IMG/VR virus record: IMGVR_UViG_3300042197_002219 | Coordinates: 1 to 51,696 of that record | Strand: one strand, 5' to 3' | DNA length: 51,696 nt | Source: a virus | Notes under the pieces: generated by a model | Told to the model about the DNA's origin: nothing | The model's input: the letters and a program-made list of their open reading frames with translations, nothing else | The model's database searches: none | Made by a program: the position numbers and the translations under genes | In this document: positions 1 through 51,696 of the stretch, in pieces | Numbering within the stretch: position 1 is the first letter of the stretch | Layout: each line of letters begins with the position of its first letter

Positions 1-1618
1 GCGTAACGCCTTTATATTTTGGTTTTGGGTCGTCAACTATCCAATCTTCTGGAGCTTCTTCCATCAATTCTTTTAAAATCTGGTTTTTAAGATCATACCT
101 GGATTTGTCTGAATGCGCCTTGGCTTCAAGTAGGCGAGCAAGCACCGGATTAGCTGAAACAGCTTGTTTAGCTAATATTGAAATACTAGCTGTTTTTGTT
201 GGTTGTTGTTGATTGTTTTGCACTACAGAAGATAAAATTGCAAGTATTGCTTTCTTTTTAAGTTCAGGGTTAGACATTATAGTTGGAAGAAAATCAGAGT
301 TTAATTGATTAATGTAAGGAAAAGCATGTTGTTTATATTCTGGTTTATATAATGGAAGATTAGGTTCTTGTCGCTTCCACTGTTCATACTTTATTTTTGA
401 AAGTAATTCTGCTACACTCTTACGATCTCCATAGTTTTTTGGACTTGTTGGATATTTTTCGTGAAAAGGAATGTAACTTTCTAAAACTTTTTTGTCTTCA
501 AGATCATTATGTTGTTTAATATGTTTTGGTGCTTCAACAAACTCTTCTAATAAAGCTTCCGCTTCACTTGGTTTACTTAATCGCTTTCCGGGATTTTTTT
601 CAATCCAATTTCGTCGCAATTCACTTAAATATGCTGAAAATTCAGTGGGGGTTCCGAAATAATCAAGCTGTGTTCGATTATCTTCACTAGTACCGACTCC
701 CGCAAACTGGTACGCGTTTCGATTATTTTTAAATGCGTCTAAATTGTTTCTAAATACATTTGGACCATGTGCCATTTCATGTCCGCCAGCAGGTCCTCCT
801 CGCGGAAGCGTTTGCGCAGCATGTGTAAGCTCATGCCCAAACATGTTTTTCCACCAGTCATCTTGACCGTTGGGACCAAGTTTAGGATTTACCACTATAA
901 ACGCATTGCCACTAGCATCGTGAGTCTGATAAGCACCGGATCGACTTGGATTATTCGGATCACTAAAGCCAAGAGAGCTCTGTCCACGCCTAAGCCAGCT
1001 TTCTAAACCAGGCACCTTATTTCCAGTCGCAATACGGACGTATTTTTCTAGATCTTGTCGTCCATGTACTGGTAATCCTTCTAATAAGGCATGTTCTTGC
1101 CATTTTTGTGAATCATCAATTGCCTGCTCAAATCCTCCTGGGTATTTTGCGTATAAAGGCTTCATATAATCGTAAATAGTTACATCAAATTCTTCATTGT
1201 TTTTTGGCGGATTAAAATAATCAAACGGAACATTTCGTTTTTGTTGCCCAAACGGAATTTGTGTAACTGGTTGTTTTATTGGTTGCTGATTTTGCTCTTG
1301 TCTGTATTTAAAATACCCTGTTCTTGATGGCATATCACCATACGACTGTTGCGGAACAGCTGGCGTATTTTGATTGGGTATTGTTTGCTGAACTGGAGGC
1401 GCTGGCGCTTGAGGAGCGGTTTTAATTGGTTGAGGTTGTGCAATCGGTGTATTCTGACTAGGCGGTGTTGGTACAGGATTTGGCGCTTGAGGAGCGTTTT
1501 GAATTGGTTGAGGTTGTGCAATTGGTATATTTTGACTTGCAGGCATTGGCGCTTGCGGCGCGTTTTGCACTTGCTGCGCCGCTAATTTTGCTAATAAATC
1601 GATGCTTGTTGCTGACAT
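1..1618 (-). CDS. Partial HExxH-motif protein with proline/glutamine-rich N-terminus
   Basis: The gene starts at the ATG ending at 1618, behind an AGGTG ribosome site, and runs off the window edge, so at least 539 codons are seen and the C-terminus is missing. Residues 1-90 are Pro/Gln/Ala-rich, with two near-copies of a block built on AQPQPI followed by APQAP. This is probably a flexible linker. Two zinc-protease-type motifs follow close together: HELTH at residues 262-266 and HEMAH about 15 residues later. HExxH supplies zinc ligands and the general base in gluzincin and related peptidases. Which of the two is real, and where the third ligand lies, cannot be told. The downstream part is Lys/Glu-rich and helical. 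The next gene upstream in transcription also carries HExxH, so two putative metallopeptidases sit together. A virion-associated or ejected protein is my inference. Confidence 0.7.
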   Translation of the reverse strand, partial: MSATSIDLLAKLAAQQVQNAPQAPMPASQNIPIAQPQPIQNAPQAPNPVPTPPSQNTPIAQPQPIKTAPQAPAPPVQQTIPNQNTPAVPQQSYGDMPSRTGYFKYRQEQNQQPIKQPVTQIPFGQQKRNVPFDYFNPPKNNEEFDVTIYDYMKPLYAKYPGGFEQAIDDSQKWQEHALLEGLPVHGRQDLEKYVRIATGNKVPGLESWLRRGQSSLGFSDPNNPSRSGAYQTHDASGNAFIVVNPKLGPNGQDDWWKNMFGHELTHAAQTLPRGGPAGGHEMAHGPNVFRNNLDAFKNNRNAYQFAGVGTSEDNRTQLDYFGTPTEFSAYLSELRRNWIEKNPGKRLSKPSEAEALLEEFVEAPKHIKQHNDLEDKKVLESYIPFHEKYPTSPKNYGDRKSVAELLSKIKYEQWKRQEPNLPLYKPEYKQHAFPYINQLNSDFLPTIMSNPELKKKAILAILSSVVQNNQQQPTKTASISILAKQAVSANPVLARLLEAKAHSDKSRYDLKNQILKELMEEAPEDWIVDDPKPKYKGVT

Positions 1619-1626
1619 TCAAGCAC

Positions 1627-2202
1627 CTAAACTGTTTTATTGTGTTCAAAACCGCCTAGCAGTTTTTTGATGTAATGTGCGCCAAGAGGAATTCCGGCCG
1701 TTAAAGCATAAGTTGGCAACCCTATAAATGCCCCAATTCTTGATCTGGCACCCAAACGTTTTAAAATGTTAGCTCCTCTGATACTTGCATCTGTTTCAAG
1801 CGCTAATAGCGGCAAGTTAGCTGCTGTTCCCGCAAGTGCCGCGTTCCTTGAATTTGTCTCATCTCTTGAGAATAACGCGCCTAAACTTCCAAAAAGTGTT
1901 CCAAGTCTTGCTGCCTGTTGTGATCTAGCTATAGTTGATGGGTTAAAAACCCATTTTGGCGCTAATGCGTGCCCGACCTCATGAGCAATAGCACTAGCGT
2001 TTCTGTCTATTCCATATATTATTCCCGGAGTCGGGCCACGACGAAGACCAATGCCCAAATCCGGAAGATAGTGTGGAAAAGCACCATAAGATGTTCTACC
2101 CCTATAAGCATTCATTAAAATACCTTTACTTCTAGCAAATCTTACCAATTTATTGGCTAAGTCATACCCAGGACCACCAGCAGTTCCTTTATAATTAGAA
2201 AG
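1627..2202 (-). CDS. HExxH protein, 3' half of a gene apparently joined by -1 frameshift
   Basis: This open frame encodes 191 residues if entered at the slippery site at 2202-2208. It contains an HEVGH motif in a metallopeptidase-like context (AIAHEVGHAL), followed by Ala/Gly-rich helical segments that could associate with membranes. The frame has no good start of its own: the first usable codon is a TTG at 2148 with no ribosome site, and the first ATG is 11 codons further in. The sequence upstream of 2148 in this frame still reads as sensible protein (NYKGTAGGPGYDLANK), back to the slip site in the preceding gene. I therefore read it as the C-terminal part of a 348-residue fusion, reached by -1 frameshifting or split by a one-base deletion or sequencing error. 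Protease function is an inference from HExxH alone. Confidence 0.65.
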   Translation of the reverse strand, partial: LSNYKGTAGGPGYDLANKLVRFARSKGILMNAYRGRTSYGAFPHYLPDLGIGLRRGPTPGIIYGIDRNASAIAHEVGHALAPKWVFNPSTIARSQQAARLGTLFGSLGALFSRDETNSRNAALAGTAANLPLLALETDASIRGANILKRLGARSRIGAFIGLPTYALTAGIPLGAHYIKKLLGGFEHNKTV

Positions 2203-2672
2203 AAATTTTCAGCTACATATTTTTTATATGGTCTATTCGCATAAATAACTGGATTTAAAAAATTACCAAGAGCCCCCCACCTCCAGTCTAAACCTTTGTC
2301 ATCTCCTCTAAGAAAATTACTTACAGGATTGTTACTTAAAGACCAATTCGTATATGGTTGACTATAGTTGTTAAAGTTTTGATTTGTATATGGTTGACTA
2401 TAGTTGTTAAAGTTTTGATTTGTATATGGTTGACTATAGTTGTTAAAGTTTTGATTTGTATATGGTTGACTATAGTTGTTAAAGTTTTGATTTGTATATG
2501 GTTGACTACGAGTGTTAGCGTTTCCTTTATCTAAACCTTTATTTTGCCAAAAAGGCGGTTCGTTATATTTAGCAAAATTTTGTTGTTCAGGATTATTGCT
2601 AAAAGGCAGAGAAGGTTTTGCGCCTTCACTGCCTTGCTGTGCTGATAATTCCGCTAATTGAGTAATGTCCAC
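2157..2672 (-). CDS. Asn/Gln-rich tandem-repeat protein, 5' half of frameshift pair
   Basis: This 171-residue frame starts at a GTG at 2672 behind GAGG and stops at 2157. The N-terminus is Ser/Gln/Asn-rich. Residues about 60-107 are four identical 12-residue repeats of the type SQPYTNQNFNNY, encoded by perfect 36-bp DNA repeats. After the repeats comes a Trp-rich stretch, then AENF, where the codons GAA AAT TTC contain the heptamer A-AAT-TTC. In the zero frame the protein ends 14 codons later with an unremarkable tail. A shift of -1 at the heptamer instead continues into the HExxH frame. Tyr/Asn/Gln repeats of this kind often act as flexible or adhesive spacers in virion proteins. No family is recognised. 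Confidence 0.65.
   Translation of the reverse strand: MDITQLAELSAQQGSEGAKPSLPFSNNPEQQNFAKYNEPPFWQNKGLDKGNANTRSQPYTNQNFNNYSQPYTNQNFNNYSQPYTNQNFNNYSQPYTNQNFNNYSQPYTNWSLSNNPVSNFLRGDDKGLDWRWGALGNFLNPVIYANRPYKKYVAENFFLIIKELLVVLGMT
2202..2208 (-). other. Canonical -1 slippery heptamer A-AAT-TTC
   Basis: In the minus strand the zero-frame codons GAA AAT TTC form the pattern X-XXY-YYZ (A-AAT-TTC). Slipping back one base re-reads the C and continues CTT TCT AAT TAT AAA GGA, directly into the open HExxH frame. The zero frame terminates 45 bases further on. Only a weak stem is visible downstream, so a strong stimulatory structure is not evident. The alternative is a missing T in the T-run next to it. 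Confidence 0.5.
2351..2508 (-). repeat. Perfect 36-bp tandem repeat, four full copies plus a partial
   Basis: A 36-bp unit repeats four times without a mismatch (2351-2386, 2387-2422, 2423-2458, 2459-2494), followed by 14 bp of a fifth copy. The unit is a multiple of three and encodes a 12-residue block in the gene at 2157-2672. Perfect identity suggests recent expansion by slippage or recombination, so copy number may vary between related phages. Confidence 0.95.
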
Positions 2673-2685
2673 AACAAAACCTCAA

Positions 2686-4041
2686 TTAACAATTCCACTT
2701 GCGAAGGGCCTTGTTGATGCGTGAATCAGGATCGCTAGCCGTTTCACTGCTTGTCAACTTCTTTTTCATGCCACCCATTCTTGCGCAAAAGCTAGCTTTT
2801 CGACCAGCCCTCTCACCCGTTGGCTTATCTTCCGTAACCGGCGGCTTGATGTTTTGACCTTCTGCTTTAAGACTAGCACGACCTTTGGCGTTCAATCCAC
2901 CTTCAGGATTCTTGCCTTCAGCCCTCTGCCAGGCGTCGCCACTTGACTTTACAGTTTTATTCCATGACTTCTGATCAGGATAATCCTGATCACCTGGCTT
3001 AGCTGGCTTTTCGCCACGTTTGCGTTTAGCGTGAATATTAGCCCAAAGACCGCGTTCTTCAGCTTGCTTAATCGCAAGCAGTCTTCCAAGCTGTTCAATA
3101 ACTGATGCTTGTTTGCAATTGCAATTTACTTCGCCACATTCTTCGCACTTAGTTTCGCGACCATTATTTTGATTGTGCAGACAATCGGCTTTTTTTTCTT
3201 TTTCTTTCTTCTCTTTGCCGCCAACAGGACGACAGCTGCCGTCGCTATAGGCTTTCTTGCCAGGAACAGCTTCATAGCCCTGCCAGCAACGAGCAGCTTT
3301 AACCAAATCAATAAATGCTTTCTTTTCGGCAAAACTAAGCTGATAACCTTTCTTTTCTGCTTTTGCCAAATTTTGCGATTTGTCTGATATACGTTTTAGA
3401 AGATCATAAACTCCCATGCCCGCTGCGCCACCTGCTCCACCGCCAGCAATTGCACCAGCCGGAGATAAAACATTTTGAATCAATTTTTGAGTACCAGGAG
3501 ACACTAATTTGTTTGCAATTAATGGAGACTTTCCAAGTAATGTTCCAGCAGCAAGCCCAGCACGACCACCTACGACACCTGTCAAACCAGCTAAAGCTCC
3601 CCGTAACGCAGCCTGAATGCGTGCATTTTCTTTTGGATAAACATCTCCGCGAATTCTATTCAAAATTGGATTGTTGCTGGATGTAACTTCCGGCGTATGC
3701 GCAGCACCAGCTGCCGCACCACCCAATGCTCCTAAAGCTTCAAGTATACCAATTGCTTGTTTTTGCATTGTGTTTTTTTGTTTTTCATCAATTACAGTTT
3801 CATTACCCTCATTAGTTTTTTCTTTTTTAAGATTTTTATCTTTAACATTTTTAGGCTTTAAAAAATAATTAATTAAACTACGCACAAATGCTTTCTTTTC
3901 TTCTTCTTTGTCTTTGACCTTTTCAGGTAACTTTTTGCCTTTGCTAGCTTCATTCCATTCATCCACGTCTACACCCTGCCCTTCAAGCTTTTCCCTGTTG
4001 GCGTTGAAATATTTGCGTTGAGCTTCTGACTTATATGGCAT
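2686..4041 (-). CDS. Mosaic virion-type protein with DUF6321-like C-terminus and CxxC cluster
   Basis: I place the start at the ATG ending at 4041 (MPYKSEAQ), preceded by GAGGTG, which gives 451 residues. Short modules common in large-phage proteins are strung together: an N-terminal MPYKSEAQRKYF motif, a highly charged Lys/Glu linker, a long Ala/Gly-rich helical region (about 100-215) that could insert in or lie on a membrane, a GKKAYSDGSCRPV motif, a Cys cluster (CEECGEVNCNC) that could bind zinc, a GLWANIHAKRKRGE motif, and a C-terminal block ending in NKALRKWNC like DUF6321 proteins. The DUF6321 link is from memory of the motif. Recurrent (K)(K/Q)A(F/S/I)xxxL segments appear at module borders. 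The function is unknown. A structural or ejected protein fits its neighbours. Confidence 0.75.
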   Translation of the reverse strand: MPYKSEAQRKYFNANREKLEGQGVDVDEWNEASKGKKLPEKVKDKEEEKKAFVRSLINYFLKPKNVKDKNLKKEKTNEGNETVIDEKQKNTMQKQAIGILEALGALGGAAAGAAHTPEVTSSNNPILNRIRGDVYPKENARIQAALRGALAGLTGVVGGRAGLAAGTLLGKSPLIANKLVSPGTQKLIQNVLSPAGAIAGGGAGGAAGMGVYDLLKRISDKSQNLAKAEKKGYQLSFAEKKAFIDLVKAARCWQGYEAVPGKKAYSDGSCRPVGGKEKKEKEKKADCLHNQNNGRETKCEECGEVNCNCKQASVIEQLGRLLAIKQAEERGLWANIHAKRKRGEKPAKPGDQDYPDQKSWNKTVKSSGDAWQRAEGKNPEGGLNAKGRASLKAEGQNIKPPVTEDKPTGERAGRKASFCARMGGMKKKLTSSETASDPDSRINKALRKWNC

Positions 4042-4055
4042 GATCCACCTCAATG

Positions 4056-4973
4056 TTAAGATTTTGAACCATCCTTACCTTTACGCATAGCAAGCAACAA
4101 CCCACCTAAACCAGCAAGTCCAGCAGCAGGTAAACCACCCCGCACATTGAATTTTGCTGCTCCTGGCACTGGCATAATTCCTTTTACATCAATTCCTCGA
4201 ATAGCCCAAGGCGCAGCACTAATTGCACCAAGTCCAGCTGTTGTCTGAGGATCAATCTTTTCCTTATTAGCATATCGTTTTGCCAAATACGCCAACAATG
4301 GAATTGAGCCAAGTGCCCTAAGCGCGTTAGGTCTATTATGCCCTGCAACTAACAAATCTTCAAACTTTTCTCTTGCACCATGGCCAATTCGACTAAGTAA
4401 AGGTGCCGCAGATCGTGGAGAATCAAGCACGGCTCCTCGATCCAGTAAAACTCGCGTTGGCACACCATTTTGGTCTATTACACCAGTTTGTTTAAACCCA
4501 AACACTAAGTCCACAGGATTTAAATTCATTGCTTTGGCTTTATTTCTTAATTCAACATTACCTTTTAAGTTATCCCAGAAACTATCACTAACTTGAGCCA
4601 ATGGTTGTTTAACAGCATAAACAGGACTACCAGCTGCCGAACCTAATTCATGACTGTATGTGGCTATAGTTGGTATATCTAAGCCTGATCTAGCCGCATA
4701 CGTCACGTCAGGCTTATACGAAAACTTTAAAACATTGTCTCCCGTAGTTTTAACGGCCATGGCTTCAGAGCCGTAACCTAACAATTTAAATGGATTGTCT
4801 GGCTGCTGTCCGGCTAATTCTGAATAAAACATTTTTCGCCAATGAGGATGTGCTGGACTGTGAAAAGGGTCCGAAATGTGACTTGCTGGACTTTGAAAGA
4901 AATTGTGCCATTCGTCGGCTTTCTTTTCAGCCCAATGCAAAAAACTAAGCTTAGCTATGCTAAACAAGTCCAT
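4056..4973 (-). CDS. Protein with kinase-like glycine loop and hydrophobic C-terminus
   Basis: The protein has 305 residues and starts at the ATG at 4973 behind GAGAAAG. Around residues 64-84 the sequence LGYGSEAMAV followed by VLKF resembles the glycine-rich loop and the beta-3 lysine (K83) of protein-kinase-like folds. A later segment, VPTRVLLDRGAVLDS, could be a degenerate catalytic or metal-binding region, but I see no clear HRD or DFG triad, so activity is doubtful. Residues about 215-295 contain Ala/Gly/Leu-rich segments typical of membrane-associated helices. The gene lies 14 bp upstream of the mosaic protein gene and 71 bp downstream of the LicD-like gene. A virion protein that modifies or contacts the host membrane is possible but unproven. 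Confidence 0.7.
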   Translation of the reverse strand: MDLFSIAKLSFLHWAEKKADEWHNFFQSPASHISDPFHSPAHPHWRKMFYSELAGQQPDNPFKLLGYGSEAMAVKTTGDNVLKFSYKPDVTYAARSGLDIPTIATYSHELGSAAGSPVYAVKQPLAQVSDSFWDNLKGNVELRNKAKAMNLNPVDLVFGFKQTGVIDQNGVPTRVLLDRGAVLDSPRSAAPLLSRIGHGAREKFEDLLVAGHNRPNALRALGSIPLLAYLAKRYANKEKIDPQTTAGLGAISAAPWAIRGIDVKGIMPVPGAAKFNVRGGLPAAGLAGLGGLLLAMRKGKDGSKS

Positions 4974-5044
4974 AAGCTTTCTCGTGATTATTCAACTAAA
5001 ATAAATCAAAATCAGTTTCTAACGCTAGTCGTATTTTAAATTAC

Positions 5045-5668
5045 TTAATCGAACACATTAAAAAAATTGAAACGATTTTTTAACTGATTTATTTTTAATT
5101 GCTCCGCTTGTTCTATGTATCTCATTTCAAATCTATGACTGTATTGACTAGAAGTCGGCATGGTTCGCCAATTCGGGTAAATCAAATTGAGCATAACTTC
5201 TGGTTGATTAGGAATCGGAAGTTCTAGCGGTCCAAAAGGGTGTAGCTTAACTGGCACTATGTCTTTATCAGAAAACGCTTGGAATTTACGATGTCCGTCG
5301 TATTCAACAATTATTGTATTTTTATAAAAATCATAAAGCGTTACATCAACATTTGGCCAAGTCCACGCAGCATCACTTCCATACTTGGCTACGGCTGGAT
5401 TCCATATTTTAGCTAAAAATGGCCCTATCCTTTTAAATTTCCAACCCTTTTCTTTTACTTTGTCTTCTAATACGTCAACTAAGCTACGAGGAAATGCAAA
5501 ATCTAAATCATCGTCCCAAGGTATTATTCCTTGATGTCGCCACGCTCCTAATAGTGTGCCGTGCGATAACCACCATTTAATTTTAAGAGAACCAAAAAAA
5601 TCGGCAGTTTCTTTAGCTGTTGAATAGAGCAGTTCATCTTCTTTAGCAGTCATGCGTTTAACAAACAT
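5045..5668 (-). CDS. LicD-family nucleotidyl/phosphocholine transferase-like protein
   Basis: The 207-residue protein carries the LicD/fukutin-type signature: WWLSHGTLLGAWRHQG followed by IIPWDDDLDFAF at about residues 32-61. The Asp cluster matches the metal-binding site of the nucleotidyltransferase fold. LicD enzymes add phosphocholine or similar groups to surface glycans. In a phage it could decorate a capsid or tail glycan, modify the host surface, or alter DNA. The length is about that of a minimal LicD domain. The start ATG at 5668 has only a weak ribosome site and lies 2 bp after the stop of the gene upstream in transcription, which suggests coupling. With the glycosyltransferases at 11.3-13.4 kb and 23.5-24.3 kb it forms a dispersed glycan set. 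Confidence 0.85.
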   Translation of the reverse strand: MFVKRMTAKEDELLYSTAKETADFFGSLKIKWWLSHGTLLGAWRHQGIIPWDDDLDFAFPRSLVDVLEDKVKEKGWKFKRIGPFLAKIWNPAVAKYGSDAAWTWPNVDVTLYDFYKNTIIVEYDGHRKFQAFSDKDIVPVKLHPFGPLELPIPNQPEVMLNLIYPNWRTMPTSSQYSHRFEMRYIEQAEQLKINQLKNRFNFFNVFD

Positions 5669-5670
5669 AA

Positions 5671-6051
5671 TTAATCATAATTCTTAAGTTTAGGTTTTGG
5701 TTCAAAACCTTTTGGATATGCTGGGAAATTCACAAACCAAAACGTCAAGATCCTATTGCTGTAATTTGTGCATACAGGTCTGTGCATATAAGCGTTGACA
5801 AGCTTGTTCTCAGCAAAAGCCATATTGCATGAATGCCCAATTGATTTGAATTTCTCATGCCAGGCCTGAGCTTCAATAGCATTGTCACCCATATCAACAA
5901 CGAGTTTGGTAAATTCCGGATTTTGAAAAACAACCCATTTGCCACACGCCAAAACCGGCAAAGGATTATCAGTCAAATCAATTAGTTTTCCGCGATTCTC
6001 AGACTTTCGTTGCTTAATAAAATCTTGCCAACAAAGCCATTTAGTAGCCAT
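5671..6051 (-). CDS. Hypothetical protein, 126 aa
   Basis: The start is set at the ATG ending at 6051 (MATKWLCW), behind GGTGAG. An upstream TTG is less likely. The protein is Trp- and aromatic-rich (KWLCWQDF, GKWVVFQNPEF, FWFVNFPAYP) and ends in a Lys/Pro-rich tail. It looks like a small globular domain. No motif or family is recognised. It lies 12 bp after the membrane-protein gene and 2 bp before the LicD-like gene, so it is probably cotranscribed with both. Confidence 0.7.
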   Translation of the reverse strand: MATKWLCWQDFIKQRKSENRGKLIDLTDNPLPVLACGKWVVFQNPEFTKLVVDMGDNAIEAQAWHEKFKSIGHSCNMAFAENKLVNAYMHRPVCTNYSNRILTFWFVNFPAYPKGFEPKPKLKNYD

Positions 6052-6063
6052 TTGTCTCACCAA

Positions 6064-6396
6064 TTAAAGTTTCAAAAGAATTAATCCAGCAGTCATAAAC
6101 GCTATTCCAATAATTCCCTTCCAACTTAAATGAATACCGAAAAAAATCACCGGCACGAAATAAGCCACAGCGCAAATAATCACATCCCACATTACGCCAT
6201 ACATATAGATTTTTTGTTTGTCGCCAATTCGCCACAAACAAATTGTCCAGGTCAAGCTTCCAAGAATACCGAGGCAAACCCTAGCCGGAGCAAACCACCA
6301 TTTATCGTGATAATCCAATGTAAAATCTAGCGTCATACCCGCAGTGCAAAGACAGGTTGCAAACAGCAATAATAACCAAACAACAGGATCAAGCAT
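6064..6396 (-). CDS. Small integral membrane protein, about four TM segments
   Basis: The 110-residue protein is dominated by hydrophobic stretches: VVWLLLLFATCLCTAGMTL, a segment around ARVCLGILGSLTWTICLW, then VIICAVAYFVPVIFF and IIGIAFMTAGLILL. Four membrane spans are likely. I chose the ATG at 6396. A TTG at 6408 is the alternative, and neither has a strong ribosome site. The start overlaps the end of the DUF3310 gene. It could be a holin-like or superinfection-related protein, but four spans without charged-tail features do not settle it. Confidence 0.7.
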   Translation of the reverse strand: MLDPVVWLLLLFATCLCTAGMTLDFTLDYHDKWWFAPARVCLGILGSLTWTICLWRIGDKQKIYMYGVMWDVIICAVAYFVPVIFFGIHLSWKGIIGIAFMTAGLILLKL

Positions 6397-6589
6397 TGTA
6401 AGTCTCAATCAGTTTGGTCAGGTAATGCTGAGCTTTCTTGAGATCGTCCACGCCGCCCTTATCCTGATACCTGGCTATGTACTTGATGACATTACCTTGT
6501 AAGAATCCACGAAACGCTTCATCTGTCATCCAAGCACGCATTGCATCCCAAGGTTGAATAGATTTGTCGTAGTGTTGCGGCGTAGACAT
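6389..6589 (-). CDS. DUF3310 family small protein
   Basis: The 66-residue protein matches the DUF3310 pattern well: an initial HYDKSIQPWDAM, then LQGNVIKYIARYQDKGGVDDLKKAQHYL and a C-terminal helix. This family is widespread in tailed phages. It is sometimes labelled nucleotide-kinase-like, although the core domain has no P-loop and its role is unsettled. The ribosome site just upstream (GGAGAG) is good. The gene lies immediately downstream of the tRNA, probably on the same transcript, and its end overlaps the membrane-protein gene. Confidence 0.9.
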   Translation of the reverse strand: MSTPQHYDKSIQPWDAMRAWMTDEAFRGFLQGNVIKYIARYQDKGGVDDLKKAQHYLTKLIETYNA

Positions 6590-6602
6590 TTGTCTCTCCT
6601 AT

Positions 6603-6673
6603 CTGCCCGACTAGGATTCGAACCTAGACTAAGAGCGTTGGAAACTCCTGTGCTACCGTTACACTATCGGGCA
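6603..6673 (-). tRNA. tRNA-Trp (anticodon CCA)
   Basis: A 71-nt cloverleaf reads on the minus strand. The acceptor TGCCCGA pairs with TCGGGCA. The D stem is GTGT/GCAC. The anticodon stem GGAGT/GCTCT has two G-T wobbles and the loop is TTCCAAC. The T arm is CTAGG-TTCGAAT-CCTAG. The anticodon in the loop is CCA, and the unpaired G after the acceptor is the usual bacterial Trp discriminator. CCA is not encoded at the 3' end. It lies between phoH and DUF3310, as phage tRNAs often do. Confidence 0.93.
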
Positions 6674-6681
6674 ATGCCAAG

Positions 6682-7392
6682 TCATTTTTCAGGCTGCTGC
6701 AAAAAAGGCAATAGCTGTTCAATGATCGGATGCCGCACAATACACTTGTCACTCAATCGCACAATCTTCAAACCATCAATGTTTTTATTGGCCACACGAT
6801 TAACAAACGGCATCAAACCAGATCGAGGACCAAGGTCAGATTGATTGGGATCACCACACAAAATCATTTTGCTGTGTTTGCCGTTAAGCCTTGTCAGCAC
6901 CATGGTTAACTGCACCGGATTTAAATTCTGGCACTCGTCAACCAAGATCAAATCACGCAAACTTCTGCCACGCATGTAGGATATTGGGCAAACCGTCAAA
7001 CATTCGTCGATACGTTTCCTATCTATAGTTGTTTTGCCTACGATATCATCTAATGCGTCTATTATAGGCGCGAGATATGGACCTAGCTTTCCTTCGTGCG
7101 GGCTATGCGCATCGCCAGGAAGATATCCCAAATCTTCCATTGCTATAGCAGGCCTTGTAACAAACAACTTTCTGTATTTCTTTTCCAATATCATTTTAGC
7201 GCAATAAGCTACAGCCGTGAACGTCTTCGCCGTACCCGGCGGACCTAGCACGATAATGACACTATTGCTTGCAATAGCCGTCCACAGGTCTTTCTGTTCT
7301 TCATTAAGTGGAGCGTAGTAATAGCCGCGAACATCGCTAATGACATTTGTTGTCGTTTCGGTTTTAACCACCGCCTTTCTTTTCTTGCTCAT
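6682..7392 (-). CDS. phoH: PhoH-like ATPase
   Basis: The start is fixed at the ATG ending at 7392 (MSKKRK) by a perfect AGGAGG seven bases upstream, giving 236 residues. The single domain is a PhoH P-loop ATPase. It has an N-terminal region with the PLNEEQK motif, a Walker A written GPPGTAKT (Ala in place of the usual second Gly), GYLPGDAHSPHEGK as in PhoH/YlaK proteins, Walker B LILVDECQNL, and LCGDPNQSDL as sensor motif. PhoH proteins bind RNA or DNA and are among the commonest phage auxiliary genes, with an unclear role, possibly an RNA helicase. The gene lies between the tRNA and the C39-like peptidase. Confidence 0.93.
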   Translation of the reverse strand: MSKKRKAVVKTETTTNVISDVRGYYYAPLNEEQKDLWTAIASNSVIIVLGPPGTAKTFTAVAYCAKMILEKKYRKLFVTRPAIAMEDLGYLPGDAHSPHEGKLGPYLAPIIDALDDIVGKTTIDRKRIDECLTVCPISYMRGRSLRDLILVDECQNLNPVQLTMVLTRLNGKHSKMILCGDPNQSDLGPRSGLMPFVNRVANKNIDGLKIVRLSDKCIVRHPIIEQLLPFLQQPEK

Positions 7393-7414
7393 GATTGACC
7401 TCCTTGCGGCCCTG

Positions 7415-7831
7415 CTATTCCGCATAAGCCGCTATTCCCCAGTTCACCAGCGTATAATCAGATGTCGTTGACCATCGTTTTTTAAACTTAGCCAGCGCTT
7501 CCGTTATTTCGCCGTTCATTGGACAGTTGTAAATGATTTTCCTTGGTACAAATCCTTTCACCAACACATAATGATCCGTAACCAGGCACATGACAGGAGA
7601 ACCCTGCCGGACATGGTGCCTAAGCATGTTGACATCAAAATTTCCTGAAATAACTCTCAATCCTTTTTCCCTGAGAAAGCTTTCTATCGTCCTAACTTGC
7701 AAGCCATCAATTACTGAACCTAATCCCATTATTCCTCGTTTGTTCTGCTCAAGCCAATTCAAAACCATTTGGACACAAGCCACGCCACAATCACAATCCA
7801 GCCTTTGATAAATTGGCTCGATATTTAACAT
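7415..7831 (-). CDS. C39-like cysteine peptidase domain protein
   Basis: The start is the ATG at 7831 (MLNIEPIYQ), preceded by AGGAG at five bases, giving 138 residues. The layout fits a papain-like C39 fold: QRLDCDCGVACVQMVL near the N-terminus with candidate nucleophile C15, then GSPVMCLVTDHYVLVKGF with the candidate histidine, and IIYNCPMNG, where Asn/Asp usually follows. C39 domains cleave double-glycine leaders in bacteriocin exporters, and stand-alone copies occur in phages and toxin systems. Here it could process a phage protein or act on a host target. There is no signal peptide and no membrane segment. Distant family membership is likely, but activity is inferred. Confidence 0.7.
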   Translation of the reverse strand: MLNIEPIYQRLDCDCGVACVQMVLNWLEQNKRGIMGLGSVIDGLQVRTIESFLREKGLRVISGNFDVNMLRHHVRQGSPVMCLVTDHYVLVKGFVPRKIIYNCPMNGEITEALAKFKKRWSTTSDYTLVNWGIAAYAE

Positions 7832-7839
7832 GGCTTCTC

Positions 7840-8058
7840 CTAGCTGCACTCACGAGGAATCTCCGATCTTCCAAAAGTGGTGTTGGTCGTCACCTTCACC
7901 TTGTCATTAGTAAATTCCCAAATCTCTCCCGTCGCTTTAACAATGCAAGTAAAAAGCTTTTGTGTTTCAGAACCATATTCAGTAACAAGCCAAATTGATG
8001 CTCGACCTTTTGGTGTTTCTACCTCAACATGATTCCTCGGTTCATAAATACAAATCAT
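7840..8058 (-). CDS. Hypothetical protein, 72 aa
   Basis: A small beta-rich protein (MICIYEPRNHVEVE, then ASIWLVTEYGSETQKLF and CIVKATGEIWEF). Its start overlaps the previous stop in an ATGA arrangement, which supports coupled translation and a real gene. No family is recognised. Confidence 0.65.
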   Translation of the reverse strand: MICIYEPRNHVEVETPKGRASIWLVTEYGSETQKLFTCIVKATGEIWEFTNDKVKVTTNTTFGRSEIPRECS

Positions 8059-8486
8059 CTTTTCACCGTGAATTTAATTCGCTCTTGCCACGAAGGGTAA
8101 AACACATCACCCCGGACAATTAGCGTTGTGTCTTTTGAAAACTGCGGATCAACTGTTTTGCTTGGAGATCGCAACAACTCATAAGACTTATCATGCACCA
8201 CAACCCTACTCTCAGTCATCCATGCCAATGTTCCTTCCGGGTCAGGCTTAACCTGACAATAAAAAACTAAACAATCTTCTTCCATTGATTGTTCCTTAAC
8301 TACGTAACAAACAGGCAATTTAATTTGATCACAAGCCATGCTCGTGCCTGTTCGCCTAATAATTCCAATCTTATCTTTGATGAAATTTTCCCAATCCTTA
8401 GATTTCTTTTTTAACATCCATTTAAAAATGAAAAGTTTAAAAACAAAGGAAATCCAAGCAAAAAACTCACGAATTGCAGAGGTCAT
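8055..8486 (-). CDS. Hypothetical protein with N-terminal membrane anchor
   Basis: The 143-residue protein starts at an ATG behind GGAGG. Residues about 5-25 form a hydrophobic, aromatic helix (FFAWISFVFKLFIFKWML) followed at once by KKKSKDW, a typical single-pass anchor with a positive inside flank. The remainder is a soluble beta-rich domain with two Cys and a basic C-terminus. It overlaps the next small gene by 4 bp. The role is unknown. Confidence 0.7.
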   Translation of the reverse strand: MTSAIREFFAWISFVFKLFIFKWMLKKKSKDWENFIKDKIGIIRRTGTSMACDQIKLPVCYVVKEQSMEEDCLVFYCQVKPDPEGTLAWMTESRVVVHDKSYELLRSPSKTVDPQFSKDTTLIVRGDVFYPSWQERIKFTVKR

Positions 8487-8503
8487 GACTCAACCTCCAT
8501 AAG

Positions 8504-8812
8504 TTATTTGTACCCATCAAGTATTGTCTCAACTTCTCCCTTGATGAACAACACATGCACAGAAACTTCACGTTTGCATGGCCAATTTAATTCTTCAAAT
8601 TCAAATCCGGAATTTAACAAACTTTGCTTTTCATCTTCTTGTAATTCCATCACACCAATTGAATCAGACCTGGCCGTGTTACGCTGCGCAAACTCTTTGG
8701 CCAAATAAGGAGAATTGAAAACAGGAACCACTTGCTTATTGTCCTTTGTATAAACCAACAAAGGACAAATTCTTTGTTCTTGCAACTCATTCACAAATTC
8801 AATTTTCGTCAT
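8504..8812 (-). CDS. Hypothetical protein, about 102 aa
   Basis: I prefer the internal ATG (MTKIEFVNEL) near 8812 because an AGGCGG ribosome site precedes it. A start ten codons earlier is possible. The protein is acidic and looks like one compact alpha/beta domain (ICPLLVYTKDNKQVVPVF, then SVHVLFIKGEVE). No motif is recognised. It lies in a run of small hypothetical genes between the tubulin-like and peptidase genes. Confidence 0.65.
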   Translation of the reverse strand: MTKIEFVNELQEQRICPLLVYTKDNKQVVPVFNSPYLAKEFAQRNTARSDSIGVMELQEDEKQSLLNSGFEFEELNWPCKREVSVHVLFIKGEVETILDGYK

Positions 8813-8845
8813 GACACCGCCTGACGATAATGCAATCCACATGAA

Positions 8846-9559
8846 CTAAAAACCACCCCCATTATCAAGCCACTTCAACCTTTCGGTAGACTCCCACAGC
8901 TTGGCAATATCATCATCAAAAAAATGCCTGAAACGTTTAAGCACTAAATCATAATCCGCCCTGTCCACACTATTCTTGGAATTAACATATTCAGACAAAA
9001 CAGCATACAACTCTCGATACTTGTCCAATGGAAAAACTGTGGCAGTTTGATCGTGCAAAGAATCAAATCCAGGCTTGATAATTAACTCAACAATCTGTTG
9101 CTTGAACGCTGACAAAAGCTCATCTAACTTGCTAGCGTCAAACTCAAATTCTTTTTTTGCTTCTTCAGGAAATGATGGATCACATTTAATTTCAATCTGC
9201 ATTCCATCCTTCCACTTGATAAGAAAAATCGCTGACAGATGATCAATGCCATAAGTCAAATTTGGAACATCATCCAACATCAATTCATTCCTGATGTCCG
9301 TGGCAAGCTCAACAATCTTTTCAATATCCATCGACTTCACAAATTCAAGAAAACTTTCTTCGCCTTCTTCCACATCCTCTTCACTAACTTGCTCAAGCCA
9401 GTAATCTTTTAAATCCGAATACCAGCTAATCAAAGCTGGCTCGGTATCCTGAAGCTCATTAATCAAACTTTCAAGTTCATCTTGGAATGAATTGACGTCA
9501 GAATCACCCAGCTGTTCGATTGTGTAAGCAATAAAACCAACGAACAGCTGGGTGATCAT
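8846..9559 (-). CDS. Acidic hypothetical protein, 237 aa
   Basis: The start ATG at 9559 follows GAGGT. The protein is rich in Asp and Glu, with long predicted helices (DSDVNSFQDELESLINEL, EQVSEEDVEEGEES) and little obvious core motif. The composition suggests a helical binding or DNA-mimic-like surface, but that is speculation from charge only. It lies two bases downstream of the 104-residue gene, so they are likely cotranscribed. Confidence 0.7.
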   Translation of the reverse strand: MITQLFVGFIAYTIEQLGDSDVNSFQDELESLINELQDTEPALISWYSDLKDYWLEQVSEEDVEEGEESFLEFVKSMDIEKIVELATDIRNELMLDDVPNLTYGIDHLSAIFLIKWKDGMQIEIKCDPSFPEEAKKEFEFDASKLDELLSAFKQQIVELIIKPGFDSLHDQTATVFPLDKYRELYAVLSEYVNSKNSVDRADYDLVLKRFRHFFDDDIAKLWESTERLKWLDNGGGF

Positions 9560-9561
9560 AG

Positions 9562-9876
9562 CTACCTCGGATTTGTAATCGAAATTGAGGTATCAGGATT
9601 AGCCATATCCCCGCTGCGCACTTCCTGCCCTTCTCGCGCATCAGGACAAACTTTCAAACTGACACCATTGGTTAATCTGAGCCCGTAATTGTTCGCAACA
9701 GCGAACACCTCGTAAGGTCGATGCGAACTTAGGTAACTACGCGCCCACTTAATGAACCGATCACCATCACAAGATAAGCCATAAGGTTGGCTCGTTTCTG
9801 TGCGATATATCGTTTCCAAATGATTGATTAAGTCAGGCATATCACCAAAAAGAGTAGCATCACCTGTCGTAACCAT
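9562..9876 (-). CDS. Hypothetical protein, 104 aa
   Basis: A strong AAGGAG site precedes the ATG at 9876. The protein contains RFIKWARSYLSSHRPYEVFAV and a C-terminal SISITNPR. No family is recognised. It is the first gene after a 52-bp gap downstream of the tubulin-like gene. That gap contains a possible TATAAC -10 element without a convincing -35. Confidence 0.65.
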   Translation of the reverse strand: MVTTGDATLFGDMPDLINHLETIYRTETSQPYGLSCDGDRFIKWARSYLSSHRPYEVFAVANNYGLRLTNGVSLKVCPDAREGQEVRSGDMANPDTSISITNPR

Positions 9877-9928
9877 ACCCTAACTCCTTCCGTCTTTGCA
9901 AAGTTTGAGAAATCGTTATAGTCAAACG

Positions 9929-11230
9929 TCAATCATTCACACCCAGGAATTGGGCTAAACCACCACCCAATTGAACCTTTGTCAAATTAGCCTCCTTAGC
10001 TAGTTTATTCAAAGTAGCAACTGGTGGTTTGAGGTCACTAATCATCGCGTAAGCTTGAAGCCCTGGCGATGACCCAATGTAAACGCCACGATGCACAACA
10101 CTGTTGCCGCCCTTGAGCGTCCTATTCATCTGGGTAAACCCGGCATCGAAATAATCGAGGCTCAAATTGTCCAAATGATTTTGATCGCCAACAAACAAAC
10201 AAGCGCCCTTCGTGCCTTGCTTCAAATCAACTTCAGCCAACACATTGTTGGTAAGTTGATCGCGAATAGCTGCACTAATGTCCGCAGGACTTGTCACATT
10301 CTGCAAACTGGCTGCTCCCATCACACAAATGCCATGATCCAACAATTGAGCCAATTCGCTGCGGTCAAAGGTAATCAAAGGACTGTGAACGGCAGCCAAT
10401 TGATTAAACAAATGGAACAACTGGCTAACCGTGTTGTTGGCCACATTGTAAAGTTGCGTCATGCCAGGCCTGTAAAGCTGATTGATCCTGGCATTGTCAA
10501 TCAGAATCAAAGGACTGACTTTCAACTCAAGCAGCTTTTGGAAAGCTGTTACAGCATTACGACATACTTGCTGCCCTTCAGTAAACGAAGGAATGGAAGC
10601 AATGACTCCAACCCTAGGTTGTTTGCCTTTGCTCTCCATGTACTCGCGAGCAATTTGAATCAGCTTGCCGCTAGTACCAGAACCTGTGCCGCCACCTAAC
10701 CCAACACAAATTAATCCATAATCCATGGCATTGCCCCAAGACTTTTGGAGCAAATCCCAAATCTCTTCTTCGTGTCCATTCATGGCTTGCTCTGCAAACC
10801 TGGCATCTTTGGCAGCACCACCAAGTTGCAAAGTGTGCCGATGAATTTCTTCCGGCAAACCTTGGAAATCACTTTCAGCCGTGTTAAACAAACCAACACG
10901 ACGATACCCAATGCGATAAAAACTAGCTGCAAGCCTGGCACCACCTTGACCAGAACCAAGGAACGCCATGTTAAATGCAACATCGTAAGGGAATGTGTCA
11001 TTGATGACGACTTGCTGTGCCGCAGGTTTGTGTGCAGCAGGATTTAATGCCGCAGCAACATTTCCAATGTTTACCGCGCCAGGGACAGGAATATTCGGAG
11101 CAGCTACCGGTACAGGTGAATGCACAGGTGGAGCTAGTTCTGAACTAACTACCGGATTTGCAGGTAATCCAGATGCCTTGTTTAACGAATCATGCATTTG
11201 CTGCTCAATCGAAGACTTAGGATCAGACAT
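9929..11230 (-). CDS. Tubulin/FtsZ-superfamily GTPase
   Basis: I choose the ATG at 11230 (MSDPKSS), preceded by AAAGGAA, giving 433 residues and leaving a 77-bp leader. A start further upstream would overlap the glycan gene. Residues 1-75 are a Pro/Ala-rich disordered extension. The GTPase domain follows: LGSGQGGARLA (91-101, first nucleotide loop), NTAESD, and the tubulin signature GGGTGSGTS at 179-187, then VGVIASIPSFTEGQQV. The family forms GTP-dependent filaments. In jumbo phages such as phiKZ relatives, PhuZ centres the phage nucleus, while TubZ segregates plasmids and some phages. The long N-terminal extension and weak resemblance to PhuZ leave the class open. The C-terminus is short, without a long acidic tail. 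Confidence 0.9.
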   Translation of the reverse strand: MSDPKSSIEQQMHDSLNKASGLPANPVVSSELAPPVHSPVPVAAPNIPVPGAVNIGNVAAALNPAAHKPAAQQVVINDTFPYDVAFNMAFLGSGQGGARLAASFYRIGYRRVGLFNTAESDFQGLPEEIHRHTLQLGGAAKDARFAEQAMNGHEEEIWDLLQKSWGNAMDYGLICVGLGGGTGSGTSGKLIQIAREYMESKGKQPRVGVIASIPSFTEGQQVCRNAVTAFQKLLELKVSPLILIDNARINQLYRPGMTQLYNVANNTVSQLFHLFNQLAAVHSPLITFDRSELAQLLDHGICVMGAASLQNVTSPADISAAIRDQLTNNVLAEVDLKQGTKGACLFVGDQNHLDNLSLDYFDAGFTQMNRTLKGGNSVVHRGVYIGSSPGLQAYAMISDLKPPVATLNKLAKEANLTKVQLGGGLAQFLGVND

Positions 11231-11307
11231 GACAGTTCCTTTCTGTGGAATTGGAAAAACCTTAGTACCGCACTCACCAACGTTACGAATGCGTTCCATA
11301 CTGCAAC

Positions 11308-11871
11308 TCAAGTGACAGAAGATAAAAAAGCATCAAGTTTTTCAAACTGCTTTTGTTTAACCTCTGCGTTCGTCATTGTAAACACATTCTTGAATAATTT
11401 CAGGTGTTTGTAATATCGTTCCAAACGATGCTTTCTCAAACCTTTCACATAATCTGGCGTTAACTCATTGTTCCAACTTTGCAAACTAGTTAAGTCTTCT
11501 TCTTCAGTTGCTTGTATGTCTATTACCGTGTCGATATGCCCTACCCACAGATTTAAAAACGCAGTCATGTGTAGACTGCAAACAATTGCTGGTTTATCGA
11601 ATTTGGCTAAAAATTCAGCAGGACCTGGATAAGGCAAATCAAAGAACTCAGGTAACGAGTCACTCCAAACGCTGACATTGTTTTGTTCGCAGAAATTGTA
11701 AATCAAATTCAAGACTTCAATGTTTTGACCATTTGAATTTAATAACCTGCGTCCGTCAAAAATATCTACGTCTTGTTTTAGCCAAACTATTGACCAATTT
11801 TTTCCATGTAAGTGCCGAGAAACATAATTAAAATAGGCACCATCAGTTCCAGCAATTAAGACATGTTTCAT
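11308..11871 (-). CDS. Hypothetical protein in glycan gene cluster, 187 aa
   Basis: The protein begins MKHVLIAGTDGAYFNYVSRHL, which resembles the first strand and loop of a Rossmann-like nucleotide or sugar-binding domain. It continues as an alpha/beta protein with a basic C-terminal helix rich in Lys and Tyr. No catalytic motif is recognised. Its ATG overlaps the TGA of the DUF616-like gene, so it is translationally coupled to it. A role in sugar precursor handling or transfer is inferred only from this position. Confidence 0.7.
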   Translation of the reverse strand: MKHVLIAGTDGAYFNYVSRHLHGKNWSIVWLKQDVDIFDGRRLLNSNGQNIEVLNLIYNFCEQNNVSVWSDSLPEFFDLPYPGPAEFLAKFDKPAIVCSLHMTAFLNLWVGHIDTVIDIQATEEEDLTSLQSWNNELTPDYVKGLRKHRLERYYKHLKLFKNVFTMTNAEVKQKQFEKLDAFLSSVT

Positions 11872-12584
11872 GCGCTCTTCTTACCGTGACTGATGAAATC
11901 AAAAAATGTTGATTTCATTCTTGAACCTGGAATCTTGCCGTACTCTTGTTTTAGTTTCCACGCCACATAATTAAAGCTCAGTTGATCTCGAAAACTGTGA
12001 TTCTCAATTTGACTCCACCACAGTTTGTTAAATTCCGTAATTTGATCGCACTGCTTTCTTAAAACACACGCTGTCTCAACTAAACCGTTGTACGGAGGAT
12101 ATCCTTCTTTTCTATACGCATTTATTTGATTAGCCATCAACTGCGGATTATCTTTTCGCAATTTGCGACAAGCCTGCATTTCTTGGTAAATGCAAGTTCG
12201 TTCTGGATGTTTAAACGAAGCAAGCATGTATTTGTTAATTAACGGATTAACCAGTTGTTTTACTAATGGAACTGGTTTTATTTGTTGAGAACCGTCAATC
12301 CATATGGTGTAGTCTGCATCTAAATTCAAAACATGACTATTTACTTTGTGGTATCGCGCAGTTCTTCTTTTGCACAATGGATGTTTCCAAACTAATGGGC
12401 GTAACTCCCATGTAATAGCAGCACCTGATGAAGTAACCTTTTTTGGTGTGTCACCTTTCAAAGGCGAATCTGTAAACAATACAAATTTTATTTCTTCTTC
12501 ATTGCAACCAATTGAAGCCAAAATCGTATTCTCAACGATGTCATATTTATTAGTCACGCAACTATACAACACAACTTTTTTCAT
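11868..12584 (-). CDS. DUF616/TOD1-type glycosyltransferase-like protein
   Basis: The 238-residue protein shows the DUF616 pattern: VLYSCVTNKYD at the N-terminus, VLFTDSPL, WELRPLVWKHP, then KVNSHVLNLDADYTIWIDGSQQI, where the DAD and WIDGS elements act as the DxD-like metal site, and later DQLSFNYVAWKLK. The family is related to plant TOD1/MUCI70 and to bacterial and phage glycosyltransferases. The length is close to the core domain. It overlaps both neighbours by 4 bp, forming a three-gene operon with the family 2 transferase and the 187-residue protein. The acceptor could be a virion protein, surface glycan or modified DNA base. Confidence 0.85.
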   Translation of the reverse strand: MKKVVLYSCVTNKYDIVENTILASIGCNEEEIKFVLFTDSPLKGDTPKKVTSSGAAITWELRPLVWKHPLCKRRTARYHKVNSHVLNLDADYTIWIDGSQQIKPVPLVKQLVNPLINKYMLASFKHPERTCIYQEMQACRKLRKDNPQLMANQINAYRKEGYPPYNGLVETACVLRKQCDQITEFNKLWWSQIENHSFRDQLSFNYVAWKLKQEYGKIPGSRMKSTFFDFISHGKKSA

Positions 12585-13378
12585 GCTTGTCTAAACCATT
12601 TACCTAGTTTATAAGTATCTCCGCGAGATACAGCACGATAATGAAAAATAAACGAACTTAAACAAACAGCAGACTTCATTCCTTTTGCCGCCCATCTTGA
12701 TTGCAATTCATCTTCATTGAGCGTCATAAGCGGTGTAGGATTTCTACGACCATCTGCTGTTTTTGGGTTAACTGGTCGAAAATAATGCTGTGCATCGTAC
12801 ATGCCTTTCTGCCAATCAGTCATTTTTGCAAAAAGGAAAAATCCATTTATTCGACTTTCAATTACTTTGCCAAGATTATTTTTATACAGAGTTGAAGCCA
12901 CTTTGTTTATTTCTACTTGCGAATCTGTTAAACGATATCCGGCATAAAATCGACTAATTTCTTGATTACCTTTAGCCGTTATTCCTGGCGCATTAGACAA
13001 AGGTCCAATTAAAGAATAACCATTTTCAGCTGCATGCAATAAACCTGCATGCCAATTATTAGTAAATACAACGTCATTATTGCCTGCTATTGCGTGAGTC
13101 AAATTCAATTCTTTTGCTTTGCTCAATCCTGCGTTCCAACTACGCGTCAACCCACCGTTTTTAGGAAAGTGAATAAAGTGAATTTCACTTCCTGGTAATT
13201 TAGTTGCAATTGCTTTTAAAGAATTTTCATAGGCATTTGACCAATTTGCAGAACCGTCATCAACGACGATTGCGACACCGTTCGGTGTAGTGTCAAAAAA
13301 AGATTCAAGAGATTTCTTCGTGTACTTATGCAACACAGTAGCGTTATAAGTAGGGCAGATGAATCCAATACGAATCAT
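12581..13378 (-). CDS. Family 2 glycosyltransferase (GT-A fold)
   Basis: The protein has 265 residues. The N-terminal GT-A signatures are clear: FICPTYNA, the nucleotide-binding VVDDGSANW near residues 38-46, HFPKNGGLTRSWNAGL, and GNNDVVF as the DxD equivalent. The C-terminal half contains INGFFLFAKMTDW, typical of acceptor-side segments, and NEDELQSRW. It probably transfers a sugar from a nucleotide donor. No membrane helix is seen, so it acts in the cytoplasm. Its start follows GAGAGG. It lies 14 bp downstream of the portal gene, so it may be expressed with late structural genes, which favours virion glycosylation as a guess. Confidence 0.9.
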   Translation of the reverse strand: MIRIGFICPTYNATVLHKYTKKSLESFFDTTPNGVAIVVDDGSANWSNAYENSLKAIATKLPGSEIHFIHFPKNGGLTRSWNAGLSKAKELNLTHAIAGNNDVVFTNNWHAGLLHAAENGYSLIGPLSNAPGITAKGNQEISRFYAGYRLTDSQVEINKVASTLYKNNLGKVIESRINGFFLFAKMTDWQKGMYDAQHYFRPVNPKTADGRRNPTPLMTLNEDELQSRWAAKGMKSAVCLSSFIFHYRAVSRGDTYKLGKWFRQA

Positions 13379-13392
13379 TTAAAACCTCTCAA

Positions 13393-15306
13393 TCATCCGC
13401 CCTGTTGTTGCATTGCCGCACCGCCTTGCAATCGCATTTGACCTCTTATCTCATCCAACTTAGCCCGCACAATTGAATGCAACGTTGGATTAAATTGCTT
13501 GAGCTTGCGCAACTGGCTATCTTTAACTGCTTCAGGCAAACCAAGAAGTTCTTGTGCCAGGCTAGAAGCAGCAGCTTGCAAATCGTTTGGCGTGACGGGA
13601 ACATTCGGTCCCATGGTTTGAATATAGTTATCAACCGGAGTACCGCCTGCACCCATAGCTGATTGAGCATCGGGTCCAACAGGATTTCCACCGCCTTGCG
13701 GAGGCGGCGCACCGCCACCACCGGCAGGAGGAGCGCCGCCACCTGCTGGAGGCTGACCCTGCATTGCAGGATTCATACCCTTTGATATTTCCGCAGCAAA
13801 ACCCGACTGCTCCATTTCTTCTTGTTGTCGTGCTTGCATTTCCTGTTGTTGCCGAGCTTCGTCTGCAATAAGCTTTTGCTCGGTTTTCCAGTCGTAACCA
13901 ATCGCACGAAGTCCTGTAGTTCCAGACAGTTGTTGCCCCATCATGAGTTGCAGCGCAGACATTTGCTTCTGCATATCGTCGGCAATTGTCACTCGCTTCA
14001 AACCGCAATCTATCTTTTCCCAACTCATGACACGACTAATAAAATCACACATCCATTGCAAAAATTGATTAGCGTCACTTACTAACTGCCTGTGCGTGCT
14101 TTCAAACAAACGCAATGCAATAGGTGCAGCCTGGAGACTTAAACTTCCTTGATAAAACTCGACAGGCGTTCCACATTCATTAAGTAAGTTATCAAAACCT
14201 TGTTTAATTAAATCGGTAGGTGCTAATTGTTTGGCATCTCCACCAAGCACCTGATACTGCACAGGGAAAGGAAGCATTTGCCAGCTTGCCGGGTCCCTGC
14301 GCCTTCGGTTAATCATCTGCCTAACTTGTGCCCTAAAATCTCCAGCATTATAGATAGACATGGGGTCTTGCGTTGCAATACCGCCTGCGTTTGCCGCCCC
14401 GCCCCTAGCCATAGGCGTAATTAAACGGAAAGGAATTACATAGTCCAAAGCAATAGCTTCGTTGTATCTGCGCAAAACTTGGATGTACCAGATTTGCCTG
14501 TAGTTAATTAAACTACGCGGTAAACCCCAACCCATATTGCGAATACCAGCAAGCGTGGGTTCTTTCATGTGGAAAACAGCATCGGTATTAAATCGAAATA
14601 ATTTATTTGTGTGTATTGCTTCGAGAACTTGTTTGCTGACTCTTTCCAGGTGGTAGAGATTACCTTCCCTAACCATGCGTTTGTAATACTCAGGGATACG
14701 CCACAAATATGAAACTTCATCTGTGTAAGGATCATGGAGCAATTCCATTTCGTGCGGGCTCCACCGCTTTAACACCAAATGTTCTGATTCGGCTCTTGGC
14801 TTGTCTATAACGTTCCAAGGTCCATGCCATTTTGTTTTAGGGCATGTCGCAACAAACTCGAACTTCTCGTTGAATTGAAAATTAAAGTTGTTGTAAACAA
14901 CTCGCAGTGGATACATATCACCAGTTTTAGGGCACTGTAAAAATCGTCTAAATGGAACTAACACACTCGCAAAGCCATTACCGTAACAAAGCCGATCACG
15001 CATCAACTGCCCAATAAAGTTCAAAACATCAAGTTGCTTGTTCAAAAAATCGCTGTACTTTTCTTTTTCTTCGTCACTAGCATCACCGCCCAATTCTATT
15101 TCAGTAATGAAATAGCTGACGATGCGCTCCATCGCCATACGGTAAGTGCCTTGAGTAGTCCAAATATATTCAGCCCACCACAATGCCGACTTCATAGTCG
15201 TCGGCATTTGTGTCGTAGCTAAATCATTGAAAGGATCAGCAAATCCAGTTTCACCGTAATTAGATACGGTCCCGCGTCCAATGTACGGATTAGTTCCTGA
15301 AAACAT
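13393..15306 (-). CDS. Portal protein
   Basis: The 637-residue protein begins at an ATG behind GAGGAT. It has portal-type features: an N-terminal region with DPFNDLATTQMP and ALWWAEYIWTTQGTYRMAMERIVSYFITE, then GNGFASVLVPFRRFLQCP, central RYNEAIALDYVIPFRLITP, and LFESTHRQLVSDANQFLQWMCDFI, comparable to the wing, stem and crown segments of other portals. It would form the dodecameric ring at the capsid vertex through which DNA is packaged. Residues about 510-560 are a low-complexity Gly/Pro/Gln stretch, unusual in length and possibly a flexible inner tail. The terminase and capsid genes are not in this window. Confidence 0.85.
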   Translation of the reverse strand: MFSGTNPYIGRGTVSNYGETGFADPFNDLATTQMPTTMKSALWWAEYIWTTQGTYRMAMERIVSYFITEIELGGDASDEEKEKYSDFLNKQLDVLNFIGQLMRDRLCYGNGFASVLVPFRRFLQCPKTGDMYPLRVVYNNFNFQFNEKFEFVATCPKTKWHGPWNVIDKPRAESEHLVLKRWSPHEMELLHDPYTDEVSYLWRIPEYYKRMVREGNLYHLERVSKQVLEAIHTNKLFRFNTDAVFHMKEPTLAGIRNMGWGLPRSLINYRQIWYIQVLRRYNEAIALDYVIPFRLITPMARGGAANAGGIATQDPMSIYNAGDFRAQVRQMINRRRRDPASWQMLPFPVQYQVLGGDAKQLAPTDLIKQGFDNLLNECGTPVEFYQGSLSLQAAPIALRLFESTHRQLVSDANQFLQWMCDFISRVMSWEKIDCGLKRVTIADDMQKQMSALQLMMGQQLSGTTGLRAIGYDWKTEQKLIADEARQQQEMQARQQEEMEQSGFAAEISKGMNPAMQGQPPAGGGAPPAGGGGAPPPQGGGNPVGPDAQSAMGAGGTPVDNYIQTMGPNVPVTPNDLQAAASSLAQELLGLPEAVKDSQLRKLKQFNPTLHSIVRAKLDEIRGQMRLQGGAAMQQQGG

Positions 15307-15336
15307 TTGCTTATCCTCTACAGCCGATGCGGCCTA

Positions 15337-15528
15337 TTACAGACTGGCTTTCTTTACCGCATCAGCTGCGAGTTTTGTCAAATCGTTATCAATTTGATCT
15401 GCTGCTGTTTGGCTATTTGGAAAAATTTCACGCTGTCCTAGTGCATCTTCCGCTTGTTTCATTTGCGAACAACCACAGCTATTTCCGCAACGTGGTGTGT
15501 TGTTACTAATTGCACCGTTCTTTTCCAT
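15337..15528 (-). CDS. Small Cys-rich hypothetical protein, 63 aa
   Basis: A strong GAGGAG site precedes the ATG at 15528, which makes this small gene credible. The N-terminal region has three Cys within ten residues (RCGNSCGCSQM), possibly a metal site. The rest is a helical segment ending in VKKASL. It lies 30 bp upstream of the portal gene in transcription order. The role is unknown. Confidence 0.7.
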   Translation of the reverse strand: MEKNGAISNNTPRCGNSCGCSQMKQAEDALGQREIFPNSQTAADQIDNDLTKLAADAVKKASL

Positions 15529-15533
15529 CGTTG

Positions 15534-16508
15534 TTACTCCTCATGTCGAATTAAAATAACTATATCCAAACAACCTAAGCTCCAATGCAATCCAAGAGAA
15601 GAACATTTAAATTCAGTTTTTAATTTTGGCACTGAAACCTTTATTTGCTCTTCTCCAAGATTTGGCGGTAAATATTGAAAGCCGTCTTCAAACCTTGTGT
15701 CATATACTAACGCCAAACACGCATCGCCTACAACGACAGCATGATATTTAGCCGCCATTGTGCCAAGCTTTGACATTTCAAAATAAGTTTCAAACTGCGG
15801 TCTTTCTGGTTTTCCTTTAAAAAACGGAATTTGAAAACTTTCTAACGTGCTTTCTAACTTATCGTTTTCTTTTGGCAGCATGTCTTTTATCTCTGGTTCA
15901 GCAACTTTTGGCGGCTGTATTGAACCTGCTAACTGATTCATTTTTTCAATCAACAAATTGATAGTTTGAGTTTGCTGTAAGACTTGACTGTGTAACATGT
16001 TATGCTCAACAACATTGTTAGCTGTTTGGACTTTTCTAAATTGATCAGCGGCGAGTTTGGCTTCTTCCTGCAACTCCATGTTTACTTGGTTTGTTATTTT
16101 AACGTGATTTTCGTCAATTGTGCCTGGAGTAATTGGTGGCAAACTTGTCAGAGGCTTTATTGTGTCCATCATAATTCCTTTCTTGGATTCAGGTAACTTA
16201 ACAGGAATACTCTCTTCTTCTTTCAGCATGCGTTTGCTGAGTTCTTTGTAGAAAGCAGAAACATCAGAAACACGTTTAGCCGCGCTATTAAACACATTTT
16301 TTGATTTGGCAACTAGTGCCATGTCTACAGAAAATCCACCACCTTCTTCGCCAGGATCGACTACGACAACACGAGATTTGTTTGCGTCAAAACCTAAAGA
16401 TTGTCCGTCGTTTCCAGCCCTTGGAATCATTACACCAGGCACAACTCCTTTCATTTCGTGGTATTTAGTGGGGTCCGGCGTATCTGCCCTCACGCTATTT
16501 CTGGCCAT
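15534..16508 (-). CDS. Hypothetical, probably virion-associated protein, 324 aa
   Basis: I use the ATG at 16508 (MARNSVRADTPD). A TTG four codons earlier is possible. The N-terminal third is extended and Gly/Asp-rich (IPRAGNDGQSLGFD, VVVVDPGEEGGGFSVDMAL). Residues about 140-200 look like a coiled coil with many Gln, Asn and Leu. The C-terminal third is beta-rich (AVVVGDACLALVYDTRF, LGLHWSLGCLDIVILIRHEE). Position next to the portal suggests a head or neck protein. No family is recognised. Confidence 0.7.
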   Translation of the reverse strand: MARNSVRADTPDPTKYHEMKGVVPGVMIPRAGNDGQSLGFDANKSRVVVVDPGEEGGGFSVDMALVAKSKNVFNSAAKRVSDVSAFYKELSKRMLKEEESIPVKLPESKKGIMMDTIKPLTSLPPITPGTIDENHVKITNQVNMELQEEAKLAADQFRKVQTANNVVEHNMLHSQVLQQTQTINLLIEKMNQLAGSIQPPKVAEPEIKDMLPKENDKLESTLESFQIPFFKGKPERPQFETYFEMSKLGTMAAKYHAVVVGDACLALVYDTRFEDGFQYLPPNLGEEQIKVSVPKLKTEFKCSSLGLHWSLGCLDIVILIRHEE

Positions 16509-16539
16509 GTTAATACCCAATAGCTAAAAAAAAGAAAAA

Positions 16540-17160
16540 TTAATCTTCGTCTGGTTCTTGCAAATCACCATCGTCCACAGTCTCATTGTCCGGGTCAGCT
16601 GAGAATTTGTCATTCTCAATACCTGGAACAAAATAAGACTGGGACTTTAAGTGTGCCTGATCGCCTAACCAACCGTCTTCTTCAATCTCAAGTTCTTCAA
16701 TTAATTCTGTCTGATCCAATAATTTGAATGGTTCATTCGGTCCTATTAGCACAGCTTTTTGGTTTGGCAAAAGTAAGTAACGACACACTAAACCATCTTT
16801 CTGCCGTTTAAAAGATTTAGACAAACGTAAAGGAACACCGTACATAGCCCATACAGCAGTCGTTTGTCCTTCTTTTTTTGCAACAGCTTCAATTAATTGC
16901 ACCAAATCTTTGAACATATAAACGCGAGGAAATTCACCTTCTGGCATGTCACATAAACACCAGGAATGTTCAATTTGTTTTGGCAACTCATTTTGATTGT
17001 CTACAGTATCGTTTAACTGTTGCGCCAATTCAGTTGGCAACTGATTTAATAGTTTTTTGTAGGCAATAGCATTGTCGTCTTCGACTTTATCGTTTGACTG
17101 GTTCAAACCAGGAACAGTTTTTTTATAGTTTTCCCATTTCGATGTTATTTCATTTTCCAT
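16540..17160 (-). CDS. Acidic hypothetical protein, 206 aa
   Basis: The start is the ATG at 17160 (MENEITSKW), preceded by GGAG. A longer frame reaches 17214 but overlaps the neighbouring gene. The protein has a central alpha/beta part (YMFKDLVQLIEAVAKKEGQTTAVWAMYGVPLRLSKSF, RYLLLPNQKAVLIGP) and a strongly acidic tail ending in DDGDLQEPDED. No family is recognised. It belongs to the closely packed run of genes upstream of the portal. Confidence 0.7.
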   Translation of the reverse strand: MENEITSKWENYKKTVPGLNQSNDKVEDDNAIAYKKLLNQLPTELAQQLNDTVDNQNELPKQIEHSWCLCDMPEGEFPRVYMFKDLVQLIEAVAKKEGQTTAVWAMYGVPLRLSKSFKRQKDGLVCRYLLLPNQKAVLIGPNEPFKLLDQTELIEELEIEEDGWLGDQAHLKSQSYFVPGIENDKFSADPDNETVDDGDLQEPDED

Positions 17161-17161
17161 G

Positions 17162-17392
17162 TTATTTCTCCACAGCTGGTATGTATGTAACAAACACACT
17201 AATTTTGTTTTCAAATTTTACTGGAATTCCAATAAGAATGACAACGTTTTTAGTTTGCTTTACCCATTCGTTAATTTGAGTTTCTATTTCAGAAATTTCA
17301 TCAACAAAAAACCCTTTTACTTGGAATAACTGGTTCGGCAAGAGAAAATGTTTTAACGAGTTTAACTCCAGTTTTTTTAAATTATCGCGCAT
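17162..17392 (-). CDS. Small hypothetical protein, 76 aa
   Basis: A 76-residue alpha/beta protein (MRDNLKKLEL, EISEIETQINEWVKQ, VVILIGIPVKF, VFVTYIPAV). Its start lies inside the end of the upstream gene (overlap 11 bp) and its stop is one base before the next gene's start, typical of coupled phage genes. No family is recognised. Confidence 0.7.
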   Translation of the reverse strand: MRDNLKKLELNSLKHFLLPNQLFQVKGFFVDEISEIETQINEWVKQTKNVVILIGIPVKFENKISVFVTYIPAVEK

Positions 17393-18089
17393 TTATCGAC
17401 CTCGATTTTTTTTCGTTAAACTGTTCATCTTGTTGTTCTAGCAGCACTTGCTTATACGCGTTAAACGCTTTTTCTTGAGATAGATTTGGTTGTGAAAATA
17501 GTTTATTAGCCGCATTAACGTGCATTTTGTCTGGTTTGAAAGTAAGAACTTGCGGCAATAATTTGATTTCCTTATCTCGTGTATCAAACGCGTATTGCCT
17601 TTCATTTGATAACACAGCAAAAACATTCACATTAATCGTAGGAGCATTTTGGGAAATCAATATTTTATTATCTGCAAAAAACGGATCATAAACATTTAAA
17701 TTTTGTAACGCATACTGGTATATTTTTTTAAACACCGTATCAAACTGCACGGTTTCAAGAATACCATTAACTAATTTAAGCCATTGGCTTTGTTCTGCGG
17801 CCCACAAAGTATGATTCCAACTTGGATCACCGCCTACAGATAATCCTTGAAAAATTGGTTTATTGAACTTATACCAAAAAATCTTGATGTCATGTCGCTG
17901 AACTAAATCAGACAAATTTACCTCAGAGTAACGCCCCCAAAGATAAAGTATTGCCGGGGTGTACCAAACATAACCTTGAATGTCCGATAAACTAGTTGCA
18001 TTCTGAAATTCAATACGATATTTGGGAACACGAAAAGGTTTAAATTCATATGCTTTGTCTTTTTCAATTTTTGGAAAATCTGCTGACAT
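17382..18089 (-). CDS. Hypothetical protein, 235 aa, aromatic-rich
   Basis: The protein is rich in Trp and Tyr (GYVWYTPAILYLWGRY, IFWYKFNKPIFQGL, PSWNHTLWAAEQSQWLKL), suggesting a compact beta-rich fold such as a virion component. The C-terminal 40 residues are polar with many Gln, Glu and Lys. No motif is recognised. It lies between two other unknown proteins with overlaps of a few bases, in the block upstream of the portal gene, so a structural or assembly role is possible. Confidence 0.7.
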   Translation of the reverse strand: MSADFPKIEKDKAYEFKPFRVPKYRIEFQNATSLSDIQGYVWYTPAILYLWGRYSEVNLSDLVQRHDIKIFWYKFNKPIFQGLSVGGDPSWNHTLWAAEQSQWLKLVNGILETVQFDTVFKKIYQYALQNLNVYDPFFADNKILISQNAPTINVNVFAVLSNERQYAFDTRDKEIKLLPQVLTFKPDKMHVNAANKLFSQPNLSQEKAFNAYKQVLLEQQDEQFNEKKSRSINAR

Positions 18090-18092
18090 GCT

Positions 18093-18800
18093 TTAATTCC
18101 GTGAAATTGGTTTTACAAATCCTAGCTTTAATGCGGCGGCAATCAAGAGGTCCCCATCACGCTCAGCACTAGTACCTGTTCCCAGCCATCCAGTTAAAAG
18201 GTTTTTGTATTTTTGTTTTTCTTCTGGCTGTTTTTGATTAAAAGCACAAGCTTCAATTAACTGCCTCACCTCTTTATCTTCTTTTGCTATTTCAATTTTT
18301 TGTGTTTTGCACCACAAATCTACAGGTAAAGATTCACCAAATGCACCACAAGCAAAAGCTAATTTTTTCAAAAAATCATTTAAGCCAGGAAGCCCAACAA
18401 AAGTAATTTTGTTAAAACCTGGAGCATTTAAATCTGAAGTCCATTCACCTACAAAGTTATTGAGCAGAAAAGCTCTAGCCGCAAGACACACAGGTAACTT
18501 TGAACCATCTAACCTGCCTGACAACTTGTATGTTTTAATTTCGGATAATCCGGGAACAATAAACCTGATTGCCAAAATGTCAGAATTAATTTCATCTAGT
18601 TTAGTGCTTGCTGTTTCTTTACTTGCTACCAACTCGTTGTAAGTAAAAAACTCAGGTAAACAATTTTTTTGCACTAATGTTTCTGCAAATGCTTTATCTT
18701 CAGCAAGTTCTGATTCCTGTGATTTAGCTAGCCAAGCTTTACGTTGCTCGTCCGCTTCTTCGGCTGTAGAAAGATACGCCCAACTGATAAAAACATGCAT
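18093..18800 (-). CDS. Hypothetical protein, 235 aa
   Basis: I set the start at the ATG at 18800 (MHVFISWAYLS), with GGCGGAAT just upstream. The protein is mixed alpha/beta. The N-terminus contains a charged helical segment (EEADEQRKAWLAKSQESELAEDKAFAETL), followed by a globular part with CLAARAFLLNNFVGEWTSDL and KLAFACGAFGESLPVDLW, and a C-terminal region with LLTGWLGTGTSAERDGDLLIAAALKLGF. The last segment contains a Gly/Thr-rich loop but no Walker motif. No family is recognised. Confidence 0.7.
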   Translation of the reverse strand: MHVFISWAYLSTAEEADEQRKAWLAKSQESELAEDKAFAETLVQKNCLPEFFTYNELVASKETASTKLDEINSDILAIRFIVPGLSEIKTYKLSGRLDGSKLPVCLAARAFLLNNFVGEWTSDLNAPGFNKITFVGLPGLNDFLKKLAFACGAFGESLPVDLWCKTQKIEIAKEDKEVRQLIEACAFNQKQPEEKQKYKNLLTGWLGTGTSAERDGDLLIAAALKLGFVKPISRN

Positions 18801-18815
18801 TGTCAATTCCGCCTT

Positions 18816-19877
18816 TTAAGGTGCTAACTCAATTGCTGGAATCGTAGCTATTTCGTTTAATCCGACTGTAATCTTAAAAGAATCAACACCATCAACTTGT
18901 ACTGGTTCAGCAACCACTGCTCGTAGTAAATTGTGCATTCTCAATAATTCGTAATCTGGCAGATGCAATTCATTTGGTTTTAATTCGCGCTGCAATGGCA
19001 AACCTGAAATGAGCAAAGCTCCAGCTGTTTTTGTCCATTTTTTTAACTTGTGCTGGGCTTCATTTGCTCGCGTTAACAGCGGAGAAAATGATAAGCCTGT
19101 AAATGCCACAGAAATATCATCAACAATAAGAGCATCTACAGGATTTTTCAGCTGTGGAAAAATACTTGATGCGTACAATTGTTGAAAACTTGCATTAACT
19201 GCTGCACAGTTTTCCCAAACCTTTTCAGACAAACTAGCAAGGCTAGGGTCCGTTATCGTACTATCGCCAAGCGTTAATCTAACTAATTGATTCGATCCGC
19301 TGCCAAACTCCAATAAATTTTTCGTAACTTTGTTTAATAGCCAACGCACAACTTTAGATTCACCAATAAACAACAAAGAATTCTGTCTGTTTAATTTAAT
19401 TTCATTGTTTGCTTTGTCATGCAAGGAAAAACCAATGTCAATTTCCGTGTTTATTCGTTTTTCTTCTTTCTCTGCATTTTCCTTTTGTTTTTCTTCTGTT
19501 TGAACTTGTGTATGGTGAAGCGTTACCTTCTTTAGCCAGGGTAACACCGTTTCGATCAAACCTTTTAATAAAGTGTTACTGTCAAAACTTTCATAGGTTT
19601 TGGCAACAGAAGCGTTTATTAATATTTCTTTTAACGCAACCTTATGATTCTCATTCCATTCAATTTGTTCTGCTTCAAACTTTGATTGCTCTTTATTGAT
19701 GTCCAAACTGCGTATCAACAAATCAAGTTCATACATGCTCGCAGTATAGAGTTGTCGCGCTGCCAGCATTGAAGCAACTACTTGCACAAAAGCTGGTTTA
19801 GTCTGCATGAGGTGATTTGCACAAGCAGCAATTGCAGCCATGCTTTTTTCTGCTGCCAAATCCTTTTCCTGCGTCAT
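18816..19877 (-). CDS. Possible RecA-fold protein with degenerate P-loop
   Basis: The protein has 353 residues and starts behind AAAGGT. Residues 1-150 are helical and charged, with a Lys/Glu coiled-coil-like segment near 125-145. Around residue 168 the sequence LLFIGESKVVRWLLNKV occupies the place of a Walker A strand and loop but lacks GK(S/T). Later, DALIVDDISVAF resembles a Walker B strand, followed by SPLLTRANEAQHKLKKW and GALLISGLPLQ, similar in layout to RecA/RadA/DnaB cores. I infer an inactive paralogue or structural ATPase relative. If correct it would not hydrolyse ATP. It sits next to two nuclease genes. Confidence in the fold is low and in the gene high. Confidence 0.65.
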   Translation of the reverse strand: MTQEKDLAAEKSMAAIAACANHLMQTKPAFVQVVASMLAARQLYTASMYELDLLIRSLDINKEQSKFEAEQIEWNENHKVALKEILINASVAKTYESFDSNTLLKGLIETVLPWLKKVTLHHTQVQTEEKQKENAEKEEKRINTEIDIGFSLHDKANNEIKLNRQNSLLFIGESKVVRWLLNKVTKNLLEFGSGSNQLVRLTLGDSTITDPSLASLSEKVWENCAAVNASFQQLYASSIFPQLKNPVDALIVDDISVAFTGLSFSPLLTRANEAQHKLKKWTKTAGALLISGLPLQRELKPNELHLPDYELLRMHNLLRAVVAEPVQVDGVDSFKITVGLNEIATIPAIELAP

Positions 19878-19887
19878 GAGTTACCTT

Positions 19888-20250
19888 TCAACTTGCATCC
19901 GATTTGTCACGGTTCTCAATAACTTGTTGCATGGCTTTAACAAGCCTTTCCAAGTCTTGTAGCTTAACCGTCACTAACCAAGGCCTATGATTTTTGCGAT
20001 GAAAAACAACAGGCACTTTTAAGTTTTTACTATCTTCGCAAGCTTGGTCAATAGCTTTATCAATGTTTAAAGCTTGCACTCTTTTACTTTCAACATGTAT
20101 TCCTGGCAGCCCAACAACGTCTTCTCCTTCAAGACCGTTGTACTGTTGCCCCCTACGCGCTTTAGTGCCAAACAATTCATTCAAGACAGCAGCAAGTTCT
20201 CGTTCTCCAACTGCGCCTTTATTGCGTGAATTCTTTCTAGCCTTAGCCAT
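19888..20250 (-). CDS. PDDEXK nuclease, Holliday-junction-resolvase-like
   Basis: The start is the ATG at 20250 (MAKARKNSRN), behind GAGGT, giving 120 residues. The motif order matches the PDDEXK fold of archaeal Hjc and phage resolvases: NKGAVGERELAAVLNELFG with Glu16, GEDVVGLPGIHVESKR with Asp44 and the E-x-K pair Glu54/Lys56, then VVFHRKNHRPWLVTV. Such enzymes cut branched DNA before packaging or during recombination. It overlaps nothing essential but its ribosome site lies in the end of the exonuclease gene, so the two are probably coupled. RuvC or T7 endonuclease I families do not fit the motifs. Confidence 0.85.
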   Translation of the reverse strand: MAKARKNSRNKGAVGERELAAVLNELFGTKARRGQQYNGLEGEDVVGLPGIHVESKRVQALNIDKAIDQACEDSKNLKVPVVFHRKNHRPWLVTVKLQDLERLVKAMQQVIENRDKSDAS

Positions 20251-20257
20251 GTTAACC

Positions 20258-21208
20258 TCAAATGAGTCGTTGTCGCCTTTGCGGTTTCTTTGACGGAACC
20301 ACGGGCGCAAGTTTTGAATTATCTACACGATTGTTCGCAGTGTTATCAAGTTTACTTTGCGCTTTATCATTCTGTTGCGCATATTCTTTTGCTTCTTTCT
20401 CATACAGAAAATCAAATGTTTTAACTCGGTGTGTTGAATCGACAGGTGCTCTAGGAATTAGCAAACTACGGTATTCTTCCATAATCCAATGCAAGCACAT
20501 GGAGTCAAATCCTGCCGTATGTGCCTCATTTTCAATTACTTTGTGTTTTTGCAAAAGTTTGTAATGGTCAAGGATAAGTTTCAATGACCACTTAATTCCG
20601 CCAATTTTTAAATTGATAACTCGATTAAAATAAGTTTTCAAAGTTTCTGATCTTTGCGGTAACACTATTTGTTTAAAATGCACCGCGTCACCCGAGGTAG
20701 CTTCCCAAATCTGATTCGCTTTAAAAATACTACCTGTGTCAAAATAATTGTTTTCTGGTAATGAAAAACTTTTGTTTATAAATCTATCAAAATTTCCTTT
20801 TAAAATACGCTCATCTGCATTTTGTCCGTTCTGCGCCACAAAAGGTAAATTGCGTTTGTCCCAAGCAGCAAACAACTTGTAATAAAAATTTAAAGCTTGA
20901 ATTGGATCAGCGCCTTCTTTTTTTACAAACTCAGAATTAAACTTCCAACCAGGACCAACTACTGATCGCATATTTTGTAATTTGTAATCTAACCAATTTG
21001 CTTGCACAGAAGGGTGGTTGTACCAATTCAAGACAATATTGAACTTGTCAACCACCACTCCCTTTTCAACCATCACATGCCCGATTTCTAAAATCAAATC
21101 ATTTCTTAAATCACTGCCTGTAAACTCAGTATCAAAACACAGATAGGAATCAGGAAAGGCATGATTATATTTTGCAGTAAAATCGGGCGTCCAATTATTG
21201 ATAATCAT
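20258..21208 (-). CDS. DnaQ-like DEDD 3'-5' exonuclease
   Basis: The 316-residue protein contains SYLCFDTEFTG with the DxE pair at D26/E28, EIGHVMVEKGVVVDKF, a middle FVAQNGQNADERIL as Exo II equivalent, and HTAGFDSMCLHWIMEEY as the HTAxxD Exo III motif. It should remove nucleotides from 3' ends of DNA or RNA. The C-terminal 60 residues are Lys/Gln/Ser-rich and look like a disordered tail. The family A polymerase in this window already has its own exonuclease domain, so this is a separate enzyme, perhaps for RNA turnover or recombination. The upstream ribosome site is AAGGA. Confidence 0.88.
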   Translation of the reverse strand: MIINNWTPDFTAKYNHAFPDSYLCFDTEFTGSDLRNDLILEIGHVMVEKGVVVDKFNIVLNWYNHPSVQANWLDYKLQNMRSVVGPGWKFNSEFVKKEGADPIQALNFYYKLFAAWDKRNLPFVAQNGQNADERILKGNFDRFINKSFSLPENNYFDTGSIFKANQIWEATSGDAVHFKQIVLPQRSETLKTYFNRVINLKIGGIKWSLKLILDHYKLLQKHKVIENEAHTAGFDSMCLHWIMEEYRSLLIPRAPVDSTHRVKTFDFLYEKEAKEYAQQNDKAQSKLDNTANNRVDNSKLAPVVPSKKPQRRQRLI

Positions 21209-21229
21209 GCCATAAGTCCTTGAGCCAAT

Positions 21230-21742
21230 TTAACTTTTTATTAGTATGGCTAACATTGTCTTTAATTTCAATTTCAATCGTTCATACCATCTGCGTAAAC
21301 TGGACATTCCAGCATATTTCCTAAACTCTTCTGCGTACTTCATTAAATCTGCCACGGTTTGCAACGGACCTTCTCCGCTAATAGTCGCTTCTCTAACACC
21401 TGCATACTGAATACCGGCATAGCATGAACCAATCATTGCCAACACTGCAACTTGAGCCGCTGGTTTACACTTAAAAAATCCAGCTTTATTCAGGCTTTCA
21501 AACATCGACATTTTAGGATCAGTTGCGGCTGATGCAATGTAAGTACAGTAGGCACAACAGGCTTCGCCTAAATCATCAATTGAAACATTTTCTCGCTTCA
21601 ACAATTGATCTAACTCAGGCCATTTATTGTCTTCCAAACGAGCCGCAACCATGTGCATTACTTGTTGGAAATTGTGCGCCACATCTCTACTGGGGTTATA
21701 GAGCCTTTTATCTTCAGCTGTCATACGCGCCTGGATAGTCAT
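21230..21742 (-). CDS. Hypothetical protein, 170 aa
   Basis: A mainly helical protein with ACCAYCTYIASAAT, AAQVAVLAMIGSCYAGIQYAG and a basic C-terminus (SLRRWYERLKLKLKTML). Several Cys are present but not in a clear metal motif. The start at 21742 overlaps the end of the zinc-finger gene by 4 bp. No family is recognised. Confidence 0.7.
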   Translation of the reverse strand: MTIQARMTAEDKRLYNPSRDVAHNFQQVMHMVAARLEDNKWPELDQLLKRENVSIDDLGEACCAYCTYIASAATDPKMSMFESLNKAGFFKCKPAAQVAVLAMIGSCYAGIQYAGVREATISGEGPLQTVADLMKYAEEFRKYAGMSSLRRWYERLKLKLKTMLAILIKS

Positions 21743-22650
21743 TTCTTACGTTCCTCAAAGTTACAATTAACACACAAATCTTTACGATCTGTTTCCATCG
21801 GATCAAAAAATGCGTCCTTTTCGCACCTCAAGCATTTGCTCAAAGTATAGGTCTTTAAATGCGTTGCCAACGGACATTTATCAATACCGTATGGGCAATG
21901 ATAACACTCCAAGTTTCGATGCCCTTTTAAACAATCTGTCTGAGTCCTGTCTCTTCCAGCGATTAATCGTTTGTTGTAATTTGTCGTGGCATACGAATGT
22001 CCTATTGTTGTAACAAAAGGGTCTGCTTGAGATTTCTTAGGATCAACTAAAAGAAAACAGCGCAAACCCGAATATTGCCTAATATCACTAAACAAGTTCT
22101 TGTTCTGCTGTTCTCCTCTGGAGTTAACGTGAGAAGAACTAAAACCAAAACCCAAATTCTTTTCATTTCTGTAGCAAGATAAGTAATAGGTTTTTTTAAG
22201 CGACCAATATTGAATGATTTTTTTAGGCACAATACTACCGGCCAAACTTTGAAATGTTAGTTCGTGTACAAGCCTATTAAGTTTTTTAACTGTTTGTATT
22301 TCGTAAACTTGAGCCGGAATCCATTCGAAGTCTTCTTGCCTTGCCCAAGGAATAACTGGTTTTTGATCTAACAATTTGTTTAAATTTCCAGCCAATCTCC
22401 AACAAGTATCAAATAACAATGACTTCGTTAAATGTTTTTTCACTAAATCCTTCACGCTATCTTGCACAGTTATACGCAAAATGTCTTTAGGTAAGTATTC
22501 GTGTAATAAGTTTACAAACTCGTGAAAATCACTACCCGTCATTTTTTTGTCTACTAGATGCAGCAATTTCGATACGAGTTTATTTCGAGTTTCCAAAACA
22601 TTTTGTATCAGCACATTCGGTATCGGCGGTAAATCATTCGTAGTAGTCAT
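21739..22650 (-). CDS. Hypothetical protein with C-terminal zinc-finger motifs, 303 aa
   Basis: The first 200 residues are helical and basic and lack known motifs. The C-terminal quarter contains CYHCPYGIDKC, then KCLRCEKD followed by LCVNCNFEERKK, giving a likely four-Cys zinc ribbon plus a second Cys cluster. That pattern suggests nucleic acid or protein binding. It overlaps its neighbours by 4 and 17 bp. Its place between a glycosyltransferase block and nucleases does not define a role. A regulator of late transcription is conceivable but not shown. Confidence 0.75.
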   Translation of the reverse strand: MTTTNDLPPIPNVLIQNVLETRNKLVSKLLHLVDKKMTGSDFHEFVNLLHEYLPKDILRITVQDSVKDLVKKHLTKSLLFDTCWRLAGNLNKLLDQKPVIPWARQEDFEWIPAQVYEIQTVKKLNRLVHELTFQSLAGSIVPKKIIQYWSLKKTYYLSCYRNEKNLGFGFSSSHVNSRGEQQNKNLFSDIRQYSGLRCFLLVDPKKSQADPFVTTIGHSYATTNYNKRLIAGRDRTQTDCLKGHRNLECYHCPYGIDKCPLATHLKTYTLSKCLRCEKDAFFDPMETDRKDLCVNCNFEERKK

Positions 22651-23092
22651 CTTCTTGTAAATCCTTAGCCGTTAAATTGACATCTATGTATTCATTTCTT
22701 ACCCACCTGGCATAACGTTGTTTGTCGTTACGCACAAAATCATGTACTCGATTTCCGTTGCGGTTTAAATGCGTATCCAAATAACTCCAATGCTCGAATC
22801 GAGCAGGTTTAACATCCCGCTGATCAAACATGTCCAATTCAACAATGTTAAGCATCCCGACAGCTTCTCTTATAGTGCCGCCACTGTTTAAGAACTCGGC
22901 AAGACCATCAACAAAAATAGATTTTTTAATTAATTCACCGATTGCGATTTCGTCTGTTTTTTCAATTTGCTTTATTACTACAATTTCAGCCGTTGTTTTT
23001 CCAAAGTTTAAACACAAAGAAAGTCTTGCTCCTTTGTCGTCTTTTGTAATTTTAGAAAACCAACCTTCAGCCGGATTCATACTTTCGTTCAT
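22634..23092 (-). CDS. Hypothetical protein, 152 aa
   Basis: The ATG at 23092 follows GAGGG and overlaps the preceding stop. The protein has an N-terminal beta-rich part (GARLSLCLNFGKTTAEIVVI) and a C-terminal segment rich in Arg, Asp and Tyr (HLNRNGNRVHDFVRNDKQRYARWVRNEY). No family is recognised. It is likely cotranscribed with the 134-residue gene and the zinc-finger gene. Confidence 0.7.
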   Translation of the reverse strand: MNESMNPAEGWFSKITKDDKGARLSLCLNFGKTTAEIVVIKQIEKTDEIAIGELIKKSIFVDGLAEFLNSGGTIREAVGMLNIVELDMFDQRDVKPARFEHWSYLDTHLNRNGNRVHDFVRNDKQRYARWVRNEYIDVNLTAKDLQEDDYYE

Positions 23093-23493
23093 ACATAATC
23101 CCTCAGTTCAACGCTTATTCCAAGATAAGCGCGATAACGGTGATTAGTTAATTCGTGACAATTAGTTGCCAATATGACAATGACTTTTTCAATAATTCCA
23201 CCATTTAACTTTGCTGTAAATTTCATGGCAGTTTCAATTCCTAAACCTGTTAAAAGACTGCCATGTGTTAATTTCTTAAAGTTTAAGTCTTCATTAGGTT
23301 CTGCTGTTATTAACGCAAAAATAGGAATACGAACAGCATCACTTATGCCTGTTGTAAGCGTAGCGTTACCAGTCGTTGGATCAGTTAGAGTGTAATATTT
23401 TGATGTTTTGTTTAATTCAGACAACATAAAAACAGGTTGATTTCCCTGCTTTAAATAAGGTTCAACTTCAAAAGAATGGTATTCAAACTGCAT
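23089..23493 (-). CDS. Hypothetical protein, 134 aa
   Basis: The protein is beta-rich with short strands (YYTLTDPTTGNATL, IPIFALITAE, GIIEKVIVILATN), as in small virion or baseplate proteins. The start at 23493 lies inside the end of the glycosyltransferase gene, behind AAGGAT. No family is recognised. Confidence 0.7.
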   Translation of the reverse strand: MQFEYHSFEVEPYLKQGNQPVFMLSELNKTSKYYTLTDPTTGNATLTTGISDAVRIPIFALITAEPNEDLNFKKLTHGSLLTGLGIETAMKFTAKLNGGIIEKVIVILATNCHELTNHRYRAYLGISVELRDYV

Positions 23494-24298
23494 ACCTAGA
23501 TATCCTTAAATTAAAGTTTTGATGCGCCAACGATGGTGTTGGATTACCGTCAGACCAGACATAATTTTCACTTGTCTTACCTATGCCTCGTCTGCCTGCT
23601 CGACCTCCCACATTTATATGTACCACCATATTATTGTTTGGATCATGTTTTTTTACGCAACTCTCGCAATGACATTTAACTCCTTGCGAATAATTATAAA
23701 GAGTTGCATTTTGTTGTCTTATCAATTCGCCTAATATTGAGTCTCCTCCGTTGTGATAAATAGCTGGAAACGGATAATCCCATTTCAATAAAAATGAACT
23801 GTCAGTCACCCACCAACCACCAGTTGCAAATTGAAATCTATGCCTATGGTTCATAACCTTTCGGTTGTACCAAGGTTGTTGTTGAATAACTTCGTACTGC
23901 TTACCTCTTTGAATTATTATATGCACAGAACCAATTTGAGTTTTATTTTGTGACGCGATTGCAGTAGCATCCCACCACGCTTTTCCTGCCCGATGATCAA
24001 CATAACTATCATCGTCAAACCACATAACCTTTTTAGCCAAAGGATAAGAATCTTTAAACATAGCCCGCATCAACGGATATTTGCCTATGTTCCTACCTTC
24101 GTTTTCTTCGTAAATGTAAACGGGAGTGCTGTGCATTCTTTGTAACGCCCAGGACTGCACGTAATCTTTTGTTTCTGCGCAAACCTCATTTAAACCTATA
24201 CGAAAATCAACAACGTTTGAGTTATTGACTAATGAGCTTAATAGTTTTTTTGCAAGATTTGCGTAATTCCCATAAAGCAAAACGCAAACAGAAAACAT
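23483..24298 (-). CDS. GT-A-type glycosyltransferase
   Basis: The ATG at 24298 (MFSVCVLLYGN) is preferred over a TTG four codons upstream, giving 271 residues. Family features: FSVCVLLYGNYANLAKKLL as first strand and helix, VMWFDDDSYVDH with a DDD metal motif, FATGGWWVTDSSFLLKWDYP, and HNGGDSILGELI as the acceptor-side motif. A Cys cluster (KCHCESCVKKH) precedes the C-terminus and is unusual, possibly metal-binding. It is the first gene after the strong terminator at 24316-24353, so it needs its own promoter or read-through. The acceptor is unknown. Confidence 0.85.
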   Translation of the reverse strand: MFSVCVLLYGNYANLAKKLLSSLVNNSNVVDFRIGLNEVCAETKDYVQSWALQRMHSTPVYIYEENEGRNIGKYPLMRAMFKDSYPLAKKVMWFDDDSYVDHRAGKAWWDATAIASQNKTQIGSVHIIIQRGKQYEVIQQQPWYNRKVMNHRHRFQFATGGWWVTDSSFLLKWDYPFPAIYHNGGDSILGELIRQQNATLYNYSQGVKCHCESCVKKHDPNNNMVVHINVGGRAGRRGIGKTSENYVWSDGNPTPSLAHQNFNLRISRYAV

Positions 24299-24315
24299 GA
24301 CTTTATCCAATATGT

Positions 24316-24353
24316 AAAAAAAAAGCCCGTAACTATTTGATTAGTTACGGGCT
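24316..24353 (-). terminator. Rho-independent terminator after the DNA-binding gene
   Basis: On the minus strand a near-perfect stem built on AGCCCGTAACTA with its complement around a short loop (24325-24353) is followed by nine T. It ends the replication operon at 24377 and separates it from the glycosyltransferase gene. Confidence 0.92.
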
Positions 24354-24376
24354 GATTGTCAACACAAAGAACAAGA

Positions 24377-25234
24377 TTAAAATTCTTGTTCTTCGGTGAC
24401 CTTAATCTTCGGCGGGCGACCTCGTCGCTTCTCTTGAGCGACAGGTTCAACTTCATCTTTGTTACTTTTAGCTGCAAGCGAACTGGTTGTTGTTAAATAG
24501 GAAACCTTGTCTTGGATTGAGAGCAAAGAATCATATGCCTTTTTGCAATTTTCAATTGTGGATTGAATGCAAATCATCGTTTCACCAAGGTTCTCAACAA
24601 ACTTTGAATCAACTGAGCTATCGTCCAAAGTTTCCTTCATGTTTTCCATAGGCTCAAGCACAGCCGCCAGGTAATTGTCAGTATGTTGTGCCGTTGTAAA
24701 TATCTTCTGCAACATACCCGTTGGAGTTTTAGGAATCGTAGGATTACGTCCTCCACTCCTAGGGTGTTCGTTGTTACCAGAACCTTGAAGTTCTAGCGCC
24801 AACTCTTTTGCACTCCAAGAGTGTTGTCTGACCTTATTCAAAACGGAAATACGTTTTGCTTCTTTTACCTTTTGCAGTTCTTTGAAGTGAGTCCACGTCA
24901 AGTAGTTTCCGTTAGACATACACTCTTGAACTTGCTCGACCAAGAATTCCCTAGTAAAAGCCAAGGCCACATTACGCAAGTCATAAATTGCAGTAATGTT
25001 TTGCCCCCAATAATTAGCCAGCTTATTCAATTCTTCTTTGATACCCGCGTCATCAAGGTTTTTAGCGTTAAAAATCTTGTCAATCAATTCACCTAACGCG
25101 TGTCGTACCAACAAATCGGCTTTGTAGCCTTTTTGCATTTTTTCAAAACCTTCATTGGCGACACTTTTGGTAATGTCAGCCATGTCATCAAATAACGCAT
25201 TCCGTTGCTTAACTGTTAACGCTTTATCGTTCAT
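24377..25234 (-). CDS. DNA-binding protein with winged-helix-like region and AT-hook tail
   Basis: The 285-residue protein starts behind AAAGG. Around residues 75-150 the order LANYWGQNITAIYDLRNVA, TWTHFKELQKVKEAKRISVL and HSWSAKELALELQ recalls the DUF1016/YhcG N-terminal winged-helix domain, in which a helix with 'W..HY..L..V' precedes 'GWS.REL'. This is a fold resemblance, not a firm family call. A central helical part follows. The C-terminus carries RRGRPPKIK at 270-278, an AT-hook that binds the minor groove. The RecA-like gene two genes upstream has nearly the same RGRKPKIK. A role in recombination control, replication or host DNA binding is inferred. A strong terminator follows. Confidence 0.75.
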   Translation of the reverse strand: MNDKALTVKQRNALFDDMADITKSVANEGFEKMQKGYKADLLVRHALGELIDKIFNAKNLDDAGIKEELNKLANYWGQNITAIYDLRNVALAFTREFLVEQVQECMSNGNYLTWTHFKELQKVKEAKRISVLNKVRQHSWSAKELALELQGSGNNEHPRSGGRNPTIPKTPTGMLQKIFTTAQHTDNYLAAVLEPMENMKETLDDSSVDSKFVENLGETMICIQSTIENCKKAYDSLLSIQDKVSYLTTTSSLAAKSNKDEVEPVAQEKRRGRPPKIKVTEEQEF

Positions 25235-25256
25235 TGTTGCCTTTCAATTCCAGAAT

Positions 25257-25799
25257 TTAACTGACACTCCACGCGAGTCCGTCTCTGACGTGGTCGATGA
25301 ACTCACTGTAGGATTGAACTACCAAGTTCATCTTGTCGCCTCTAAACAAATGACAACTGGATTGCGGCGGCAAAAACAATTCCCAGTCGCCGTTGTGTAT
25401 GATCAGTCCTTGTGCGAATCCTTTCCGAGGAAAGATCATACCCATTGGTTTGGTTTTCTTTTCAATGAAAGAATCAAGAGCCTCATCAAAATTCTTGCAA
25501 AAACTTAAATTTGCAAATGATTTGAACCAGGCTGGATGAATTGATTTCGGGTCTTTATGGATAGGCATTTGTTCCAGCATGGCATTGGCACAAAGTTGCA
25601 TCGGAAATCCAAGTGTGTTGAAGGCTTTGAAACTATATAGTTTATCCTCGCTCGAATACAACATCTCTTTTCGTTGTTGCTCCAAGCCAAGCCGCCTCAA
25701 CGTCCATTCGACTTTCTTGGATTCCCATTGCACAGCCGCAGATTCTTTCTGCTTATACTTTTCAATCTTTCCAAGCAGCGGATTTAATGGATTAATCAT
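25257..25799 (-). CDS. Hypothetical protein coupled to the RecA-like gene, 180 aa
   Basis: The start is the ATG at 25799 (MINPLNPLLGK), which overlaps the RecA-like stop by 8 bp, so translation is coupled. The N-terminus is a charged helix (KIEKYKQKESAAVQWESKKVEWTLRRLGLEQQRKEM). The C-terminal part is mixed with GDWELFLPPQSSCHLFRGDKMNLVV. No family is recognised. Its place between recombinase and DNA-binding protein suggests a recombination mediator, comparable in position only to UvsY. Confidence 0.7.
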   Translation of the reverse strand: MINPLNPLLGKIEKYKQKESAAVQWESKKVEWTLRRLGLEQQRKEMLYSSEDKLYSFKAFNTLGFPMQLCANAMLEQMPIHKDPKSIHPAWFKSFANLSFCKNFDEALDSFIEKKTKPMGMIFPRKGFAQGLIIHNGDWELFLPPQSSCHLFRGDKMNLVVQSYSEFIDHVRDGLAWSVS

Positions 25800-27294
25800 T
25801 ATCAATTTCTTCCAGATGCTTGTTAACGATGTCGTCATACGGCTGATCTAACCGATACCGTTTCTTAATGTTCAACGCATCACGAATCCGTGAAGAAACT
25901 TCTTGATTGTTTTGGATAAGCTGACCTACTTCTTGAAACGGTAAGTATTCATCTTTGCCCATGCCAACCGCTCTAAAGTTGGCCAAACACTCAACATCAG
26001 CCGCTGGCGACTTGCATTTAATCATAAGCTCGCGCTCCATCAATCTGTTACGCTGAATTCCCTCCATTTCATTCAGCAGCGTACACAATGCCCAGTTCCA
26101 GTCCCACAAGAATACATCTCGCGGTGCTCCGGTTTCAGGATCATCCTCAATCCACCACAGAAAACGATTTTTAATCTTACGACCTGTTGGTCCAAAAGAA
26201 TTCTTTGCACAATGCAACTTAATGCCAACTCCTTCAAACTGAGAGTTTTTGAACTTTGCCTTCCACACACTGTTACGAATCTCAAAGCTTTCATGGAAAT
26301 TAAAGCTTTGACCGCCCAGAGTATATTGATGCATTGCACCAGTTTCATCCAACTTCTCTTTTAGGTGATTTACAACCAAAAGAGTAAACGGCCAGTTCTC
26401 AAATTGCTTTTTGATGCCTGGCAGGAAGATAGAATTCTTCAAAGCGTTGACTGGATGCATACGCCCAGCCGAACCTTCCTTAAGAATTTTTTCTTGAACT
26501 TCCTCAGAAGTTGCACCAGCCAGTGAATCAATGCAGAAACAACAAGGAATAGTTTTACCTGGTCCAGGTAATTCCTTTGTACCAATCAATGTCTTTTGCA
26601 CTTCACCCAAATAGTGCGTCAAAATACTTTGCATTTGCTCAACCGAGTTAGCTCGGTTTGAAATAATGGGCGTGACTTCTCGTCCAACTCGCATGATGTC
26701 GCAAGCAAAATCAGAGTCAAACTTGTCCTCTGTGTCTATATGCACAGCAATTCCGTTGAGTTCATAAAACCAACGGAAAAATTCATAAGAAAGCGCAGAC
26801 TTGCAGCTACCCCAGCTACCTGCAAGCATCATGACGCTCGACAATGGGAAAATGTCATTTGCAATCAAGTATTCAAAAGCTAGGCTAGGCGTTGGAATAC
26901 CGATAGCCAACTGACCTAATTGTTCCCTAGACCCAAAAACACGATCAGCACCAAACCTATTTCTCGCAGTAGCGAGCAAAGATTGCATCATATTATTTCG
27001 TGCGTCACCCCAACCCTGTTTTATTGCTTCTCTGTTTTTCTTTGACAACTTTCGGTCATCCATACTGATGACGCGCACTTCAACAGGCTCAATTTTTGAT
27101 TCTGTTTCTTCAACTTGTGTTTCGTCAACTTGTGTTTTGTCTTCTTGCGTAACTTCGTCTGGTTTAATCTTAGGCTTTCTTCCACGTTTTTTTGGTTGGG
27201 GTTTTTTGTCAACTGCTTCAGGATTATCTTTTGCTTCAAGCGGTTTTGCTTGTTGTACCTCGTTCAAAATCTCATCCAATTCGTCATCAGCCAT
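25792..27294 (-). CDS. RecA/UvsX-like recombinase with AT-hook extension
   Basis: The ATG at 27294 (MADDELDEIL) follows AGGAG, giving 500 residues. Residues 1-70 are a charged extension containing the AT-hook KKRGRKPKIK (about 36-44). The core begins near 120: Walker A at 159-166 reads GSWGSCKS, with Cys where Gly is usual, followed by ALSYEFFRWFY and VHIDTEDKFD, Walker B near 250 (CFCIDSLAGAT), a mobile loop region, and TLLVVNHLKEK with HQYTLGGQSF. This order matches RecA/UvsX rather than DnaB. The enzyme should coat ssDNA and drive strand exchange for phage recombination. It follows the probable ssDNA-binding gene, separated by a terminator. Confidence 0.85.
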   Translation of the reverse strand: MADDELDEILNEVQQAKPLEAKDNPEAVDKKPQPKKRGRKPKIKPDEVTQEDKTQVDETQVEETESKIEPVEVRVISMDDRKLSKKNREAIKQGWGDARNNMMQSLLATARNRFGADRVFGSREQLGQLAIGIPTPSLAFEYLIANDIFPLSSVMMLAGSWGSCKSALSYEFFRWFYELNGIAVHIDTEDKFDSDFACDIMRVGREVTPIISNRANSVEQMQSILTHYLGEVQKTLIGTKELPGPGKTIPCCFCIDSLAGATSEEVQEKILKEGSAGRMHPVNALKNSIFLPGIKKQFENWPFTLLVVNHLKEKLDETGAMHQYTLGGQSFNFHESFEIRNSVWKAKFKNSQFEGVGIKLHCAKNSFGPTGRKIKNRFLWWIEDDPETGAPRDVFLWDWNWALCTLLNEMEGIQRNRLMERELMIKCKSPAADVECLANFRAVGMGKDEYLPFQEVGQLIQNNQEVSSRIRDALNIKKRYRLDQPYDDIVNKHLEEIDND

Positions 27295-27320
27295 GTCAAA
27301 CTCCTGCAATTATTGCGACA

Positions 27321-27352
27321 AGAAAACGGGGCCAAGACAAGCTTGGCCCCGT
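27321..27352 (-). terminator. Rho-independent terminator after probable ssDNA-binding gene
   Basis: On the minus strand an 11-bp GC-rich stem (ACGGGGCCAAG and complement, 27326-27352) around a 5-base loop is followed by TTTTCT. It would limit transcription from the ssDNA-binding gene into recA. Confidence 0.9.
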
Positions 27353-27358
27353 CGTTAC

Positions 27359-27375
27359 GCCAGGATAAACCTGGC
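27359..27375 (-). other. Short stem-loop just before the terminator
   Basis: GCCAGG and CCTGGC form a 6-bp stem around a 5-base loop between the stop codon at 27382 and the terminator. It may protect the 3' end of the mRNA. Confidence 0.6.
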
Positions 27376-27381
27376 ATAAAA

Positions 27382-29112
27382 TTATTTACCTGGTTTCGAT
27401 GACCTATTGCGGGAACGCGCAATTGCGTTTGCTTTACTCATCGAGTTTTTCAACTGCTCATTCAGGCTTTCGCTGATCGTCGTCGAGTCTTGCTCGTCGT
27501 CGAAGGCGTCATCGGCGTCATCGCTACTTTCGCCTTTGGCGCTTTTGGCGCTGGCGAAGTCTTCTTCTTCGGCGTCTTCTTCGTCATCGAAGTCGTCTTC
27601 GGGCCTGATTTTGGTTTTGCCGCCTTTGACCGGAGCTTTGACGCTCCCGCTGCTTTCGCCATCACTATCCTCCAATTCATCTTCATCTACTTCTTCGACA
27701 TCATCATCGTCGAAGTCATCGACCAGATCCGCGACAGATTTCGCCACAGGCGTTGCCTTTTGCGGAACAACCGCTTTCGGCTTAGGCTTGGGTGCAGGAA
27801 CTGGCTGTTCCTGCTCGAAATCTTCCTCTTCTTCGCCTGGTTCGAAGTCGGGCTTAACCACCGTGGTTGAGCGCCGATTCTTAAGGATGCCAGCAACTGA
27901 ATCAAAATTCAAGTACCCACTGTGGCTCATCCAAGCAAATTCCAACAGTTTGGGCACATGTTTAAACCCTTTTGCGATAAGCTCGCAACGCTGTTCAATT
28001 GAAGGCTCGTGTAGCAAATAACTGTCATTTGCGTCTTGTGCAGATTCCTTCCAGAAGAACAGATGCTTTGCCAGCACATTTTTAACCTGCTCTTCGTTCA
28101 AATCCGCAGTAAGCGCAGCACCATTAGGTGCCTGATACTTACTTGCTACAGCCGCCTCATACTCGACAATCGCAGGCACTACACCTTTGAATGTAGTGTG
28201 TTTGTCAATTGTCACTTTCGTGGGATTGTATAGCGTAAAGAACAATCCTCCTTTGACAGTTCCCGTCGCCGGGTCAAATTTACCGGTGGGATCGCCGTAC
28301 TTAAACATGATGGAGGGATCACGATGTTCGTCACCCTGCCAATCTTGCTTTTCCAAGTTACAAAGTTGGAAAATTTTCTTGCCAGCACTGATCGGCAGTT
28401 GCATGACAACTAACGCGTCAGTTGGCCCTTCGCCAAGAGGAACTCCCATTCGAGGAAATTCTTTCTCGACGAGTTGGGCGTTTTTCTTGTAACTAACTCG
28501 TTCACGCTCAAGATTTAAATCGTCGCTGTTCTCATAGACAGAACAAACAACGAAATATTTCTTTTTGAACGCGCACAGTTCAGGACTTGTTCCGGCCATC
28601 AAGGAATTCCATGATGCGTCCCAAGCCCGTCCGTTGGTAAATTGGCCGCTGTCCTTAGCGCGCTTGCAAGTCACATAAAGCTTAATGTAAGGCTCATCCC
28701 AGTATGGAACGCCATCACCTACAAACCTTTGTTGGTCACTCCGTGCAATGATGTAGCTGAACGGAGCAGGCTCCTCGCCTGGTGGTAAAAGCCTTGATTC
28801 ACGTTTAATTCCAGCATAGCTGACACATACGGTCGGCTCGCTGATGCTCATACCGCTGAGCCCTGCTGTTTGCATGGTATTTTGACGACCATTGAGCAAG
28901 GCTTCTGTCGGTCTTTCCGGGTCAAGCATTGGCCATACCCGAATGACAGTTTTTCCACCGTTGTAACAACGCAATCTGTCAAAGCGAACCTTGACCGATG
29001 GATTAATTGAAAAATCACCAGGCATTGTGCCTGTGCGCATGCCTTCTTTATTTTCTGAATCGAGTTGGCGATTGATTGATTCTTTACCGCGAGGAACAAA
29101 ATTACGCTTCAT
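27382..29112 (-). CDS. Probable phage ssDNA-binding protein (gp32-like role)
   Basis: The start is the ATG at 29112 (MKRNFVPRGKES), behind GAGGTAAGT, giving 576 residues. The N-terminal 400 residues are beta-rich and basic, with several aromatic positions (KVRFDRLRCYNGGKTVIRVWPML, YIKLYVTCKRAK, KKKYFVVCSVYEN) like OB-fold binding proteins. Residues about 400-560 are a long, highly acidic low-complexity tail with runs of Asp and Glu and a Pro/Lys linker, the arrangement by which gp32 and SSB tails contact partner proteins. The very end is basic, which is unlike classic SSB. Its own promoter and strong terminator, and its place between polymerase and RecA, support this. No gp32 zinc finger is seen, so the call rests on context. 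Confidence 0.6.
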   Translation of the reverse strand: MKRNFVPRGKESINRQLDSENKEGMRTGTMPGDFSINPSVKVRFDRLRCYNGGKTVIRVWPMLDPERPTEALLNGRQNTMQTAGLSGMSISEPTVCVSYAGIKRESRLLPPGEEPAPFSYIIARSDQQRFVGDGVPYWDEPYIKLYVTCKRAKDSGQFTNGRAWDASWNSLMAGTSPELCAFKKKYFVVCSVYENSDDLNLERERVSYKKNAQLVEKEFPRMGVPLGEGPTDALVVMQLPISAGKKIFQLCNLEKQDWQGDEHRDPSIMFKYGDPTGKFDPATGTVKGGLFFTLYNPTKVTIDKHTTFKGVVPAIVEYEAAVASKYQAPNGAALTADLNEEQVKNVLAKHLFFWKESAQDANDSYLLHEPSIEQRCELIAKGFKHVPKLLEFAWMSHSGYLNFDSVAGILKNRRSTTVVKPDFEPGEEEEDFEQEQPVPAPKPKPKAVVPQKATPVAKSVADLVDDFDDDDVEEVDEDELEDSDGESSGSVKAPVKGGKTKIRPEDDFDDEEDAEEEDFASAKSAKGESSDDADDAFDDEQDSTTISESLNEQLKNSMSKANAIARSRNRSSKPGK

Positions 29113-29137
29113 ACTTACCTCTACTAAAGTGCTCAAA

Positions 29138-29208
29138 AAACGAGCAAGCAAATTTAACACACTTAAACACATGGCGATTGAGTCACATCAATCGTCACGA
29201 AAACTATA
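29138..29208 (-). promoter_or_regulatory. Structured leader of the probable ssDNA-binding gene
   Basis: Between the -10 element and the start codon two inverted repeats occur: CGATTGA/TCAATCG (29175-29181 with 29188-29194) and TGCTC/GAGCA (29138-29142 with 29150-29154, seven-base loop). They could be operator sites or mRNA structures for autoregulation, as known for gp32 of T4. That comparison is an inference. Confidence 0.45.
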
Positions 29209-29231
29209 GTGATCAATTTTGCAAGGATCAA
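29203..29231 (-). promoter_or_regulatory. Sigma-70-like promoter for the probable ssDNA-binding gene
   Basis: On the minus strand -35 TTGATC (29226-29231) and -10 TATAGT (29203-29208) are separated by exactly 17 bases, about 90 bases ahead of the start codon at 29112. This is the best consensus promoter I found in the window. Confidence 0.65.
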
Positions 29232-29254
29232 GTGTGTTTTCAAAAAATGATTAA

Positions 29255-32200
29255 TTACTCGTGACTGTAATTAACCACACAACCTTCTGCACCGCCGCGA
29301 CCTGTCGGAATTCCAAGCTTTATAGCTTCTTTGGCCGACAAGCTTTCGCCCCAATACCTCATCACTTCAGATTCAATTCCCAAGTAATAAGGTCCATCAC
29401 CAGTGGGTATACCATCTAGTTTTGTAGGGTACAGCGGGACAGCTTTTCGCATGAATGTGGGTAGAACATACTCACAAACATGCTGGACATGTTCAAAAGG
29501 AACTTCCAACAAAATTGCATCGTGAATTTGCAGAAGTATTTTAAACAAGTCTTTTCCTTTAGCCAATTGCTTGGCTTTGTAATCATAGATATATGCAAGG
29601 GCACGAGATACGGCCGATGCAATCATTGATTGAATTGGATAATTCATGGCCTGCCGTTCAAACTCGGCCGCCAATGCGAAATCTCTATTAGACGGTGGAA
29701 ATCTTCTAAACCTACCAAAGCAATTACATAAAAATCTTTCTTTGACAGGTTCAGTTGCTTCAGGTTCGTAATATCTTCCAGTTGCGCGTTGCTGGCACTC
29801 CTCAAAAAAAGGTTTAAGTTTTGGATACATTTCAAATATCGCATTAATTACTGCTTGAGCTTCATCAACACTAATTTCAATACCTTGTTCTTTGGCCGCT
29901 ACGGCAATAGCTTTTGCGCCTCGACCATATGCAATTCCGAAAATAACGCTTTTGGCAACAATACGAATATGTTTTTTACCAATCGCAGCCAAACCGCTTT
30001 TAGTTGGCGCACAAGACAATTTAAACGCAAAGCAAGCGACATTTGAGTGGATGTCATAATATTCAGGATGTTCTTCTGGCAATTGATTTCTTGTTGCATG
30101 TTTAATCATGTTTGTGTCGCCACTCATGATTGCCATGCCAAACAATTCAGCCCCAACATAATCAGCTTCAACTAATACATGACCTGGAGACGCTTTCAAC
30201 ACAGAACGCAACGAATACTTGTAGTCGTCTCCCAACAATCGTTTGTAATCTGGATCACGCTGTTTTGAAATATTCTGTAAATTTGGTCGTGCGCTAGACC
30301 ATCGCCCTGTTTCCTTAGTTTGATAAATATGCGTTCGAACTCTACCATCGTCACAACACATTGAAGCAAGACCATCATCGTATTCGTAGTTGCCGTCATC
30401 GTTCCTTAGCTCTTCTTCTGTGGCTTCATCAACTAAAGGCGTGCGTAACACAGTTTTTAATACTTGATCTAAAAACCTGTAATCACGTAAATGATTTATC
30501 ATTCGCGTGTGTTTTTCGTCTTTTGCTTCTTGCGCTAACAAAGACAAAACTTGCTTGTTGGTCGAAGGCGAATGTTCATTTTCCTTCTTTAAACTTTTTA
30601 TTTCTCGCCAAGGTTTTGGAGGTTTTGAAGTATCAAATATTGGTGTAATGTTCAAACTAATTGCAGTTGCTGGACGAATCCTTACAGGTTTGCCAGTAAC
30701 TTTATCAAGTTTACCATTTAACGCATGACCGTAAAGAAATTCTCGCATATGCTGCGTCGATCTAATGTTGAAGTCTGGCCAATTAATTTCTTTTTTTAGA
30801 TTTGATTCAAGATTGTTTCGCGCTTTCGTAAAGCGATCAGTAAGAAAATCTATTCTATCTCGGTCTACTAAAATTCCTGTGCGATGTATTTCCAAAACAG
30901 CCGGTGTTGCGATCTGCGATTCCCAAAACGCTTCACGACAATTGTTTGATTCATAATCCTCGTCTAATAACACGCTTAGTTTATAGTACAGCCTTAAAGT
31001 TACATCTGCATCATAAATGCCATAAGGTAATAACACCTCATCAGGACATTCACCATAACCTTCTAAATTTGAATTGCTTAATCCTTGTTTGCGACAATAA
31101 TCTGTTTTCCATTTTTGCAAAGTGTTGTCATATCTTGGTGCAGTCGTATAGCGCATAGCCAAGATTTCTAGTTTGTAATCAGCTGTTTCCTCAATTGCGT
31201 GTGCCATTAACCCAGTATCCGCACCACCCTCAAAAGATGTGCGATACCAAGCAGGCACGCTGTCGCCTATGTTAAATCCTTCTTGACGATAAATAGAAAA
31301 CAATTTTTTATTCTGATTTTCAGTTTTCATTTCATAATCAAACAAAGGTACGGTGAAACATGATTGTATATTAATTTCGTAAGCAATTAACCATTCTAAG
31401 TCAGCATTAAAGAAGTGACCTACTACTCTTTTTTTCCTAAATTTAATTGTTTTTGTTTCGCCAGACTCAGTGTAAGTGTACTCGCCACCACAGAAAAATA
31501 AGTTCAATAAATTTATTGCTTTTAAAGTTATGCCAAAACTATTTGCTCCTACATTATGCGCTGTACCGCAAAATCCAGGAGTGACAATTCCGCCAGCCTC
31601 GTGCAATTTAATTCCAAACGCTTGTTTGGGTTTCCAGGCAAATTGCACAGTGCGCATATAGCTGCCTGCATTGTTAGGATGCTTTCCGTGCCATTCAGCA
31701 TCTACTGCAACAATGTCATCCCTTTTAGTGCTGTCGTTTTCCAACTCAATTAATACTGAATGTAATGTGCTGAAATCCTCAATCGTTTTATGGTCCACTA
31801 TTTCTTGATCGCTTGAGTAAACGTTTTTAATCAGCGCGCTAAACCTGGCCAAACCATTTTCAAGTTGCCGACTTGCAGATTGATCTCTGATGACTTGCTT
31901 TGGGTGAATAACCGTCATCACCCTAGCTTCACGCTCACAAAAAGGAATTTCTTTTAACGAAAACGCGGTGTTATATTTTAAAGTCTCAACTCTTCCTTCC
32001 ATTTCGCCAACACCAGCAGCACTACCAAGTAATGCTTTGCTCGCATCTCCACCAAGACACAAAATATATTTGGGCTGTACGATTTTGATTTCTTGAAACA
32101 ACAAATGCAGGCAATCTTTGATCCATACCGCTTTTAGCACGGTTTTCCAATTTGGTGGCATGAATTTGACTAAATGAGTCACATAGATTTTGTCAAAGTT

Positions 32201-32731
32201 CTTTACTTTAAGTTTTCTAAAATTTTCTAGTAACAACTGCGCGTCTTCTCCAGATAAACAACGCTTGTTACTTAAATCAATGTCCCAAGGCATTTTGTTA
32301 ATGATCATTATGTCAGAACGCTTTGGACCCGCAGCTTCTTGTTCGTACCACAAATGCCCTGGAACAAACTCAGCAGTTTTATATTGATGCGGACCTATCT
32401 CAACAGGCAATGTGAAACCAGGAGTACGCAAAGCATCTTTGACAAGTTGATACAACTTGTCGCTGTAAATTACTTTCTTTTCGACATATTTTTTTCCTGT
32501 CTCATCTTTTTTAGTTTCTTCAACTACCTTTGATTCAGTGTCACCTAAGTCTTGCACATAGGAAACAAAAGCAGAATCATTTGGAAATATTGGTAACCCT
32601 GGCGCATCTAGCGGGTAAATGTCATTTGAACTGTAAAGCTTTTGCAACTTTTGCTGGTAAAACTTTTCAGTTAAATCAGAACTAGTTGCTTCATTTACAA
32701 CTTTGCCTTGATGCCTAATCAGCCGACGCAT
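29255..32731 (-). CDS. Family A DNA polymerase with N-terminal uracil-glycosylase-like and 3'-5' exonuclease domains
   Basis: The ATG at 32731 (MRRLIRHQ) has AGGAG upstream, giving 1158 residues. Residues about 100-320 resemble a UDG superfamily domain: IMIINKMPWDID in place of the GEAPG loop, THLVKFMPP, ILCLGGDASKALLG and VIHPKQVIRD. The usual catalytic residues and iron-sulfur Cys are not evident, so it may bind rather than excise uracil. The exonuclease domain has VDAEW, GHFFNADLEWL and YDADVTLRL (Exo I-III intact). The polymerase domain has motif A VEADYVGAEL, motif B RIVAKSVIFGIAYG, and motif C IHDAILLEV, where the usual HDE is HDA. This is the replicative enzyme. The primase gene overlaps its start by 17 bp. 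Confidence 0.93.
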   Translation of the reverse strand: MRRLIRHQGKVVNEATSSDLTEKFYQQKLQKLYSSNDIYPLDAPGLPIFPNDSAFVSYVQDLGDTESKVVEETKKDETGKKYVEKKVIYSDKLYQLVKDALRTPGFTLPVEIGPHQYKTAEFVPGHLWYEQEAAGPKRSDIMIINKMPWDIDLSNKRCLSGEDAQLLLENFRKLKVKNFDKIYVTHLVKFMPPNWKTVLKAVWIKDCLHLLFQEIKIVQPKYILCLGGDASKALLGSAAGVGEMEGRVETLKYNTAFSLKEIPFCEREARVMTVIHPKQVIRDQSASRQLENGLARFSALIKNVYSSDQEIVDHKTIEDFSTLHSVLIELENDSTKRDDIVAVDAEWHGKHPNNAGSYMRTVQFAWKPKQAFGIKLHEAGGIVTPGFCGTAHNVGANSFGITLKAINLLNLFFCGGEYTYTESGETKTIKFRKKRVVGHFFNADLEWLIAYEINIQSCFTVPLFDYEMKTENQNKKLFSIYRQEGFNIGDSVPAWYRTSFEGGADTGLMAHAIEETADYKLEILAMRYTTAPRYDNTLQKWKTDYCRKQGLSNSNLEGYGECPDEVLLPYGIYDADVTLRLYYKLSVLLDEDYESNNCREAFWESQIATPAVLEIHRTGILVDRDRIDFLTDRFTKARNNLESNLKKEINWPDFNIRSTQHMREFLYGHALNGKLDKVTGKPVRIRPATAISLNITPIFDTSKPPKPWREIKSLKKENEHSPSTNKQVLSLLAQEAKDEKHTRMINHLRDYRFLDQVLKTVLRTPLVDEATEEELRNDDGNYEYDDGLASMCCDDGRVRTHIYQTKETGRWSSARPNLQNISKQRDPDYKRLLGDDYKYSLRSVLKASPGHVLVEADYVGAELFGMAIMSGDTNMIKHATRNQLPEEHPEYYDIHSNVACFAFKLSCAPTKSGLAAIGKKHIRIVAKSVIFGIAYGRGAKAIAVAAKEQGIEISVDEAQAVINAIFEMYPKLKPFFEECQQRATGRYYEPEATEPVKERFLCNCFGRFRRFPPSNRDFALAAEFERQAMNYPIQSMIASAVSRALAYIYDYKAKQLAKGKDLFKILLQIHDAILLEVPFEHVQHVCEYVLPTFMRKAVPLYPTKLDGIPTGDGPYYLGIESEVMRYWGESLSAKEAIKLGIPTGRGGAEGCVVNYSHE

Positions 32732-33815
32732 TATCTGCTCTCCTGTTCCAATCAACAATTACACCTTGCATGGCAGAATTGTTGCTAATGTATTTCCTCA
32801 AGAATTGTCTGGTGCAAGAGCCTGGGTCTTGCCCATCAGGTAGATACACTGCGCAAAATCCAGAATTTAACTTCTTGCGCATGGAATCAATTAATAAATC
32901 TGTTTTTTCTTTTAACTTCTCTCGAACATCAGGGTCGTAAAACAACAAACCGTTATTATCTTTAAAACCGCGTTGAAACAGCCGCTGCTGTTCTAATGTT
33001 ATATTTGCACCAAAAGTACAAACGGCTTGCGGTCCAACTTTCCAAACATCGGTAACGCCTTCAACAATAATCCCAGTATTGTATTTGATAGCATTGTCAA
33101 AGTTGTAAAGTATTTCACGCCTTGGCGTTCCTGGTGCGGTGTAATACTTAGGAAAAAGCGATTGTTTCCAATCACAGTCAAAAATTGCTCTAGCTTGCCA
33201 TCCAACCATTTTTTGATTGTGGTAAATTGGAACGATTAACCGATCTTTACAAATTTTATTTCCTTCAACGCAATAGTGAACTTTATAAAATCGACCAATA
33301 GTACGAGGATTAAATCCTCTACTTATCAAATACACATTTGCTGGATGTTCATTTGGGAGCGTGTCAATTCGCACAACAGTTCCAGGCCAATTCATTCTTA
33401 TGTTGTCTATGTCAACTGTGTTTCCTTCTTCTATTTTTACTTTTCGTAAATCAATTAAGCGATGCCCCATGAGCATGTCTGCTAATTGTTTGTACGCTTC
33501 GGGTGACCGCATTGAAAGCGGACACCCGGCGTTGTGACAATATGCTAAATAAGTTTGAGCCCTCCCAAGCTCATCATCAGTGCCATAACGATGGTTAATA
33601 TAACAACGATATCGCGTGTCATTACAAAACGGACAACAAACTGCATAATATTCGCCAGACTGTACAATTGAAGGTTTTTGTTTACCACTCACAATATCTA
33701 TGCGCATTCTGCGAACTTGCGATTCACCAGAATGCCTTACCTTAACATGCCCAAATGTTGCTTTACATCGACGATATAAAGCACGATTCAAAGCTTTCTT
33801 TTCAAAAGCGTCCAT
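32715..33815 (-). CDS. DnaG/T7-type DNA primase
   Basis: The 366-residue protein has an N-terminal zinc site (VCCPFCNDT with C61/C64 and YCHNAGCPL with C93/C98), then a primase core including ANVYLISRGFNPRTIGRFYKVHYC and DRLIVPIYHNQKMVGWQAR. The Toprim domain follows, with IIVEGVTDVWKVG (catalytic Glu), CTFGANIT and LLFYDPDVREK (DxD). It makes RNA primers at the fork. It lacks a helicase domain, which is encoded by the next gene upstream, so it is the split form rather than the T7 gp4 fusion. It starts behind GAGGAAAC and its end overlaps the polymerase start. Confidence 0.92.
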   Translation of the reverse strand: MDAFEKKALNRALYRRCKATFGHVKVRHSGESQVRRMRIDIVSGKQKPSIVQSGEYYAVCCPFCNDTRYRCYINHRYGTDDELGRAQTYLAYCHNAGCPLSMRSPEAYKQLADMLMGHRLIDLRKVKIEEGNTVDIDNIRMNWPGTVVRIDTLPNEHPANVYLISRGFNPRTIGRFYKVHYCVEGNKICKDRLIVPIYHNQKMVGWQARAIFDCDWKQSLFPKYYTAPGTPRREILYNFDNAIKYNTGIIVEGVTDVWKVGPQAVCTFGANITLEQQRLFQRGFKDNNGLLFYDPDVREKLKEKTDLLIDSMRKKLNSGFCAVYLPDGQDPGSCTRQFLRKYISNNSAMQGVIVDWNRRADNASAD

Positions 33816-33821
33816 GTTTCC

Positions 33822-35483
33822 TCATTCTTCTGATTGATCAATGTCGTTACCTAAATCTTCATTTTCGGTAACATTTTGAGTAATGTCGTTAAACATTTGC
33901 ATGTTTGTCGTAATACCCGCAGAAGTAAGCGTAGCTTTATCAACCATTTTTCCTTTGTCATCAATTAAGTAATTGTCTAGTGAAAGCACGGAATTGTATT
34001 CACCCTCTACCCTGATCACAGTAGCGGGCAACTTACGAAAACGCCTTTGCTTCGTACAAGCTAATTGTCCCATTGATTCGTTATTCAAATTGCCAATTAC
34101 AAAACAAAAATCCAAATTTTCTGCAAAACTCTTTGATCCTTTTGCATCAGTGTGATGCAAAATTTTTGTCGGGTTTAGAAAAGCGTTAGCTGCGCCGCTT
34201 AACTGGTGCAAAATCCAAACATGGCATTCGTAAGGTTTTGCAATTTTAAGCGAAATTTCACCAGCTGCTGCTTGATAAGTTTTATGATCTTCTGCTGGTA
34301 CTTTTACATTTTTCACAGTTTTAGAAGTATTGCGATCAACCATTAAACCCAAGTAATCAATAATTACGTTTTTAACGTAATGCTTGTTACCTCGAATAGC
34401 TAATTCATTGTTAATACGCTCAACTATTTCATCCGTTCCGCCATTACCGGCAGTTGGAAATTTATCATCAGAACCTGAGAAATCTAAACAGATAGTATGT
34501 TTGTTAAGCCAAACTATTTTTTGTTGAGCTCGCTGTACTTCTGGAATGAACAAACCATCTTTAATTTGTTGCTCAAATTTTGCTTTTTCATAATCTTCCG
34601 GGGCATCCGCATTTGAAGACAAAGCGCTCATGCCATCCATACCCATTCGAGTAAGACTACCTCTTTTAATGGTCGCTGAATACATCAACGCTCTATGCAA
34701 TATTTCAGGATTTTTAGGCGCTTCGTAAGTAACCAGGACTGAAACACCTATGCGCTTATCCCAGTTGTCTTCTAAAGTGGCTTGGTAACACTGCTCCGCT
34801 GCCTTGCACCAAAGCATCACAGCTAAAGTAGTTTTACAAGTACCGTAAGGTGCCATCAAACCATATACTTCATCACGAGATGCCCCACCATCCATAAATC
34901 TGTCAAAGAAAGCCAAACCTGTTGTGTAAATTACTTTTGGTTTTCGTCTATCCCATCCATCATCAAAAGTATCGTTTCTATCGGTTGTTGCCGTTGATCG
35001 TTTGATGATTTCAAACGAGTTTTTAGCTTGCTGCAAAAACACCGGCAAATCATCAATTGAAATTTCATTGATTTTTGTTTTGATCTGTTCCTGCATGCTT
35101 TGCAGCAATAAACGCCGCCCTGCGTTACGCGCATATTTTTCCAACTCTGGAGAAGTAGGAGAACAATCACTAAATGTTTCAGGGCTAAATGTATATTTAA
35201 TAAAATCGTAAAGATCATTATAACTTTGCTGCGATAATAATTGATCATCTAATTCAAGCAAACTACCTATCTCAGCCTTCAATTCAGGCCTAGACGGCAA
35301 TTTTGCATGAACAGCATGAAAATCAAGCAAAACACGATAAACCAATCGGTAGTGTTCTTGCTCAAAATGTTCTACTGTCACGCGCCCTTTGAATTGCTTA
35401 AATACCTTTTCGTTGCGAACTAATATCGCTACGAACAATTGCAAATGGGCCGCTGACAGTCTTTGCGACTGCCCAGATAGCAT
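33822..35483 (-). CDS. DnaB-like replicative helicase
   Basis: The start is set at the ATG at 35483 (MLSGQSQRL), behind GAGGT. This removes an overlap with the preceding gene and leaves 553 residues. The N-terminal domain resembles DnaB-N (AAHLQLFVAIL, FKGRVTVEHFEQEHYRLVYRVLLDF). The RecA-type domain has Walker A APYGTCKT, with Ala and Cys at both usual Gly positions, then VLVTYEAPKNPEIL, Walker B region VKNVIIDYLGLMVDR, HVWILHQLSG and NLDFCFVIGNLNNESMGQLACTKQRR (arginine-finger region). It should unwind DNA as a hexamer with the primase six bases downstream. The C-terminal tail is acidic. Confidence 0.92.
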   Translation of the reverse strand: MLSGQSQRLSAAHLQLFVAILVRNEKVFKQFKGRVTVEHFEQEHYRLVYRVLLDFHAVHAKLPSRPELKAEIGSLLELDDQLLSQQSYNDLYDFIKYTFSPETFSDCSPTSPELEKYARNAGRRLLLQSMQEQIKTKINEISIDDLPVFLQQAKNSFEIIKRSTATTDRNDTFDDGWDRRKPKVIYTTGLAFFDRFMDGGASRDEVYGLMAPYGTCKTTLAVMLWCKAAEQCYQATLEDNWDKRIGVSVLVTYEAPKNPEILHRALMYSATIKRGSLTRMGMDGMSALSSNADAPEDYEKAKFEQQIKDGLFIPEVQRAQQKIVWLNKHTICLDFSGSDDKFPTAGNGGTDEIVERINNELAIRGNKHYVKNVIIDYLGLMVDRNTSKTVKNVKVPAEDHKTYQAAAGEISLKIAKPYECHVWILHQLSGAANAFLNPTKILHHTDAKGSKSFAENLDFCFVIGNLNNESMGQLACTKQRRFRKLPATVIRVEGEYNSVLSLDNYLIDDKGKMVDKATLTSAGITTNMQMFNDITQNVTENEDLGNDIDQSEE

Positions 35484-35505
35484 ACAAACTACCTCGCATA
35501 CACAC

Positions 35506-36276
35506 CTATTGTTCCGATAATGGTTCCTGTAAAGAACCAGCCACCACACGCAAGTCGTCCGGGATTACTTTTCCCCACACAATGTCATACAAGTCTGGGA
35601 AAATTGAATAATCCTTGGCTGCCATAAATTCGTACCGCTTCGCCAGGTTCATTAATTTTTCGCAGTACGAATCATGTAAACCTTGTGCTTCGAGTTTCTT
35701 TGCCGTCGTGAAAGCCAAACAGTATTTCAACAACGAGCTCAACTCAACGCTCCGATCGACAAGGGCATAATATACTGCTAACGGTAATGGGTAGCCAACC
35801 CCTTTTTGATTAATCAAAATTGCGGATTTTGCTCGTTGCGTTTCTGCAACAAAATCGTTGCGCATTTCGTCTTCTTTTCTAACTAAATGTTCGCTGACTA
35901 AATCTAAAAACAAAGATGACGCTAACTGCCTAATTGTTGGAATGGCTAAACTTGAACTTCTTAAAATCAGAAAAAGAATTTTAACATATTTTATAGGGTT
36001 AACAAATGATTGCATTTCTTTGATTCTTTGATAGACATCAAGCCACGCATTAATTCGATTTGTTGCTTCAGGTGAATTAATGTTTGAGCCGCCATCTAAT
36101 GATGATGCCGGGTTATACAAAGGAGTATCCGCTCCATTTCGAAATCTTTCTAAAAATCTGCGTTCTTCTACATATGTTTTTTTAAACTCCGCAACCGCAG
36201 AGTAATCAACAACTCGATTTGCTGATCGAGAATTTTGATTTATCTTCGGTTGCGGCCTAAATCCATTATTAGCCAC
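35506..36276 (-). CDS. Hypothetical protein between two helicase genes, 256 aa
   Basis: The gene uses a GTG start at 36276 with GAGGAAC four bases upstream. It is helical and basic at the N-terminus, with a central hydrophobic helix bundle (YVKILFLILRSSSLAIPTIRQLASSLFLDLVSEHL). No motif is recognised. The position between UvsW-like helicase and DnaB-like helicase, as in T4-like replication clusters, makes a helicase-loader role (comparable to gp59) a reasonable guess without sequence support. Confidence 0.7.
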   Translation of the reverse strand: MANNGFRPQPKINQNSRSANRVVDYSAVAEFKKTYVEERRFLERFRNGADTPLYNPASSLDGGSNINSPEATNRINAWLDVYQRIKEMQSFVNPIKYVKILFLILRSSSLAIPTIRQLASSLFLDLVSEHLVRKEDEMRNDFVAETQRAKSAILINQKGVGYPLPLAVYYALVDRSVELSSLLKYCLAFTTAKKLEAQGLHDSYCEKLMNLAKRYEFMAAKDYSIFPDLYDIVWGKVIPDDLRVVAGSLQEPLSEQ

Positions 36277-36291
36277 GCTTGTTCCTCTCGT

Positions 36292-37761
36292 TTAATCTTT
36301 CAAGGTTATTTGCTCCCACTTGTGAGTTTCGTAAGCTTTTGCTCTGTTCCTTGATTTAGCTTTGAAGCTATGATTAAATTCATCGACATAGTCATGAACA
36401 ATACCATAAGATTTACCGTCCGAGATTCGACTGACTCGCCCAGGAATTTGAGTATTGCCAATGTTGGAACCGCCAGCGTCTGCGCGGATAAGTACATTTA
36501 GCTGATTGAAACTAACCCCTTCATTCCATACCGTTGTACATATTACCTTTTTCAACGAACCATTTTCAAATTCTGTTGTTAATTGCATTTTGCGGTTAGT
36601 CGTCATTTCCGGTTCAGTTTGCTCAATACATTTCAACTTTATGTATTTTTGTTTAGCATCCCAAGACAATCCATTATCCATGTAAACCAAAGTAAATTCA
36701 GGTAACAATTTTTTCAAATTCATAGCATGCTCAATCGTTTCAACTATTATTAGAACTTGCGTACCTTCATCATACTTACGAGCATCATTTGCAATGATCT
36801 GATTTCGATGCTCATTAGTCCAAATGCAATAACGCTTCTTTTTGATTAAATCAATTTCATTGGCGGCCGGGTCCCTATCCATATAAATGTTTCTCCAAAA
36901 AACTTTGAGCGGCACAACCATTTGCGCGTTTTGAGCGCTTTGATAATCAACAGAAAATATAATTGGTCCAAATACCCCATGCATTCTAAAATCTTTATTG
37001 TCCATTCGCATGTTGTGCGTTGCAGACAATCCGTAATTTCGGCTGTTTTGCCAACGAACTAATTGGGCCGCTGCATTGTCCGCAGCCAATGCGTGACATT
37101 CGTCGCCAATAAGAATGTCAGCAGTTGCCGGACTGTATTTCATGCTCCTGGCTGTGTAACACATAACTCGACCTTTGCCTTTTTTCTTCCCTCCTCCAAA
37201 AATACCTACATCACCTACCATTTGAACTAATTCAGGATAGATACGATCACGAAGAACCGAGACGCGCTGTGACACTACATCTATTCTGGCGTTAGGAAAT
37301 AACGCAGCGATTATGCCAATCATAAATGACTTGCCAAAACCAGGTGGACAATTAAATCGACCACATCTGTTTAATAAAATTTTCTGAATAAACTCAGGTT
37401 GATTTTCGCGTAAAGAATACTGCTGGATGTTATCCCAGACAGGTTCTAACACTTTCGGATCAATAGGAGTTAAATCTTTAAACTTTACTTCATAACCATT
37501 TTCTCGCAGAGAATCTCGAACTAATTTCCAAAATCCAAAAGGTGTAACTATTCTCTTCTTGTAATCAAAATCCATTAAAGTATGTCTTATCACTTCCGAT
37601 AACGGTTGACTTTGCCGTGATCTCCTGGCTCTTTCTGGCCCATAGTATTGGTAATTCTCTACAAAACTAAGTTTTGGTTCCAGCAGATCTATCATCTTTT
37701 GCGTTGTCGGTTCAAGATAAAGAACATTGCCTGATTTATACATGGTCACAATTTCTGACAT
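36292..37761 (-). CDS. UvsW-like superfamily 2 DNA helicase
   Basis: The 489-residue protein has an SF2 core: GRFNCPPGFGKSFMIGI (Walker A, motif I) near residue 135, ARIDVVSQRVSVLRD (Ia), ADILIGDECHALAAD (motif II, DECH), YGLSATHNMR (motif III), then the second RecA domain with QVLIIVETIEHAMNL (IV), KVICTTVWNEGVSFNQLNVLIRA (V), and IPGRVSRISDGKSYGIVHDY (VI with the QxxGRxxR-like arginines). The order and length fit T4 UvsW, which unwinds branched DNA and R-loops. It begins after a 116-bp gap and probably starts the replication transcript. Confidence 0.93.
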   Translation of the reverse strand: MSEIVTMYKSGNVLYLEPTTQKMIDLLEPKLSFVENYQYYGPERARRSRQSQPLSEVIRHTLMDFDYKKRIVTPFGFWKLVRDSLRENGYEVKFKDLTPIDPKVLEPVWDNIQQYSLRENQPEFIQKILLNRCGRFNCPPGFGKSFMIGIIAALFPNARIDVVSQRVSVLRDRIYPELVQMVGDVGIFGGGKKKGKGRVMCYTARSMKYSPATADILIGDECHALAADNAAAQLVRWQNSRNYGLSATHNMRMDNKDFRMHGVFGPIIFSVDYQSAQNAQMVVPLKVFWRNIYMDRDPAANEIDLIKKKRYCIWTNEHRNQIIANDARKYDEGTQVLIIVETIEHAMNLKKLLPEFTLVYMDNGLSWDAKQKYIKLKCIEQTEPEMTTNRKMQLTTEFENGSLKKVICTTVWNEGVSFNQLNVLIRADAGGSNIGNTQIPGRVSRISDGKSYGIVHDYVDEFNHSFKAKSRNRAKAYETHKWEQITLKD

Positions 37762-37783
37762 AAAATAAAACCTCGTATTGCCT

Positions 37784-37803
37784 TGTAACTTGTTATTGTT
37801 ACA
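37784..37803. promoter_or_regulatory. Inverted repeat upstream of the UvsW-like gene
   Basis: TGTAAC (37784-37789) and GTTACA (37798-37803) are separated by eight bases, in the gap just upstream of the helicase start. It could be an operator. I see no convincing -35/-10 pair around it. Confidence 0.35.
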
Positions 37804-37837
37804 TTAAACACGGGAGCGATACACACCGCCCCGCCAC

Positions 37838-37875
37838 ACGAAACGCCGTTCAGGATTCGCCGCCTGAGCGGCGTT
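37838..37875 (-). terminator. Stem-loop terminator between the 163-aa gene and the UvsW-like gene
   Basis: AACGCCG-CTCAGG and CCTGA-ACGGCGTT form a 13-bp imperfect stem around an 8-base loop (37842-37875), directly after the stop at 37878. The T-run after it is short (TTT), so termination may be partial. Confidence 0.65.
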
Positions 37876-37877
37876 TT

Positions 37878-38369
37878 CTATTCGTCAGGGAATTGAGGCT
37901 GTCGTCTCGGTCGAATACTGACAATCTCATAATGGCCGTACTTTCCTGGTTGCCACGGAGACAAACCTTTGTATTTACCTGCAATATGCATTAATTGCCA
38001 AAAATCCTGATCGTCAATTTCAGCAGGAACAACGCAATTAATACAAATTACTTGTCCCTGCATTATTGATTCATGTAACGACCAACGCTCTCTGCCTCCT
38101 GGCGATTTCTGATAAAAACAACGAGTCAAACACTTTTCTTGCAACTGCGCGTCAACCTCTATGTCCCAACATATTTTTTTAATGTTTTCTTGATGTTTGT
38201 TTAACATGGTCGCAGCCAATTTCATGTTGGCATGATGCCATGTTGCCAAGAATAAAATCTTACCTTCACGCCCTGGCGATCTTTGAAATTTAAAACGACC
38301 CGTCTTTGGGTCTTTTTCATTACCCAAAGACGGGTTAGTAAATCTTATCAAAACCGACAATTCACGCAT
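37878..38369 (-). CDS. Hypothetical protein, 163 aa
   Basis: The N-terminal half includes a charged loop (GNEKDPKTGRFKFQRSPGREGK), the segment ILFLATWHHANMKLAA, and KICWDIEVDAQLQEKCL. The C-terminal half has QLMHIAGKYKGLSPWQPGKYGHYEIVSIRPRR, a well-structured motif that I recall as conserved among unrelated phages without an assigned function. It lies 19 bp after sbcC and ends the recombination transcript. The stem-loop at 37838-37875 follows it. Confidence 0.75.
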   Translation of the reverse strand: MRELSVLIRFTNPSLGNEKDPKTGRFKFQRSPGREGKILFLATWHHANMKLAATMLNKHQENIKKICWDIEVDAQLQEKCLTRCFYQKSPGGRERWSLHESIMQGQVICINCVVPAEIDDQDFWQLMHIAGKYKGLSPWQPGKYGHYEIVSIRPRRQPQFPDE

Positions 38370-38388
38370 AGCTAAACTCTAGTCTAAT

Positions 38389-40497
38389 CTAGCTTCTGGT
38401 AATTTCAATCACCTGGTCAAATGTTTCTTTAAATTCATGCACATGCGTAATTACAACTAATTGCTTATCTCCGACTTTCTGTGCTAATGCCTGTAATGCG
38501 TTATGAAAATAATTCAAGTTATCCGCATCAAGCCCAGCAGTAGGTTCATCGAGGAAAAGCATACCCGTATCACAACCAAAAACACGATCTAGTGCAGACC
38601 GAAAAGCAACCGCAAGTATTACCTTTTGACCGCCACTTAATTGTTTGGCTTTGACGGGTTCTTGTCCTGGTAATATTACTTTTAAAGTCAAATCAACATC
38701 AGCTTCAACTTGAAAAGGATGATTGAACAAAGCAAGATTTGCATTGATATCAGTTATCAACAATTCTAAATTAGCTTGGGCTACGGTTTTAGGTAAATTA
38801 GACCAATGAAATATTTCTGAAACTTCGCGCACAACAGAAGTTAAATTCTGGATTTTAACTTGTTTTGCCAATCTGGCTTTAAGCGTATGCAGCATTTCAA
38901 CAGTTTTGTCGTAAAGGTCTTTTGACGCTTTATATGCACCTACGGCTCTTTGTTTAGCTAATTTTGCTTCTTCATGTGTTTGCAATGCTTCAACGGCAGC
39001 GTCGTAACTTAATTTAGATGGCTTATTCCTAGCGTCTGTTTGATACTTTGCAATCAATCCTTTAATTGTTTCAATTTCGCCTTCAAACTTATTTATCTTG
39101 GCCTGGCAACTGCTGTGTTCTTTTGTCAAATCGTTAATTTGATTTTGAGCTTGTTTATTTTTACTCAAAATTCTTTCAGCTTCTTCCTTATCTCCCGAAC
39201 CAAATGGAACTAGAGCGCTGTCTAACGACTCGATCAGTTTATTGGCATCGTCTAAAATCTTTTGAAAACCTTCTTCTTTCTTTTTGTAAAGTTCTGATTT
39301 TTCATCAAATTTTTTAGAGTAATCTAAAATTTGTTCTAATGGTGCAAGTTTTTCCCGGTTAACTTTAAGCTCAGCTAAAACCTTATCTCGATATTCTTCA
39401 GCAAGAATTTGCCCGCAGTGCGGACAATTCTCTTGATTTAATTCCAAGCTTTGCGCTTGTTTTACAAGTAGGCGAAGTTCTCCAATAGTTTCAATTAATT
39501 TATCTCGCTTCGATTTAGGACAATATTTGCTTTCGTCTTTAATTACAGGCTCTAGATTCTGTAACCCTGCCTCTGCTCGTCGTTTTGCCACCAATGCAGC
39601 ATTCTTTAATCCAGCCTGGCGTTCATATTCGGTGTAAGCGTCCAAAAGTTTTTGAGCCGTGTTTATTTTTGATTTGTTATTAGTTTGCCAGTCCACTCTT
39701 TTCTTGATGCGCGTCTCAATCTCAACTAATTGTTTATCGTTTTCAGCAACCTGATTTTTGACTTGCGTGAATTTTATTTTCCACAAATCCAATGATATTT
39801 CAGCAGTATTAGCAAATTCCATATTGTGTATGACAGTTTGCTGTTCTTGTTTCTGCTCTGGCGACAACATCGCGGCTTTGGCATTTTGTATTTCAAGCTT
39901 ATATGCTTCTAACAATTTTTCTTGATCTGCTAATGTTTCTGTCAATTCAAGACTGTTATCAATAACCTGTACAGTTTCTTGTCTTGTCGCAAAATCATTA
40001 CATACTTTGTACGCCTGAGAAACTGCCTCAGTACCGCAAAGGTATTGAAATGTCTTTGCCCTTTCAACAGCAGACTGATCTATAAAGCTAAACATTTCCC
40101 ATTGATTAACAAATACATATTTATCAACTATTATTTTTGGAATGTTTAGTTGGTTAATAATCGCTTCATTTACATCGGTTGCTTTGCTGTAGTTTACAGT
40201 ACCAAGCGTAAACTCACTTTTATTTGGCCTAAGCCAACGAGTCAATTCGAACAACTGCCCCGCATGTCTTCCGTTTATTTTTATGTAACTATGATCTGTC
40301 GTGCCATTGGTTATTATGTCAGCTTTAGCGTTTCCAAACCTAGAAAAATCATTTGTCAAAGCAGCGTAAATCGAATTTACTAAAGTTGATTTACCCGCCC
40401 CGTTGCTACCAATTAACCCAATCAATCCTTGCGCAAAATTTACACTAAGCTGTTTATGTGGCCCGATATTTTTAAGTTCAACCTTATCTATTCGCAT
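38389..40497 (-). CDS. sbcC: SbcC/Rad50-like nuclease ATPase subunit (gp46-like)
   Basis: The start is the ATG at 40497 (MRIDKVELKN), behind GAGGT, giving 702 residues. Walker A GSNGAGKST lies near residue 35. Two coiled-coil arms flank the zinc hook ENCPHCGQIL in the middle. The C-terminal part has the ABC signature LSGGQKVILAVAFRSALD, Walker B MLFLDEPTAGLD, and a His-switch region (VVITHVHEF). With SbcD it forms the Mre11/Rad50-type complex that resects DNA ends, T4 gp46/gp47 being the phage example. It overlaps the methyltransferase-like gene by 10 bp. Confidence 0.95.
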   Translation of the reverse strand: MRIDKVELKNIGPHKQLSVNFAQGLIGLIGSNGAGKSTLVNSIYAALTNDFSRFGNAKADIITNGTTDHSYIKINGRHAGQLFELTRWLRPNKSEFTLGTVNYSKATDVNEAIINQLNIPKIIVDKYVFVNQWEMFSFIDQSAVERAKTFQYLCGTEAVSQAYKVCNDFATRQETVQVIDNSLELTETLADQEKLLEAYKLEIQNAKAAMLSPEQKQEQQTVIHNMEFANTAEISLDLWKIKFTQVKNQVAENDKQLVEIETRIKKRVDWQTNNKSKINTAQKLLDAYTEYERQAGLKNAALVAKRRAEAGLQNLEPVIKDESKYCPKSKRDKLIETIGELRLLVKQAQSLELNQENCPHCGQILAEEYRDKVLAELKVNREKLAPLEQILDYSKKFDEKSELYKKKEEGFQKILDDANKLIESLDSALVPFGSGDKEEAERILSKNKQAQNQINDLTKEHSSCQAKINKFEGEIETIKGLIAKYQTDARNKPSKLSYDAAVEALQTHEEAKLAKQRAVGAYKASKDLYDKTVEMLHTLKARLAKQVKIQNLTSVVREVSEIFHWSNLPKTVAQANLELLITDINANLALFNHPFQVEADVDLTLKVILPGQEPVKAKQLSGGQKVILAVAFRSALDRVFGCDTGMLFLDEPTAGLDADNLNYFHNALQALAQKVGDKQLVVITHVHEFKETFDQVIEITRS

Positions 40498-41174
40498 ACA
40501 AACCTCACCACGACTTCCCACTCCGCAACAATTGGTTTTTTAAATGTGATTGCCGGTTTTTTTCCAAACTTTGGATTATAAGCAGTGATATCCACCGGAG
40601 TGTCTAGTGGAACAACTCGCTTATCTTCCGTGCTTTGAATGTAGCCTGCCGGTTTTATTACTAAGTCAAACTTACGGTCTTGAGTTTTTTCCCATTCCTT
40701 TATTGATTGAACACAATCATTTACCAGCCAATGTGATGAATGCCCAATCCAATTTGTCCAAGTGAACCGCAAACCTATTTTTCTTAAAACACCTTCTCCT
40801 GTCATCTCATCTTGCTCAAAAGATGGCAGCCTAAACCAAGCTAAAGTTTGCGTGTTGGTTAATGAGACTTTGACTAATTTGTTAGACCAAGATTTATCTG
40901 GAAGATGTTCAAGAAAATGCCAGGCTAAATAAACCTGGCTTTTAGGTAATTGATTGATTCCTTCAATTGTCGCAAGATTTGCAATTTCAAATTGAAATCC
41001 TTTTGCTGTAACGTCGTTTCTGTATTTCTCTCCTTCTGCTCGTTCAAACCCAACACACTTTGCAGGCTTTAAATTTTTAACAAACTCTGAACTAATTTGA
41101 GTTTTACCTGCTTGTTTTAAAAAAACTGCAATGGCATTTCCGTGTTTTGTACCGAGATCAACCACGTCAAACAT
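40488..41174 (-). CDS. Methyltransferase-like protein between sbcD and sbcC, 228 aa
   Basis: The N-terminal half has a class I SAM-binding layout: MFDVVDLGTKHGNAIAVF as first strand and glycine loop (weaker than the usual GxGxG), FVKNLKPAKCVGFERAEG as the second-strand acidic end, and QVYLAWHFLEHLPD, typical of the motif after strand 4. The C-terminal half is Trp-rich and beta-like. Activity is uncertain because the loop is incomplete. It is locked between sbcD (8-bp overlap) and sbcC (10-bp overlap), so it is translated with both. Possible roles are methylation of DNA at processed ends, or an accessory structural subunit. Neither is shown. Confidence 0.75.
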   Translation of the reverse strand: MFDVVDLGTKHGNAIAVFLKQAGKTQISSEFVKNLKPAKCVGFERAEGEKYRNDVTAKGFQFEIANLATIEGINQLPKSQVYLAWHFLEHLPDKSWSNKLVKVSLTNTQTLAWFRLPSFEQDEMTGEGVLRKIGLRFTWTNWIGHSSHWLVNDCVQSIKEWEKTQDRKFDLVIKPAGYIQSTEDKRVVPLDTPVDITAYNPKFGKKPAITFKKPIVAEWEVVVRFVCE

Positions 41175-42279
41175 TTGTTTTTTCCTCGATCCAACGCTTT
41201 AGTGCTTGTTCAGCGTCAGGTGCAGTAAGCATAGTCAATGCCAAGCTGTAAACCAACGGATTGTTTTCTTTGATTACAAAAGTTTCCAGGCAACTCAACA
41301 AATCCACTTTGTTATTTCCTGCTTTACTTAAGACTTGCTCTTCTTTTTCAAAACTGGTGCCTAAAGGTTTAAAAAACAAATGCAAAGTTTCAGAAAACTT
41401 TTCGTTAATCTTAGCAATAAGATCAGCATCTGCTTGAGAATAAATAACTTGTAAAATTGGTTTTTGTAATTCTGCTGGTAGCTTTTTATTTTGCTCTGCA
41501 CCAAGTTCAATTAAATTTGCAATCTTGTTTTCAATCTGTTTTATTGTGGCACCTTTTTCTAATGTCAATTTAAATAACTGCCTTGTTCGTAACGCCAGAT
41601 TGCGTACAGGTTGTTTTTGTTCTAAATCTAACAAAAATATTTCTTTTTCAACAGGTTCCGACAAACTGCGTAGATGCGTGCTTCCTGGGCTTAAAATAAT
41701 TAAATCCGTTGATTCACGACTTTGTTTTGCAACAATGTGTTCATGGTAATCTCCGGTAATTAAATATTTAACGTTATTTGGAACATCAGCAAAACTACCT
41801 TGCGGTTTTGCGTGTTCGCCCATGAACTCAAGCCAAACTTGATGACAGACAAGAATGTCAGCCGCTTTAGCTTGTGGCGATTGCAAAAACTCTTTTAACT
41901 TTTCTTCATTCTGATAATCACAACCAACTAAATTCCAACCGTAAAAATCTACAACATTGTTATGCAGCCAAGTAACATTGTCTGTAGGATTGATCAGCAT
42001 CCAAGGACTAATTTGATACTCATGTTGACCTTGGTTGAAGTATACAGGTATTCCTGCTTCATTAAGCGTTTTAAGTCCTTTCAACAATTGCTGTATCGGC
42101 CGCGACAAATTTACTTGCTTGTCTAAGATATCTCCAGCCAAAACCAAACCATTGACTTTTTGAGCCACAGCAATTTCAACAATTTGTTTCCAAGAATAGT
42201 AACTATCCCCTTCAATGGGCTTGTGCTTCCAAATCCTGTCGCTTAAATGTAAGTCGCTAGCAATTAACAATCGAGCCAT
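41167..42279 (-). CDS. sbcD: SbcD/Mre11-like nuclease subunit (gp47-like)
   Basis: The start is the ATG at 42279 (MARLLIASDLHLSD), with AAAGGAA upstream. A longer frame to 42393 would overlap the plus-strand gene. The 370 residues contain the metallophosphoesterase motifs in order: ASDLHLSD, LVLAGDILDK, FNQGQHEY (GNHD-type), VCHQVW, and LITGDYHEHIV (GHxH-type). These bind two metal ions for endo/exonuclease activity. The C-terminal half is the capping or SbcC-binding domain. Its start codon is separated by only 13 bases from the start of a divergent gene. Confidence 0.93.
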   Translation of the reverse strand: MARLLIASDLHLSDRIWKHKPIEGDSYYSWKQIVEIAVAQKVNGLVLAGDILDKQVNLSRPIQQLLKGLKTLNEAGIPVYFNQGQHEYQISPWMLINPTDNVTWLHNNVVDFYGWNLVGCDYQNEEKLKEFLQSPQAKAADILVCHQVWLEFMGEHAKPQGSFADVPNNVKYLITGDYHEHIVAKQSRESTDLIILSPGSTHLRSLSEPVEKEIFLLDLEQKQPVRNLALRTRQLFKLTLEKGATIKQIENKIANLIELGAEQNKKLPAELQKPILQVIYSQADADLIAKINEKFSETLHLFFKPLGTSFEKEEQVLSKAGNNKVDLLSCLETFVIKENNPLVYSLALTMLTAPDAEQALKRWIEEKTNV

Positions 42280-42292
42280 TGGAGTTCCTTTC

Positions 42293-42682
42293 ATGCCTGC
42301 ACAACCAATTGCAATGCCTATTTGCGAATTGTGTGACCGGCTGACAATTGCCAAATTGAAATTAATGCGTTTACCTGAAAATGAAATCGACAAAACATTA
42401 TTGCAAAAACAAATTGATTATTACGAAACAGGGTTAGATGACAATGTCCAAGAGCTAAAAAAAATGATCAGTGATTTATTTGAAATAAACGGAAAAATGT
42501 GGGACGCCGAATACGCAATCAGAAAAGGATTAGACGAAGATTTAGGTTTAGAAGAAATTGGCAAAAGAGCTTTAATCATCAGAGATTTAAATCGTGAACG
42601 CGTGGCCATCAAGAATCAAATAACCAGGTTGGCCCAACAACCTGAATTCCTTGATTGCAAGATGAACCACGCGTCCAGTTAA
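42293..42682 (+). CDS. Plus-strand small helical protein, DUF6165-like
   Basis: This is the only confident plus-strand gene. The ATG at 42293 (MPAQPIAMPICEL) has GGAG eight bases upstream. It encodes 129 residues. The region ICELCDRLTIAKLKLMRLP followed by charged helices and GLEEIGKRALIIRDLNRERVAIKNQI resembles the short DUF6165-type pattern (E-L-x-D-x-x-T-I-x-x-x-K), a family of helical proteins of unknown role. The family link is tentative. It ends five bases before the stop of the convergent gene at 42688. Its ribosome site falls in the 13-base gap to sbcD, and any promoter must lie inside sbcD. A weak candidate is TTGTGC/TAAATG at 42221-42249. Confidence 0.8.
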   Translation: MPAQPIAMPICELCDRLTIAKLKLMRLPENEIDKTLLQKQIDYYETGLDDNVQELKKMISDLFEINGKMWDAEYAIRKGLDEDLGLEEIGKRALIIRDLNRERVAIKNQITRLAQQPEFLDCKMNHASS

Positions 42683-42687
42683 TTATA

Positions 42688-42981
42688 TTATTCTCCTAAT
42701 TCAAAACGATAATAGAAGTTTCTTGAATTGTACAATCGTGCTTTCTTAATTTTTATATTGTATTGCTGCAAAGGTTTTCTAAGGTCACACATTCTCCGTA
42801 ACCCTTCGCTAGCCAGAATACCGTTCTTTCCTGCTACATTTCTGATTGCTTCGGCATCATGCCACTGCAAGTCAGCTAACAAATAAAATATTCGTGCAGA
42901 AGCTTTTTTCATGTCTTTAACTTCGCTGTGCTGTAAAATTCCTTCAGCACCGTGCGCAGCCAACCATTGTAAATCGCTCAT
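42688..42981 (-). CDS. Small protein, 97 aa, possible winged-helix
   Basis: The start is the ATG at 42981 (MSDLQWLAAHG), behind GAGGAAT. The frame extends upstream to 43056, but that part is low-complexity. The segment SARIFYLLADLQWHDAEAIRNVAGKNGILASEGLRRMCDLRK is compatible with a winged-helix DNA-binding domain, followed by short strands (IKIKKARLYNSRNFYYRFEL) as the wing. The resemblance is structural guesswork. It lies convergent to the plus-strand gene with a five-base gap. Confidence 0.7.
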   Translation of the reverse strand: MSDLQWLAAHGAEGILQHSEVKDMKKASARIFYLLADLQWHDAEAIRNVAGKNGILASEGLRRMCDLRKPLQQYNIKIKKARLYNSRNFYYRFELGE

Positions 42982-42988
42982 ATATTTG

Positions 42989-43552
42989 TCATTCCTCTTC
43001 TTCGTTAAAAAGATTGTCAAAATCAATTTGATTATCGTTATTTTGTTCTTCGTCATCTTCTTCGGATTCGAACGAAGATTTAACTTCGTTAAAAGCTTTC
43101 TTGAGCATTCGCATAAACTGTTTGCGTGACTTCTTCATCATCTCTGCTTGCTTTGCCTCGCGATGCTCGTAATCAAGAAAAGCAATGCTCAGCAAAAGGC
43201 TAGCTGCTTTGACAATTTGAATTCGATGAAACACGCAAACATCTGAATTCCAATCAGACTCTTCCTCGTAATTGCGAACAATATCGTCATACCTTTCACG
43301 AATGCTCCGAAGAGCTTGCCAGGACATAAACATGTCTGGAACAGCCAAATTTACATAACGCTCTGATGATTTAGAAGTCGGTTCAGGTCCCAACTCTGCC
43401 ACAAACGGTTCATTTGGTGCATTCATTCTTTCTGCATTTTCATTTGCCCACTCTCGGTGATCTGCAACCCACCGATATAGCTCTCGCAAATTGTTAAAAA
43501 GGTTAATCGGATTGCAACTATTCTTTGGAAACGGAGGACTATTAATTTCCAC
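42989..43552 (-). CDS. Hypothetical protein with acidic C-terminus, 187 aa
   Basis: The gene uses a GTG at 43552 behind GGGAG. The protein is helical, with ELYRWVADHREWANENAERM and FHRIQIVKAASLLLSIAFLDYEHREAKQAEMM, then a long acidic tail of Glu, Asp and Asn (SFESEEDDEEQNNDNQIDFDNL). It overlaps the zinc-ribbon gene by 11 bp. The pattern of an N-terminal helical domain and acidic tail is common in small phage proteins. No family is recognised. Confidence 0.7.
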   Translation of the reverse strand: MEINSPPFPKNSCNPINLFNNLRELYRWVADHREWANENAERMNAPNEPFVAELGPEPTSKSSERYVNLAVPDMFMSWQALRSIRERYDDIVRNYEEESDWNSDVCVFHRIQIVKAASLLLSIAFLDYEHREAKQAEMMKKSRKQFMRMLKKAFNEVKSSFESEEDDEEQNNDNQIDFDNLFNEEEE

Positions 43553-44300
43553 GAGTATCTCCCTTGTACTTGTTTATCTTCATAAGTTTACGCTTCTTAA
43601 AATCATCCATAAGTTTTACAAACTTATCTGTATTTGTTTTAGAAAACAAATTCAACCAAGGCAAACGAGAAGCAAAAACAATTGCCTTGTGTATACCAAT
43701 ACTATTAGCTTCATTTTCAACATGAAATGACAAATTTAATTTGTCAATTAAATTTTCATGTTGACAGTCACGGTCAATTACTTGAACTCCCATATGTTGT
43801 AATTGCAAATTGTTATTTTCATCAACAAAAGGCAGTAACGCTTGTACGGTAGCATGAGCCCTCATCATTTGATGAGGACCATATGTTTTACTAAAATTTG
43901 TTATTGTTTTTTCTTCATAAGCTAATATTCGTTTCCAGCTTAAAACTTTACTTGTCGTTCGTTTTTCTGCGCTAATGTTATTTAGCGCAATATAGGCTGG
44001 ATGCAACCTTCTTCTTACAAAACAAAAGGGACAGATTTTTGGATTATTACATGAGCGCATCCTGTTATTAGCTCTGAAACCACAAGGAGGACAATTTGCT
44101 GCGTAAGTTAAATCAAGTTTATTTTTTTCGCAATCCATGACATTTATTAATTGTTGTCTATACATTTTTTGTATTTTTTTACATGATTTTGTAATAGGGT
44201 TATTTACGCCAAATTGCCATAAAACACTATAACGCAATAAATTAAATTCTGGATTTTGACCAATAAATTTTATGCTGTGATTTACAAAACCTTTAGTCAT
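43542..44300 (-). CDS. Zinc-ribbon protein, 252 aa
   Basis: The protein has 252 residues. Near residues 68-93 a cysteine set reads CPPCGFR, then SCNNPKICPFCFVRRR, giving two CxxC pairs and a further Cys, a probable zinc ribbon for nucleic acid binding. The rest is helical and basic. No HUH motif is seen, so a rolling-circle Rep is not supported. Its start lies in the repeated 3' region shared by the FGE genes: the preceding spacer is nearly identical to that between the two FGE genes. The function is unknown. Confidence 0.7.
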   Translation of the reverse strand: MTKGFVNHSIKFIGQNPEFNLLRYSVLWQFGVNNPITKSCKKIQKMYRQQLINVMDCEKNKLDLTYAANCPPCGFRANNRMRSCNNPKICPFCFVRRRLHPAYIALNNISAEKRTTSKVLSWKRILAYEEKTITNFSKTYGPHQMMRAHATVQALLPFVDENNNLQLQHMGVQVIDRDCQHENLIDKLNLSFHVENEANSIGIHKAIVFASRLPWLNLFSKTNTDKFVKLMDDFKKRKLMKINKYKGDTRGN

Positions 44301-44343
44301 AACTAATTCTCATGTGTTTAAAACTATACGGAATCCGATGTTG
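44301..44343 (-). repeat. Repeat copy 1: FGE gene 3' end plus spacer
   Basis: On the minus strand the last codons of FGE protein A, the stop and the spacer up to the next start match copy 2 (near 45036-45079) at 38 of about 43 aligned bases. Similarity drops sharply upstream of the CATCGG that encodes the start of IGFRI. Confidence 0.75.
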
Positions 44344-45035
44344 AAATGGCAATTGCGTTGATTGCTTACTTCTCGACAAGCGGACCGACAGAACTTGGAG
44401 TTGCCGAACCAACACCCGCCCCGTATCACCCGATACAAACCATTTTTTGGACCTTGTGGATCTGTAACACTTGTAACTGAATATGAGTTATACCGGTCCG
44501 AACACCACTCGTACACATTACCGTGCATGTCGTGAAGGCCCCAGGCGTTGGCCGGATAACTTCCCACGGCACTGGTCTTTTTCAAATCCGGCCCCTTAGT
44601 GGTGGTTCCATATGGCTTGGTCCCATCGCAGTTGGCCTGGGTGCCGTTAAGTTCCGTGCCAAAATGAAACGGCGTTGTCGTTCCAGCCCGACAAGCGTAC
44701 TCCCACTCGGCTTCCGTGGGCAGACGAATATTTTGTTTTGTTTTTCTCGTTAAATTTGCACAAAACTCCATCGCATCTTTACAACCCACCCGTTCCACCG
44801 GCAGTCGGGCTCCCCTGAAATAGCTTGAGTTGTTGACCATCACCGCTTGCCATTCCTCTTGGGTAACCGGGTATTTCCCCATGTAGAACGGTTTCGAGAT
44901 CGTCACTTCATGAAGGATTTCGTCCGACTCTCTACCTTGCTCCGTTGCCGGACTGCCCATCATAAAAGTGCCAGGCTCAATCCTTACAAACTCCATTTCA
45001 AGATCGTAACCAGCTTCAGTAAAATCTATAATCAT
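44310..45035 (-). CDS. FGE-sulfatase-fold protein A
   Basis: The 241-residue protein has the formylglycine-generating-enzyme fold: FVRIEPGTFMMGSPATEQG at the N-terminus, VTISKPFYMGKYPVTQEEWQAVM, RLPTEAEWEYACRAGT, NAWGLHDMHGNVYEWCSDRY, and the ending VIRGGCWFGNS...IGFRIVLNT. True FGEs oxidise a Cys in sulfatases, but most phage and bacterial relatives are scaffolds, including targets of diversity-generating retroelements. The catalytic Cys pair at the C-terminus is not clearly in place. The coding sequence is visibly richer in G and C than its neighbours, especially at 44500-44950, suggesting recent transfer. It lies nine bases downstream of a second FGE gene. Confidence 0.9.
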   Translation of the reverse strand: MIIDFTEAGYDLEMEFVRIEPGTFMMGSPATEQGRESDEILHEVTISKPFYMGKYPVTQEEWQAVMVNNSSYFRGARLPVERVGCKDAMEFCANLTRKTKQNIRLPTEAEWEYACRAGTTTPFHFGTELNGTQANCDGTKPYGTTTKGPDLKKTSAVGSYPANAWGLHDMHGNVYEWCSDRYNSYSVTSVTDPQGPKNGLYRVIRGGCWFGNSKFCRSACREVSNQRNCHFNIGFRIVLNT

Positions 45036-45079
45036 AGTTAACTCTCATGTGTTTAAAACTATGCGGAAACCGATGAACT
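45036..45079 (-). repeat. Repeat copy 2: FGE gene 3' end plus spacer
   Basis: This is the second copy of the 3'-end repeat, covering the end of FGE protein B and the spacer to FGE protein A. The central TAGTTTTAAACACATGAGA is identical in both copies. Confidence 0.75.
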
Positions 45080-45887
45080 TATCTGTTTCTCTAAACTGCA
45101 TAAAACTTCGAGTCACCGCGTTGCAAAAACTAGGCTGCAAAATACAACAACCGCCTCTTACCACTTTGTATGCATGAGTGGTTTCAACAATTGGGTCTAT
45201 TAAAGGAGTTTGAACATTAGTAACTAAAAATGAATCTGCACAATATTCAGAAACATTTCCTAACATATCGTGCAATCCCCAATCATTCGGAATTTTTTGT
45301 CCAACAGGTTTAACCATGCAACCCGCTTGTTTGCACAGTTGTGCTTGGACTACTGTAGCAATAGGTTTTTGCATAATTTCTTTAACTGTTAAAGGATTAT
45401 CGCTACTATTGAAACAAGACCAGATGTAGTCGTTAAACGAATCTTCATTGCAAGGATAAATATCAGGTTTACCTGCGCGACATGTGTATTCCCACTGCGC
45501 TTCAGTAGGCAATTTAATCTGCATATCGTGTTGCGCTTTACTTAATTCATGCGTCAAAAGCGCACAGAATTGACAAGCTTCTTCCCACGTAACATTTGTT
45601 TTAGGATGGTTTTCACGGTTTCCAAGATCAGGCACATGCCCTAAAAATTGATTATTAACATTACTGCTGTACCAAGACCCGCTCCGCAGCACCCGCTCAA
45701 ATTGTTTTTCTGTTATAGGATATTTTGATAGCCAAAAAGATTTTGTAATAGTGACTTGGCGAGGCTGTCCGGTAAATCTAACGCTATCGTGCTTAATGCT
45801 AGTTCCCATTTCAAATTGACCTGGAGGTATTTCTACAAAATCAATTGACAATTCTAAATTTTCAAAAAATAAAGTTTTTTCTTTCAT
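45045..45887 (-). CDS. FGE-sulfatase-fold protein B
   Basis: I set the start at the ATG at 45887 (MKEKTLFFENL), behind GGAG and just after the terminator. A much longer frame upstream reads as non-coding. The 280 residues have the same fold: DFVEIPPGQFEMGTSI, VTITKSFWLSKYPITEKQFERV, KLPTEAQWEYTCRAGK, NDWGLHDMLGNVSEYCADSF, and the end VVRGGCCILQPSFCNAV...IGFRIVLNT. It is AT-richer and more diverged from typical FGE than protein A. The two proteins end in identical residues and share the DNA around the stop, while the bodies differ, so they are paralogues or a modular pair. Confidence 0.9.
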   Translation of the reverse strand: MKEKTLFFENLELSIDFVEIPPGQFEMGTSIKHDSVRFTGQPRQVTITKSFWLSKYPITEKQFERVLRSGSWYSSNVNNQFLGHVPDLGNRENHPKTNVTWEEACQFCALLTHELSKAQHDMQIKLPTEAQWEYTCRAGKPDIYPCNEDSFNDYIWSCFNSSDNPLTVKEIMQKPIATVVQAQLCKQAGCMVKPVGQKIPNDWGLHDMLGNVSEYCADSFLVTNVQTPLIDPIVETTHAYKVVRGGCCILQPSFCNAVTRSFMQFRETDKFIGFRIVLNT

Positions 45888-45899
45888 AACAAACTCCAA

Positions 45900-45928
45900 T
45901 AAAAATGGGCGCAGATTTCTCTGCGCCC
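45900..45928 (-). terminator. Rho-independent terminator before the FGE pair
   Basis: A perfect 9-bp stem GGGCGCAGA/TCTGCGCCC with a 4-base loop (45907-45928) is followed on the minus strand by ATTTTTATT. It ends the small-gene block that stops at 45952. The FGE gene starts only 12 bases after it. Confidence 0.9.
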
Positions 45929-45951
45929 TGGTTATTTCAAAGCCGTATAAA

Positions 45952-46194
45952 TTATTTAAATTCAAACATGGACATCTTGTCAGGAATCTCAAATTCAAGG
46001 TCATCAAAATTGTTATCAAAACCGTTACAGACATAACTGTTTCCGTCTGGCCTAAACCTTCCCAACATAACAGCTTTAATTAAAGCTTTTTGAAGTATCA
46101 AATTGTTTTCTTCAGTGCTTTCGGCTTCTTCAATATCAAACGGAACATCTATTGTTACAATGCAACCAAGTCTTACCCAAACTTCTTGTTTCAT
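45952..46194 (-). CDS. Small acidic hypothetical protein, 80 aa
   Basis: The ATG at 46194 follows CGGAG at a good distance, and the gene starts two bases after the stop of the previous small gene. The sequence is beta-rich then acidic (VRLGCIVTIDVPFDIEEAES, FDDLEFEIPDKMSMFEFK). No family is recognised. The terminator at 45900-45928 follows. Confidence 0.7.
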   Translation of the reverse strand: MKQEVWVRLGCIVTIDVPFDIEEAESTEENNLILQKALIKAVMLGRFRPDGNSYVCNGFDNNFDDLEFEIPDKMSMFEFK

Positions 46195-46195
46195 T

Positions 46196-46381
46196 TTATT
46201 TACTCCGGGAACGCTTTACGTTCTTCCAACATGTTTCCAAAACAGCAGAAAATGTTTCGTCTAAAAATTTCTGCATTTCATCTACAAGCTTTGCAAACTC
46301 ATCGTCTGAAACCGTTGCAGGATCAACATTAATTAATTCAAAATCTTCGTCACACAAACTCTTAAGAATTTCTTGTCGCAT
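46196..46381 (-). CDS. Small acidic hypothetical protein, 61 aa
   Basis: The start is the ATG at 46381 (MRQEILKSL), behind AGAGG. It is a short helical, acidic protein (CDEDFELINVDPATVSDDEFAKLVDEMQKFL) with a basic end. No family is recognised. It lies between the radical-SAM gene and the 80-residue gene. Confidence 0.65.
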   Translation of the reverse strand: MRQEILKSLCDEDFELINVDPATVSDDEFAKLVDEMQKFLDETFSAVLETCWKNVKRSRSK

Positions 46382-46392
46382 AAGCACACCTC

Positions 46393-47514
46393 TTAAAAAA
46401 TGTATCTAATTTCACAATACGGAAGCATGCGTTCAAGCATCTCCCGTAAATCTTCACAACCGGCGCTCTTGTAATTATTCTTGTAACGCAAATTGACCAT
46501 GCCGTTTTGGCTAATCTTGCGTTGCTGAATAACCTCAAGACCAAACCGATTGGTCTTTTTGTTTGATTCGTCATCCCAGTGCCGCCAAAGATATTTTTTT
46601 TCAGCTTGCGGATGCCACTGCATATTGAGTTCATGCAGCTTCTCGTTGTGCGTGAGGAATATAACCTCCGCTTTTAATTGCTTCTTTGCCCGTGGACTCA
46701 AAGCATCGTCGATTTGCGTAAACAAATCCATGTAATCATCTTCCCACCCGTCGTAAATAATAACAGGTGACAAGTTGATATGGACTTCGTATCCGGCGTC
46801 AACAAAATCGTTGATCGCCGCAATTCTTTCAGGAATTGGAGAAGTTCTGACATCAACAACCTTAGCAACATGCGCAGGCATCAAGCTAAACCTGATGCGT
46901 GTCTTATGTTGCGGATCGTATGTCAGTAATTCTCGATTTACAAACTTGGTGGCGAAACTTGCCTTGGCGTTTGGAATACGCCGAAACAAATGCACCAAAT
47001 CTTTTACATTGTCGGATACGGCTGCGTCCACAGAGCAGTCGTTGTTCTCGCCAATGTCCCATGTCCAATAAATTGGATCAGTTTGAGCATTCTCAGGCGT
47101 CAATACTTTTGGCCCAAGGCGCTCACATTTTCTTTCTATATGTGCTAATACTTTTGTTATAGTAGCAAACACAGTTATCGGATTGGCATAACCTTTACGT
47201 CTAGAAACATAGCAGTATGCGCAAGCCATACCACAGCCTGAACTATGGCTCGGTGCAATCCAGTCCGTTGATCTATCGTTTGGTCGGCTTGCGATAGCCG
47301 TCTTAACGCCAAGGACCAAGTAGTGAGCCTTGACGTGATTCCATTTAGTTGCCAATTCCGGATTTTGATTGAGTTCTTCAATTTTCCAATGAGAATCAAC
47401 CTCAATCTTTTTGGCGTTGGAATACTTGTTGAAAATGACCCGGCCGCGTTCAAAGTTGAGCGCGGCCGGGTCGTAGTACATCGTGTCAATATCAAGCAAT
47501 TCAGTTATTTTCAT
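46393..47514 (-). CDS. Radical SAM protein, spore-photoproduct-lyase-like
   Basis: The 373-residue protein has the motif CGMACAYC at C94, C98 and C101 (CxxxCxxC), the [4Fe-4S] ligands of radical SAM enzymes, placed in HSSGCGMACAYCYVSRRKGY, close to the spore photoproduct lyase context. Further features are TDPIYWTWDIGENNDCSVDA, ASFATKFVNREL, RIRFSLMPAHVAKVVDVRTSPIPERI and VHINLSPVIIYDGW, typical of the SPL partial barrel. SPL repairs a UV thymine dimer using SAM. Close relatives in phages have unknown substrates. The usual C-terminal catalytic Cys of SPL is not obvious to me: several Cys occur near the end. The ribosome site is AAGGAAAA. Confidence 0.9.
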   Translation of the reverse strand: MKITELLDIDTMYYDPAALNFERGRVIFNKYSNAKKIEVDSHWKIEELNQNPELATKWNHVKAHYLVLGVKTAIASRPNDRSTDWIAPSHSSGCGMACAYCYVSRRKGYANPITVFATITKVLAHIERKCERLGPKVLTPENAQTDPIYWTWDIGENNDCSVDAAVSDNVKDLVHLFRRIPNAKASFATKFVNRELLTYDPQHKTRIRFSLMPAHVAKVVDVRTSPIPERIAAINDFVDAGYEVHINLSPVIIYDGWEDDYMDLFTQIDDALSPRAKKQLKAEVIFLTHNEKLHELNMQWHPQAEKKYLWRHWDDESNKKTNRFGLEVIQQRKISQNGMVNLRYKNNYKSAGCEDLREMLERMLPYCEIRYIF

Positions 47515-47812
47515 TTAATTTTCCTTCTGCCTTTGCGATGGCGGCACGGGCGATAGTGTTGACGGCTTCAAGCCGACGCTTCATCCTCCCCAATCCGTTT
47601 TGCATGCCAGCGGACTCGGGTTCAGTGATGCAATCCCGCAACGCCGCCAGCAGTTCCGGCGCTGCGGCAATGAGGTCGGTATTTGCCTCACGCTCGTAAA
47701 TGTCCATTGACGAACAGTGCGGATCGGCTACCGTAACGTAGTCCTCTCCGCTCCGGGCAGCGATAAATCCGTCGTCGTCTCTCCACCACGGCCCCGGCGT
47801 GTGCTTACTCAT
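47501..47812 (-). CDS. SKHTPGPW-type conserved phage protein, GC-rich
   Basis: The ATG at 47812 (MSKHTPGPWW) has AAGGAGG upstream, giving 103 residues. The opening KHTPGPW and the closing ANTDLIAAAPELLAALRDCI are the two signatures of a protein found widely in phages and prophages, without a known function. Codons are strikingly GC-rich compared with genes on both sides, suggesting recent acquisition from a higher-GC genome. It overlaps the radical-SAM gene start by 14 bp and the 83-residue gene by 8 bp, so it is fully integrated in the operon. Confidence 0.88.
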   Translation of the reverse strand: MSKHTPGPWWRDDDGFIAARSGEDYVTVADPHCSSMDIYEREANTDLIAAAPELLAALRDCITEPESAGMQNGLGRMKRRLEAVNTIARAAIAKAEGKLNENN

Positions 47813-48056
47813 AAATAGTTCCTCCTTCTTCGTTATCTTGTTTGTTTTCACATTTTGGCACTTCAATCAATAAATCAAGCAAAATTGGATTTGGATATTC
47901 TGCGTCCAAAATGCGAACATGAAGTTGATTATTTTCAAGTGATAAGCTAACGGAAAAACCATATTCTCCAAGAAAATCAATAGTTGCTGATCGGTCAGGT
48001 TCTTCAACTTGCAAGTACCGGTTTTTTTTTGCAACATAATCATGGTTATCAGACAT
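47805..48056 (-). CDS. Small hypothetical protein, 83 aa
   Basis: The start is the ATG at 48056 (MSDNHDYVAKK), which overlaps the preceding stop by one base in TAATG and has AGGAG upstream. The body is beta-rich (ATIDFLGEYGFSVSLSLENNQLHVRIL), followed by a polar acidic tail. No family is recognised. Confidence 0.7.
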   Translation of the reverse strand: MSDNHDYVAKKNRYLQVEEPDRSATIDFLGEYGFSVSLSLENNQLHVRILDAEYPNPILLDLLIEVPKCENKQDNEEGGTIYE

Positions 48057-48250
48057 TAGCAATTCTCCTCTTCAAGAATACCTTTGTTTTCAATACTCCA
48101 TTTTCCAACTACATTTCCATTCGAATCTACAACTGAATTCTTTTCATAACTTTCCGCAATATCGCAAGCAATTCTGCGTAGCAATTGCGGCAGTTCCATT
48201 TGGTCTTGAAAAGATTCATTGTCCATGTCGATTTGACAAACAAACTTCAT
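48056..48250 (-). CDS. Small hypothetical protein, 64 aa
   Basis: The ATG at 48250 follows GAGGT and overlaps the previous gene by 4 bp. The sequence has MKFVCQIDMDNESFQDQMELPQLLRRIACDIAESY, then a short beta hairpin (DSNGNVVGKWSIE). Similar small proteins with this layout are frequent in phages, but I cannot name the family. Confidence 0.7.
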   Translation of the reverse strand: MKFVCQIDMDNESFQDQMELPQLLRRIACDIAESYEKNSVVDSNGNVVGKWSIENKGILEEENC

Positions 48251-48609
48251 ACTTGCACCTCTACTTCTTTTACAAGGTCCTTAGCCTTGCCCATCCAGGG
48301 GCAAGGCTTGATTGTTGAAAACCAATCTTTTATTGACGGGATAAAACCCAAATCTTCAACAACATGTTTTTCGGCAATCCAACGCACAGGGATTTTGCGC
48401 CCGGTTGAGATTGTGATGGTGTGATCCGCTCCACCGAAAAGTTTTTCGGCTTCGTAAATGCCCTGCGAATGGTGACGCAAGGCACGGTGCCTAAAATCAC
48501 CAAAGTGTTCTTTCGACGCGTCAAACCAATCATGGATTGGTAAGTAATCTTCAACTGTTCCTCCCCACGCTTTGACACTACTCAAAGCGTGGTGGTAAGG
48601 ATTAGCCAT
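48247..48609 (-). CDS. DUF6915 family protein
   Basis: The 120-residue protein matches the DUF6915 pattern closely: MANPYHHALSSVKAWGG, DYLPIHDWFDASKEHF, FRHRALRHHSQGIYEAEKLFG, PVRWIAEKHVVEDLGFIPSI and DWFSTIKPCPWM. The family occurs in phages, prophages and bacteria and has no assigned role. Conserved His residues suggest metal binding, which is an inference. It overlaps the next gene downstream by 4 bp and starts inside the repeat-bearing end of the gene upstream. Confidence 0.9.
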   Translation of the reverse strand: MANPYHHALSSVKAWGGTVEDYLPIHDWFDASKEHFGDFRHRALRHHSQGIYEAEKLFGGADHTITISTGRKIPVRWIAEKHVVEDLGFIPSIKDWFSTIKPCPWMGKAKDLVKEVEVQV

Positions 48610-49141
48610 TATCCTGTTCTCCTTCTCCTATTTGTGCATTATCCTGTTCTCCTTCTCCTATTTGTGAAAGAGTTGGATTAAAATCAGACAAATCGGTTTC
48701 ATTTTCATACGTTTCAACCGCGATGATGTTGATGCTTATTTCTAAAAATATTTTTTTATCTATTAAATTCAAAGTAATTTTACCTTGAGAACCGTCGTTA
48801 ATTTCCCAACCCTCGTGATGCGTTTCAAGCATGGTATAAGCAACACGTTCTGCCGCTTCTTCTAAAGTTAAATCTTTTGTTTTAAGAATTGGAACCCACC
48901 CGGTTGTATTATTCCATGTGAGTCCTTCTAAAATAGTTGTATTGTCAAGCCTAACAGCCGGACAGATTGAATTTTCGGAACCAGGTTTTTCGTATTCTTC
49001 ATTTTTATCGTTAAAAAATTCTATATCTTCTATTTGTCCGCAGTCTCCACTACCGTTAAAATCAAGAGTAATTTTTGTAATATTTGTATTTTTGCAAACT
49101 TCACAAAGTCTATAAAATATAACTTTTGTATGCAAGTCCAT
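48602..49141 (-). CDS. Hypothetical protein with duplicated C-terminal acidic repeat, 179 aa
   Basis: The ATG at 49141 follows AAAGGAA. The body is alpha/beta with NTNITKITLDFNGSGDCGQIEDIEFF, ICPAVRLDNTTILEGLTWN, and EEAAERVAYTMLETHHEGWEIN. The last 20 residues are two copies of an IGEGEQDN-type block, encoded by a nearly perfect 30-bp direct repeat at 48608-48667. The overlap with DUF6915 lies inside the repeat. No family is recognised. Confidence 0.75.
   Translation of the reverse strand: MDLHTKVIFYRLCEVCKNTNITKITLDFNGSGDCGQIEDIEFFNDKNEEYEKPGSENSICPAVRLDNTTILEGLTWNNTTGWVPILKTKDLTLEEAAERVAYTMLETHHEGWEINDGSQGKITLNLIDKKIFLEISINIIAVETYENETDLSDFNPTLSQIGEGEQDNAQIGEGEQDNG
48608..48667 (-). repeat. 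30-bp direct duplication at a gene end
   Basis: Two adjacent 30-bp copies (48608-48637 and 48638-48667) differ by one terminal base. They encode a duplicated ten-residue tail and also move a ribosome-like AGGAGAACAGG next to the DUF6915 start. Confidence 0.9.
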
Positions 49142-49154
49142 GACTCATTCCTTT

Positions 49155-49532
49155 CTATTTAAATTTACATCCATTGCTGCGACAATTGTCATCACAACAA
49201 TGTTTACGTTTCTTAGCCCAGGCAATTAATTCTTGCTTGGGCGCGTTTGCCACCCACTTCCAATGCTCAAAATCAGACTTAGTGTTATTTAACGACTCGT
49301 CCATCAAAATATCCAAGTATGGATTTAAACGAGAATCATCTAAAACTCGATCAAAAGCTTCGTCACGCATTACGCAAGTTTTTGATTCAAATTGTTCGCA
49401 CAAATCTGTTAAATAATCTTCTGCGTCATTGCGAGATTCTGAAACGTAAACAATATCTAGCCCCATATTGTCTGGATTTTCTGTTATGAACGGTCCATCT
49501 TCAGGATCAATGCCAACAAAATATAAAGGCAT
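49155..49532 (-). CDS. Hypothetical protein with Cys-rich tail, 125 aa
   Basis: The protein begins MPLYFVGIDPEDGPF and is acidic overall. The C-terminal 20 residues contain KHCCDDNCRSNGCKFK, a Cys/His set that could bind a metal. The ribosome site is weak. It lies two bases downstream of the 75-residue gene. No family is recognised. Confidence 0.7.
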   Translation of the reverse strand: MPLYFVGIDPEDGPFITENPDNMGLDIVYVSESRNDAEDYLTDLCEQFESKTCVMRDEAFDRVLDDSRLNPYLDILMDESLNNTKSDFEHWKWVANAPKQELIAWAKKRKHCCDDNCRSNGCKFK

Positions 49533-49534
49533 GT

Positions 49535-49762
49535 TTATTTTGATTTCTTGATTTGTCCAACTCGTTCCATTACAGAACGAGCCAAAACATTATCAAACGG
49601 TTGTCCTCGATTTTTAGTTTCAAACCAAAACCTATGTTTGTTTCCTGGCTCGGTAATGTACAAAAAACTTACATCAGGATGATATTTTTTAAGCAGTTGT
49701 TGAATTCTTGATTCTTCTTTTTCAGTTATTTTGTGTGTACCCACACCAAATAAAAAAGGCAT
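49535..49762 (-). CDS. Small hypothetical protein, 75 aa
   Basis: The start is set at the ATG at 49762 (MPFLFGVGTHK), behind GGAG, rather than a codon four residues earlier. It has KEESRIQQLLKKYHPDVSFLYITEPGNKHRFWFE, an alpha/beta pattern. No family is recognised. Confidence 0.7.
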   Translation of the reverse strand: MPFLFGVGTHKITEKEESRIQQLLKKYHPDVSFLYITEPGNKHRFWFETKNRGQPFDNVLARSVMERVGQIKKSK

Positions 49763-49773
49763 ACAAATCTCCA

Positions 49774-51003
49774 TTAATAAACAAGAAGGTTTCCAGCCAC
49801 GTCAGCAGCAAACAACTTATTTCCTGTAGGACTAAAACCTAAAGCCGTAAAACTCGTGTTTGCAGAATTATCTTTCTCTACCGCAAAAAACACATCATCA
49901 CCGTCTGCGGTGCTAATTACAAAAGCACCATGCTCTTCGCAAGTCACTGCTATGTAATTAGAATCAGCACTAAAACAAGCAACAGCCCAAGCGCTTGCTA
50001 CCGCAGAAGAATGATCAATTAAATTTGGTTTAAGCGTAATTTCTCTAGACCACAAAAAATTAAAATTACCTTGAGAATCCATCGCGTGCAGCGATAACGT
50101 ATAATTCCGGTGGATGCATAATAAATATTTTCCACACGGAGAAAACTTAATTTTTTTTACAACTGGAAGTCGATGCGTGTGCGTATAGAGCTCATTACAG
50201 CGGTATTCACTAACTAACTTTAATTTTAATTCAATGTTTTTGTTAATGTTTGAAAACGAATATGTTTTAAATTCGACAGAGCAATAACTATCAGTCACAT
50301 TTGCATTGTGCTTTATTTCATTTTTTACTGTTATGATGTAATTGTAAACTGGATTGATTACCGTTAGTCTTACCGGATACTCCCACTCAGGCAACGTAGC
50401 AGGTGAAACGTATTTATTTGCAGTTCTTTCAAAATTAAAATTAAAAATATTTTTGTGAAACCATTTTATTTTTTTATTGTTTACAAAATCAATAACATAA
50501 CCATATTTAAATTGACGAAGAAGCATTAGCTCTAACCGACCATCATTACAATCAACTCTAAAAGAAATAATGCCCGTCACTTCTGGAAAATCAATTTGAC
50601 TACAAAATTGATTTTTTGTTAATTCTGCATATTTTTTTATAGTGGCATTCCATTTTTGAATAGAACGTTGGTTAGTCAACGAACCATACGGTTTGTCTCC
50701 ATAAGTTTTTTGATAAATGTCAATTAATTCTTTGAAATTAATTATTAAAAAACTGTTCATACCTACGCAATACAAAGTTTGATCTCTAACAGACAATTCT
50801 GTTGTTGGCGAAATTATAATGTTATATAGGCTGGTTGTTTGTTTTGACTTGTCTAAATCCTTTTCGGCATTAACGTAAGTTAAATTAACATGACCGGCAT
50901 ACTTAGCTGAAACTACGATATGTTCTGAAATTGCAGCAAGACTTAAAATTCCTGGAGCAATTGCAGACACAGGAGGTTTAATTATTTTTTGAGCGTGAAG
51001 CAT
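49774..51003 (-). CDS. WD40-like beta-propeller protein
   Basis: The 409-residue protein shows repeated beta-propeller blade features, clearest in the C-terminal half: VKKIKFSPCGKYLLCIHRNYTLSLHAM, AVACFSADSNYIAVTCEEHGAFVISTAD and FTALGFSPTGNKLFAADVAGNLLVY. Each has the F-SP-G-x-x-L pattern of WD40/quinoprotein-like repeats. The N-terminal half is less regular but beta-rich. Propellers are binding platforms, common in host regulatory proteins and rare in phages. The start overlaps the stop of the 130-residue gene by one base. No signal peptide or enzyme domain is visible. The partner is unknown. Confidence 0.82.
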   Translation of the reverse strand: MLHAQKIIKPPVSAIAPGILSLAAISEHIVVSAKYAGHVNLTYVNAEKDLDKSKQTTSLYNIIISPTTELSVRDQTLYCVGMNSFLIINFKELIDIYQKTYGDKPYGSLTNQRSIQKWNATIKKYAELTKNQFCSQIDFPEVTGIISFRVDCNDGRLELMLLRQFKYGYVIDFVNNKKIKWFHKNIFNFNFERTANKYVSPATLPEWEYPVRLTVINPVYNYIITVKNEIKHNANVTDSYCSVEFKTYSFSNINKNIELKLKLVSEYRCNELYTHTHRLPVVKKIKFSPCGKYLLCIHRNYTLSLHAMDSQGNFNFLWSREITLKPNLIDHSSAVASAWAVACFSADSNYIAVTCEEHGAFVISTADGDDVFFAVEKDNSANTSFTALGFSPTGNKLFAADVAGNLLVY

Positions 51004-51395
51004 TATAATTCTCCTTCGTCGTCTACAGTAAAACTCAACACTTGACTCAACGCTGGTTCAATTTCAACTGGTTGAATCTGCCATCTTTCAAAAATGCATT
51101 GTTTTGCTATCAAATCGTAAGTAACGCGAATTCCGCAATTTATGCCTAATTCAATGCAATAAACATTTGAAATCCATCGCTCTATTGATTTGTAAAGTTG
51201 CGGATGGTTTTTTTGGACTTCAATTGCTAGTCCAGATTTGTGATCAAAAAACAAACGTGGAACAATTTCTTCTGACCAACTATCTGCATAGCCGTCATTA
51301 TATTCTCTTTGAGCATAAATAATAAACTTATCAATTTGTAAATTTAAAAACTCGTCATAAATCCACAGTGGTAATGGCATTACCCGCACAATCAT
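51003..51395 (-). CDS. Hypothetical protein, 130 aa
   Basis: The ATG at 51395 follows GAGGAG. A start five codons later (MPLPLWIYDEF) is possible. The protein is alpha/beta with FIIYAQREYNDGYADSWSEEIVPRLFFD, VYCIELGINCGIRVTYDLIAKQC, and an acidic end. It precedes and overlaps the propeller gene by one base, so the two may function together. No family is recognised. Confidence 0.7.
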   Translation of the reverse strand: MIVRVMPLPLWIYDEFLNLQIDKFIIYAQREYNDGYADSWSEEIVPRLFFDHKSGLAIEVQKNHPQLYKSIERWISNVYCIELGINCGIRVTYDLIAKQCIFERWQIQPVEIEPALSQVLSFTVDDEGEL

Positions 51396-51397
51396 TT

Positions 51398-51622
51398 TTA
51401 CTCCTCAGAAATAGTTGCGGCGTCAACATATTCGTTGACAGAGTAATCCCAAATTTTGCCGTTTGTCCCTACCACGTCGATCGGACCGTGATAGGCAACT
51501 GGTTTATTATTGCGGTATTGAACGTAAAACGGGTGAGATTTGATTTTGAACAGCTTGTTATACAAAAAAGGCATTTTGCCTTCTTGATCACAATAACGCC
51601 AAAAATTGTTTTGATCTTTCAT
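51398..51622 (-). CDS. Small hypothetical protein, 74 aa
   Basis: This is the first gene after the hairpin at the window end. It begins MKDQNNFWRYCDQEGK behind GGAAAC, and contains KLFKIKSHPFYVQYRNNKPVAYHGPIDVV and a C-terminal YVDAATISEE. No family is recognised. It starts the small-gene operon. Confidence 0.7.
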   Translation of the reverse strand: MKDQNNFWRYCDQEGKMPFLYNKLFKIKSHPFYVQYRNNKPVAYHGPIDVVGTNGKIWDYSVNEYVDAATISEE

Positions 51623-51659
51623 TAATTTGTTTCCAGTAAATAAAATTGTTTTTTAAAAA

Positions 51660-51696
51660 CAACATGTCGCAAAACATTTTGTTTTGCGACATGTTG
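51660..51696 (-). terminator. Long perfect hairpin with T-run at window edge
   Basis: A perfect 17-bp inverted repeat (starting CAACATGTCGCAAAACA) with a 3-base loop ends exactly at the window edge and may extend beyond it. On the minus strand it is followed by TTTTT, so it would terminate transcription arriving from beyond the window. Confidence 0.8.

Follow-up and report, generated by a model that had tools for sequence, protein, structure and literature searches.

A 55-bp repeat at the 3' ends of two tandem FGE-domain phage genes, a probable scar of the capture of a bacterial gene body

Two adjacent phage genes that encode FGE-sulfatase-domain proteins, FGE1 and FGE2, share a nearly identical 3' end, which is probably the recombination scar of a bacterial FGE gene body captured between FGE2 and the conserved phage gene ORF252. 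The genes lie in a virus record of IMG/VR that is 51,696 bases long, was analysed over its whole length and is referred to here as the window; its credible genes are almost without exception encoded on the minus strand. There, FGE2 (45045–45887, 280 amino acids) is followed by FGE1 (44310–45035, 241 amino acids), ORF252 (43542–44300) and ORF187 (42989–43552). A first-pass annotation made from the sequence had recognized tandem FGE-fold genes at this position, and a Pfam profile search agrees: both proteins belong to PF03781, with 171.6 bits (E = 3e-50) for FGE1 and 137.9 bits (E = 6e-40) for FGE2, far above the curated cut-off of 23.3 bits, and no further PF03781 match was found elsewhere in the record. 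No Pfam or PHROG family was found for ORF252. ORF187, also conserved, displays 54–63% identity in eight related contigs and was used as a marker for the orthologous locus.

A repeat search revealed that the shared end is a direct repeat of 55 bp, with one copy at 45021–45075 and the other at 44286–44340, 47 of the 55 positions being identical and the 3' ends being in register. Each copy spans the codons for IGFRIVLNT (approximately the last 27 coding bases), the stop codon, the spacer and the ATG of the next gene with about 12 further nucleotides, so that the first copy joins the end of FGE2 to the beginning of FGE1 and the second joins the end of FGE1 to the beginning of ORF252. Because the repeat reaches into the following gene, FGE1 is flanked by it on both sides. 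The repeat core, ATCGGWTTCCGYATAGTTTTAAACACATGAGA, is found at exactly two places in the window and at none in 100 shuffled versions. The near-identity of tail, stop and spacer described in the first-pass annotation is thus confirmed, in a repeat longer than it had reported, and its statement that the preceding region differs completely holds broadly, since 50 of 87 bases differ from RGG to the end of GFR and the only remaining similarity is the generic FGE motif. The shared tail had no exact match in IMG/VR, and the locus as a nucleotide query had none in phage records. Both copies extend over the start of the gene that follows, as would be expected if selection had retained the segment, or put it to use again, as an intergenic signal for ribosome binding and translation start, in the manner of a cassette border; yet it is present at only two places in the window and its coding part consists of near-identical codons, which a start signal does not need, making this reading highly improbable.

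The base composition of the locus changes abruptly inside FGE1. A GC change-point fit delimited a block at 44372–44978, corresponding to the interior of the gene, with 52% GC inside compared with 34% outside; its log-likelihood ratio of 29.0, against a best value of 19.1 elsewhere in the record (from a coarser scan), makes it the strongest compositional step. The repeat falls in the AT-rich part, and the spacer, FGE2 (35–39% GC, a phage-like composition) and ORF252 are AT-rich as well. FGE1 therefore looks chimeric, with a foreign body, which we interpret as imported from a bacterial FGE gene, and phage-like ends. Two AT-rich patches were observed in the body, at gene nucleotides 240–300 (GC3 0.30) and 540–600 (GC3 0.15), and the foreign segment is consequently not uniform, as might be seen in a gene that is itself a mosaic or that has become partly adapted to the phage.

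The nearest homologues of FGE1 are bacterial FGE-domain proteins, with identities of up to 57%, while FGE2 displays only 24–29% identity to FGE genes in phage records and no relatives of it were found in IMG/VR; FGE1 is thus no recent copy of FGE2, and the pairwise identities point to the two genes falling apart in a tree. These values bear directly on the alternative offered in the first-pass annotation, a gene duplication with conversion of the end, which comes closer to the data than a retroelement but fails in treating FGE1 as a duplicate of FGE2, which it is not. In its full form, a tandem duplication followed by divergence, with gene conversion keeping the two ends alike, it would account for the tandem placement, for the membership of both genes in one family and for a common end that reaches into the spacer. 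It is nonetheless unlikely, since no match found for FGE2 comes near the closeness of FGE1 to bacterial FGEs, since the GC content of FGE1 departs from that of the adjoining sequence by some 14 points, and since the conversion of just 45–55 nt or so at one end would be left unexplained.

Capture of a foreign body is further indicated by the corresponding site in related phages. A search with the DNA polymerase led to two related contigs, L094 (record G042, 69%) and L095 (record G043, 64%), both syntenic with the window for the greater part of their length; in G042, ORF252 and ORF187 are present and FGE genes are absent. A profile of ORF187 identified G042 and seven further contigs; three of the eight are of 157–179 kb, and ORF252 lies immediately before ORF187 in each of the eight. 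No PF03781 match was found at the ORF252 site in any of the eight; six are devoid of any match, and G044 and G047 each have one weak, partial match below the cut-off, located elsewhere. The empty site is known from relatives with just 32–39% identity in ORF252, and searches of IMG/VR with ORF252 alone and with the primase found no relatives. The eight contigs represent four distinct ORF252 start sequences (haplotypes), in which 8–17 codons precede the conserved KGxVxH motif of ORF252; in the window this stretch is reduced to the ATG and one codon. The N-terminus is accordingly 7–16 codons longer in the four haplotypes that lack an FGE gene at the site, a MAFFT alignment independently places a gap of 12 residues at this point, and on these sequence comparisons ORF252 of the window, which now starts inside the second repeat copy, is judged to have lost its original head.

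The first eight codons of FGE1 (MIIDFTEA, 45012–45035) may be that head, displaced. Among 1060 minus-strand ATGs, the start context of FGE1 is the best match to the ORF252 start of G042, with 20 of 29 positions identical and 16 for the next best, a lead that becomes small with gapped local scoring (15 against 14). The similarity was not seen with three more distant relatives, and for this reason the proposal, which draws on one relative, G042, is kept conditional in what follows.

The capture that we favour would have started from an arrangement in which FGE2 lay directly upstream of ORF252. The body of a bacterial FGE gene would have been inserted between the two, with the 3' join inside the GFR codons, where donor and FGE2 have a few bases in common, and the tail of FGE2, comprising approximately the last nine codons, the stop codon, the spacer with its ribosome-binding site and the start codon, would have been copied after the join. 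The copied tail would thereby have supplied FGE1 with its stop codon and ORF252, shortened at its 5' end, with a new ATG and ribosome-binding site, while the old head of ORF252 would possibly have become the first codons of FGE1. Copying may have occurred by template switching or by short-homology recombination, which would leave the same trace here, and we infer that it ran from FGE2 to FGE1, with the reverse direction also conceivable. The eight differences between the 55-bp copies imply that it was not very recent. A compositional island, foreign best relatives and absence from the syntenic site in relatives are the marks of horizontal, moron-like acquisition, and the locus is a case of ordinary phage mosaicism with an instructive junction. 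If both the insertion and the displaced head are correct, the intact ORF252 start in near relatives should read ATGATTAT(A/G)GAT... The locus would then be a readable case of how a phage gains a gene in a tight operon while the next gene survives, the copied tail supplying both a stop and a new start.

A different origin for the shared end was also considered. Diversity-generating retroelements (DGRs) require a reverse transcriptase (RT) and a pair of sequences, the template repeat (TR) and the variable region (VR); the VR matches the TR almost completely, and the mismatches are overwhelmingly at TR adenines (PMC8144416). In phages, DGR targets also carry a GC-rich hairpin 4–34 bp downstream of the VR (PMC3240598). 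The first-pass annotation had likened the two genes to such targets, had pointed out that neither an RT nor a TR is present in the window, and had proposed a search of the complete genome. The absence of both from the window stands, the RT after a search of the record and the TR after an adenine-tolerant ungapped scan, and related contigs were equally empty: no RT was detected in nine related phage contigs of up to 178,753 bp, among them the eight above, where the RVT_1 profile gave no match, and none was found in eleven viral contigs carrying relatives of FGE1. An adenine-tolerant template pattern derived from FGE1 gave six matches in IMG/VR, all of them poly-A. The kind of scan used for the window, applied to bacterial FGE loci, recovered a TR for each of 12 VRs, distributed over seven loci (L083, L024, L057, L038, L055, L056 and L016), with mismatches almost only at adenines and with seven of the 12 VRs free of any non-adenine mismatch; since it recovers real TRs, the TR scan has power. 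The lack of an RT in the 51.7-kb record is itself weak evidence, because the record is a fragment of a genome of probably 160–180 kb.

The fragmentary record leaves room for one DGR, with its RT and TR outside the fragment, that targets both genes and for which the shared end is a constant (IMH-like) element. The fold and the C-terminal position of the VR are those of DGR targets (Pfam PF03781; alignment to DGR targets), and the homologues of FGE1 include genuine ones. Nevertheless, 26 of the 87 positions differ between the genes with adenine in neither, which is impossible for copies of a single TR; the regions of FGE1 and FGE2 do not derive from one TR, and the single-TR form of this explanation is already refuted. 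Moreover, the FGE2 region (RGG...GFR, 45063–45158) is without the codon signature of DGR targets, only 10 of its 18 codons ending in C or T (NNY; p = 0.46), the related contigs have no RT, and no GC-rich hairpin lies within 80 nt of either tail; the sole stem in the 111 nt after FGE1 is of 5 bp and AT-rich (TTAGT, loop TATG), and there is none after FGE2. The shared segment also crosses the stop codon and the start of the next gene. To our knowledge, DGR homing does not copy past a stop codon and spacer into a following gene. On these grounds a DGR was rejected as the source of the shared 3' end, the earlier reading of the tail as a DGR constant element was not upheld, and a single retroelement acting on both genes is hardly credible. 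FGE-fold genes with a common constant 3' end are not in themselves evidence for a DGR.

The likeness to DGR targets has substance at the level of the FGE1 family, where it extends to the closest, bacterial homologues, several of which are DGR targets by the TR test described above, and not to the shared 3' end. The RGG...GFR region of FGE1 (44328–44423) is homologous to the VRs of these bacterial proteins and aligns to DGR VRs without gaps; in 139 alignments to FGE1 relatives it has a mean identity of 26%, compared with 49% in the body, and C or T is the last base in 14 of its 18 codons (uncorrected p = 0.009). FGE1 alone might therefore be, or recently have been, a DGR target, a captured variable protein on which no RT now acts, or one encoded elsewhere in the phage or host, with the tail incidental. 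We regard this as rather improbable, given a window without a TR, a search of IMG/VR that returned poly-A only, related contigs without an RT and a fossil adenine bias against foreign TRs that is not significant (p 0.06–0.46), in a test that a control with genuine DGR VRs against foreign TRs showed to be weak. The RGG...GFR stretch is thus a favoured DGR target in this family, and none of the results identifies FGE1 itself as one.

An extension of the capture model, very unlikely as it stands, is that the phage took up a bacterial DGR target that was pre-diversified, or that is still diversifiable without an RT of its own, and that can be swapped by means of the 55-bp repeats. The captured binding protein might then be mutated in trans by a host DGR, and the repeats would permit clean excision or exchange, turning the gene into a swappable binding-protein cassette. 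The DGR-target ancestry of the captured body offers a lead in this direction, namely that phages may take variable proteins from their hosts without the machinery. As a separate observation, the viral contigs L003, L004, L005 and L013 contain FGE genes in which the RGG...GFR stretch varies between contigs in a DGR-like manner (for example SWYFDARFCRSAFR and SWDYRARYCRSASR); an RT was not found in these contigs.

Several other features of the record were observed. The gene at 9929–11311 (minus strand) encodes a Tubulin/FtsZ-family protein (Pfam Tubulin, E = 1.6e-10) with 71% identity to its counterpart in G043; phages of this group accordingly carry a tubulin-like cytoskeletal protein of their own. 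The product of 46393–47514 (minus strand), a gene located upstream of FGE2 and FGE1, matches spore photoproduct lyase (PF20903, E = 1.8e-34), which is a DNA-repair enzyme of the radical SAM type and for which no match was found in the two relatives compared (G042 and G043). An SMC/Rad50-like ATPase (38389–40521, minus strand) and, close to it at 41167–42393, a probable phosphoesterase-like ORF without a Pfam match together resemble an SbcCD/gp46–gp47 pair (38389–42393, minus strand). Tandem repeats are present at 2310–2525, where a 36-bp unit occurs in several near-identical copies, and at 48607–48666, where two perfect 30-bp copies (IGEGEQDNAQIGEGEQDNG) lie at a gene end.

The FGE/C-type-lectin fold is common to many proteins other than DGR targets, and FGE1 and FGE2 are probably non-catalytic binding proteins of this fold, a role suggested by family membership. 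The closest complete system for comparison is the bacterial DGR of Nitrosomonas sp. Nm51 (L038, 2985–8510), which served as a positive control and has the order FGE, accessory ORF, RT with a YMDD motif, TR (at about 7397–7483, spelling RGGSWNNNGRNVRSANRNRNSPDKRNNNLGFR) and FGE. FGE1 is homologous to its target over nearly the whole length (46%), and the C-terminal region of FGE1 corresponds to the stretch that this DGR diversifies; the phage locus differs in lacking an RT, a TR, a hairpin after the gene and an adenine signature, and FGE2 has no codon signature either. Among solved structures, the best sequence matches of FGE1 are PvdO (PDB entry 5hha), followed by Treponema denticola TvpA (PDB entry 2y3c), a DGR variable protein. 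The FGE subtype of the CLec fold is also that of Thermus aquaticus TaqVP (PMC6328139); the phage locus has no diversification machinery.

Among phages, the large Microcystis phages LMM01 and MaMV-DC contain FGE-domain genes annotated as 'kinase' or hypothetical, with 42% identity to FGE1 and about 27% to FGE2; the recombinase of the window matched no phage record, and these phages are thus not close kin. The nearest parallels to the junction itself are phage mosaicism at short conserved boundary sequences (PMC3029335) and the PeSL cassettes of T4-type phages (cited in PMC4503421). The present repeat differs from both in being a gene's own 3' end and spacer, in having two copies only and in that a stem-loop was not found, and it resembles them in that a short repeat at a gene border accompanies the gain of a gene and could mediate its loss.
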